This document shows, one piece after another, positions 1 through 48,347 of a stretch of 48,347 bases of DNA. How positions within the stretch are numbered: position 1 is the first letter of the stretch; each line of letters opens with the position of its first letter. The position numbers and the translations under genes were made by a program. This stretch comes from Kiloniellales bacterium. GTDB lineage: Bacteria; Pseudomonadota; Alphaproteobacteria; Kiloniellales; JAKSBE01. The notes under the pieces were generated by a model, which searched no databases, was not told the DNA's origin, and worked only from the letters and a program-made list of their open reading frames with translations. Where the stretch lies: positions 1 through 48,347 of the forward strand of contig JANQGU010000300.1 in assembly GCA_028282935.1 (NCBI GenBank), read 5' to 3'.

Positions 1-1381
1 CCGGCGGGGCGACCTCGTAGGCCTCCAGCTTGACCGTCTGGAAGTCGCCGAAGAGGGGCTCGCCGGGGCGGGCCTCCTGCGGGTCGCAGGCGGCGATCAG
101 CTCGGCCTCCTCCAGGCGCTCCGCCGCCCTGGCGATCTCGGACCAGGGCAGCCCGCTCTGCTCGGCGATCGACAGCAGGTCCTTGGTGCCGTCCGCCAGG
201 TTCAGGACCCAGAGCAGGGCGGAGCGGTCGATCGGCCGGCTGCGGTCACCGAGGGTGCTGTAGAGGCCCCGCCGGCCGAGCTGCGGCTCGCCGAAGGGCT
301 TGAGGTTCCGATAGACCAGGTTGGCCTCCAGCGCGGCGCAGATCTTCTCGTAGATCCCGATCGTCTCGACCATGGCCGGGAAGGACACGAAGTCCTTGTT
401 GTCGAGCGAGCTGTGGTACTCGGGATAGCTGGAGGGCGGGCAGCGCATGATGCTCGCCACCGGCAGGTTGAAGCCGGGCGAGTTGTACTGGCGCTCGTCG
501 CTGCCCCGGTCGGGCCGGAAGGGGATGACCTCGAGGCGGTCGGCGGCGGCCTCGCCCAGCACCGCGGCCGCGGCCCGGTCCGCCGGGCTGTCGCCGCGCC
601 GGGTCTGCTTCAGATGGAAGGCGCCCTCGGTGCCCACGCAGCTGATGATGTAGCCGGCCGTCATGCGGTGCAGCAGATGGCTGCCCTTCAGGCTGAGGTA
701 GGCGATGCTGCCGATGGTCTCCGGCACCAGCACGAAGCGGTAGGTGTAGCGGCGGCGTGGCCTGGCCGCGAGGCGCCGGTAGAGGTGGCTCAGGACCAGC
801 GGACCCGAAAGCTCGTTGTTCGCCAGGGAGGGGTGGCAGGTGTAGCAGGAGAGCAGGATCTCCTCCGCGGACTCCCCCGGCAGCACCGCCTCGCTGATGG
901 TCATCGAGCCCTCGAACAGCTCGCTGTCGATCACGACCTCGTAGTCGCCCTCGGGCAGGGCGAGCCGCTCCCGGTGCGAGAGGCAGAAGCCCCAGCGGTC
1001 CTGGTAGTAGCTGGTGATGTAGGGCACCGCCTCGGGCAGCTCGGGAAGGCTGTAGAGGTGCGCGTCCAGGTCCTGGCGCGAGACCCGGCCCCGGAAGGGG
1101 ACCGAGCAGTTCAGCAGATGCAGGTTGTTGCTCCGGACGTCCAGACGGCGGCGGCCGTCGGGTCCGACGATGTAGGCCTCGCGCACCCGCCATTCCCGCG
1201 GCACCGTCCAGTCCAGGACCTTGGTCCCGCTGGGGATCTCGAAACGGGTCAGAGGCAGCAGCTCGCCCAGGATGTCGTGGGTCGCGCGGACGCCCTCGCC
1301 GGTCAGGCTGCGCAGCAGGGGCCAAAGGCGGTCGAAGTAGGCCTCGAGCTGCCGGGCCTCCGCTTCGCCGGATTTGCTCAT
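1..1381 (-). CDS. DUF4910/DUF2172-type aminopeptidase-like protein (M28-like), C-terminus runs off the window edge
   Basis: Reverse-strand reading from ATG at 1381 gives MSKSGEAEARQLEAYFDRLWPLLRSLTGEGVRATHDILGELLPLTRFEIPSGTKVLDWTVPREW...YYQDRWGFCLSH...SCYTCHPSLANNELSGP, ending in a winged-helix-like LSIAEQSGLPWSEIARAAERLEEAELIAA; open to position 2. The ORF track missed it because it has no stop inside the window. Confidence 0.85.
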   Translation of the reverse strand, partial: MSKSGEAEARQLEAYFDRLWPLLRSLTGEGVRATHDILGELLPLTRFEIPSGTKVLDWTVPREWRVREAYIVGPDGRRRLDVRSNNLHLLNCSVPFRGRVSRQDLDAHLYSLPELPEAVPYITSYYQDRWGFCLSHRERLALPEGDYEVVIDSELFEGSMTISEAVLPGESAEEILLSCYTCHPSLANNELSGPLVLSHLYRRLAARPRRRYTYRFVLVPETIGSIAYLSLKGSHLLHRMTAGYIISCVGTEGAFHLKQTRRGDSPADRAAAAVLGEAAADRLEVIPFRPDRGSDERQYNSPGFNLPVASIMRCPPSSYPEYHSSLDNKDFVSFPAMVETIGIYEKICAALEANLVYRNLKPFGEPQLGRRGLYSTLGDRSRPIDRSALLWVLNLADGTKDLLSIAEQSGLPWSEIARAAERLEEAELIAACDPQEARPGEPLFGDFQTVKLEAYEVAPP

Positions 1382-1531
1382 GCCGGTCACCTCGAATGCC
1401 CTTTCCCGAATTGCACGTCTCGCCGCTCCGGTGCCTTGGGGGCGCCGGCTGGGCCATAGTGTGTACCTATTAAGGTTAGTATAATGGCGGGATAGCGTTA
1501 AGCGCCGGTTAAGTAATTTACGCCATCCGGC

Positions 1532-4495
1532 CTATTCAACAGGGGTGTCGCCGGGCTTTCCGATCTCTTCCTGGAAGATCGCCTCGACCCTTGCCGTCGC
1601 CTCGGCGAGCCGCGCCTTGAGGGCCTCGAAGTCGTCGCAGTTCCCGGCCGCCGCCAGCCTCCGCTTCAGGCCTTCCGGCGCCTGCGCCTCGTCGAAGGCC
1701 TGGCCGACGGTCAGGCGCAGAATGGCCTGCAGGTGCCGCAGCAGGCGGGCCGCCTGGTCCAGGGCCTCGGCCTTGCCGGCCTCCAGGACCCCGGCCTCGG
1801 CCAGCCGGCGCAGGGCACCCGCCGTGCTCGGGTCGAGCACCGCGGGATGGGCGTGGCCGTGGCGCAGCTGCCAGTACTGCACCAGGAACTCCAGGTCGAC
1901 CAGGCCGCCGGGCCGCTGCTTGACGTCCCAAAGGCCGCCGGCCCGGTGCTCGCGGGCGACCCTGGCGCGCATCTCGGCGATGTCCCGGACCAGCTTCTCC
2001 GGGTCCCTCTCGCCGGCCAGGAGCTCCGCGATCGCGGTCTGGACGCGGGCGGCGAAGGCCGGCGCGCCGATGATGGTGCGGGCCCGGGTCAGCGCCATGT
2101 GCTCCCAGGTCCAGGCCTGGTCGCGCTGGTACTTGACGAAGCCGGGCAGGGTCGTGGCGATGGGCCCGGCGTTGCCCGAGGGCCGCAGGCGCATGTCGAT
2201 CTCGTAGAGCCGGCCCTCGCCGGTCGGCGCCGAGAGCGCGTTGATGAAACGCTGGGCCAGGCGGGCGTAGTAGAGGCTGGGCGGCAGGGGCTTGGGGCCG
2301 TCGGACAGGGTCGAGTCGTCCGGCGCGTCGTAGAGGAAGACCAAGTCCAGGTCCGAGGTGACGGTCATCTCCCGGCCGCCCAGCTTGCCGAGCGCGATCA
2401 CGGCCAGCCCGGCGCCCGGCAGGGTCCCGTGGACCGCCTCCAGCCCTTCGCGGACCGCCGGGAAGAGACCCTTCATCGTGGTCTCGGCGATCGCGGTCAG
2501 CGCGGCGGCGCAGTCGTCGGCGTCGCTGATCCGGTCGAGGAGGTGCACGCCGACCTGGAACCTGCAGTCGTTGGTCCAGCGGCGCGACAGCTCAAGAACG
2601 TCCTGGAAGTCGCGCGCCTCCTTGAGGGCCAGCTCGAGCTGCGGCTCCAGCGCCTCGGCGGCGGGCAGGGGGTCGAGGAAGTCCGGGGACAGCACGGCGT
2701 CCAGAAGCCCGGGCCGGCGGCTCAGCTGCTCGGCCAGGGCCGGGGCGCTGCCCATGATCCCGGCCAGCATCCGCAGCAGGCCCGGGTTGGCGTGCAGCAT
2801 CGAGAAGAGTTGCACCCCGGCCGGCAGGCCCTGCAGGAAGGTGTCGAAGCGGCGCAAGGCCTGATCCGGCTGCGCGGTCGCCGCCAGGGACTCCAGCAGG
2901 GTCGGCATGATCTCGGTCAGGATCTCGCGGCTGCGCTTGCTGCGGGTGGCGCGGTAGCGGCCGTGGTGCCAGCCGCTGACCAGGTGGATGACCTGATCGC
3001 CCTCGGCGTAGCCCATGCCCTCCAGGGTGGCCACCGTGTCCGGGTCGGGCTCGTTTCCGGTGAACACCAGGTTGCCGGGTCCGGACAGCGCCGGCGCCTC
3101 CTCGAAGAGGGCGGCATAGTGCTCCTCGACGCAGCGCAGCCGCGCCAGCAGCTCCTGCCGGAAGGCCTCCGGGTCGTCGTAGCCGAGGAAGGCCGCCAGG
3201 GCCTCGAGCTGCTTGGGATCGTTGGGAAGCTGATGGGTCTGCTGGTCGGCGACCATCTGCAGTCGGTGCTCGACCCGGCGCAGGTAGCGGTAGGCGGCGG
3301 CCAGGTCCTTCGCCGTCGCGGGTTCCAGGCGGCCGCATTCGACCAGGGCGTCCAGGGCTTCGACCGTGCGGGGCCGGCGCAGGACCGGCGCCCGGCCGCC
3401 GTAGATCAGCTGCTGGGTCTGGGCGAAGAACTCGATCTCGCGGATGCCGCCGCGTCCCAGCTTGACGTTGTGGCCCAGGATCGCGACCTCGCCGCCACCG
3501 CGCTGGGCGTTGATCTGGCGCTTGATCGAGTGGATGTCCTGGATCGCCCAGAAGTCCAGGTTCCGGCGCCAGACGAAGGGCCGCAGGATGGCCATGACCT
3601 CGCGGCCCAGGGCCGGATCGCCGGCGATCGGGCGCGCCTTGATCATCGCCGCCCGCTCCCAGTTCTGGCCCAGGCTCTCGTAGTAGGTCTCGGCGGCGTT
3701 GATCGAGATCGCCAGCGGCATCGCCGCCGGGTCCGGTCGCAGCCTGAGGTCGGTGCGGAAGACGTAGCCCTGGGCGGTGCGCTCGCTGAGCAGCTGGACC
3801 AGGTCCCGGGTCAGCCGGACGAAGAAGTCCTGACAGGTCCGGCTGCCGGTGTAGGGCGCCCGTTCGGGATCGAAGATCGCGATCAGGTCGACGTCGGAGG
3901 AGTAGTTCAGCTCTCCGGCGCCAAGCTTGCCCAGGGCCAGGACACAGTAGCCGCAGCCTTCGGCCGGGGCCCGCAGGTCCGGCACGGCCAGCTCCTTCCG
4001 GCCCGCGGCCCGGCGCAGCAGGAAGGCCAGCCCCTGGCCGATCGCCCGGTCCGCGAAGCGGCTCAGGGCGTCCGTCACCTGGTCCACCGACCAGGCGCCG
4101 GCCAGATCGGCCAAAGCCACGATCAGGGCGACCTTTTGCCGCGCCAGGCGGAGCTCGGCTTCGACCGCCGACAGCTCGGTCTGGTCTCTCAATCCTGCGT
4201 TGAGGCCGTCGAGTGTTTCATCGAAGGGTTTTTTTGGGCCACGCCTTAAAACCGCCTCGAAAAGTTCAATATCATGCAGAAGGCAACGACTCAGAAAGGG
4301 GCTGTAGGCGAAAACTGCGCCCATGAGTTGCTTGACCTTGGGGTCTTTGGACAGCTCGCCGAGCTTCTCTGCGTGCCCGGACTCTGCCATTTTGGTTATC
4401 CGGCTGGTCCAGTCCTGCCATCCGGGATCTGCTCGCTCAGGATGGGCGAGGATCGGGAGTAGGGCTTTGGACGTGAAGAGAGGCAAGCGCGTCAT
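1532..4495 (-). CDS. glnE: bifunctional glutamine synthetase adenylyltransferase/deadenylase
   Basis: 987 aa; two nucleotidyltransferase-type motifs (LGKLGAGELNYSSDVDLIAIFD; LGKLGGREMTVTSDLDLVFLYD) and a GlnE-like domain layout. Confidence 0.97.
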   Translation of the reverse strand: MTRLPLFTSKALLPILAHPERADPGWQDWTSRITKMAESGHAEKLGELSKDPKVKQLMGAVFAYSPFLSRCLLHDIELFEAVLRRGPKKPFDETLDGLNAGLRDQTELSAVEAELRLARQKVALIVALADLAGAWSVDQVTDALSRFADRAIGQGLAFLLRRAAGRKELAVPDLRAPAEGCGYCVLALGKLGAGELNYSSDVDLIAIFDPERAPYTGSRTCQDFFVRLTRDLVQLLSERTAQGYVFRTDLRLRPDPAAMPLAISINAAETYYESLGQNWERAAMIKARPIAGDPALGREVMAILRPFVWRRNLDFWAIQDIHSIKRQINAQRGGGEVAILGHNVKLGRGGIREIEFFAQTQQLIYGGRAPVLRRPRTVEALDALVECGRLEPATAKDLAAAYRYLRRVEHRLQMVADQQTHQLPNDPKQLEALAAFLGYDDPEAFRQELLARLRCVEEHYAALFEEAPALSGPGNLVFTGNEPDPDTVATLEGMGYAEGDQVIHLVSGWHHGRYRATRSKRSREILTEIMPTLLESLAATAQPDQALRRFDTFLQGLPAGVQLFSMLHANPGLLRMLAGIMGSAPALAEQLSRRPGLLDAVLSPDFLDPLPAAEALEPQLELALKEARDFQDVLELSRRWTNDCRFQVGVHLLDRISDADDCAAALTAIAETTMKGLFPAVREGLEAVHGTLPGAGLAVIALGKLGGREMTVTSDLDLVFLYDAPDDSTLSDGPKPLPPSLYYARLAQRFINALSAPTGEGRLYEIDMRLRPSGNAGPIATTLPGFVKYQRDQAWTWEHMALTRARTIIGAPAFAARVQTAIAELLAGERDPEKLVRDIAEMRARVAREHRAGGLWDVKQRPGGLVDLEFLVQYWQLRHGHAHPAVLDPSTAGALRRLAEAGVLEAGKAEALDQAARLLRHLQAILRLTVGQAFDEAQAPEGLKRRLAAAGNCDDFEALKARLAEATARVEAIFQEEIGKPGDTPVE

Positions 4496-4592
4496 TCGCT
4501 ACGATCCAGTTTGGGGCAACACTGCGTGCCACTTCGGTGGCGGTCAAGGACCGGTGGGGGCCGGTCTGTAAACGGATGGGGCGGGTCGAGAC

Positions 4593-7500
4593 TTGCTGAA
4601 ACGAAGCGCCAAGATTGGCCTGGAAATACTGCTGGGCGGGGTCGCGACCGTCGCGGTGGTCGTCGGACTGCTGATCTGGCGCCTGTCCAGCGGCCCGGTG
4701 ACCCTTGATTTCATCACCCCCTATCTCGAGACGGCCTTCTCGGACTCCGATGCCGGGGTCAACGTCCGGGTGACCAACACGGTGCTGACCTGGGACAAGG
4801 CCGAGGGGGACCTCGACTTGCGGGCGCTCGACGTGAACGTGCGCGACCAGGAAGGCCGCCCGATCCTGTCCCTGCCGAACGTCGAGGTCGGCTTCAGCCT
4901 CACGGCGCTGCTCTTCGGCACCCTGGCGCCGACCCGCATCGAAGTCGTCGGCGCCCGGATCACCCTGCTCCGGAAAGCGGACGGCAGCTTCCACTTCGGC
5001 GACGGCACCGCCACGGAGATGCCGGAGGAGGACGCGGCGCCCGAGCTGACCGGCATCGTTCCCGAACTCGTCGCCCAACTGCAGGCCCAGCGCGACCCGG
5101 CGCGAAGCATGTCCTTCCTGCGCCAGGTCAACATCGTCGACGGCCAGCTCCTGGTCCGCGACGAGAAGGCCGGCGTCGACTGGTGGGCGAAGTCGACCAA
5201 CATCAGCGTGGGCCGGGGGCCGACCGGCCTGTCCGGCGAGCTCTCCCTCGACATCGCCGAGCCCAAGGAGATCTCGGGCGTCCGGGGCGCCTTCTCCTAC
5301 CACCGCGGGTCCGAGCGCCTGGACCTGGTGATCAACGTCGATGAGGTCCTGCTGTCCGACCTCGCGCTCCTGTCGCCGGACCTCTACAAGCTCGCCGGCG
5401 TCGACGTCGCCTTGCGGGGCACCCTGACCTCGGCCTTCGACGCCGAGGGCCAGGTCACCAACCTCGGCTTCGACGTCTCGGGCGGGCCGGGGCAGATCGC
5501 CGTCGCCGACCTCTGGTCGGAGCCGGTCCCGGTCCAGAGCTTCAAGGCCCGCGGGGTCTTCGACGGCCCGGGCGCGAAGATGAAGGTCGAGGACGCGACC
5601 CTGACCCTGGGCAGCGAGGCCGATCCTGGCCCGCAGGTCGGACTGATCGGCAGCGCAGAGCGCGGGCGCGACGGCGTCGTCATCAAGGCCCGGGCGGTCG
5701 GCCAGTCGATCGCGCTGGACGACCTGGCGAGCTATTGGCCCCTGGGCCTCAACAACAACGCCAGGACCTGGGTCACCGAGAACATCCGCGACGGTCTGGC
5801 CGACACCGCGGAGATCAACCTCGACATCCTGCTGCCCGACGGCGCCGAGCAGCAGGTGCGCGCGCGCGAGGTCTTCGGCCGGCTGACCTACAGCGACCTC
5901 TCCGTCCATTACCTGCGCCCCCTGCCGCCCGTAACCGGCGTCAGCGGAGAGGCGACCTTCAGCGCCGAGCAGTTCGTCATCCATCCCAAGGGCGGCCGGC
6001 TGGGTTCGATCTCGGTGCCCAAGGGACGGGTCACGATCGACGGGCTCGACGTCAAGGACCAGACCATCGACATCGACCTCGAGGTCGCGGGCCCGATCCG
6101 CGAGACCTTGGAGCTGCTCGATCACGAGCGCCTGGACCTGATCAGCGGCCTGGGCATCGAGCCGGAGCGGACCTCGGGCAGCGCGGCGGGCCAGCTCCGC
6201 TTCCGCTTCCCCCTGGAATCCGATCTCAGCGTCGATCAGATCGAGGTCGCGGCCGAGGCGACCCTCAGCGACACGGAGGTCGGCGGGATCCTTCTGGACA
6301 AGGACCTCAGCGCGGGCCGGCTGCAGCTCGTCCTCGACACCAAGGGCATGCAGGTCAGCGGTCCGGTCCGGCTCGGTGGCCTCGGCATGACCGTCGACTG
6401 GCAGGAGTTCTTCAGCGCCGAGAACCCGACCACGACCCGGATATCGGCCAGGGTGCCGCGGGTCGAAGTCGCGGACTGGGCCGCCTATGGCGTCGACGTG
6501 GTCCCCTATATCGAAGGCCCCGCCGTGACCGAGATCGCGGCCACCATCAATCGTGCCGGCGTGACCACCGTGGAAGGCAAGGCCAACCTGCGCCTGGCCA
6601 AGCTGAGCTTTCCGATCCTCGGCTGGAGCAAGCAGCCGGGCGCGGACGCGCGCGCGACGGCGACCGTGATCTTCGACGGCGGCCGCCTGGACCGGGTGGA
6701 CTCCTTCCGGATCGACGCCGGCGACTTGCACGCGGCCGGCGACATGACCTTCGATCCGAAGAACAGCGAGGTCTCGCTCCTCAGGCTCAAGGACCTGGCG
6801 GTCGGCCGGAGGACCCGGCTCTCCGACGTGATGGTTCGGGAGGGCGGAGAGATGCTGCGCGTGGAGCTGGGCGCCGGAATGGTCGACCTCGCCCCCCGCC
6901 TGAACGGCGATGCCGAGGCTTCGGAAGAACAGCAGCTCGCCGCCGCGGCGCCGCCGAGCGATGGCGTCGAAGCCGGTAACGAGGAAGCGGTCCAGCCCTT
7001 CGACCTGCAGGCGAAATGGCTCGATCGGGTCTACTTCGGACCCGAGGAGTACCTCGAGAACGTCCGGCTCCGGCTGGTGCGGGCCGAGGGCGGCTGGGAC
7101 CGGATGGAGATCGACGGCCAGGTTCCCGAGCAGCTGGCCCGCCACCCCAGGGCCAGGCCCAGGTCCGAGGTCGGCGCGCGCCCGTCGGAGCTCGGCGGAC
7201 GCTTCGGGGAGGCGGCGGACTCGGCCGGCGACGAGCCGCCCGAGGAAGACCGGGGCCCGGTGACGCTCAACCTGCGGCTGGTCCCGGTCGAGGACGGCAC
7301 CCGCCGCCTGGCGGTGCGCTCCCGCGACCTCGGGGCGATCCTGCGCGCGCTCGCCATCGATCCGAACATCGACGGCGGTAAGCTCGAGGTCACCGGACAG
7401 ACCGACGGCCCGGACCCGGCCAGCCCGCTTCGAGGCCGGATCGAGGCCGACGGCTTCCGGGTCTACGACGCGCCGATCCTGGCCAAGGTGCTGACCGTCG

Positions 7501-7955
7501 CCTCGCTGACCGGGATCGTCGAATCCCTCGGCGGCCCCGGCCTGGTGTTCGAGCGGATCACCGGCGACTTCGTGTACGAAAGCGACCGCCTGTCGACCGA
7601 GCTTCTGCGGGTCTACGGCACCTCGATCGGCATCACCTCGAAGGGGCAGGTCGATCTCGCCCGCGGCTGGATCGATGTCGAGGGCACCGTGGTGCCGGCC
7701 TATTTCCTGAACCGGATCCTGGGCGCCATTCCGATCATCGGCAACATCCTGATCGGCGGCGAGGGCGAGGGCCTGATCGCCTTCACCTACAAGGTGCGCG
7801 GACCGAGCGACAAGCCCGACGTCAGCGTCAACCCGCTCTCCGCGCTGACCCCGGGCTTCCTGCGCGGCATCTTCAACATCTTCGACGGCGACGGCGAGGG
7901 GCCGCGAAGCGGCGACGACATGACCGCGCTGCCCTCCGGCCGCGGCGACCAGTAG
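4593..7955 (+). CDS. AsmA-like / DUF3971 (YhdP-like) large membrane-anchored protein
   Basis: 1120 aa with N-terminal TM (LEILLGGVATVAVVVGLLIWRL) and an AsmA-like C-terminus (RVYGTSIGITSKGQVDLARGWIDVEGTVVPAYFLNRILGAIPIIGNILIGGEGEGLIAFTYKVRGPSDKPDVSVNPLSALTPGFLR). Confidence 0.88.
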   Translation: MLKRSAKIGLEILLGGVATVAVVVGLLIWRLSSGPVTLDFITPYLETAFSDSDAGVNVRVTNTVLTWDKAEGDLDLRALDVNVRDQEGRPILSLPNVEVGFSLTALLFGTLAPTRIEVVGARITLLRKADGSFHFGDGTATEMPEEDAAPELTGIVPELVAQLQAQRDPARSMSFLRQVNIVDGQLLVRDEKAGVDWWAKSTNISVGRGPTGLSGELSLDIAEPKEISGVRGAFSYHRGSERLDLVINVDEVLLSDLALLSPDLYKLAGVDVALRGTLTSAFDAEGQVTNLGFDVSGGPGQIAVADLWSEPVPVQSFKARGVFDGPGAKMKVEDATLTLGSEADPGPQVGLIGSAERGRDGVVIKARAVGQSIALDDLASYWPLGLNNNARTWVTENIRDGLADTAEINLDILLPDGAEQQVRAREVFGRLTYSDLSVHYLRPLPPVTGVSGEATFSAEQFVIHPKGGRLGSISVPKGRVTIDGLDVKDQTIDIDLEVAGPIRETLELLDHERLDLISGLGIEPERTSGSAAGQLRFRFPLESDLSVDQIEVAAEATLSDTEVGGILLDKDLSAGRLQLVLDTKGMQVSGPVRLGGLGMTVDWQEFFSAENPTTTRISARVPRVEVADWAAYGVDVVPYIEGPAVTEIAATINRAGVTTVEGKANLRLAKLSFPILGWSKQPGADARATATVIFDGGRLDRVDSFRIDAGDLHAAGDMTFDPKNSEVSLLRLKDLAVGRRTRLSDVMVREGGEMLRVELGAGMVDLAPRLNGDAEASEEQQLAAAAPPSDGVEAGNEEAVQPFDLQAKWLDRVYFGPEEYLENVRLRLVRAEGGWDRMEIDGQVPEQLARHPRARPRSEVGARPSELGGRFGEAADSAGDEPPEEDRGPVTLNLRLVPVEDGTRRLAVRSRDLGAILRALAIDPNIDGGKLEVTGQTDGPDPASPLRGRIEADGFRVYDAPILAKVLTVASLTGIVESLGGPGLVFERITGDFVYESDRLSTELLRVYGTSIGITSKGQVDLARGWIDVEGTVVPAYFLNRILGAIPIIGNILIGGEGEGLIAFTYKVRGPSDKPDVSVNPLSALTPGFLRGIFNIFDGDGEGPRSGDDMTALPSGRGDQ

Positions 7956-7989
7956 CGAAGCTCGCCTCTGTTCTCCGCTTCCCGGCGGT

Positions 7990-9243
7990 TCAGGCGACCC
8001 GGACTAGGGCGTGGCGCTTCTTGCCGGCGGAGAGCTTGATCACCCCCTCCGGGTTGCGGTCGGACAGGGTGACGACCCGGGCCTCGTCGTCGATCCTCTG
8101 GTCGTTGATCCTGGCGCCGCCGCCCTTGATCAGCCGGCGCGCCTCGCCGTTGCTGCTGGTCAGGCCGCTGCGGGCGAAGAGCTCATAGGCCGGAAGGCCC
8201 GCCGAGAGGTCGGCCTCCGTCATGTCCAGGCTCGGCAGGGCCTCGCCCAGGCCGCCCTGCTCGAAGGTCTTGCGGGCGGTTTCCGCGGCCTCGGCGGCGG
8301 CCGCCTCGCCGCGGCAGAGCCGGGTCGCCTCCAGCGCCAGGACCTTCTTGGCCTCGTTGATCTCGGCGCCCTCCAGGGCCTCCAGGCGCGCGATCTCGGC
8401 CTCGGGCAGCTCGGTGAAGAGGCGCAGGAAGCGGCCCACGTCCGGGTCCTCGGTGTTGCGCCAGAACTGGTAGTAGTCGTAGGCCGAGAGGCGCTCCTCG
8501 TTCAGCCAGACCGCGCCCTCGGCGGTCTTGCCCATCTTGGCGCCCGAGGCGTTGGTGATCAGGGGCGTGGTCAGGCCGAAGAGGGTGGTCTGCTCGGCCC
8601 GGCGGCCGAGCTCGACGCCGTTGACGATGTTGCCCCACTGGTCGGAGCCGCCCATCTGCAGCCGGCAGCCGTAGCGCCGCGAAAGCTCGACGAAGTCGTA
8701 GGCCTGCAGGACCATGTAGTTGAATTCCAGGAAGGACAGCGGCTGCTCCCGGTCCAGGCGCAGGCGCACCGAGTCCATGGTCAGCATGCGGTTGACCGAG
8801 AAGTGCCGGCCGTAGTCGCGCAGGAAGGCGATGTAGTTGAGCTCGTCCAGCCACTCGGCGTTGTCGATCATCATCGCGTCGGTGGGGCCCTCGCCGAAGG
8901 TCAGGAACTGCGCGAAGATCCGCCGGATGCTCTCCTTGTTGCGCTCGATGCCCTCGAGGTCGAGGAGCTGGCGCATCTCGTCCCTGCCGGAAGGGTCGCC
9001 GACCTTGGTGGTGCCGCCGCCCATCAGGACGATGGGCTTGTGACCGGTCCGCTGCAGCCAGCGCAGCAGCATGATCTGGACCAGGCTGCCCACGTGCAGG
9101 CTGGCCGCGGTCAGGTCGTAGCCGATGTAAGCGACGATGCGCCCCTGGCTCGCCTCGCCATCGAGGCTCTCGAGGTCGGTGCACTGATGGATGAAGCCGC
9201 GCTGGTCTATGGTGCGCAGGAAGTCGGATCGCAGCTTGCTCAT
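7990..9243 (-). CDS. tyrS: tyrosyl-tRNA synthetase
   Basis: [23 protein letters not shown]...[16 protein letters not shown]...[14 protein letters not shown]...[16 protein letters not shown]-terminal S4-like region. Start set at the internal ATG 9243 rather than ORF start 9339. Confidence 0.97.
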
Positions 9244-9410
9244 GTCGGCCGAAGGGCTCCTGATGGACGTCCAGCGTCTTGCCGGGGCAGCGTCTTGCCG
9301 GGGCGGCGCTGAGATATCACAATCCCGCCCGCGCCTCAAACGCCGGGCCGCGGTAGGATCGCCCCGTCCGGGTTGCTGAGGATCGCTTCTCTTCAGCTTA
9401 AAGGTGCAAG

Positions 9411-10070
9411 TCAGCGCGCGGCGGCGACGGCTCCGGCCTCGGCCTTCGCCAGGTAGTCCTCGACGTGGCCGTTCAGCTCGTCCATCTGCTCGGTGAAGAA
9501 GTGATTGGCCCCGGGGACGACCCGGTAGTCGATGGTGATGCCGCGCTGCTGCGACAGCTTGTCGACCAGCTTGGCCACGGCCGCCTCGGGGACGATCTCG
9601 TCGCGGCTGCCCTGCACCACCAGGCCCGACGAGGGGCAGGGGGCCAGGAAGCTGAAGTCGTACTGGTTGGCCGGCGGGGCGACGGACACGAATCCGGCGA
9701 TCTCGGGCCGGCGCATCAGAAGCTGCATGCCGATCCAGGCCCCGAAGGAGAAGCCGGCGATCCAGCAGGCCGAGGCGTTCTCGTTGATCGACTGCAGCCA
9801 GTCCAGCGCCGAGGCCGCGTCCGAGAGCTCGCCTTCGCCCCGGTCGTAGACGCCCTGCGAGCGTCCGACCCCGCGGAAGTTGAAGCGCAGCACCGAAAAG
9901 CCCTGCCGGGCGAAGGCATGGTAAAGATTGTAGATGACCTTGTTGTTCATCGTCCCGCCATGCTGCGGGTGCGGATGCAGCATCAGGGCGATCGGGGCGG
10001 TCGGCGCCTTGCTGTGCTGGTAGCGTCCTTCGAGGCGACCTTCAGGGCCGTTGAAGATCACGTCAGGCAT
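9411..10070 (-). CDS. alpha/beta hydrolase (dienelactone-hydrolase-like)
   Basis: 219 aa; [27 protein letters not shown], nucleophile-elbow-like GFSFGA, C-terminal GANHFF. Confidence 0.9.
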
Positions 10071-10278
10071 CGGCGGTATCCATGAGCTTGCTTCACGTCA
10101 GGATCTAGGAAATCTCAGGGTAGATATCGGGTCGCGCGGCTGGCGTTACCAGAGGCCGAGGGTTAAACTTGAGAAGATTACTCGGACAAACCATATCCGA
10201 CCCGATAAGGTTTCGAAGGCCGGGGCGAGCTCTCCGGGAGGTCTAGCGGGCGCGGATCATAGCACGACGGGCAAGGCG

Positions 10279-11040
10279 ATGTTCAAGTTCCTGGTGGAAG
10301 AGATCGACTCGATCATGCGCCGCGATCCAGCGGCCCGCTCCCGTTTCGAGGTGGCCCTCTGCAATCCGGGCTTCCAGGCGATCCTGTTCTACCGCCTGGC
10401 GAACGGGGCCTGGCGGCGCGGCTGGCACCTGACCGGCCGTTTCCTGTCGCAGGCCGCGCGCTGGTTCACCGGGATCGAGATCCATCCCGGCGCCAGCATC
10501 GGCCGCCGGCTCTTCATCGACCACGGGATGGGCGTGGTGATCGGCGAGACCAGCCACATCGGCGACGACGTCACGCTCTACCACGACGTCACCCTGGGCG
10601 GCGTGGCGCCCAGCGTCGACAGCGACAGCCAGCGCAACCAGAAGCGCCACCCGACCCTGGAGAGCGGGGTGATCGTCGGCTCCGGGGCCCAGATCCTGGG
10701 GCCGATCACGGTCGGCAGCAACGCCAGGATCGGCGCCAACGCGGTGGTGACCAAGGACGTGCCGACCTGCGTGACCGTGGTCGGGATTCCGGGCAAGGTC
10801 GTCCAGCCGGCGGCCAAGCGGGAAGAGCAGCCTGCCTTCGTCGCCTACGGCACGCCGACCGGGGACCTGCCCGATCCGGTGGCGCGGGCGATCGAAGGCC
10901 TGATGGACGAGGTTTCGCGCCTGCGGGCGCGGATCAACGACCTGGAGGCCCGGGCCGAGGCCGGCGGCAAGGTCGACGGCCTGGCGGTCGAGCCAGCCGC
11001 CGAGGACGGCGCCGGCGACGCGCCCCAGGGCAAGTGCTAG
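10279..11040 (+). CDS. cysE: serine O-acetyltransferase
   Basis: [48 protein letters not shown]...[44 protein letters not shown]; left-handed beta-helix hexapeptide repeats. Confidence 0.95.
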
Positions 11041-11074
11041 TGGTGCGCAGGAACGCGCAGTTGGAGGATAGACG

Positions 11075-11542
11075 GTGAAGCTCAGCACCAAGGGGCGTTA
11101 CGCGGTGATGGCGATGGTCGACCTGGCGGCCCAGAGCGACGGCAAGCCGATCGCCCTGTCCGACATCGCCGATCGGCAGGAGATCTCGCTGTCCTATCTG
11201 GAGCAGCTCTTCGCGAAGCTGCGCCGCGGCGGCCTGGTCCGCAGCGTCCGCGGTCCCGGCGGCGGCTATCTGCCGTCCCGGCCGCCCACGGAGATCCGGG
11301 TCTCGGACATTATTCTCGCGGTCGACGAGCCGATCCGCACGACCCGCTGCACGCCCGGCCAGCCGCTGGGCTGCCGCAGCAACAAGAGCCGCTGCGCGAC
11401 CCACGACCTCTGGGAGGAACTGGGCAACCAGATCTACCTCTATCTGAGCTCGGTCACCGTGGCCGACGTCGTCGAGCGGCGGGTGCTCGGGACCAGCAAC
11501 CTGCTGTCCGGCGGCTCCGGGCCGATCGCGGCCGCGGAGTAG
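11075..11542 (+). CDS. iscR: Rrf2-family Fe-S cluster regulator
   Basis: MKLSTKGRYAVMAMVDLA...ISLSYLEQLFAKLRRGGLVRSVRGPGGGY...TRCTPGQPLGCRSNKSRCATHDLW (three Cys plus His). Confidence 0.94.
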   Translation: MKLSTKGRYAVMAMVDLAAQSDGKPIALSDIADRQEISLSYLEQLFAKLRRGGLVRSVRGPGGGYLPSRPPTEIRVSDIILAVDEPIRTTRCTPGQPLGCRSNKSRCATHDLWEELGNQIYLYLSSVTVADVVERRVLGTSNLLSGGSGPIAAAE

Positions 11543-11593
11543 CGGCCGGCGACGGCCCCCGCGCCTGGCCCTACACCTGGCCCCGAGTCCGCC

Positions 11594-12706
11594 ATGGCCC
11601 GACCGGTCTACCTGGACTACAACGCGACCGCGCCGCTGCGCCCGGAAGCCGCGGCCGCCCTGGAGGCGGCCCTGCGGGAGGCCGGCAATCCCTCCTCCGT
11701 CCACGGCTTCGGGCGCCGGGCCCGGCGCCGGGTCGAGGACGCGCGCGAGGCCGTGGCGGCCCTGGTCGGCGCCCGGCCCGCGGGCGTGGTCTTCACCAGC
11801 GGCGGCAGCGAGGCCAACAACCTGGCCCTCGCCGGCCTGCCTGCCGGCCGGATCCTGGTCTCCGCGATCGAGCACGATTCGGTGCTGCAGGCAGCCCCGA
11901 AGGCGCGCCGGCTGCCGGTCGACGCCGCGGGCCAGATCGAGCTGGACGCCCTGGCCGAGGCCCTGGCGGAGGGCGATGACGCCGACGGTCCGACCCTGGT
12001 GTCGGTCATGCTGGCCAACAACGAGACCGGCGTGATCCAGCCGGTCGCCGAGGTCGCCGCCCTGGCCCGGGCGCGCGGCGCCCTGGTGCACTGCGACGCG
12101 GTCCAGGCGGCCGGGCGGCTCGACATCGACCTCGGGGCTCTGGGCGTCGCGGCCCTCAGCCTCTCGGCCCACAAGCTGGGCGGGCCGCAGGGCGCGGGCG
12201 CGCTGGTCCTGGCCGAGGGCGTGGCGGTGGCGCCGCTGATCCGCGGCGGCGGCCAGGAGCGCCGGCGCCGGGCCGGGACCGAGAACGTGCCGGCGATCGC
12301 CGGTTTCGGCGCGGCCGCCGAGGCGCTGCGCGCTGCGCCCAAGCCGGACCCGGCCCTGGCCGGCCTGCGCGACGGCCTGGAGGCCCGCCTGCGCGCCCTG
12401 GCGCCGGAGCTCGTGATCTTCGGCGCGGACGCGCCGCGCCTGGCCAACACCAGCTGCTTCGCGCTGCCCGGCCTTCCCGCCGAGACCCAGCTCCTGGCGC
12501 TCGACCTCGCCGGGATCGCGGTCAGCTCGGGCGCGGCCTGCTCCTCGGGCAAGGTCGAGCCCTCCCACGTCCTGCGGGCCCTGGGTGCCGACGCGGAGAC
12601 GGCCGCCGCGGCGATCCGGGTCAGCCTGGGCTGGGCCACGACCGCCGAGGACCTGGATCGTTTCATCGAGGCCTGGGACGGGCTATACAGGCGGCGGGCG
12701 GCCTAG
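11594..12706 (+). CDS. cysteine desulfurase (NifS/IscS family), paralogue 1
   Basis: [33 protein letters not shown] (PLP Lys); [21 protein letters not shown] (active-site Cys). Confidence 0.94.
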
Positions 12707-12755
12707 ACGTCGGGCCCAGACGTCGGGCCCAGACTTCGGGCCCAGACTTCGGGGA
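12706..12755. repeat. 13-bp tandem repeat (~3.8 copies) between the two cysteine desulfurase genes
   Basis: GACGTCGGGCCCA x2, GACTTCGGGCCCA, GACTTCGGGG. Confidence 0.9.
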
Positions 12756-12789
12756 GGCCCCGGGCCCCGATCGGCCGTCGCCTGGAAGA

Positions 12790-14007
12790 GTGAGGAGGAT
12801 GCGGGTGCAGGAGCGTTCCGAAGAGACCCCGATCTACATGGACAACCATGCGACCACGCCCCTGGACCCGAGGGTCCTGGAGGCGATGATGCCTTACCTG
12901 ACCGGGCACTTCGGCAACCCGCATTCGGTCCATCACGCCTACGGCTGGAAGGCCGTGGCCGGCGTCGAGGCGGCCCGCGCCGAGGTCGCCGAGCTGATCG
13001 GCGCCGAGTCGCGCGAGATCGTCTTCACCTCCGGGGCCACGGAATCCGACAACCTGGCGATCAAGGGCGCCGCCCGCTTCCTGCGCCGCAAGGGCAAGAA
13101 CCACGTCGTCACCCTGGCGACCGAGCACAAGGGCGTGCTGGAGAGCTGCCGCCGCCTGGAGAGCGAGGGCTTCCGGGTCAGCATCCTGCCGGTCGAGCCG
13201 AGCGGCCTGGTCAACCTGCAGCGCCTCAACGAGGCGATCTGCGAGGACACCGCCCTGGTGTCGGTCATGGCGGTCAACAGCGAGATCGGCGTGATCCAGC
13301 CCCTGGCCGAGATCGGCGCGCTCTGCCGCGAGTCCGGCGTCGTCTTCCACAGCGATGCGGCCCAGGCGGTCGGCAAGATCCCGATCGACGTCGAGGCCAT
13401 GAAGATCGACCTCCTGAGCATCTCGGGCCACAAGGTCTACGGGCCCATGGGCGTCGGCGCGCTCTACGTGCGGCGCCGGCCGCGGGTCCGGCTCGAGCCG
13501 CTCTTCGACGGCGGCGGGCAGGAGCGGGGCCTGCGCTCCGGCACCCTGGCGCCGGCGCTCTGCGTCGGGCTCGGCAAGGCCTGTGTCCTGGCCGGGCGCG
13601 AGATGGCCGAGGAGGCGGAGCGCCTCCTGGCCCTGCGCAGACGGCTCCAGGACGGAATCATGGCCGCCCTGGAGGGCGTCAGCCTCAACGGCGATCCCGA
13701 CCAGCGGGTCGCGGGAAACCTCAACCTGGCCTTCGAGGGCGTGGACGGCGAGGCCCTGATCAACGCCATGCCGAAGCTGGCCGTCTCCTCCGGCTCGGCC
13801 TGCTCCTCGGCCGCGGTCGAGCCTTCCTACGTGCTGCGCGCCCTGGGCCTTTCGGACGAGGCCGCCCGCTCCAGCATCCGCATCGGCCTCGGCCGCTTCA
13901 CCACCGAGGCCGAGGTCGACACGGCGGTCGGGGACGTCGCCGCCGCCGTCACCGCCCTGCGCCGAGGCGAGGTCGCCGAGGCGCCGGCGCTCGGCGCGGC
14001 CGGGTAG
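12790..14007 (+). CDS. iscS: cysteine desulfurase, paralogue 2 (IscS-like)
   Basis: [100 protein letters not shown]. Confidence 0.95.
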
Positions 14008-14102
14008 CCGTCACCGCGACGCTATGACCGAATCGAGGCTGGATTTCGGGGCCGCAGGAGATTACCTAATGCCCGCCGAAGCGATACCTGGAGCCTGATC
14101 AG

Positions 14103-14435
14103 ATGCCGAAGATGGTGTTCCTGGAACCGGACGGGACCCGCAAGGAGGTCGACGCCCCCCTGGGACTCTCCGTCATGGAGATCGCCCACCTCCACGGCGT
14201 CGACATCGAGGGGGCCTGCGAGGGCTCCCTGGCCTGCTCGACCTGCCACGTCATCGTCGAGCCCTCCTGGTTCGGCCGGCTGGAGACCGCCTCCGACGAC
14301 GAGGAGGACATGCTGGACCTGGCCTTCGGCCTGGAGGAGACCTCGCGGCTGGGCTGCCAGATCGTCATGACCGAGGAGCTGGACGGCCTGACCGTGAAGC
14401 TGCCGTCCGAGACCCGCAACATGCTCTTCGACTGA
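14103..14435 (+). CDS. fdx: 2Fe-2S adrenodoxin-type ferredoxin (ISC-type)
   Basis: 110 aa; CEGSLACSTCHVIVEPSWFGRL...EEDMLDLAFGLEETSRLGCQI. Confidence 0.94.
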   Translation: MPKMVFLEPDGTRKEVDAPLGLSVMEIAHLHGVDIEGACEGSLACSTCHVIVEPSWFGRLETASDDEEDMLDLAFGLEETSRLGCQIVMTEELDGLTVKLPSETRNMLFD

Positions 14436-14445
14436 GGGGCCGGCG

Positions 14446-15165
14446 ATGACCGCCGCCGCGGGCGAAGCAGAGGGGGTCTTCGAGCGCCTCAAGCAGGCCT
14501 GCCCCCAGGACTGGGCGGCCTACACCGGGCACGACTTCGTCCGTGGCCTGGCCGAGGGCAGCCTGCCGGAGACCTGCTTCCGCTGGTACCTGGCCCAGGA
14601 CTACCTCTTCCTGATCAACTTCGCCCGGGCCTACGCCCTGGCCGCCTTCAAGAGCGACAGCCTGGACGACCTGCGCCAGGCGACCGCGACCCTGGACGCC
14701 CTGATCAACAGCGAGATGCAGCTTCACCTGAAGTACTGCGCCGGCTGGGGCCTCAGCGAGCGCGACATGGCGGCCCTGCCCGAGGCCGAGCAGAATCTGG
14801 CCTACACCCGCTACGTCCTGGAGCGGGGCCTAGCCGGCGACCTGCTCGACCTGCTGGTCGCCCTGGCACCCTGCGTGCTGGGCTACGGCGAGATCGGCCG
14901 GAGGCTGCTGGCCGATCCGGCGACCCGGCTCGACGACAACCCCTATCTCGACTGGATCGAGGTCTACGGCGGCAGCGAGTACCAGGAGGTCGCCGCCGCT
15001 TCCCTGGCGCAGCTCGAGAGGGTCGCCCGGGCCCGCCTGGGCGCCGAGCCCGCGGCCTCGCCGCGCTGGCCGGCCCTGGCCGCCACCTTCCGCAGCGCGA
15101 CCCGGCTCGAGGTCGGTTTCTGGGACATGGGCCTGGCGCCGCCGGCCGCCTTCGGCGACGCCTGA
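14446..15165 (+). CDS. TenA/thiaminase II family protein
   Basis: 239 aa; DFVRGLAEGSLPETCFRWYLAQDYLFLINFARAYALAAFK...EMQLHLKYCAGWGLSERDM...YTRYVLERG. Confidence 0.9.
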   Translation: MTAAAGEAEGVFERLKQACPQDWAAYTGHDFVRGLAEGSLPETCFRWYLAQDYLFLINFARAYALAAFKSDSLDDLRQATATLDALINSEMQLHLKYCAGWGLSERDMAALPEAEQNLAYTRYVLERGLAGDLLDLLVALAPCVLGYGEIGRRLLADPATRLDDNPYLDWIEVYGGSEYQEVAAASLAQLERVARARLGAEPAASPRWPALAATFRSATRLEVGFWDMGLAPPAAFGDA

Positions 15166-15207
15166 TCCCTGCCCTGCGTGCCTGATCCCTTGGCGCTAGC
15201 GCGCTCG

Positions 15208-15696
15208 CTACTCCGCCGCAGTGGCTTGCTTGGCGATGCTGGCGAAGACCTCGTCCAGGTCCTTGGCCAGCTTCTTGAGCTTCTCGCCGCCGTCCTCGTA
15301 GGGGGCGAAGATCACCGTCGGCTTGCGGTAGGTGAGGGAGGCCGTGCCGTCGTCGTTCTCGGTGATGTAGAAGCGGATCGGGGCCTCGATGCCGGCCGGG
15401 ACGCTCGCCTCCAGCATGGGCACGGCGAAGCGCGGGTGGTAAACGCCGACCACCATGTTGCCGGGGATCACCTTGTCGAAGGCGGACTTGGCGCCGACGG
15501 TCGCGCTGGCCCGGGTGACCAGGCCCATCTTGTGGGCCTTGACGGCCGTGTTCAGGCGCTCGATCAAGTCCTTGTAGCTGTGCGGCGTCTTCGCGGTCAC
15601 CAGGCCCTCCGGCGCGGCCGGGGCCGGCCCGGCCAGGAGGGCGGCGGCCAGGAAGGCGGCGGCGGGCAACAGACAGGCGAGCGAGCGGTGCGTCAT
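15208..15696 (-). CDS. DUF302-domain secreted protein
   Basis: 162 aa with signal peptide; GLVTAKTPHSYKDLIERLNTAVKAHKMGLVTRASATVGAKS...GVYHPRFAVPMLEASVPAGIEAPIRFYITEN. Confidence 0.85.
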   Translation of the reverse strand: MTHRSLACLLPAAAFLAAALLAGPAPAAPEGLVTAKTPHSYKDLIERLNTAVKAHKMGLVTRASATVGAKSAFDKVIPGNMVVGVYHPRFAVPMLEASVPAGIEAPIRFYITENDDGTASLTYRKPTVIFAPYEDGGEKLKKLAKDLDEVFASIAKQATAAE

Positions 15697-15773
15697 GGTG
15701 GGTTCTCCTACCTCGATCCGGTGGCACGGATTTGGGCGCCCACTTTAACCAACTGCCTGCCGACGGCAACTCC

Positions 15774-17168
15774 ATGAGCCCCAGCGACGCAGGGCCCGCG
15801 GAGGCCGCGCCGGTCCCCGCCGTGCCGGCCTGGCGCGCCCTGGCCGCCCGGGGCCTGCTCTGGCCCTGGATGGACGGCGTCGCGCTGCGCCTGATCGCGG
15901 GCCTGCACCTTCCGCTGTCCCGGGCCTGGGCGGCGGCGCTCGCCTCCGAGGGGTGCACGGCGGCCTTCTGGCAAGGCCTCGGCCAGCCCGCGCCGCAGAC
16001 CGCCTCGGTGCGCCGGGGTGCCGAGGCCGCCGTCGCCACGGTCCTGCGCCGGGCCGAGGCCTATCGGGCGGCGGAGGCGGACTGGCGAGCCGCCTTCTTC
16101 GGTCCGCACAAAATCGCGCAGGGGCATCTGGCGGCGTTTCAGGCCCGTCGCGTGAACGCCGCCGAGGCCCTGATGATGACCCGCGGGCGTTTTCTCGGCC
16201 TGCACCGCCGCCGTCGCCTGCCGCCGCTGCGCTGGCAGATCGCGTCGCCGGACGAGGTTGAGGCCCGCCATGGCCGGCGCCTGGCGGAGCCGGCGCGGGC
16301 CTTTCCCGCTCTCGAGACGGCCGAGGTCTCCGAGTCCCAGGCGACCGAGGGCCGCGGGGGGACCTTGTCCTGGCTCCGCTTCCCGGCGCCGCTGGGCGAT
16401 ACCGCCTGGGCCCGGGTGACCGCGCCCAGGGACGTCGCCGATCCGCCGAGCCTCATCTTCCTGCACGGCATCACCATCGAGACCGAGATGTGGCGGGACA
16501 GCCTGGATCCGGCCAGCCCCCTGGCCCGGGAGGGCATCCGGGTGATCCGGCCGGAAGGGCCCTGGCACGGCCGCCGCCGCCTGCCCGGGTTCTACGGCGG
16601 CGAGCCGGTGCTGGGGCGCGGGCCGCTCGGCCTGCTGGAGCTGTTCCAGAACTGGGTCGCCGAGACCTCGGCCTGGATCGCCTGGGCGCGGCGGACCAGC
16701 CGCGGCCCGGTCGCCGTCGGCGGCATCAGCCTCGGCGCCCTGACCAGCCAGCTCGTCCTGACCGCGGCCCGGAGCTGGCCCGAGGCCCAGCGCCCGGACG
16801 CGGCGCTGCTGATGGCCGGCAGCGGCGACCTGCTGGCCACGGGCTACGAAGGCGCGCTGCCGGCGGCCCTCGGCATGCGGCCGCGCCTGGCGGAAGCCGG
16901 CTGGGACGAGGCCGGGATCGCCGCCTGGCTCGGCCTCCTGGAGCCGCAGGGCCGGCCCCTGCTGGCGCCCGAGCGGATCTTCATGCTGATCGGCGAGGCC
17001 GACGAGGTGGCCCCGGCCGAGACCGCGCTGGCCCTGGCCCGGCGCTGGGCGCTGCCCGAGGCCAACGTCCTGCTGCGCCGGCACCAGGGGCATTTCACCC
17101 TCGACCTCGGCGTGACCGCCGATCCGGCGCCGCTGCTGGCCCTGGCGCGGCTGCTCAAGGGCCTCTAG
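15774..17168 (+). CDS. alpha/beta hydrolase family protein
   Basis: DPPSLIFLHGITIETEMWRD...RVIRPEGPWHGRRRLPGFYGGEP...VGGISLGALTSQ...HQGHFTLDLG. The stop codon lies inside the adjoining inverted-repeat element. Confidence 0.82.
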   Translation: MSPSDAGPAEAAPVPAVPAWRALAARGLLWPWMDGVALRLIAGLHLPLSRAWAAALASEGCTAAFWQGLGQPAPQTASVRRGAEAAVATVLRRAEAYRAAEADWRAAFFGPHKIAQGHLAAFQARRVNAAEALMMTRGRFLGLHRRRRLPPLRWQIASPDEVEARHGRRLAEPARAFPALETAEVSESQATEGRGGTLSWLRFPAPLGDTAWARVTAPRDVADPPSLIFLHGITIETEMWRDSLDPASPLAREGIRVIRPEGPWHGRRRLPGFYGGEPVLGRGPLGLLELFQNWVAETSAWIAWARRTSRGPVAVGGISLGALTSQLVLTAARSWPEAQRPDAALLMAGSGDLLATGYEGALPAALGMRPRLAEAGWDEAGIAAWLGLLEPQGRPLLAPERIFMLIGEADEVAPAETALALARRWALPEANVLLRRHQGHFTLDLGVTADPAPLLALARLLKGL

Positions 17169-17344
17169 TGCCGACTCGCATAGTTCAGGGAGTCACCCCC
17201 ACCCCGGCCCGCGCGCAGCGCCGCGCCTACGCGCCCCATCAAGGGGGAGGGAGAAGAAGGCGGCTGCCGTCTACTAAAGCCCTCCCCCTTGATGGGGGAG
17301 GGTGGGGTGGGGGTGACACGCCATTTTGTGCGAGTCGGCACTAG
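17165..17344. mobile_element. MITE-like palindromic element (~180 bp) with 16-bp perfect terminal inverted repeats
   Basis: CTAGTGCCGACTCGCA (17165-17180) versus TGCGAGTCGGCACTAG (17329-17344); inner arms GTCACCCCCACCCC (17192-17205) / GGGGTGGGGGTGAC (17304-17317) and CATCAAGGGGGAGGG (17237-17251) / CCCTCCCCCTTGATG (17280-17294). No transposase. Confidence 0.85.
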
Positions 17345-17402
17345 GGCCCGCACCGTGCCGCGTCCGGTTGCAAGCGGGCTGCGAAGGCCTATAGTCCCGG
17401 CC

Positions 17403-18551
17403 ATGAACGCGCCCATGAACGCATCCGTGAACTCTCTGGGGATCGATAAGGCGCCCGCCGAGACGCGGGTCGTGGTGGCCATGTCGGGCGGCGTCGACAG
17501 CTCGGTCACGGCGGCGCTGCTGGCCGAGCAGGGCTTCGACGTGCTCGGCATCACCCTGCAGCTCTACGACCACGGCCAAGCCGCGGGCCGCAAGGGCGCC
17601 TGCTGCGCCGGCCAGGACATCTACGACGCGCGCCGGGTCGCCGACCAGCTCGACATGCCGCACTACGTCCTGGACTACGAGAGCCGCTTCCGCGATGGCG
17701 TGATCGAGGACTTCGCCGACAGCTACCTGCGCGGTGAGACGCCGATCCCCTGCGTGCGCTGCAACCAGACCGTCAAGTTCCGCGACCTCCTGGCGACCGC
17801 CCGCGAGCTGGAGGCCGACGCCCTGGCGACCGGCCACTACGTGCGCCGGGTCGGCGGTCCGGCCGGGCCGGAGCTGCACCGCGCCGCCGAGGCCGAGCGC
17901 GACCAGAGCTACTTCCTCTTCGCCACCACCCGGGCGCAGCTCGACTTCCTGCGCTTCCCGCTCGGCGGCCTGCCCAAGGCCGAGACCCGGCGCATCGCGC
18001 AGCGCCTGCAGCTGAAGGTGGCCGAGAAGCCGGACAGCCAGGACATCTGCTTCGTCCCCAACGGCTCCTATGCCCGGGTGGTCGAGCGGCTGCGCCCCGG
18101 GGCGGCGGAGCCGGGCGAGATCGTCGACCTCGAGGGCCGGGTCCTGGGCCGCCACGAGGGCATCATCAACTTCACCATCGGCCAGCGCCGGGGCATCGGT
18201 ATCGGCGGCACGGCCGAGCCGCTCTTCGTCGTCCGGCTGGAGCCCGAGGCCCGCCGCGTCGTGGTCGGCCCCCGCTCCGCGCTCGGCCGCGACCTGGTGC
18301 GCCTGACCGAGGTCAACTGGCTGGACGCCGAGCCGCTGCCCGCCGAGGGGCGGGCCGTCGCGGTCAAGCTGCGCTCCGCCGGCACGCCGGCACCGGCGAG
18401 GCTCTTCCCCGCCGGAGACGGCGGCGCGGAGCTGCGGCTGGAGGCGCCGCAGTGCGGCGTTTCGCCGGGCCAGGCCGCGGTCTTCTACCAGGGCCCGCGG
18501 GTCCTGGGCGGCGGCTGGATCACCGGCGCCGAGCGGCGCGACGCGGCCTGA
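17403..18551 (+). CDS. mnmA: tRNA-specific 2-thiouridylase
   Basis: [88 protein letters not shown]. Start at 17403 ATG. Confidence 0.97.
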
Positions 18552-18612
18552 GGGCGCCGCGGAACCGAGACACCAGAGGTCGGGGCGAGAGAGTAGGGGA
18601 GTACACGAAAAT

Positions 18613-18918
18613 ATGAGCCTGGACAGCCTGACCGAAGCCATCCGCAGCCAGGCGGCGCTCAATCCGCCGCTCGGCTACAAGGTCAAGTTCGAGCTGGGGG
18701 ACCTGGGGGTCATCTTCTGGGACGGTACCGGGACGACCGCGGAGATCTCCAACGAGGACCAGGGCGCCGCCGACACCACCATGGCGATGAGCGAGGAGGA
18801 CCTCCAGAGCCTGGTCAACGGAACGTTGGATCCGCAGCTCGCCTTCATGACCGGCAAGCTGAAGGTCGAGGGCTCGCTGGGGGTGGCGCTGAAGCTCGCG
18901 GGCATGATGGGCGACTGA
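18613..18918 (+). CDS. SCP2 sterol-binding-domain protein
   Basis: 101 aa; GYKVKFELGDLGVIFWDGTG...TTMAMSEEDLQSLVNGTLDPQLAFMTGKLKVEGSLGVALKLAGMM. Confidence 0.9.
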   Translation: MSLDSLTEAIRSQAALNPPLGYKVKFELGDLGVIFWDGTGTTAEISNEDQGAADTTMAMSEEDLQSLVNGTLDPQLAFMTGKLKVEGSLGVALKLAGMMGD

Positions 18919-18996
18919 CCGGGCTCCAACTTGATCGAGGGCGGCCCCCGTGGGGGCCGCCCCGATGTCCGGTGGCAAGGGACGCCGGCGCCTCGG

Positions 18997-19035
18997 CTCA
19001 GCCCTGGGGCTCAGCCCTGCGGCTCAGCCCTGGGG
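18997..19035. repeat. 13-bp tandem repeat (3 copies) spanning a stop codon
   Basis: CTCAGCCCTGGGG / CTCAGCCCTGCGG / CTCAGCCCTGGGG; the TGA stop of the 19024-19356 gene lies in one copy. Confidence 0.9.
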
Positions 19036-19356
19036 CTTGAAGCAGAGGTACTCGATCTTGTTGCCGACCAGCTTCACGCCGCCCGGGCCGAAGTTGTAGC
19101 CCTTGGCGCAGGCCGGCTTGAAGGTCGTGCGGCAGAGGTAGCTCTTCGGATCCTCCTTCACCTTCTTGAACTTGAGGCCGCAGGCGGTGATCGGCACGGC
19201 CTGGAGCTGAAGCTGCTGGCCGGCGACCTGGACCCCGGCGGCCTGGATCCCAGTGGCGGGGCCGTTCGCGAAGTCTCCGGCCTGGACGGCGCCGATGCCG
19301 GCGAGGGCCGCGGCGAAGACGCCGGCGGCGAGAAGGCTGCGGAACTTGGTGGTCAT
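19024..19356 (-). CDS. small secreted protein of unknown function (Cys-containing)
   Basis: 110 aa with a clear signal peptide (MTTKFRSLLAAGVFAAALAGIGAVQAGD) and mature ITACGLKFKKVKEDPKSYLCRTTFKPACAKGYNFGPGGVKLVGNKIEYLCFKPQG. Confidence 0.65.
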   Translation of the reverse strand: MTTKFRSLLAAGVFAAALAGIGAVQAGDFANGPATGIQAAGVQVAGQQLQLQAVPITACGLKFKKVKEDPKSYLCRTTFKPACAKGYNFGPGGVKLVGNKIEYLCFKPQG

Positions 19357-19615
19357 TACCCGTCTCCTGAACTCTGTCTTGCTTCGATGGACGCGGACTG
19401 GGCCGCTTCCGGCCCCCGCAGACCCTTGGGTCGTGCCCGGGGCGGCCGCGGTTCAAACGCCACCGCCGCCGCGGCCGCAAGGGCTCGCCGCGGCCGGCGT
19501 TCGAGCCGTGGGATCAGGGCCTTGGGGGCCTGGCGGCCGGGCCAGGGGGCGGGCGGCTTGACAGGGACGGGGCGAAGGCCATATACGCCTAGTCCTTCAC
19601 GGTAGCGCCGCCTGG

Positions 19616-19692
19616 GGCGGGGTAGCTCAGCTGGTTAGAGCAGCGGAATCATAATCCGCGTGTCGGGGGTTCGAGTCCCTCCCCCGCTACCA
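19616..19692 (+). tRNA. tRNA-Met (CAU), elongator-type, encoded CCA
   Basis: Cloverleaf by eye: acceptor GGCGGGG/CCCCGCT, D-arm GCTCAGCTGGTTAGAGC, anticodon arm GCGGA-ATCATAA-TCCGC, T-arm GGGGG-TTCGAGT-CCCTC, 3' ACCA. Confidence 0.94.
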
Positions 19693-19720
19693 CTCGAAAG
19701 GCGTAGAGTTGCTGGGATAG

Positions 19721-19748
19721 CGGGCCTTTGAGGCCCGTTTCTCTTTTC
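19721..19748 (+). terminator. intrinsic terminator after tRNA-Met
   Basis: CGGGCCT-TTG-AGGCCCG followed by TTTCTCTTTT. Confidence 0.75.
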
Positions 19749-20070
19749 TAGAGTCCGAGTCCCCTGTGCTTAGTCTCATGTCTGCATGAAACTACCAGGC
19801 GCAGGTTCTCGATCGTCCGTAGGGTGTAGGCGGGCCGTGTATGGCTCACCGACTTGTACCGCGGTTGGTCCCGGCCCCTCTGGCACACCAAGTGCTAAGC
19901 CAACGGCCGGTGTGGGGTCTGGCTGGTCCGCTGGACAACGCATTGCTCCACTGCTTCCTTCCAGGCGGTGCTGTCCTTCTAAGCAAGCATCTGTTGATCT
20001 GTGTAGCGATCGCCGCGCGTATCCAGAACGTTTGATGCCCTTCGCCTCCCTATGAGCGAACGTCCCGCTG

Positions 20071-20093
20071 GCCTCCCGCTAGGGGGCTTTTTT
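20071..20093 (+). terminator. intrinsic terminator upstream of the AAA ATPase gene
   Basis: GCCTCC-CGCTAG-GGGGGC-type stem followed by TTTTTT. Confidence 0.65.
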
Positions 20094-20245
20094 CCTGGAC
20101 CTGACACCTTTCCTAAGACAAGCATGTAACTGTGCAACTGCACCGATAGCTGACAGAATGCTGTTTGGGCGCAACTTTAACAAAAATCCGTTGCTTTGGG
20201 GCCGCGAGGCGCGCATATGGTATTGCTGAAAGCGGAGAATTGCCG

Positions 20246-21457
20246 ATGATCCACAAGATTGAGATTGAGAACTTCCAGTCTATCCGCGGTCCGCAGGTTC
20301 TTGATCTTAGAGCAGCGGCTAACGCGCCGAAGAACACCAATCGCCTCGCGAAGTGCTGGCACGGCTCCGATGATCGCGTGCCAAAGGTTGTGGCACTCTT
20401 CGGTCCAAATGGCTCAGGCAAGTCAAATGTGCTTCGCGCACTAACGTTCACGACGTGGTTCATTTCGCACAGCTTCTCTCTCTCACCTACCCACCGCATT
20501 CCTTTTGAGCCGTTCAACGATGAAGAGGCGCTAGAAAGCCCCACTAGGCTGAAAGTCTGGACATCAGGCGTTGACCCTCTGGTTGACAACAACCAGACCG
20601 GAACGATCCAGTGCCAGTACTGCTACGAGTTGATAGTCTGCAATGGTGAACGCCGTGAGGTTTTGAACGAGGCATTCTTTTTTTGGCCTTCGGCGACCGG
20701 CCGTAGAACGCGACTGGTCGAGAGATTCAGCGATGGCTCGATTAAAGCGGCGAAAGCATTCGAGCTAGCTGGCTATCATCGTGCACTTGAGACGGTGCTG
20801 CGTCCTAACGCCAGTATCATATCTACTCTTGCGCAACTCAACCATCCTTTTGCAAAGAAAATCGCCGACCGGACGAGTCTTGTTAGCTCGAATATCTTTA
20901 TTGAGAAAACTGAGACTTCCGACGATCTCGCACTTCGTCAATACGTTGACCATCCGAATTTGGTGAGCCAATTCAACCGCGAGATACAGCGCATAGACGT
21001 CGGTCTTCGTGCGCTCGACGTCCGATCGACACCCAATGGACCGCAAGTGCTTTTTCTGCATGAAGGATTAGCGGTTCCAATGCCGTTCTTTCTAGAGAGT
21101 CATGGCACGCAGCAATTCCTCAAACTCTATCCAATGCTGCTCAGCGCGCTCTCCCTTGGTAGTATTGCGATTATAGATGAGCTTGATGCGGCAATTCATC
21201 CTATGATCTTGCCAGAAATTATTCGCTGGTTTCATGACTCCAAACGCAATCCAAACAATGCGCAGCTTTGGATGAGTTGTCACAATGCCTCTCTTCTAGA
21301 AGATCTCTCAAAAGATGAAATCGTGTTTTGTGATAAGGATCATCGAGGAAGAACAGAGATATACAGCTTGAATGATATCAAGGCTGTTCGTCGCGATGAC
21401 AACTACTACAAAAAATACATAGGCGGTATCTTTGGCGCTGTTCCGCAGGTCGGCTGA
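20246..21457 (+). CDS. AAA15/RloA-like (AbiL-type) ATPase, putative defence-system ATPase
   Basis: MIHKIEIENFQSIRGPQVLDL; Walker A GPNGSGKS; ABC/SMC-like C-terminus LYPMLLSALSLGSIAIIDELDAAIHPMILPEIIRWF...QLWMSCHNASLLEDLSKDEIVFCDKDHRGRTEIYSLND. Lower GC than the flanks. Confidence 0.87.
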   Translation: MIHKIEIENFQSIRGPQVLDLRAAANAPKNTNRLAKCWHGSDDRVPKVVALFGPNGSGKSNVLRALTFTTWFISHSFSLSPTHRIPFEPFNDEEALESPTRLKVWTSGVDPLVDNNQTGTIQCQYCYELIVCNGERREVLNEAFFFWPSATGRRTRLVERFSDGSIKAAKAFELAGYHRALETVLRPNASIISTLAQLNHPFAKKIADRTSLVSSNIFIEKTETSDDLALRQYVDHPNLVSQFNREIQRIDVGLRALDVRSTPNGPQVLFLHEGLAVPMPFFLESHGTQQFLKLYPMLLSALSLGSIAIIDELDAAIHPMILPEIIRWFHDSKRNPNNAQLWMSCHNASLLEDLSKDEIVFCDKDHRGRTEIYSLNDIKAVRRDDNYYKKYIGGIFGAVPQVG

Positions 21458-22017
21458 TGCCACGCAGTCGAAGTTTCAGAGAAAAGCGGCGACGAGTATT
21501 TGTCGCCTGCGAAGGCGAGAGCGAGCGAAGCTATACAGTATTTCTAAGCCAGTTGGCTGAAGAAATGGGGTTGCCATTGCATCTCGATCCTTGGTGTTGC
21601 TCTGGTGGTGATCCTTTGTCGATCGTCGAGCGTGCGGTGAATGAGATGTTCCGCCGCATCAGTCGTCGCGGGGCCTACGCCGAGCGCGCGATACTTCTTG
21701 ATGGTGACAGGCGAAGTGATTCGCCAGACCGTACAATGCAAGCCGATCGTCTAATCGAGGCGAACGGCATACGCCCAGTTTGGTCGTATCCAACGCTCGA
21801 GGCGCTTCTGCTCAGACACCTTCCAGGCTGTGCGACGTTGCGGCCAGCGACGCCGGAGTTGGCGTTTCGGGAACTCAAGAGACGCTGGCCGGAATACGCA
21901 AAGGGGGCTTCCGCGCATGAGCTTCGCCGTCAGCTCGATCTTGCGGCGGTTCGGCGCGCAGCTGCGGTCGACGCCCAGCTTCGCTCGGTCCTCATCGCGA
22001 TTGGTTTACTTCCCTAG
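21457..22017 (+). CDS. RloB-like protein (putative TOPRIM-fold nuclease partner)
   Basis: 186 aa; REKRRRVFVACEGESERSYTVFL (TOPRIM-type Glu), ILLDGDRR (DxD), YPTLEALLLRHL. The preceding gene's stop TGA overlaps this start ATG (ATG at 21457). Confidence 0.82.
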   Translation: MPRSRSFREKRRRVFVACEGESERSYTVFLSQLAEEMGLPLHLDPWCCSGGDPLSIVERAVNEMFRRISRRGAYAERAILLDGDRRSDSPDRTMQADRLIEANGIRPVWSYPTLEALLLRHLPGCATLRPATPELAFRELKRRWPEYAKGASAHELRRQLDLAAVRRAAAVDAQLRSVLIAIGLLP

Positions 22018-22630
22018 CGAAGACAGGATTCACCCCAAAGCTAAAAGTGCAGGCTTTGCACGCGTTTTCATAGTGTTGGTGATCAGTTCACCAGACCCAG
22101 GCGCCCAGTGGGATGCTTGTCGCGGTATCGGATAGCCTCTTCCGCACAATTAAATCAATGCGCTGGAGGGCTTTTAGGAGAACCCCGCTACCAATTGACA
22201 ACACTGAACTCCCAATTCTCTCTAACAGGGCTTTGCTGGCAGCTTCACAGAGGCGCGCGCCTCTTTTCGGTTTTGCTCTGGCTAGCTGCTTGGTCAGCGA
22301 CCGAATCTGGATGTCTCTACCAGTCAACTCCGACTGCAGTGCTTCCAAATTCAGACCTGTTCATCAGGGCCACTGGACGGCGGGTTGTGACCCCAAGCTG
22401 ACCTTGCGGCTGCCCTTGATCCGGGTTCGTTGATTGCTCGCGCTACCGGCCCTCTGGCGCTTCCGAGCACGGCGGTACCGCCGGTTTTGGCGCCATGACT
22501 GTCGGTCTTGGTGCCTTGCAATCCTCGCCGGCTTTGGGCTCCCGCCTTTCGGGTCTCGATCGGCGCCGCGGTTCCCCGCGCGGCTCGCGCTCGCCGCTTC
22601 GGGTCATGGCGCGGCTGCAGCGGCCGATGG

Positions 22631-23020
22631 TTATTCGGGCAGGTGGGTGACGATGCGCGGGAGGCCGCCCGATCCGCCTTCTATCATCATCGGCAGGGCG
22701 ATGATCGTGGAGCCGGTCGGCGGCAGCGCCGATATGTCGCCCAGGTTCTCGAAGGCCGGGGTGTTGCGGGTCATCAGCGCGACATGGGTTTCGAAGGTCT
22801 TCGTCTGACCGTAGTCGATCGACGGCGTGTCGATCCCGACCGCGCCGATCCGGCGCGCGACCAGGAACTCGGCGCCGTCCTTGCCGAGGCCGGGGAAATG
22901 GAGCTTGGCCAAGGCCGCCTGTCCGCGCTCGTCGGTGCCCATGTAGGCTTCGCGGTCGGGGTAGAGCGCGGCCCGGCCGGTGGTGTCGAAGCGGGGCGCT
23001 CGCTCGGCGCCGGGTCCGGC
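22631..23020 (-). pseudogene. cyclase-family protein (kynurenine-formamidase-like), C-terminal fragment only
   Basis: Open reverse frame RFDTTGRAALYPDREAYMGTDERGQAALAKLHFPGLGKDGAEFLVARRIGAVGIDTPSIDYGQTKTFETHVALMTRNTPAFENLGDISALPPTGSTIIALPMMIEGGSGGLPRIVTHLPE. The N-terminal half is absent: the frame closes at an in-frame TAG near 23020, next to the methyltransferase stop. Confidence 0.78.
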
Positions 23021-23026
23021 CTGCCG

Positions 23027-23665
23027 CTACTTCTGGGCGAAGGCCCAGACGGCCACGGGCCAGCCCGGCTCGTTCTTCAGGCTCCCGAAGAGGCCGCGGC
23101 GCGGCCAGGTACCGTCCATGTGGGCCTTGATCCAGGCGCGGTTGCCCCAGGCGCCGGTCCGTATCCGCTCGAGGTCCCAGCCGCACTCGGCCAGGAAGTA
23201 GCGCAGCCCGTCCTCGCTCCAGCGCGAGCAGTCGAGCGGCCCGTCGTGGAGGCGCACGAGGAAGGGCGTGGCGCAGATGAACCAGCCTCCCGGCCTCAGC
23301 ATGTCATGGACGTTGCGGCCGGCGCGGTAGGGCCACTTCAGGTGCTCGAAGATCTGGTCGGCGATGATCAGGTCGAAGCGGGCGTCGAGCTTGCCTTCGC
23401 AGATGTCGAACTCCGGATACCTGGTCTCCCGGTAGGACTTGAAGCCGTGCTGTTGGTAGTTGTGCCCCGAGGAGATCTCCAGGGCGTCGAGCCGCTCCGG
23501 CCCGAGCTCCCGAATGAAGGCGTTGCAGGCGTCGTAGAGCGCGATCCGTGACCAGTGCCGCGTGTCGTAGAAGGGGACGAGGTCTCCGCGCCTGAGCCGG
23601 GCCTTCTGTTCCTCGGAGAGCAGCCGCCGGGCCAGCTTCGTGATCAGGACGTTCAGTGCGCCCAT
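23027..23665 (-). CDS. class I SAM-dependent methyltransferase
   Basis: LDALEISSGHNYQQHGFKSYRETRYPEFDICEGKLDARFDLIIADQIFEHLKWPYRAGRNVHDMLRPGGWFICATPFLVRLH. Confidence 0.84.
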   Translation of the reverse strand: MGALNVLITKLARRLLSEEQKARLRRGDLVPFYDTRHWSRIALYDACNAFIRELGPERLDALEISSGHNYQQHGFKSYRETRYPEFDICEGKLDARFDLIIADQIFEHLKWPYRAGRNVHDMLRPGGWFICATPFLVRLHDGPLDCSRWSEDGLRYFLAECGWDLERIRTGAWGNRAWIKAHMDGTWPRRGLFGSLKNEPGWPVAVWAFAQK

Positions 23666-23771
23666 CGGGACCTCCCGTTTGCGTCCGCCGGACCGGGCGG
23701 GTGCGTGTCGCTGCGGGGACCGCGGCGAGAAGACATCGGCGGAACGCTAAGACCGCAGAGGAACCCCCACG

Positions 23772-25133
23772 TTAGTTGCCCGTCAGCAAGTCGAACCTTC
23801 TCCTGTCGATCGAGGCGCGGCTCTCGAGTCCGGCCGCGACGCAAAGGTCGGGCGCATAGAGCTGACAGGTGCTGCGCTCGGTCACGGCCTTGTCGAGCTG
23901 CTCCAGAAGCCGGCCGGGGTCGATATGCCCCGGGGCGGCGATCCGGCCGGTGACGACGTGCTTCTCCACCCCTTCGTGACGGGCGTGGTCGAGGTCGGGA
24001 TCGCGCCAGCAACTCGCGCAGAGCATCCGGAAGTTCTCCGAGTGCGCATAGACGACGGCGTCTTCCTGCAGGTCGCGGCTCATGTCGGCCAGTTGGCGGG
24101 CTTCGCCCTGGGTGCCGGCGAAGTCGAAGAAGCGGTAGTTCCGCCGGATCAAGGTCGCGAGGTGGGGAAAGACGGCGACCTCCACGTCACCGTAGGTGTG
24201 ATAGGTGATCGGCGCGCCGTCCATGAGAACGACGTCGCCGTAGTCGACGCCCAGGTCCTGGTAGAGGACGCTGCGGATGATCCCGTGGCAGGGACTCAGG
24301 CGCTCGATCCATATCGTCTCCTCCAGCCCCGGGTCGTCCGCCTCCGCGCTGCGCTCGGCGAGCGGCCGTTCGGCGAGCTTGACCTTGCACTGGGGGTAGC
24401 CGCCCTCGGGCAGGCCGAAGCGGCCCAGTTCGATCTTCTGGCCCATGCGCTTCCAGACCTCCAAGGCAAGCTCGCCCCTCCCGGCGCCGGTGGCGCAGAT
24501 CCCGAGGTTCCACTCGATGCTCTCGACCGTCTCCTCCGCCAGGCGCGCCGCGATCCGGTTCGATTCCATGCCGTCTTCGAACCGGCCGCGCGTCTTGTAG
24601 AAGAGGCCCAGGTTGTAGTGGTAGGCGCTGTTCTCCGGATCGATCTCGGTCAGGCGCCGATAGCTCCGCTCCGCGATGCCGTCGCCTTGACGCGCCAGCA
24701 TGCGCGCCGCGGTGGCCAGCCCGCCGAGCAGGCCCTCCTCCTCGGCGCCGCCCTGGTGGTCTTCGGCGAGGCCGGCGAGTTTCTCGACGACGTCGTGGAA
24801 GACGGCGTCTTCGGGCGGCGCCGCGTTGAGATCGTCGATGTCGCGCGCGGACTCCAGGCATTCTCCGAGCGCCTGCAGAAGGTCCAGGTCTTCGCCATGA
24901 GACCCTGCGATCTCCGAAAGGACCTCGGCGGCGGCCTCCCTCGAGAGGCACTGCCGGTCGACGACAAGAAGCAGAGACGCCGCGGCGTCCTTCTGGTGGT
25001 GCTGCGCGTTCCGCAGCCGCTGCACCTTCTCCCGGACGGCCTCGTCCCGCCCGGCCCGGGAGTCTTCGACGATCTCGTCCTCGAGGGACTCGATTTCCTC
25101 GGCGGAGAGGGTCTGGCTCGGGAGGAAGGGCAT
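23772..25133 (-). CDS. tetratricopeptide-repeat protein with unrecognised C-terminal region
   Basis: From MPFLPSQTLSAEEIESLEDEIVED; TPR-like SYRRLTEIDPENSAYHYNLGLFYKTRGRFEDGMESNRIAARLA; C-terminus IERLSPCHGIIRSVLYQDLGVDYGDVVLMDGAPITYHTYGDVEVAVFPHLATLIRRNYRFFDFAGTQGEARQLADMSRDLQEDAVVYAHSENFRMLCASCWRDPDLDHARHEG. Confidence 0.72.
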   Translation of the reverse strand: MPFLPSQTLSAEEIESLEDEIVEDSRAGRDEAVREKVQRLRNAQHHQKDAAASLLLVVDRQCLSREAAAEVLSEIAGSHGEDLDLLQALGECLESARDIDDLNAAPPEDAVFHDVVEKLAGLAEDHQGGAEEEGLLGGLATAARMLARQGDGIAERSYRRLTEIDPENSAYHYNLGLFYKTRGRFEDGMESNRIAARLAEETVESIEWNLGICATGAGRGELALEVWKRMGQKIELGRFGLPEGGYPQCKVKLAERPLAERSAEADDPGLEETIWIERLSPCHGIIRSVLYQDLGVDYGDVVLMDGAPITYHTYGDVEVAVFPHLATLIRRNYRFFDFAGTQGEARQLADMSRDLQEDAVVYAHSENFRMLCASCWRDPDLDHARHEGVEKHVVTGRIAAPGHIDPGRLLEQLDKAVTERSTCQLYAPDLCVAAGLESRASIDRRRFDLLTGN

Positions 25134-25501
25134 GGGCGTCTTCTCTGAACAGCTGTTCCGGGTTTCGGCGCGCCGGGCGCAGTTCGACACGCCAGCAGTC
25201 TGCCGCCAGGTCGTTTACGCTTCGTGTCCCGCCGGCCCGCCGCCCTGGATCATACCGCGCTCGATACGAAACGATTGATCGCAGTGGTCTCGTCGGGGAC
25301 GGCGAACTGGATGGGCCGGACCCTCGCCATGCCGGTCTCCAGGTGCTCTCTCGGCTCCGACCGCCCTCTTGGGCCTGTCCCAAGACAGTATTATGCCGCG
25401 CGGGCGCAGGAAGACAGAGGTTTCCATTGCCGACGGGGGGCCGCGACTATTTCTACCGCCGGTTCGTTGTTCCTATTTTGTTCTTACCCTAGCCTTGCGG
25501 C

Positions 25502-25705
25502 ATGGATGAGGTCGACGAGCGGAGATTCAGTCTTTCCTTCGCCGCCTGGAAGGCGAGCCGGTTCCTGCCGAAGGGCCGTGGCCGCGGCGAGGGGGTCGAG
25601 GCCTATCGCGTCTTCGTCGGAAGCTTCGAGAAGGAACTCGAGCTGGCCGGCTACCGGATCGTGAAAGCCAAGCCGGCGGCGCGGCCGCATTCGGGCGGGG
25701 ACTGA
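25502..25705 (+). CDS. small hypothetical protein
   Basis: 67 aa MDEVDERRFSLSFAAWKASRFLPKGRGRGEGVEAYRVFVGSFEKELELAGYRIVKAKPAARPHSGGD; plausible composition, no homologue recognised. Confidence 0.4.
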   Translation: MDEVDERRFSLSFAAWKASRFLPKGRGRGEGVEAYRVFVGSFEKELELAGYRIVKAKPAARPHSGGD

Positions 25706-26238
25706 GCCGGCGCGGCCGCGACGAGGCCTCGGCCCTTTGGCGCAGAGTGATCTCTTCTCCCTCCGGAGTCGTACGACCCTCTGCCTCCATGGTTATTGCT
25801 AATCAATGGTGGCCTGTCTAGTGTGATAAGACCTAACGGCTAGGCCGTTAGATCCAAACCTGGAGCGACGGCTTATTGGGGGGCAAATGATTTGGGCGCA
25901 GGCGCAGAGCCGGCACGACTTGCCGAGTTGGGCGAGCGCCCCCGTGCACTTTCTTTTCCCCCTTGCTTCCGCGTTCGCCGCCGCCAAAGACGCAAGATCG
26001 CCGGGTCCGGTCGTCCGTCCGGTGGTCGACACCCTGCGCTTCGATCTTGGGGGAGGCCACCCGCGGTCGAACGGAGACGCCGGGTTTCCCTCGGGTTTCG
26101 AGATCCTCGGCTCGGCCGGGCCCTTCGCCGGAGACGCCTCGGCCGGCTTTCCGTTCCAAAGCGACCAAGACGTCCGTGACGTGACTGGCGCGTTCTCTGC
26201 AACGCGTATGTGAACTAATACCTAGGGAGGAGAACAAA

Positions 26239-26754
26239 ATGTGGAGAGTTATTGCCATCGTCGTGGCGGTCTTCGTGGCGGCGCCGGCCGTGGCCGATCC
26301 CGTCGCCAAGGAGCTGCAGTACTTCAAGGCCATCGATGTTGTCTTGCTGGACAAGACCGCGGATTGCGGCATCACCGACGCCAAGCTCTTTCAGGACCAT
26401 CTGCGCGGGAAGCTCGGGCAACTGGGCATCAAGGAGAACGCCAGCAGGTTCGGCCGCGTGAAGGTCGACGTGGCGGCCCAGACCATCCCCAACACCGCAC
26501 TCTGCGCAATCCATACGCTGGTCCGCTTCAATGGCGCGCTCGGCAAGGACAACGTGGCCACGGAAGATCCCCTGATCAACGCCGCCATGGATCGCCTCGA
26601 GGTCCTTCCGATCACGGTCTGGACCGGCTCCTCCCTCGTGGTACGGCAGTACATGCTGCCGGCGAGCGGGAAGTTGACCGAGCGTGCGGCCGAGAGCGTG
26701 CTCGAGCAGCTCGACGCGATCACCGGCCGCCTGGCGGAAGCGCGGGCGCAGTAG
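26239..26754 (+). CDS. hypothetical secreted protein
   Basis: 171 aa with N-terminal signal peptide (MWRVIAIVVAVFVAAPAVADP) and an upstream GGAGGAG-type RBS. Confidence 0.7.
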   Translation: MWRVIAIVVAVFVAAPAVADPVAKELQYFKAIDVVLLDKTADCGITDAKLFQDHLRGKLGQLGIKENASRFGRVKVDVAAQTIPNTALCAIHTLVRFNGALGKDNVATEDPLINAAMDRLEVLPITVWTGSSLVVRQYMLPASGKLTERAAESVLEQLDAITGRLAEARAQ

Positions 26755-26790
26755 ACGACATCGGCCGATGACCATCGACCCTTGATCTCT

Positions 26791-26826
26791 GGACCCCGCT
26801 GCTCCTTTCGTCGGACGGCGGGGTCC
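26791..26826 (+). terminator. strong GC stem-loop after the 26239 gene
   Basis: GGACCCCGC (26791-26799) / GCGGGGTCC (26818-26826). Confidence 0.45.
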
Positions 26827-26899
26827 GGTCTTCCGGTCGCCCGGCATCGAAGCGGGTGACGGGCGCGCCGGTCGCGCGATAACGATGCCCGGGACCCTG

Positions 26900-26935
26900 C
26901 CGGTGCGGGGGCCGGTGCAGGGGCCGGTGCGGGAG
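26900..26935. repeat. 12-bp tandem repeat (3 copies)
   Basis: CCGGTGCGGGGG / CCGGTGCAGGGG / CCGGTGCGGGAG. Confidence 0.85.
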
Positions 26936-27015
26936 GCCGGTCGGTCGATAGGACGATCGAGGATCGGAAAGAGCGAGGAGGCTAAAGCCTTGCCAGTCGC
27001 GCGGCGCCGGCCGTC

Positions 27016-27774
27016 ATGAAGGAACCTCGGAAAGGGACCAACCAGATGTGTGGCACGCTTTGTTCAGCAGGGTTTTCGATCCGGCGCCTGCCGGTCCTGC
27101 TCCTGGCCTTGGGAGTCCTCGCCGGCTGCGCGTCGAGCGACGTGACCTCCCGCCGAAGCTTCGAGGGCGAAATCGCCAAGCCGGCGCGCGTCATCGTCTA
27201 CGACTTCTCGGCGACGCCTCAAGACGTGCCGGCCGACTCCGTGCTGGCCGGTCAGTTCGCCCGGCGTGACGCGCCTCAAAGCGAGGAGGAGATCGCGCTC
27301 GGCCGCGATCTCGGCGCAAGGGTCGCGAAGCAGCTGGTCGAGGACCTCAACGCCCTGGGCATCCGGGCCGAGCGCGCCGCCGACGGCGCCGTCCCGAAGA
27401 TCGGCGACGGCGTGATCAAGGGCGCCTTCGTCTCGGTCGACGAAGGCAGCCGGGTGAAGCGGATGATCATCGGCTTCGGTGCCGGGGCCGCCGAGCTCAA
27501 GACCGTGGTGGAAGGCTACCAGCTCCGCGAGACCGGCCTCTTCCCCCTGGGATCGGCGGAGATCGAAGCGGGCGGCGGCAAGATGCCGGGCGTCCTGGCG
27601 CCGGTCGGCATCGGTGCGGCGGCCGGGCGGGCGGCGACCAGCGCGGTCGTCTCCGGCGGCGCGGCCGTGGTCAAGGAAGTCGGACCCGAGAGCATCGAGG
27701 CGGCGTCCCTGCGCACGGCCGAGGAGATCTCGAAGATCATCGAGGAGGCCTACCGCAAGCGGGGCTGGCTCTAG
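27016..27774 (+). CDS. DUF4410-like lipoprotein
   Basis: Lipobox LGVLAGC; ARVIVYDFSATPQDVPADSVLAGQ...RAERAADGAVPKIGDGVIKGAFVSVDEGSRVKRMIIGFGAGAAELKTVVEGYQL. Confidence 0.85.
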   Translation: MKEPRKGTNQMCGTLCSAGFSIRRLPVLLLALGVLAGCASSDVTSRRSFEGEIAKPARVIVYDFSATPQDVPADSVLAGQFARRDAPQSEEEIALGRDLGARVAKQLVEDLNALGIRAERAADGAVPKIGDGVIKGAFVSVDEGSRVKRMIIGFGAGAAELKTVVEGYQLRETGLFPLGSAEIEAGGGKMPGVLAPVGIGAAAGRAATSAVVSGGAAVVKEVGPESIEAASLRTAEEISKIIEEAYRKRGWL

Positions 27775-27947
27775 CCGCTGGCCGAAGAGGCAGGGGAGCG
27801 CCGGGCCGGTCCGACGATCCTACGGCGTGGTCGGCGCTCGCTCGCCGTTGACAGCCGGCAATCGGAACTGCGAAACACTCCAGCCACGGCGAGACGTCCT
27901 TCCGCGCCGCGCGAGCGGCGAGTCCCAGCTGGCGGTGGAGCCTGGCG

Positions 27948-28859
27948 ATGACTGCTTCCGTGTCGAGCGGGCCCGCGGTGCCGCTCAAGACCCTGCGTCG
28001 CATCTCCGAGCTGCGCGACGAGGTCGCCGGCTGGCGGCGGGACGGCGACAGCGTCGCCATCGTGCCGACCATGGGCGCCCTGCACGAGGGGCACCTGGAA
28101 CTGGTGCGCCGGGCCCGGGACTGCTGCGCCAGGGTCATCACCACGATCTTCGTCAATCCGATCCAGTTCAACCGGCAGGACGACCTCTCGAGCTATCCCC
28201 GCGACGAGGCCAGCGATGCCGCGAAGCTCTCCGCCCTTGGCGTCGACCTGCTCTTCGCGCCGCCGGTGGAGGAGGTCTACCCCAAGGGGTACCAGACCCG
28301 GGTCTCGGTGCCCGACCTTTCGGACTGTCTCTGCGGTGCCGCCCGGCCCGGCCACATGGAAGGGGTCGCCACCGTGGTCGCGAAGCTGCTGCTGCAGTCC
28401 CTGCCGGACCGCGCCTACTTCGGCGAAAAGGACTACCAGCAGCTCCTGGTGGTCCGGCGCATGGTCCGCGACCTCGACGTTCCGGTGCGGATCGAAGCCG
28501 TGCCGACGGTGCGCGAGCCGGACGGCCTGGCGCTGTCGTCGCGCAACCTCCTGCTGACGCCCGATCAGCGGGCCCGGGCGCCGGCGCTCTTTCGGGTGCT
28601 GCGGGCCCTGGCGGCGCGCCTGGAAGGCGGAGAGGTCCCGGCGGCGGCAATCCTCGGGGAGGGCCGCGCGGAGCTCGCCGCGGCCGGCTTCGAGCCGATC
28701 GACTATCTGGAGCTGCGCAGCGGTGACAGCCTGCGGCCGCTGGAGCGTGCCGAGCCGCCGGCTCGGCTCTTCGCTGCCGCCTGGCTCGGCCCTGTCCGCC
28801 TGATCGACAACCTCGAGATCGGGCCTGCGCGAGGCCTTTCCCCACAGCGCCACGGCTGA
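27948..28859 (+). CDS. panC: pantothenate synthetase (pantoate--beta-alanine ligase)
   Basis: [23 protein letters not shown]...[21 protein letters not shown]...[43 protein letters not shown]. Confidence 0.96.
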
Positions 28860-29127
28860 CCCGCGACCCGGCCCGCGCCTGCGGCTCCGGCTTGTGCCAC
28901 CGGTCTCGGCTGCGCGGCCGGATGACTCTTTTCTCTCACTCAAGCGTTACATAACAAGGCGAGCCGTTACCAAAACTTGTCCGAACCTTCAAAAATAAAA
29001 CTTTCGAAACAGAAAATTGTTCTAACGTTGTGTTTCTTAGACACCAGTATAGATAAATAATCGCGCCAATTCTGAATGCTTCCACACACAACCTAGGCAA
29101 GGTCGCCTTGAAAAATGGAGTTCAGAG

Positions 29128-30417
29128 TTGGAATCGAACCCGCAGACTTCAACCAAGCGCTACCGAAACACCGCCTTCGTCATCGACCAGACCGCTTCTC
29201 ATTTCGACATGGCCTACCGTCTCAACGTCATGGGGGTCGGCTGCAAGTCCCTGGCGCGACGTGATGTCCAGTTGCGTGCGCCGAGCGGCGACGACATCCG
29301 CATCGGCGGCGACAGGGTCGTCGACTTCGTCCGCTGCTCCTATCTGGGCCTGGACAACCATCCGAAGGTCGTCGAGGGCGCGCTCTCGGCGATCGAGGAC
29401 TACCGCACGGTCCACTGGTCCTGCGCGCGGACCCGGCTGAACTTCGGCCTGCTGCAGGATCTCGAGGACCAGCTCTCCGCGCTCTTCGCCTGCCGGGTCA
29501 TCGCCTTCTCCTCGGTGATGCTCGCGAACCTCGGCGCGCTGCCCCTGATCGCCTCGGGGCACCTGACCGACGGCGTCAAGCCGGTCGTGGTCTTCGACCG
29601 CCTCTGCCATGCCTCGCTGGCCTACCACAAGCCCGTCGTCGCCAGCGAGACCGAGGTCGCGACCATAAACCACAACGACATCGCGGCGTTGGAGGAGATC
29701 TGCAAGGCCAACCCCTGCGTCGCCTACATCGCCGACGGCGTCTACTCGATGGGCGGCAGCGCGCCGATTCCGGAACTCTTGCGCCTGCAGGAGAAGTACA
29801 ACCTCTTCCTCTACATCGACGATGCCCACGGCATCTCGATCTTCGGCGAGCACGGCGAGGGCTTCGCCAGAAGCCAGCTGCCCGCGGAGCTCGGCCCGCG
29901 CAGCATCGTCGCGGCGTCCCTGGGCAAGGGCTTCGGGGCCTCCGGAGGGATCCTGCTTCTCGGCACGCAGAAGCAGGAGGACCTCTTCCGGCGCTACGCG
30001 CAGCCCTATGCCTTCTCGGCCGCGCCCAACCTCGCAGCGGTCGGCGCCGCCCTGGCCTCGGCCGAGATTCACGCCTCGCCCGAGCTCGGCAAGCTGCAGA
30101 AGACTCTGGGCGAGCGGATCCGCACCTTCGACGAGCGGATCTGCACGCCGCAGCGCGGCTGTCCGCTGCCGATCCGAACCGTGCCCATCGGCAGGGAGGA
30201 GGACGCGATCCTCGCGGCCAAGGCCTTGATGGAGCGGGGCGTCTACACCTCGGCGATCTTCTTTCCCACCGTGGCGAGGGGCGCGGCGGGGCTGCGGATC
30301 TGTCCCACGGCCACGCACACGCCGGAAGACGTGCGGACGGTCTGCGCCCTCGTCGAAGAGATCCGGCAATGGCAGGACTTCGACCCGCCCGCCCTGCAGG
30401 CAAAGCTCGCCTCCTAG
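29128..30417 (+). CDS. alpha-oxoamine-synthase-like PLP-dependent enzyme (BioF/KBL/SPT/CqsA fold)
   Basis: SYLGLDNHPKVVEGALSAIEDYRTVHWSCARTRLNFGLLQDLEDQLSALF...YIADGVYSMGGSAPIPELLRLQEKYNLFLYIDDAHGISIFGEHGEGF...AASLGKGFGASGG (PLP Lys). Confidence 0.83.
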   Translation: MESNPQTSTKRYRNTAFVIDQTASHFDMAYRLNVMGVGCKSLARRDVQLRAPSGDDIRIGGDRVVDFVRCSYLGLDNHPKVVEGALSAIEDYRTVHWSCARTRLNFGLLQDLEDQLSALFACRVIAFSSVMLANLGALPLIASGHLTDGVKPVVVFDRLCHASLAYHKPVVASETEVATINHNDIAALEEICKANPCVAYIADGVYSMGGSAPIPELLRLQEKYNLFLYIDDAHGISIFGEHGEGFARSQLPAELGPRSIVAASLGKGFGASGGILLLGTQKQEDLFRRYAQPYAFSAAPNLAAVGAALASAEIHASPELGKLQKTLGERIRTFDERICTPQRGCPLPIRTVPIGREEDAILAAKALMERGVYTSAIFFPTVARGAAGLRICPTATHTPEDVRTVCALVEEIRQWQDFDPPALQAKLAS

Positions 30418-30714
30418 GGCGTGGACGAAGATGCTCGCCGAACAAGGGTCGGGCTCTCGGCCCTTCCTTGGAATGGCTGCGACGAGCCCGCTTCGGCACC
30501 AGGTCCGGTCCAGGATCCGCCGGTCTCACGAAGAGGCCGGCGGGCCCGCTTGGCCGTCGGCGAGGATGCAGCGGCCTTGAGTGATTCGGCACCGCATGAC
30601 GATGGCCGGCCCCCGTCCGCGGACCGGGGCGGCCCTCCGCCGCCCGGCAGGGCTTGGCGCCCGGGGTCAGGGATGCCGATCCCGAGGCCGGACAGGGAAC
30701 CACCGACTGAATCG

Positions 30715-31980
30715 ATGTCCTTCATGCAGAAAACCCTGACAAGGCAGCGGAGCTATCCAAACCGGAACGCCCTGAGGCCGCTGAACACGCCGATATTCTG
30801 CAGGCTCTGGGGGGCGACGATCGTTCTCAACACGGGCCTCCTGATGACGCAGGCCGGGGCGGCCTGGTTGATGACGACGCTGACCGAATCGCCCCTTTTG
30901 GTCGCGCTCGTGCAAAGCGCCGCCTACCTGCCCGCCGCGGTGCTGGCCCTCTTGGGCGGCATTCTCGCGGATACGCATGATCGCAGGCGCTACATCATCA
31001 CCATGCACGCCTCGATATTCATGGTGATCGCCTTTCTGGCGCTTTCCACGCACTACCACGCCGTCACCCCGCCGGTTCTGCTGTTCCTGGTCTTTGCCTT
31101 GGGCTGTGCGGTGGCCATGGCCACGCCGGGCTGGAAGGCCACCATTCCCGAGCTGGTGCCTCCCAGGGACATGCCGGCCGCCGTGGCATTGAACGTCGTC
31201 GGCTTCAACGTCTCTCGGGCGATCGGTCCGGCACTGGCGGGCGCAATTCTTGCCGCCTACAGCCCCGCGGCCGTCTTCGCCGTCGCCGCCGTCGCCGCCT
31301 TGCTGGTCATAGCGGCCTTTCATAGCTGGCGACGCAGCCCGGGGAACAGGACGGCGCCGAAGGGCTGGTTCCTGGAAGCGACGCTTGCCGGGTTCCGCTA
31401 CCTTCGGGAGTCGTCTCCGATGCAGGTCCTCCTCATCCGCTCCGCGGTCTTCTATTTCTCCGCAAGCGCCACCTGGGCGCTGCTCCCCCTGGTGGCCCGT
31501 TCGCAACTCGGTCTGGGGCCCGGGGAGTTCGGCCTTCTCTTCGGCCTGCTCGGCTTGGGCGCGGTGCTGGGCGCCCTGGTCCTGCCGCTGGTGCGCGCGC
31601 ATGCCGGGCCGGATCCGGTGATCGCCGGCGCCACGGTGGGGTTCGCCGCGACGACCCTGCTGCTGGCCTTCTCCGACTCCTTCCTCGCCTCCTGCATCGC
31701 CACGGTCCTGGCGGGGGCGTTCTGGATCGCTGCGCTCTCGACGCTCAACATCGTCGCTCAGACCATCGCCCCGGCCTGGGCTCGGGCGCGGGCGCTGGCG
31801 CTGCCCTTGATGGTCTTCAGCATCAGCATGGCGGCCGGCAGCGCCTTCTGGGGCGAGGTCGCCTCCAGAACCGGGATCCTGATGACGCTGCTCGCAGCCT
31901 CGGTCGGTCTCTTGCTCGGCGTGCTGACCATACGAAGGCTGCCGCTGCCATGCCGGGTGGCCGATGAACCGCAGCGCTAG
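30715..31980 (+). CDS. MFS transporter (EntS-like exporter)
   Basis: [78 protein letters not shown]; many TM segments. Start at 30715. Confidence 0.88.
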
Positions 31981-32104
31981 CCTCTCGGGATCGCGGACCG
32001 TGCGGAAGGACGGTCCCGGGCCAGGCTTTCGCCAGGACGGCGTGGCGATGAAGACAGTCGGGCGGGCCGTCTTGCCGGCCGCCGGGACCTCAAAGGAGGG
32101 TGCG

Positions 32105-32767
32105 ATGGAAAGCCTCATGCAAGTCTCTTCCATTTCGGAAGGCGCCGATTTGCATCAAGACGTAGCAATCGAGCATCCCGTCCAGATCGGCAATCTCGTG
32201 GAAGTGCATGCCAACGTGAAGATCGGCATGTTCAGCAGGATGAACACCGGCACGGGGATTCATCGTAACGTCAGCATTGGGCGCTATTGCTCCTTCGGGC
32301 GCTATACCGATATAGGTGTTGGCAGCCATCCGATGAGCTTTCTCAGCACCCATGCCTTTACCTTCTCGAAGAGCGATTTCCTGGGGCATTCGTTGTATCG
32401 GGACGTCAAGCGGCTCGAGTGGCCCGTGCTCCCGGAGACCAAGCTTGGCAACGATGTCTGGGTCGGCGCCAAGGCCGTGGTTCGCGCGGGTGTCACGATC
32501 GGGGACGGCGCCGTCGTGGCGGCGGGCGCGGTGGTCATCTCCGACGTGCCGCCCTATGCGATCGTCGGCGGGGTTCCGGCGCGCGTCATCCGCTATCGCT
32601 TCCCCGAGGATATCGTGGATCAGCTCTTGCGATTACGGTGGTGGGACTTGCCGTTCGACCGGGTGAGCCCTTTGCCCTTCGACGATATCGATGCCTGCAT
32701 CGAACGCTTGAAGGAGATGCGCGAGAACGCCGGCCCGGCCTGCGTCCTAGAGGAAGAGGCCGTGTAG
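32105..32767 (+). CDS. hexapeptide-repeat acyltransferase (CatB/XAT-like)
   Basis: [36 protein letters not shown]...[53 protein letters not shown]. Confidence 0.86.
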
Positions 32768-32913
32768 CGCCTTGTCGGCTGTCCTTCCAATGGTGAGGCG
32801 ATCCGTCAGGTCGGAGCGAGCGGAGACGCGGATCCGGTGCCGATGAGCGGGTGTTTCCTCGGGTTGCTTCGGCGCTTCTCGGTCGGACTGGAGTCCCGGC
32901 ACAGGGGCGGTGC

Positions 32914-33636
32914 ATGGTGAGCCCAGTGACCGTCGTGACGGGCGCCAGCCGTGGGATCGGCCGCGCGATCGCCTGTCGCCTGGCCGGGGAGGGGCACCGG
33001 GTCATCAATCTCTCGCGCTACCTTCCCGAGGGCGACCTTCCCGCCGAGAGCCTTTGCGTTGATCTGGGCGACCAGGCCGCGACCACAAGGATGCTGAGCG
33101 AACTGGTCGAGCGGCACGAGGTCGACAATCTGGTCAACAACGCTGCCGCAATCAACGTCAGCGACATAGCGGCGCTGTCCTACGGAGACTTCCAGCAGCT
33201 CGTGGACGTGAACCTGCGGGCCGTCCTGCAATGCATCCAGGCCGTGACGCCGGGAATGAAGAAGAAGGGACGGGGGCGGATCGTGACGCTCGGGAGTCGT
33301 GCCGCGCTCGGCAAGGCGCAGCGCACGACCTACGGCATGACCAAGGCGGGCGTGGTCGGCCTCTCGCGCAGCTTGGCCCTGGAGCTGGCGCCCTATGGCA
33401 TCACCGTCAACGTGGTCAGTCCGGGGCCGATCGAAACCAAGATGTTCCGTGAAAACAGCAAGCCGGATGACCCGGAGGTCATCGCACTCACCGGTTCGAT
33501 CCCGCTCGGCCGCATGGGCCAGCCGGAGGACGTCGCGGCGGCGGTATCCTTCTTTCTGGGCGACGGCGCTGCCTTTGTCACCGGTCAGAACCTCTACGTC
33601 TGCGGCGGCCTGAGCATAGGCTCCGCGGCGATTTAG
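32914..33636 (+). CDS. short-chain dehydrogenase/reductase (FabG-like)
   Basis: VVTGASRGIGRAIACRLAGEGH; NLVNNAA; YGMTKAGVVGLSRSLALELAPYGITVNVVSPGPIET; C-terminal ASFVTGQ-like AAFVTGQNLYVCGGLS. Confidence 0.93.
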   Translation: MVSPVTVVTGASRGIGRAIACRLAGEGHRVINLSRYLPEGDLPAESLCVDLGDQAATTRMLSELVERHEVDNLVNNAAAINVSDIAALSYGDFQQLVDVNLRAVLQCIQAVTPGMKKKGRGRIVTLGSRAALGKAQRTTYGMTKAGVVGLSRSLALELAPYGITVNVVSPGPIETKMFRENSKPDDPEVIALTGSIPLGRMGQPEDVAAAVSFFLGDGAAFVTGQNLYVCGGLSIGSAAI

Positions 33637-33656
33637 GGCATTGCGTCCGGCCGCCC

Positions 33657-33703
33657 AGATCAAACCCCCGTTCGATTGGCCTCGATTGAACGGGGTTTGA
33701 TCT
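33657..33703 (+). terminator. long stem-loop terminating the 29-33.6 kb cluster
   Basis: AGATCAAACCCCCGTTC / GAACGGGGTTTGATCT (one-base bulge), loop GATTGGCCTCGATT. Confidence 0.65.
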
Positions 33704-33929
33704 GCTTCATGTAGAGAGAGCGGCAGGGCCTCCGCTCGCCGCCCGCTACTCTTCAACGTAGAACTGGTAGTACTCTTCGCCGCAGAAGAAGCCTGCGCAG
33801 CTTCGTGCTGTCCGCCCGTTCCAGAAGAGCCTTCCTCCGGTTCGGGACTCGATACCTCTAAGGATGGGCCGTCTCGCGGTCTATTCGGCACGCCGAGGAC
33901 TTGATCAGGATACTTGCAAGATAGCGGTA

Positions 33930-33950
33930 TTTGAAATATGTTATATCAAA
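33930..33950. promoter_or_regulatory. operator-like palindrome upstream of tctC
   Basis: TTTGAAATA-TGT-TATATCAAA, 9-bp half-sites with one mismatch, 20 bp upstream of the CDS start. Confidence 0.55.
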
Positions 33951-33969
33951 TAGCAAATGAGGGGAGGCT

Positions 33970-34923
33970 ATGACCAGATCTGTATATTCCGCCCTTTTGG
34001 GCCTTTTTGCACTTGCGCTTGCAGTATCCCCCGCGGCTGCAGGAGAGTTTCCATCGAAAGAGGTTTCTCTCATCGTCAACTACGGGGCCGGGGGGACCAC
34101 CGACACCGCAACGCGAATTCTTGCCAACAAGGCGGAAGAGTTTCTCGGCAAGCCCATCGCTGTGCTCAACAAGGCCGGTGGTGCCGGGACGGCCGGACCT
34201 TCGCAGCTGGCCAGGTCCGATCCCGACGGCTACACCGTCGGCGTGACCAGCCTTTCCCCGCTTACCGTGACGCCTCACACGCTCGACGTGCCCTTCGTCA
34301 CCGCCGACTTCCAGTTCCTTCTCGGCTACTTCCGATATGTCTACGGCGTCGGGGTCGCCAAGGAATCGCCGTTCAAGGACTTCCAGGCGGTCGTCGACAG
34401 CGCCAAGAACGGCGACAGGATAACCTGGGCCGTTGCCTCGACGGACGAGAGGATTCTTGTCGCGACGCTGAACAAGCTGACCGACGCGGGCTTCGTCCCG
34501 GTGCCCTTCAACTCGGGCAGCGAGAGGGAAGTGGCCATATTGGGCGGCAAGGTCGCCCTGTCCTTCGTCGGTCCGGCGTCGGCGAACGTTCGCTCGGGCG
34601 ACATCCGCCTCATAGCCGCGGCCGGTCCCGAGCGCTGGTCGACGTCGCCGGAGGTGCCGACGCTGATCGAGCAGGGCTTCGATGCCTCGATCGAAAGCTG
34701 GGCCGGGCTTGCCGCGCCGGCTGGAACGCCGAAAGAGGCCCACGGCGTTCTCGAGGCGGCCTTCCTCAAGGCCGCAAAGCACCCCGAGGTGGTAGAGAAG
34801 ATTCGCGGGCTCGGCCTGGATGCGGCGGCCATGACCGGCGCCGAATACAAGGCTTTCGTGGACCAGAGGTTCGAGGACAACAAACGCTGGATCGAAGAGC
34901 TCGAACTGAACAAGAAGCAGTAG
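33970..34923 (+). CDS. tripartite tricarboxylate transporter substrate-binding protein (TctC/Bug family)
   Basis: Signal peptide; EFPSKEVSLIVNYGAGGTTDTATRILANKAEEFLGKPIAVLNKAGGAGTAGPSQLARSDPDGYTVG. Confidence 0.93.
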   Translation: MTRSVYSALLGLFALALAVSPAAAGEFPSKEVSLIVNYGAGGTTDTATRILANKAEEFLGKPIAVLNKAGGAGTAGPSQLARSDPDGYTVGVTSLSPLTVTPHTLDVPFVTADFQFLLGYFRYVYGVGVAKESPFKDFQAVVDSAKNGDRITWAVASTDERILVATLNKLTDAGFVPVPFNSGSEREVAILGGKVALSFVGPASANVRSGDIRLIAAAGPERWSTSPEVPTLIEQGFDASIESWAGLAAPAGTPKEAHGVLEAAFLKAAKHPEVVEKIRGLGLDAAAMTGAEYKAFVDQRFEDNKRWIEELELNKKQ

Positions 34924-35057
34924 GGGCCGCAGGGTCCCCATTGGCCTAGCAGACCGGCGCTTCCGGGTCGCGGACCTTCCCAGGTACGATCCGGGGCGCC
35001 GGCGAGTGCCGGGCCGCTGCATCGTGAAACCAATCCGGGCGAGAAGGGCCCTCCTCG

Positions 35058-36542
35058 ATGGAAGCCATCGTTCTGGCCTTTCAGGCTCTGCTCGATGTTC
35101 AGAACGTCTTGTATCTCTGCATCGGCGTCGGCGCCGGGATCGTCCTAGGGGCGATTCCCGGACTCTCGGCCTCGATGGCCATCGCGATCGTCATTCCCTT
35201 CACCTTCGCACTGCCGCCCGTCGCCAGCCTGATCATGATGATGGGTGCCTACAAGGGCGGCATCTACGGCGGATCGATCGCCGCGATCCTGCTGAACGCC
35301 CCGGGCACCTCCGCCGCGGTGGCGACGGTTCAGGACGGCCATGCGCTCGCCAAGCAGGGAAAGGGCCTCAAGGCGCTCAAGGTCTCGCTCTTCGCCTCCG
35401 CCATCGGAGACACCTTCAGCGACATCGTGCTGATTCTCTCCGCCGCCCAGCTTGCAAGGATCGCTCTTGAGTTCGGCCCCGTCGAGTTCACCGTCATCGC
35501 CGTCGCGTCCTTGACCCTGGTGGTGTCGCTCTCCGGCAAGTCGCTGATGAAGGGCCTGATCGGCGCGGCCTTGGGAATCCTGGTCGCCTTCATCGGCCTC
35601 GATCCGATGAGCGGCCTGCCGAGGCTGACCTTCGGCAGTTCCGACTTCTATGGCGGCATTGGCCTGGTGCCGATGCTCATCGGCCTGCTGCCGATGGCGG
35701 AAGTCCTGATCCGGCTGGAGCAGAAGCAGCAGACCAAGGGCGCGTTCCTGCCAAGCCCCAAGGAGCCCTCGGACGCAAGGGTCACGAAGTCGGACTGGAA
35801 GAGGATAACCAAGCCAATCGCCGCCGGCTCGGTTCTCGGCACGATCATCGGCATCATTCCCGGAATGGGGCCGACGATCGGCGCCGTCGTAGGCTACGAC
35901 AATGCAAAGAAGCTATCGAAGGACAAGGAAAGCTTCGGGAAAGGGTCGGTCGAAGGCGTCGCGGGCGCCGAATCGGGAAACAACGCGGTCAGCGGAGCCA
36001 ACCTCATACCTTTGCTGGGGCTCGGTATCCCGGGTGACTCGGAGGCCGTGATTCTGATCGGCGCGTTCCTGATACACGGCCTGACGCCCGGCCCCATGAT
36101 CTTTCGCGAGAATCCCGAGGTCGTCTACGGGTTGTACGGGGGGCTGGTCGCCGCGAACCTGCTGCTGATCATCTTTGCGCTGCTGCTCCTTCCGCAGTTC
36201 GTCAAGCTCTCGCGGATCCGCACGACCCGGATCCTGCCCGTCGTCATGATCTTGGCGACCATGGGTGCCTATAACTATCAGCAGAGCTTCTTCGACGTCA
36301 TCGTCGCCTTCGTTTTCTGCGGCATCGGCTATCTCATGCATAAGATCGACGCGCCGAGGTCGACGATCATGATCGGCTTCATTCTGGCGCCCATTCTCGA
36401 GAACAACTTTCGAAGGGCCATGCTGATCACGGACAACGACTGGAGCGCCTTTTTCTCCAGCTCGATCGGGAACTTTCTTTGGATGCTGGCGATCGCCTCG
36501 GTCATCTACTCCTTGGCGGCCTTCGCCAGAAAGCGGAGGTGA
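35058..36542 (+). CDS. tripartite tricarboxylate transporter permease (TctA)
   Basis: GAIPGLSASMAIAIVIPFTFALPPVASLIMMMGAYKGGIYGGSIAAILLNAPGTSAAVATVQDGHALAKQGKGLKAL. Confidence 0.96.
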   Translation: MEAIVLAFQALLDVQNVLYLCIGVGAGIVLGAIPGLSASMAIAIVIPFTFALPPVASLIMMMGAYKGGIYGGSIAAILLNAPGTSAAVATVQDGHALAKQGKGLKALKVSLFASAIGDTFSDIVLILSAAQLARIALEFGPVEFTVIAVASLTLVVSLSGKSLMKGLIGAALGILVAFIGLDPMSGLPRLTFGSSDFYGGIGLVPMLIGLLPMAEVLIRLEQKQQTKGAFLPSPKEPSDARVTKSDWKRITKPIAAGSVLGTIIGIIPGMGPTIGAVVGYDNAKKLSKDKESFGKGSVEGVAGAESGNNAVSGANLIPLLGLGIPGDSEAVILIGAFLIHGLTPGPMIFRENPEVVYGLYGGLVAANLLLIIFALLLLPQFVKLSRIRTTRILPVVMILATMGAYNYQQSFFDVIVAFVFCGIGYLMHKIDAPRSTIMIGFILAPILENNFRRAMLITDNDWSAFFSSSIGNFLWMLAIASVIYSLAAFARKRR

Positions 36543-36547
36543 AGGGA

Positions 36548-37075
36548 ATGGCGGACTCCGTTATCTCGGAACAGCGGTCGCGTTGGTTGAACCTCGACCT
36601 CGTAACCGCGGTAAGCGTTCTGGTCGGGACCCTTGCACTGCTGCTGCTGGTCTTTCCCTCGCAGATACCGGCCCCCGAAGGAGATGAACTCGGGGCGCTT
36701 CTGCCCACGCTTATCTGCCTGTTCATCATGGTCTTGAGCATAACCTGGATCGGGAACAGCGTTCTCACCACTCTCCAGGCACGCCGCACCCTGGAGGAGG
36801 GCGCCTTCATCGAGCAGGAGCGAGGCGTGGACCGTCGCCGACAACGCCTGTTGCTGCTCGCCACCGCCGGCTATGCGGTGATCATTTCCTTCGTGGGCTA
36901 CGTCATCGCGTCGGCGCTGCTGCTGACGGCCTACTTCTGGATATTGGGGGAACGCTCCAAGCAGTTGATCTTCTTTCTGGCGATCGGCTTGCCCTTGGCA
37001 ATCAACGCCCTTCTCGCGCGCGTCCTCTACGTGCGTTTCACGGAAATCGACAACTTCCTGGCCGGGCTGTTCTGA
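36548..37075 (+). CDS. tripartite tricarboxylate transporter small subunit (TctB)
   Basis: Small 4-TM protein directly downstream of tctA; start at 36548. Confidence 0.84.
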   Translation: MADSVISEQRSRWLNLDLVTAVSVLVGTLALLLLVFPSQIPAPEGDELGALLPTLICLFIMVLSITWIGNSVLTTLQARRTLEEGAFIEQERGVDRRRQRLLLLATAGYAVIISFVGYVIASALLLTAYFWILGERSKQLIFFLAIGLPLAINALLARVLYVRFTEIDNFLAGLF

Positions 37076-37171
37076 CCGGCCGAGCCTGCCGGGAGGCGGG
37101 CCGCGCCGTCGGCCTGACGGCAGTCCGGCCGCGTCGGGCCGGCCTTGCGGAGCGGCCCTTCCGGCGCGCCT

Positions 37172-38194
37172 TCACGCCGCCTCGGCCTGGACCGACACGC
37201 TTCTCTTGAGAGTGGCCGCCAGCTCCGCGACGGCCGCCTTGCCCCTCGAAAGGTATCCCGACTGACTGAAGAAGCCATGCATCACGCCGGCGTAGCGCCG
37301 CAGGGTGACGTCGACACCGGCTTCTTCGAGCCGGCGGGCGTAGTCTTCGGCTTCTCCTCTCAGGGGGTCGAGCTCCGCCGTGATGACAAGGGTCCTCGGC
37401 AGCCTCGAAAGCAGGGTCGAGAAGGCCGGAGACAGTCTGGGGTCCTCGAGGTCCCGGTGTGCGCCGAGGTATTGGTCGCGCGACCAGCGCCGCTTCTTGG
37501 CGGTGAAGGAGAAACCTTCGCCGAGCGTCGTGTAGGTCTCGTTGCTCAGCGTGGCGTCCACGGGCGGATAGACGAGAAGCTGGCAAAGGAGACTTGGCCC
37601 GCCCGAGCGCTGAAGCTCGAGGGCCGCGGCCGTCGCGAGGTTCCCGCCGGCGCTGCTTCCGCCGACGCTGACGCTTTGGCGGTACAAGCGATACTCGGGC
37701 GGGGCCCTGCCGAGCCACCGGACGGCGGCGACGGCGTCTTCGAAGGCCGCCGGAAATGGGTGCTCCGGCGCGAGGCGGTAGTCGACGTTGAGTACGGCGC
37801 AGCCCGACAGGTTCGCGATCACGCGGCAGAGCGCGTCATGGGTTTCGAGATCTCCGACAACGTGCCCGCCGCCGTGAAACCAGGCCAGGCAATGCGCCTT
37901 GTCCTCGGCATGGGGATGATAGAGGCGGCTCTTCAGAGGGCCCGCAGCCGTGGGGATCTCGACGTCGTTGACCTCCGCGACATCCTCGAAGGGCGGGTCG
38001 GTGTCGAGCTGGAAGCGCTCGAACACCTCTCTCTTGTGCTCCGGCGTATCGCATTGGGCCAGAAGGCGATCGCGCGCCTGGAGGCTCTCGAAGAGCCGTC
38101 GGGACTCCGGCTCCAGCCGCTCCAGAGGAGCCCGATCCTCCCCGGCGCGATGGGTCTTCTGCTGCATCACGATGACAACGCTCCTGCGTTCCAA
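37172..38194 (-). CDS. alpha/beta hydrolase, HSL-type esterase/lipase
   Basis: CLAWFHGGGHVVGDLETHDALCRVIANLSGCAVLNVDYRLAPEHPFPAAFEDA; GGSSAGGNLA; YAGVMHGFFS. Confidence 0.94.
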   Translation of the reverse strand: MERRSVVIVMQQKTHRAGEDRAPLERLEPESRRLFESLQARDRLLAQCDTPEHKREVFERFQLDTDPPFEDVAEVNDVEIPTAAGPLKSRLYHPHAEDKAHCLAWFHGGGHVVGDLETHDALCRVIANLSGCAVLNVDYRLAPEHPFPAAFEDAVAAVRWLGRAPPEYRLYRQSVSVGGSSAGGNLATAAALELQRSGGPSLLCQLLVYPPVDATLSNETYTTLGEGFSFTAKKRRWSRDQYLGAHRDLEDPRLSPAFSTLLSRLPRTLVITAELDPLRGEAEDYARRLEEAGVDVTLRRYAGVMHGFFSQSGYLSRGKAAVAELAATLKRSVSVQAEAA

Positions 38195-38210
38195 GGCTCG
38201 GGGGCGGCGT

Positions 38211-38237
38211 TGATTGTATTTAATATATCATATAACA
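38211..38237. promoter_or_regulatory. AT-rich operator/promoter-like segment in the divergent hydrolase/M81 interval
   Basis: TGATTGTATTTAATATATCATATAACA; contains the ATATATCA core also seen at 40983-40990. Confidence 0.4.
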
Positions 38238-38419
38238 TGCGGAAAATGTAAAGCGCGGTGGAGCGGACGGGCGCTTCGGGCGGCTGGCCGAAGCCTGGGT
38301 CCGCGGCCTCGGGGCGGGAAGGCGCGACCGCCCCGCATCCTTTTCCTCGAGCACGCAAGGAACGCCTCTCCGAAGGGGAGAGGCGTGCGGGACGAGACCG
38401 GGTCGGCAAAGGAGAGTCC

Positions 38420-39949
38420 ATGCGGGCGCTGGTTGCGCAAGTCTCCCAGGAGACCAATAGTTTCAACCCGATTCGGACGGAACTCTCCGACTTCTCGATT
38501 CGCGAGGCCGAGGAAGTCCTGGTCGAACTGACGCCTACGGGGACAATTCTCGGCGGCGTCCTTACGGAGTGCCAGGCGCGCGGGATCGAAGCGATACCTG
38601 CCCTTGCCGCCATGGCGTCACCGGGCGGCCCGGTGTCGGACCGGGCCTTCGACCGCCTTTCCGGAAGGATCCTGCAGGGCGCCGCCGACAACGAGTTCCA
38701 GTTCGTCGCTCTCGATCTGCACGGCGCGATGATGACCGAGTCCCGCGACGACCCCGAAGGCGAAATCCTTGCCGCGCTCCGGAACGCGCTTGGCCCAGAG
38801 GTGCTGATAGGCGCCGGGCTCGACCTCCACGCCCATCTGACCGAGCGGATGATCGAGGCCGCCGATGTCTTGATCCCCTGCAAGAAGAACCCGCATTCCG
38901 ATCTCAGGGAGACGGGCGCGGAGGTCGTCCGTGCCCTCCTGCGCTGCTTCGAGGCGGGGAAGAGGCCGAGAAGAACCTTCCTGAGAATACCGATGCTGCT
39001 GCAGGGCAACACGGAAACCCATAGCGGGCCTTTGGAGGAGGCCCACCGCCGGCTGGCGAGCTGGAAACGCGAGGAAAGCGGCGCGCTCGACGCCTCGCTC
39101 TGCAATTGCCAGCCCTTTCTCGACGCCGAAGACATGGGACAGGTGCTTCTCTTTTCCGAACTGGCGGAATCCGGTACCGCCGCCACGGCCATCCGGGACG
39201 TCGCCTTGCGCCTGTGGGATCGCCGGGAGGAGTTCAGGAACGCCTTTCCCTCTCTGGAGGACGCGCTCGAAAGGGTTCGGCAGGACCCGGAGGCTCGACC
39301 CTTCGTGATCTCGGACTACGGAGACCGCACCAACGCGGGCGCGCCGGGCGACAGCACGGTCGCCCTGCGCCGCGTGGTCGAGCGCTATCCCGACCTCAAG
39401 GTCGCGATGCCGCTCACGGATCCCTGGGCGGTGGAGGCAGCCAAGCGGGCGGGCGTCGGGGCGGAGCTCTCGACTCGGCTTGGGGCAAGGTTCACGAAGG
39501 GGGTCTTCGAGCCCTACGACTTCACGGGCGTCGTGGAGGCGATCTCCGACGGGAGCTACCGGATGAGGGGTCCGATGATGTCCGGCCAGGTCGTCAGCGC
39601 GGGCGAGACCGCCGTCCTCGAGAGCAGGAACCTGAAGCTGGTGATCACGTCGCGGCCGGCGCGCACCCAGGATGTCAACTTCTATGAGAGCCTTGGGCTG
39701 AAGATCGCCGATTTCGACGCTGTCTTCGTAAAGTCGGGCAACCACTTCCAGCTTTCCTACGAGGGCATCGCGACGGCGCTCAAGGCGGACACGCCGGGGG
39801 TCGGCGCCTACCGCCCGGGCCGGATGCCGCGGGTCAAGCGCGCGCCCCTCTATCCCGAGGCCAACGCGCCGGCGTTCGTGCTAGAAGTTCAGGAAATCGC
39901 GGCCCGGCCGCTTGCGCCGGCTGTGCCGATGGATCGGGAGAAGCAATGA
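38420..39949 (+). CDS. M81 family metallopeptidase (MlrC-like)
   Basis: MRALVAQVSQETNSFNPIRTELSDF...LHGAMMTESRDDPEGEILAALRNALGPEVLIGAGLDLHAHLTERM...SDYGDRTNAGAPGDSTVALR...SGNHFQLSYEGIATALKADTPGVGA. Confidence 0.9.
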   Translation: MRALVAQVSQETNSFNPIRTELSDFSIREAEEVLVELTPTGTILGGVLTECQARGIEAIPALAAMASPGGPVSDRAFDRLSGRILQGAADNEFQFVALDLHGAMMTESRDDPEGEILAALRNALGPEVLIGAGLDLHAHLTERMIEAADVLIPCKKNPHSDLRETGAEVVRALLRCFEAGKRPRRTFLRIPMLLQGNTETHSGPLEEAHRRLASWKREESGALDASLCNCQPFLDAEDMGQVLLFSELAESGTAATAIRDVALRLWDRREEFRNAFPSLEDALERVRQDPEARPFVISDYGDRTNAGAPGDSTVALRRVVERYPDLKVAMPLTDPWAVEAAKRAGVGAELSTRLGARFTKGVFEPYDFTGVVEAISDGSYRMRGPMMSGQVVSAGETAVLESRNLKLVITSRPARTQDVNFYESLGLKIADFDAVFVKSGNHFQLSYEGIATALKADTPGVGAYRPGRMPRVKRAPLYPEANAPAFVLEVQEIAARPLAPAVPMDREKQ

Positions 39950-40144
39950 GTTCGAGGACAGCCTCTGTCGCCCCCGACGTCGCCTGTCAGGGGGAGTCGG
40001 CCCGGCCCGCGGGCCTCCGGGGGTGGAGGCTCAAGGCCGGCGAAGCTTGTCAATGGCGCCGCAGTCGCTTATCGCAGGGAGACCGGGTGCGTCCTGTCCC
40101 GGAAACCGGATACGAGAAGGGTTTGACGAGAGGCGTTTGTTCGA

Positions 40145-40840
40145 ATGGCGGATGAGTTGGCAATGGCCAAGTTGGTGCCGGTGCAGCGGGGCAAGACGCT
40201 CGGGGAGTACGTCTACGGCCAGCTCAAGGGCGCGCTCATGTCCGGCACCTTCCAGCCCGGGCAGAAGCTCTCCGCGCGTTCCGTGGCCGACGCCGTCGGG
40301 GTGAGCTTCACGCCCGCGCGGGAGGCGCTCTCGCGCCTGATCGCGGAAGGGGCTTTGGAGACCAAGGGTCCAAAGACCGTCCTGGTGCCCCGCTTGACGC
40401 CGGAACGGCTCTTCGAGATCACCCAGATCCGCTTGGCGCTGGAGGGGCTCGCGGCCGAGCAGGCCGGGAAGCAGGCCGAGCCGCCGTTGATCAAGGCTCT
40501 GGAAGAGATACAGCTCCAACTGGTCGCGGCAATGGACCGCCAGGACTACAAGATGGTCCTGTCCGAGAACGAGGCCTTCCACTTCGCGCTCTATTCCGCC
40601 AGCGGCATGCCCCGGCTGCTTGCCATCATCGAGTCCCTCTGGCTGGCGATCGGGCCGGCTCTCAACCTCCTCTACCCGGAGTTCAGGTTGACCCGGGCGG
40701 GAATCGGCAATCATCTCGCCGCGATCGAGGCCCTCAAGTCGGGGGACGCCCGGGGCGTGCGCAGTGCAATCCAGAAGGACATCGAGGACGGCTTCGCCAT
40801 GCTCAGCAAGGCGATCCTGTCCCTTCCCGAGCAGACCTAG
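40145..40840 (+). CDS. GntR-family transcriptional regulator (FCD-like)
   Basis: GEYVYGQLKGALMSGTFQPGQKLSARSVADAVGVSFTPAREALSRLIAEGALETKGPKTVLVPRLTPERLFEITQIRLALEGLAAEQAG. Confidence 0.93.
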   Translation: MADELAMAKLVPVQRGKTLGEYVYGQLKGALMSGTFQPGQKLSARSVADAVGVSFTPAREALSRLIAEGALETKGPKTVLVPRLTPERLFEITQIRLALEGLAAEQAGKQAEPPLIKALEEIQLQLVAAMDRQDYKMVLSENEAFHFALYSASGMPRLLAIIESLWLAIGPALNLLYPEFRLTRAGIGNHLAAIEALKSGDARGVRSAIQKDIEDGFAMLSKAILSLPEQT

Positions 40841-40971
40841 ACTGGACGTCTCGCCCCGGTCACCGTCTGCGCCGGTTCCCGGCGAGCCTGCGGGCGGCGC
40901 TGTCCCGCCCGGGGCGTGACCGCGGGCGAGGGCGGCACCTTGGCGGTGACGGCGCCCGAGGTTTGACAGCT

Positions 40972-40992
40972 TCAGATATATGATATATCAAA
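40972..40992. promoter_or_regulatory. operator-like palindrome upstream of the class III aminotransferase
   Basis: TCAGATATA-TGA-TATATCAAA; also contains the perfect palindrome TGATATATCA (40981-40990). Confidence 0.55.
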
Positions 40993-41147
40993 AAACCTCC
41001 GGATGAGGCATCTGGACCCGGCGCCGGAAATCGGTGGCTGGACCCTTGGGGAGGTGGAAGCATGCTTGGTCGGCCGAAGCGGGTGACCGCGGGGCACCTT
41101 CGGAGGCCCTTGTTTAAGCGCTCCGCGTCCGAGCGCTCCGCGGCGCG

Positions 41148-42503
41148 ATGAGCATGGGCGGCGAGGTCGGCCTCGGCCACAATCTCTACACGTCGTCTCG
41201 CGCCGCTTTCGAGCGGGCGAAGCAGGTCTTCCCCGGCGGCACGACCCGGATCACGGTGCCGCGCCGGCCCCTGCCGGTCTACATGGCCTCGGGCAAGGGG
41301 GCCTGGCTCACCGACGTCGACGGAAACCGCTATCTGGATTTCAACAACAACTTCACGACGCTGATCCACGGGCACGCCTTCGCGCCCGTCGTCGAGGCGG
41401 TCGAGCAGCAGATCCGCCAGGGCTCCTGCTTCGCCAACCCGACGAGTTACGAGGTCGCTCTGGCCGAGATGCTCTGCGCGCGGGTGCCCGCGATCGAGCG
41501 CCTGCGCTTCGTGAACACCGGAACCGAGGCGGTGATGTTCGCGGTGAAGGCCGCCCGCGCGATCACCGGTCGAACCAAGATCGCCAAGTTCGAGGGCGCC
41601 TACCATGGCGCCTACGACTGGGTCTCGGTGAATCAGACGCAGGAGAACGGCGCCGAAGGCCAGGGACCGACCTCCGCCGGGGCCCAGGTCAACGGGATCC
41701 CCGCCTCCGTGTTCGATGAGGTGGTTCTCCTGCCCTTCAACGATGCCGAGGCTACGGCGGCCATCCTTGAAGCCCACGCCGGGGAGCTCGCCGCGGTCAT
41801 CATCGACCTGGTCCCCAGCCGGGCCGGCCTGATACCGCTGGAGCCGTCCTATGTCGAGGTGATTCGCGGGCTGGCGAAGCGGCATGGAACGCTCCTGATC
41901 TGTGATGAGGTGTTGAACTTCCGCCAGGGCTACGGCGGGGCGATGGGGTGCTACGGCCTCGAGCCGGACCTGGTGGTGCTGGGCAAGATCATCGGCGGCG
42001 GCCTGCCCGTGGGCGCCATCGGCGGCCGCGCCCATCACATGGAGGTCTTCGACAATTCCGCCGGCGATCCCTGCCTGCCGCAGGGCGGGACCTTCTCGGC
42101 CAACCCGCTGTCCATGGTGGCGGGCATCGCGTCGATGAGCGCGCTCGACCCCAACGCCTTCGCCTATCTGGAGGACCTGGGCAACAAGGTGCGGGAAGGG
42201 CTTCGGGAAGTCGCCCGCCTGCGCGGACTGCCGTTGCAGGTCACGGGCGTCGGGTCGCTCTTCCGCATCCATCTGAAGGAGAAGCCTCCCTCCAGCTATG
42301 TCGAAGCCCGGCCGACGCCGGGGGAGGCCGCGCTTCTGGAGAGCCTCGGCTGCGCCTTGCTGGAGAAGGGCGTCGTCATGCCGGCAAGCTCCCCCGGCGC
42401 CTGCTCGACCTCCATGACCGACGCCGACATCGAGTTCTTCCTGGACGTCGTCGGCCGGTGCCTCGACGAGGAAAGCAAGGAGCTGGCGGCGCTGCGGCTC
42501 TAG
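41148..42503 (+). CDS. class III aminotransferase / glutamate-1-semialdehyde aminomutase-like
   Basis: AFERAKQVFPGGTTR; LDFNNNFTTLIHGHA; RFVNTGTEAVMFAVKAARAITGRTKIAKFEGAYHGAYD; ICDEVLNFR; LVVLGKIIGGGLPVGAIGG (PLP Lys). Confidence 0.93.
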   Translation: MSMGGEVGLGHNLYTSSRAAFERAKQVFPGGTTRITVPRRPLPVYMASGKGAWLTDVDGNRYLDFNNNFTTLIHGHAFAPVVEAVEQQIRQGSCFANPTSYEVALAEMLCARVPAIERLRFVNTGTEAVMFAVKAARAITGRTKIAKFEGAYHGAYDWVSVNQTQENGAEGQGPTSAGAQVNGIPASVFDEVVLLPFNDAEATAAILEAHAGELAAVIIDLVPSRAGLIPLEPSYVEVIRGLAKRHGTLLICDEVLNFRQGYGGAMGCYGLEPDLVVLGKIIGGGLPVGAIGGRAHHMEVFDNSAGDPCLPQGGTFSANPLSMVAGIASMSALDPNAFAYLEDLGNKVREGLREVARLRGLPLQVTGVGSLFRIHLKEKPPSSYVEARPTPGEAALLESLGCALLEKGVVMPASSPGACSTSMTDADIEFFLDVVGRCLDEESKELAALRL

Positions 42504-42534
42504 CGGGGCGGTTTCCATTTGGCTGAAAACACCT

Positions 42535-44304
42535 ATGACGGACGGGAGTGAAACGGTGACGGCAGTTTCGAGAGGTCGGGCCGAAGAGCCCGCGGCCAGC
42601 GGCACCGCCGCAGAATTGCTGGCGGCCGCGCTTCGCCATCACGGCGTGGAGCAGATCTTCGGGCAGAGCCTTCCCAGCGCCCTGATCCTCGCGGCCGAGG
42701 ACCTCGGGATCCGCCAGGTCGCCTATCGAACCGAGAACGCCGGCGGGGCGATGGCCGACGGCTACGCGCGCTGCTCGAACCGGATCGGTGTCGTTGCGGC
42801 TCAGAACGGTCCGGCGGCGACCTTGCTCGTCCCGCCTCTGGCGGAAGCCCTGAAGTCGAGCCTGCCCATCCTGGCCCTGGTCCAGGATGTCGACCGTCCC
42901 AACCTGGACCGCAACGCCTTTCAGGAGCTGGACCATCTGAGCCTCTTCCAAAGCTGTACCAAGTGGGTGAGGCGCGTGCAGGACGCCGGGCGTATCGAGG
43001 AGTATCTCGCCGCCGCCATGGTCGCGGCCACGACCGGTCGGCCGGGGCCGGTGGCGCTCCTCCTTCCGGCGGACCTCCTGAAGGAAGAGACCACCCTGCG
43101 TCGCCGGCGGCGCAGGGTCGAATTGGGCGCCTGGCCGATCGACCGGACCGCCGCCGATCCCGATTCGCTGCGTCGGGTCGCCGAGCTGATCGCCCGGGCC
43201 GAACAGCCGGTGGTGATCGCGGGCGGTGGCGTGCTGAGCTCCCAGGCTTGGGAGGAGCTGTCCGTGCTGCAGGACCTTGCCTGTCTTCCCGTCGGCACGA
43301 CGCTCATGGGCAAGGGCAGCGTGAACGAGCGGCACCCGCTGTCGCTCGGTGTTCTGGGCGCGCTCGCCGGCCGGCGGTCGCTTGGGCGGTATACGAACGC
43401 GATCCTGGCCGAGGCCGATTTCGTGCTCCTCGTGGGGACGCGCACGAACCAGAACGGGACGGACAGCTGGAAGATGATTCCGACCCAGGCCACGGTCGCT
43501 CATCTGGATGTCGATGGGCTGGAGGTCGGGCGGAACTACGATTCGCTGCGGCTGGTCGGGGACGCCAAGCTGACCTTGCAGAGCCTAGTTTCCGCCCTTC
43601 AAGGAGAAGACCTCACGAAGCGGATGGCGGGCAGGCCGGAGCTTCAGCGGCGAGTCGAGGCCGCCAAGGCGCGCCACGCCGACGACACCCACGACCTGCG
43701 CTACTCCAGCGCGGCGCCGATTCGGCCCGAGCGTCTGATGTGCGACCTCCAGAAACGTCTTGCGCCCGAGGACATCGTCGTCGCCGATGCCAGCTACTCG
43801 TCGATGTGGGTCGGTGCCTATCTCACGGCGCTCGCGCCCGGCATGAGGTTTCTGACGCCCCGAGGCCTGGCGGGGCTCGGTTGGGGCTATCCCATGGCGC
43901 TGGGCGCCAAGGTCGCGCGACCGGAAAGCTCGGTCTTCTGCTTCGTAGGCGACGGCGGGTTCGGGCATTGCTGGCAGGAGCTCGAGACCGCCAAGCGGAT
44001 GGGCATCCATGTCGTCCTGACCGTGCTCAACAACGGCGTTCTCGGCTACCAGAAGGACGCCGAGGACGTGAAGTTCGGCCGACATACCAGCGCTTGCAGC
44101 TTCGCCGACGTCGATCATCGCCGGATCGCCGAGGCCTGCGGCTGTCTCGGGCTTCGCGTCGAGAAAGCGGAGGATTACGGCGACGCGCTCGGTGCCGCCT
44201 TGGAGGCCGAGCGGCCAAGCCTGATCGAGGTCATGACCGATCCGCAGGCCTACCCGCCGCTGACCCTTTTCGACGGCACGCTCGATAAGCCGGATCCGTC
44301 ATAG
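42535..44304 (+). CDS. thiamine-pyrophosphate enzyme, acetolactate-synthase-like large subunit
   Basis: AALRHHGVEQIFGQSLPSALI; RTENAGGAMADGYAR (catalytic Glu); VGDGGFGHCWQELETAKRMGIHVVLTVLNNGVLGYQK (GDG...NN). Confidence 0.91.
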   Translation: MTDGSETVTAVSRGRAEEPAASGTAAELLAAALRHHGVEQIFGQSLPSALILAAEDLGIRQVAYRTENAGGAMADGYARCSNRIGVVAAQNGPAATLLVPPLAEALKSSLPILALVQDVDRPNLDRNAFQELDHLSLFQSCTKWVRRVQDAGRIEEYLAAAMVAATTGRPGPVALLLPADLLKEETTLRRRRRRVELGAWPIDRTAADPDSLRRVAELIARAEQPVVIAGGGVLSSQAWEELSVLQDLACLPVGTTLMGKGSVNERHPLSLGVLGALAGRRSLGRYTNAILAEADFVLLVGTRTNQNGTDSWKMIPTQATVAHLDVDGLEVGRNYDSLRLVGDAKLTLQSLVSALQGEDLTKRMAGRPELQRRVEAAKARHADDTHDLRYSSAAPIRPERLMCDLQKRLAPEDIVVADASYSSMWVGAYLTALAPGMRFLTPRGLAGLGWGYPMALGAKVARPESSVFCFVGDGGFGHCWQELETAKRMGIHVVLTVLNNGVLGYQKDAEDVKFGRHTSACSFADVDHRRIAEACGCLGLRVEKAEDYGDALGAALEAERPSLIEVMTDPQAYPPLTLFDGTLDKPDPS

Positions 44305-44394
44305 GACAAGCAGTCCGCGTTCCCTTGAACGCCGAGAGTTCGATCGACGGCGCTCTGGAGGTAAGGCCGGCCCTGTCTCGCTGCCCGCCGGCCG

Positions 44395-45192
44395 CTACTG
44401 CAGCTTCCCCAAGATGTCCTTGTGCCGGCCGCCGTTCCAGAGGTCTTGCCGGACCGGCGCCTGTCCGATGGCTTTCGGCCGGGAGGCATAGCTCACCGAC
44501 CTGTCGGGTGTCTCCTCGGCTGCCGCGCCCCCGGGCTCCAGGCGGAGCATGGCGAGGCCCTCCTGGTGCACCCGCTTCTCGATCATCTGCCGCACACCGT
44601 CGCTGTCGTGCTCGGAGATGCGGTCGATCAGCACGGAGAAGGGAAACTCGTCCTCTTGCCGTTCGGCCATGTCGACGTAGATGAGGTTCAGGTAGGGCCC
44701 GATCTGGAGCCAGAGGTTCTCGATCGTGGCGAGCAGCGTCGGCATCCGCGATGCGTTGTAGATGCTCAGGAAGAACTGCATCTTGGCGACACTGGCTCGA
44801 TGCGGATCCCGATCCTCCAAGGCGGAGAGGATCTGGCCGTAGATGCTCACCAGCTGGCCCTCGAGATTGCCGATCGGAGGCTCGGCCGCGCTCGCCGCCG
44901 CCATGCCCTCCAGCACGCTTCGGATCCGGTTGATCTCCGCAAGCTTCTCCAGCGATCGGGTGGGGACGCGAATCGACTTGTTCGCGCCGGCATCAAGGGC
45001 GTTCTGGGCCGCCAGCCTTACGATGGCTTCGCGCACGGGCGTCGGACTCGTGCCCAACCTTTGCGACAGCGGCCGGATCGCCAGCTTGCTGCCGGCGGGG
45101 AACCTTCCCTGCATGAGCGCGGTCTTGAGCTCGAGGTAGACCTGCTCGGACAGCGTCTCCCTGCGGCAGATGGGCCCAAGGCTATGATCCAC
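44395..45192 (-). CDS. GntR-family transcriptional regulator; probable GTG start
   Basis: GAGGAGG-N5-GTG at 45192 gives VDHSLGPICRRETLSEQVYLELKTALMQGRFPAGSKLAIRPLSQRLGTSPTPVREAIVRLAAQNALDAGANKSIRVPTRS; the upstream extension to 45291 looks non-coding. Confidence 0.86.
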   Translation of the reverse strand: MDHSLGPICRRETLSEQVYLELKTALMQGRFPAGSKLAIRPLSQRLGTSPTPVREAIVRLAAQNALDAGANKSIRVPTRSLEKLAEINRIRSVLEGMAAASAAEPPIGNLEGQLVSIYGQILSALEDRDPHRASVAKMQFFLSIYNASRMPTLLATIENLWLQIGPYLNLIYVDMAERQEDEFPFSVLIDRISEHDSDGVRQMIEKRVHQEGLAMLRLEPGGAAAEETPDRSVSYASRPKAIGQAPVRQDLWNGGRHKDILGKLQ

Positions 45193-45707
45193 GGCGGCCT
45201 CCTCTTGTCGAGCACTCGTCTCTTCGACGGCGAGGGCTGGAGCCGGACCGAGAGCGGCTTCGGGGCGCCTGTCGGGGCCTGAGCAACTCACGGGCCAAGC
45301 CCTCGCCTCCTGCTGCGCATTGCCGGGACACGCGGGGCTTTGCTTTGAGAGCTGAGGGAAAGAGGTTCAATTCACGAAGGCCCGTCAGCAACCCAGGCCC
45401 AGATCCCCCGCGCCTCGGCTTACCCAAGCGGTCAAAACGTCGTCCAGCCCTGCAAATGCATTCTATATAAAATATCATTGGCCGGTCGCAGGGAGTGCGA
45501 AGTTTTTGTAAACATTATGAAACAGCTAGGGCCCGCGGTTCCGTCGTCGAGGCCCCGGCATCCAGAGGCTTTCGCGAAGGCGTCTTCGCTTCGACGGGAT
45601 CCTGGGCTTCCTCGGCCGTCTACGGCCCAGGGGGCCGGTGACATTGTCCCTGCCGGCGCCGGCGCCCCGGCCGGAGCTCGCGCTCTTTCCGATCAGACAC
45701 CTAGGCG

Positions 45708-46451
45708 TCACGCTTTCGCACTGATGCTCCGGGGTTTAAGGCCAAGAGAAGTCCTTTGCCCCTTGCCGCCCTCCAGGCGGGGATGGATGGTTCCGTCCTC
45801 GTCCGCCAAGTCGGCGATGTAGGTGAGGGCGGGGCCGATGTCGCTTTCCAGGGCCTTCCGGGCGCCCTCTGCGTCCCGTTTCTCGAGCGCGCGGATGAGC
45901 TGCCCGCGCCAGTCGTGCTTGAGGGCCTTGATGTAGTCGGGGAACAGGAGGCGCAGGCAGGAACCGGTTTGCAGCCAGAGCGATTCGATCAGCTGCACCA
46001 GCTGCGGCATCCGCGACAAGCCGTAGAGGGTGAACTGGAACTCCGTCAGCTTTGCGATGTCCGCGGCGACATCTTTGCGCTGTCGTGCCGCGACGATCTC
46101 GAGGGCGAGCTGTCGAAGCTGCCGGACCTCCTCGGGGCGCGCGTTTTCCGCGGCCCTGGCCGCGGCAAGGCCCTCGACCGTCAGGCGAATGTCGCGCAGC
46201 TCGAGTATCTTCGCCCGGGTCATGGGCGGGATCCGCACGGAACGGTTGGCAGAGGCCGCCAGGGCCCGCTCGGCCGTCAGCCGGTGAATGGCTTCACGGA
46301 CCGGGGTCACGCTCATCCCGAGAGCACCGGCAAGCGCACGCAGCGTCAGCTTCTGTCCGGGTACGAACTGTCCGCTGATCAGCGCCTGCCTCAGCGCTTC
46401 ATAGGCTTCGTTGCCTCGGGTCTCCAGCTCTCCGAGAGGGGGGGCGGCCAT
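45708..46451 (-). CDS. GntR-family transcriptional regulator
   Basis: EAYEALRQALISGQFVPGQKLTLRALAGALGMSVTPVREAIHRLTAERALAASANRSVRIPPMTRAKILELRDIRLTVEGLAAARAAE. Confidence 0.93.
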   Translation of the reverse strand: MAAPPLGELETRGNEAYEALRQALISGQFVPGQKLTLRALAGALGMSVTPVREAIHRLTAERALAASANRSVRIPPMTRAKILELRDIRLTVEGLAAARAAENARPEEVRQLRQLALEIVAARQRKDVAADIAKLTEFQFTLYGLSRMPQLVQLIESLWLQTGSCLRLLFPDYIKALKHDWRGQLIRALEKRDAEGARKALESDIGPALTYIADLADEDGTIHPRLEGGKGQRTSLGLKPRSISAKA

Positions 46452-46715
46452 CTTAGCTTCTTGCCAAGTCCCGATCGATCAATCCGTTTCTGTTGAGCGC
46501 CGGCAAGCCTGCGCAGCAGCATCTCACTCTAGCACCCTCTCGGCCGGTCAAGCAGCACTTCAGCCCCCGAGCCCGCAAGGAAACGGGGATCTCCACCGCC
46601 GGACGGCGATACGATGCGATGAACTGTTATAAAATCTTACGCGGAAAGCCGCTCGTCAAGCGGCTTTCGCGGGCCCGGCCGCGGCGGAGGGCGGTCCTGT
46701 CGCGCCGTGCCTCGG

Positions 46716-47402
46716 TTACTTGTCGGTCAGGGCGTAGCCCACCGTCCAGACCGTGCGGATCAGGTCCTGCTCGGTCTCGGAACCAAGCGCCTTGCGGAGG
46801 CGCGCGACGTGCACGTCGACCGTGCGCCCGCTGGAGCGGCGCTTGGCCTGCCAGACCGCGTCCGCGAGCTCCTTGCGGGAGAACACCTTGTCCGGATGCT
46901 CCAGGAAGTATCTGAGAAGCCGGAACTCGGTCGGCGTGAGGCGAACCTCCCGTCCGGCCCGCCAGACCCTGTGCTCGCTCACGTCCATCGCCACGTCGGC
47001 ATAGGTCAGGTGCTCCTCGCTGGCCCGGTCTTGCGCCTGGCCGTCATGCGCCCGGCGGAGGCTTTCAACGATGGACTGGTAGTCAAAGGCCTCCGCCGTC
47101 GCGTAGCCGGCGGCCGCGGCCTCGTACGGGGACGGGGCCTGATCGGTCAGATAGATGACCGGAGGGCCATCGCCCGAGACGGATCGTCTCTCAAACTGCT
47201 TCAAGTGGCCCTCGCCCGCCGCCTGCGGCCGGGCGTCGAGCACGACGAGATCGACCTCGGATACGAGTTCGGGGCTCGCCGGGTCGGTGCCGGAGGGCGG
47301 CAGCAGGGTGGAAAACCCCTCCGCCTCCAAGACATATCCCAGCATACCCAGATAGGACGGGTCGTCTCCCACGAGTAGAACGATCGGCTTTTCTGTCTTC
47401 AT
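46716..47402 (-). CDS. OmpR/PhoB-type response regulator with atypical receiver (orphan)
   Basis: From ATG 47402: MKTEKPIVLLVGDDPSYLGMLGYVLEAEGFSTLLPP...VDLVVLDARPQ; winged helix VRLTPTEFRLLRYFLEHPDKVFSRKELADAVWQAKRRSSGRTVDVHVARLRKALGSETEQDLIRTVWTVGYAL. Confidence 0.92.
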   Translation of the reverse strand: MKTEKPIVLLVGDDPSYLGMLGYVLEAEGFSTLLPPSGTDPASPELVSEVDLVVLDARPQAAGEGHLKQFERRSVSGDGPPVIYLTDQAPSPYEAAAAGYATAEAFDYQSIVESLRRAHDGQAQDRASEEHLTYADVAMDVSEHRVWRAGREVRLTPTEFRLLRYFLEHPDKVFSRKELADAVWQAKRRSSGRTVDVHVARLRKALGSETEQDLIRTVWTVGYALTDK

Positions 47403-47781
47403 GGTACGATCGCCAGGAACCGGATGGTTGTCGCGGAGTCCCAACCCTTGCTGCCGGTCAGGAGTTGCGGGAGCGGCGCCCTGCGGTGTGTCCCCCCTGC
47501 CTTCGCAGGCTCGAAGAGGCTTTTCCTCGCGGGAGCGCTGCGGTGATCTTCCTGCCGTGCCGGCCGGCGCGACGTCGGGTCCGAGCCCCGTGCGGTCGAG
47601 CCCCGTGCGGTCGAGCAATGCGTCGCCGGGGCCGGGTACTTTGCGGCCAAGCGTTCCTCTACGCTTCGAGGCCAGGTCCATTGCCGTGGCCTCGAAGCAT
47701 CAACGCCATCTTTTACATCCGATCCGGGAGGCAAGAAGGCCCCCATTGCTCGCGCCCAGGTAGATGTCGTCATGAAGAGAT

Positions 47782-47812
47782 ACAGCCGCGCCAGAGTTGC
47801 TGGGTGCGGCTG
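47782..47812. terminator. stem-loop in the long right-hand intergenic region
   Basis: ACAGCCGC...GCGGCTGT with inner CCAG/CTGG. Confidence 0.4.
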
Positions 47813-48198
47813 TTTCAGAGAAACTAGCCCTGTCTTAGATCAACGACTCACTGGTCCCTCTGCCCTCACAGTAGTAGAAAATAACCTATACAGTAAGTAA
47901 TATGCAACCTTAAAGTGTATTTTTGTTATAACATATATGAAAGGTTTGTTGGAGATTGCGGAGTCCTCTTCGCCGGCGCTGGGCTCGCGGCGGGCGCCGT
48001 TGATCGGTCTCCATCGGGGGCGACGGGCCATTGCGGCCGCGTTGCGGCCTATCTCTGCCTCGCGCCCCGCTGCCGAGTCGAGAGCCGGCCGGCCCATCGG
48101 GACCGGTCGAGCCGAGGCTGGATCTCCGGGTTGCGGGCTTGAGAGGCCCGCAGGCTCGAGGCTTACCTAGTGTGGTGGTTCCTAAGTTCGTTGTATCT

Positions 48199-48300
48199 AG
48201 GATCGCTTTTGCGGTCCTCTGGGCAGGAAACGTCGCGCCGGCGATGCCGGCGCATCGGCAAGCGGCGCTGACGCCCCCAGAGGACCGCAAAAGCGACCCT
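48199..48300. repeat. large nested inverted repeat (25-bp outer arms, inner hairpin)
   Basis: AGGATCGCTTTTGCGGTCCTCTGGG (48199-48223) versus reverse complement of CCCAGAGGACCGCAAAAGCGACCCT (48276-48300), 24/25; inner CGATGC-CGGC-GCATCG. Confidence 0.82.
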
Positions 48301-48347
48301 CCGGGCGGCCTTGCAGGCCCCTCGGTCTTCGTTGCGCGGCTCTTGTG

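Follow-up and report, generated by a model that had tools for sequence, protein, structure and literature searches.

A stretch of 48,347 nucleotides from a Kiloniellales bacterium (the window) very probably encodes an AbiL-type abortive-infection system that reached the chromosome at a tRNA-Met gene, on a small segment of low GC. The locus shows membership in the family, conserved motifs left intact, a conserved layout of two genes, and signs that it was acquired horizontally, and the pair is a genuine, apparently intact, and otherwise ordinary member of the AbiL family in mobile low-GC DNA. A first-pass annotation, made from the sequence letters and their open reading frames, had proposed a two-gene AbiL/RloAB-like defense candidate next to a tRNA; its interpretation was largely right, and the system is of a known kind.

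Organization of the locus

As the annotation had described, both open reading frames are present and stop and start overlap (ATGA), and the adjacent tRNA is tRNA-Met(CAU) (Table 1). The length of gene 1 is counted from ATG; its mechanical open reading frame begins further upstream, at a TTG at 20165. Genes neighboring the pair encode a tRNA-methyl transferase (MnmA-like), SCP2, tRNA-Met, methyltransferase-fold and TPR proteins, and pantoate ligase. No restriction genes were seen among these neighbors, placing the pair outside any restriction-modification locus.

TABLE 1 Features of the AbiL-type pair and its surroundings in the window
Feature	Coordinates	Strand	Basis or remark
tRNA-Met(CAU)	19616-19692	+	ARAGORN; where the low-GC segment presumably integrated (att)
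Terminator-like hairpin with T run, upstream of the pair	20070-20093	+	Pattern scan only
abiLi (gene 1), ABC/AAA_21-type ATPase, 403 aa	20246-21457	+	PADLOC, Pfam, alignments, AlphaFold2
abiLii (gene 2), RloB/Toprim-like putative nuclease, 186 aa	21457-22017	+	Pfam, PADLOC, alignment, AlphaFold2
Exact 11-bp direct repeat of the tRNA-Met 3' end (CCCCGCTACCA), possibly what remains of an attachment site	22183-22193	+	

Assignment to AbiL

Gene 1 matches the PADLOC model AbiLi (PDLC02335) across residues 1 to 402 (1.1e-70), with AriA as the runner-up (4.4e-28) about 140 bits below. Its best Pfam family is AAA_21 (2e-24). Gene 2 matches RloB (PF13707) in Pfam (5.4e-8; 33.7 bits, cutoff 31.5) and AbiLii in PADLOC (4e-9, a low score); among the Pfam and PADLOC profiles, AbiLii and RloB were its only matches and AriB (DUF4435) was not one of them. 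In NCBIfam, no model came up to its cutoff. Matches to AbiLi and RloB/AbiLii with none to AriB make the pair, as judged from sequence, AbiL by the usual criteria, in agreement with the AbiL/RloAB-type system first proposed. The pairing of an AAA15 ATPase with RloB that had been suggested holds for RloB, which clears its Pfam cutoff, and not for AAA_15, which falls under its own. The annotation had named two outcomes that would speak against its reading, a lack of profile matches and a conserved, vertically inherited housekeeping context; AbiL and RloB profiles do match, and the context is neither conserved nor vertical.

All of the motifs that the annotation had named are present. The ATPase carries Walker A (GPNGSGKS), Walker B (IIDELD), and H-loop (SCHN) sequences along with the signature LESHGT and a C-terminal YxKYxxGxxGxVPxxG motif, which are retained in the ATPase alignments (A1 and A4). 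The partner carries ACEGESE and LLDGD motifs, and in an alignment of 22 RloB homologues (A3) residues E19, G20, D82, and E115 are invariant while E23 and D84 are nearly so. An AlphaFold2 model of AbiLi (pLDDT, 88.6) resembles PtuA of Septu and retron-Eco7, OLD nuclease, and Rad50, with PtuA and OLD as the best PDB matches; a PDB sequence search with the ATPase gave weak SMC and PtuA matches and nothing stronger. The AbiLii model (pLDDT, 95.1) alternates strands and helices. Among the 50 matches listed by a Foldseek search of the PDB with this model there was no Toprim protein, and no match reached E ≤ 0.001; a PDB sequence search with the partner gave nothing relevant. With no significant match for this model in the PDB, assignment to the Toprim fold relies on the motifs and on published work, namely an HHpred statement in PMC10440598.

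Relatives in genomes, plasmids, and viruses

Close relatives, at about 35 to 54% identity, are found on alphaproteobacterial plasmids, viral contigs, and genomes, mostly in the same two-gene layout, and are already annotated as an ATPase plus RloB domain protein. Genome contigs supplied nine relatives; an RloB-like gene lies directly downstream in six of the eight long ones, with the ATGA overlap in four. In a plasmid collection, 114 records match gene 1 and 14 were found with gene 2. The best plasmid matches (54% identical), from Agrobacterium, Rhizobium, and Sphingobium, are annotated as an ATPase followed by an "RloB domain-containing protein." Plasmid relatives adjoin other defense-like genes: of two neighborhoods examined, the first includes CHAT, HNH, and WYL-domain genes and the second NACHT, VapC, and a tyrosine recombinase. 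Viral contigs contain 47 relatives, most with an RloB-like partner of 166 to 236 aa. The annotation had called the partner compact and the pair possibly a minimal variant, a suggestion left unsupported since the partner, given this range in its relatives, is unremarkable in size; a self-contained two-gene layout is also standard for AbiL. Eight phage records match, including a Lactococcus prophage in which both genes carry the annotation "abortive phage resistance protein" and homology to the studied pair is detectable: hhalign gives 98% probability between the AbiLii alignment and lactococcal prophage ORF56, and the lactococcal phage protein shares 31% identity with the C-terminal segment of the ATPase.

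A low-GC segment at tRNA-Met

The lower GC content noted for the pair was borne out: GC is 0.498 in gene 1 and 0.588 in gene 2 versus 0.676 in the whole window. Low GC starts right after tRNA-Met(CAU), averages 0.537 from the tRNA end to the 11-bp repeat (19693-22193), and continues beyond that copy to about 22430 (0.557). The repeat is the sole further copy in the window of the 11-bp tRNA-Met 3' end, and of every 10,000 simulated sequences, 3 (0.0003) had a match of that length within the 5.8 kb that follow the tRNA. The ATPase is absent from both same-genus genomes examined, in which the contigs end beside the marker gene. Among the genomes of 60 relatives there are just two distant matches besides the window's own genome, and class-wide, 3 of 289 genomes, counting the window's own, have a match at 1e-30. 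Low GC, patchy presence, and adjacency to tRNA-Met(CAU) together make the DNA of the pair look horizontally acquired. Integrase genes are present elsewhere in the genome, and none was found in the segment beside the pair.

The window and one congener (G002) differ throughout from the tRNA to about 25447, which suggests that the tRNA-Met(CAU) site is an integration hotspot. On G002 contig C13, the end of a low-GC stretch falls at position 10432, and from 12589, corresponding to window position 25447, the contig is again syntenic with the window.

Other observations concern the same region. The low-GC stretch in G002 ends in a 48-bp repeat of the 3' half of tRNA-Met(CAU) (L042:10385-10432), which probably marks a separate integration event at the same tRNA. 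In the window, an 86-aa open reading frame (22088-22348, minus strand) spans the tRNA-end repeat; it has no Pfam match and may be due to chance. Between the pair and the resumption of G002 synteny lie a methyltransferase-fold gene and a TPR-containing gene (23027-25190, minus strand), the latter with a 75% identical DNA match on a different contig in another genus (G006).

Known systems and proposed mechanism

The first description of AbiL (AbiLi/AbiLii) came from Lactococcus lactis (Deng et al. 1999, as cited in PMC10440598 and PMC3985639). Like it, the studied pair is a two-gene operon that joins an RloB-type partner to an AAA/ABC ATPase, whose gene comes first, and both profiles match; it differs in being distant in sequence and in coming from another host group. 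The names RloAB and AbiL overlap and refer to one set of protein families. RloA/RloB pairs are associated with type I restriction loci; they have these families (RloB, PF13707) in common with the studied pair, which differs in having no restriction genes alongside. PtuA of Septu and retron-Eco7 and the OLD nucleases share the ATPase fold, whereas the Septu partner PtuB is an HNH nuclease and OLD has its Toprim domain fused. The ATPase is also related to AriA of PARIS, which has an analogous layout of guard and Toprim effector (PMC12409363), but the partner here is of RloB type rather than AriB.

From published AbiL and PARIS work, we infer a defense function, restraint by the ATPase, and a nuclease activity with its target. 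AbiLi is an SMC/Rad50-like ABC ATPase, most likely multimeric, that probably keeps AbiLii inactive when phage is absent and most likely senses a phage product. AbiLii is an RloB-type protein with a putative Toprim fold, and its conserved acidic residues would bind metal; once freed, it most likely cuts RNA (probably tRNA) or DNA, and this cleavage would stop the growth of the infected cell. In PARIS, an AriA hexamer sequesters AriB, a Toprim tRNase, which phage triggers release (PMC12409363), and an RloB-family Toprim toxin is neutralized by an AAA ATPase in Escherichia coli (PMC10440598). The AbiLii protein from Fusobacterium proved toxic in E. coli, although in one published test its AbiLi failed to neutralize it (PMC3985639), a point against the reading given here. 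Published work supports a guard-and-effector model. In the literature found, there was no phage assay of this pair or its close subgroup.

Alternative explanations

Because AriA models are among the matches of the ATPase (4.4e-28) and PARIS has the same two-gene layout, the locus might instead be a PARIS-like system combining an AriA-like ATPase with an AriB-type (DUF4435) tRNase. We regard this as very unlikely, since the AbiLi score lies about 140 bits above that of AriA, and the matches of the partner are to RloB/AbiLii and to no AriB model. PARIS membership was rejected on the identity of gene 2, which is RloB/AbiLii by Pfam and PADLOC and not the AriB partner that PARIS calls for.

An improbable alternative is that the genes are a toxin-antitoxin pair retained mainly to stabilize mobile DNA rather than to defend against phage, as might be argued from the residence of relatives on plasmids and from the toxin-antitoxin behavior of an RloB-family/AAA pair in E. 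coli (PMC10440598). Against it, lactococcal AbiL was described as an abortive phage infection system (PMC10440598, PMC3985639), and the plasmid relatives neighbor other defense-like genes; the two roles are not exclusive. That the pair is a decaying, nonfunctional remnant left after integration has a nearly negligible probability: integrase is absent next to it and the tRNA-end copy is just 11 bp, but neither reading frame is truncated and all of the conserved motifs are intact. The AbiL explanation itself has points against it in the low AbiLii profile score, the shortness of the 11-bp repeat, and the lack of an integrase in the segment.

Significance and variation within the family

The locus provides a further AbiL example, clean and self-contained, in a bacterium of high GC, and indicates tRNA-Met(CAU) as a variable site within the genus. 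Since no biochemical target of AbiLii-type RloB proteins is reported in the literature found, any compact AbiL-type pair is a reasonable assay subject, and the studied pair has no special claim over its many annotated relatives. There is a small chance that short RloB proteins with alphaproteobacterial AbiLi form a subgroup with another substrate or trigger than lactococcal AbiL, carried as a tiny integrase-less cassette in tRNA-Met sites.

In two alphaproteobacterial MAGs, AbiLi orthologues (L020:6001-7209 and L021:6001-7209) have no RloB-like gene downstream and have altered ATPase motifs, with Walker B changed from IDELD to IDGLD and the signature from LESHGT to FEGRGA. Of 71 differing codons, 51 are nevertheless synonymous, which suggests that purifying selection acts on an ATPase that stands alone and has perhaps been repurposed.
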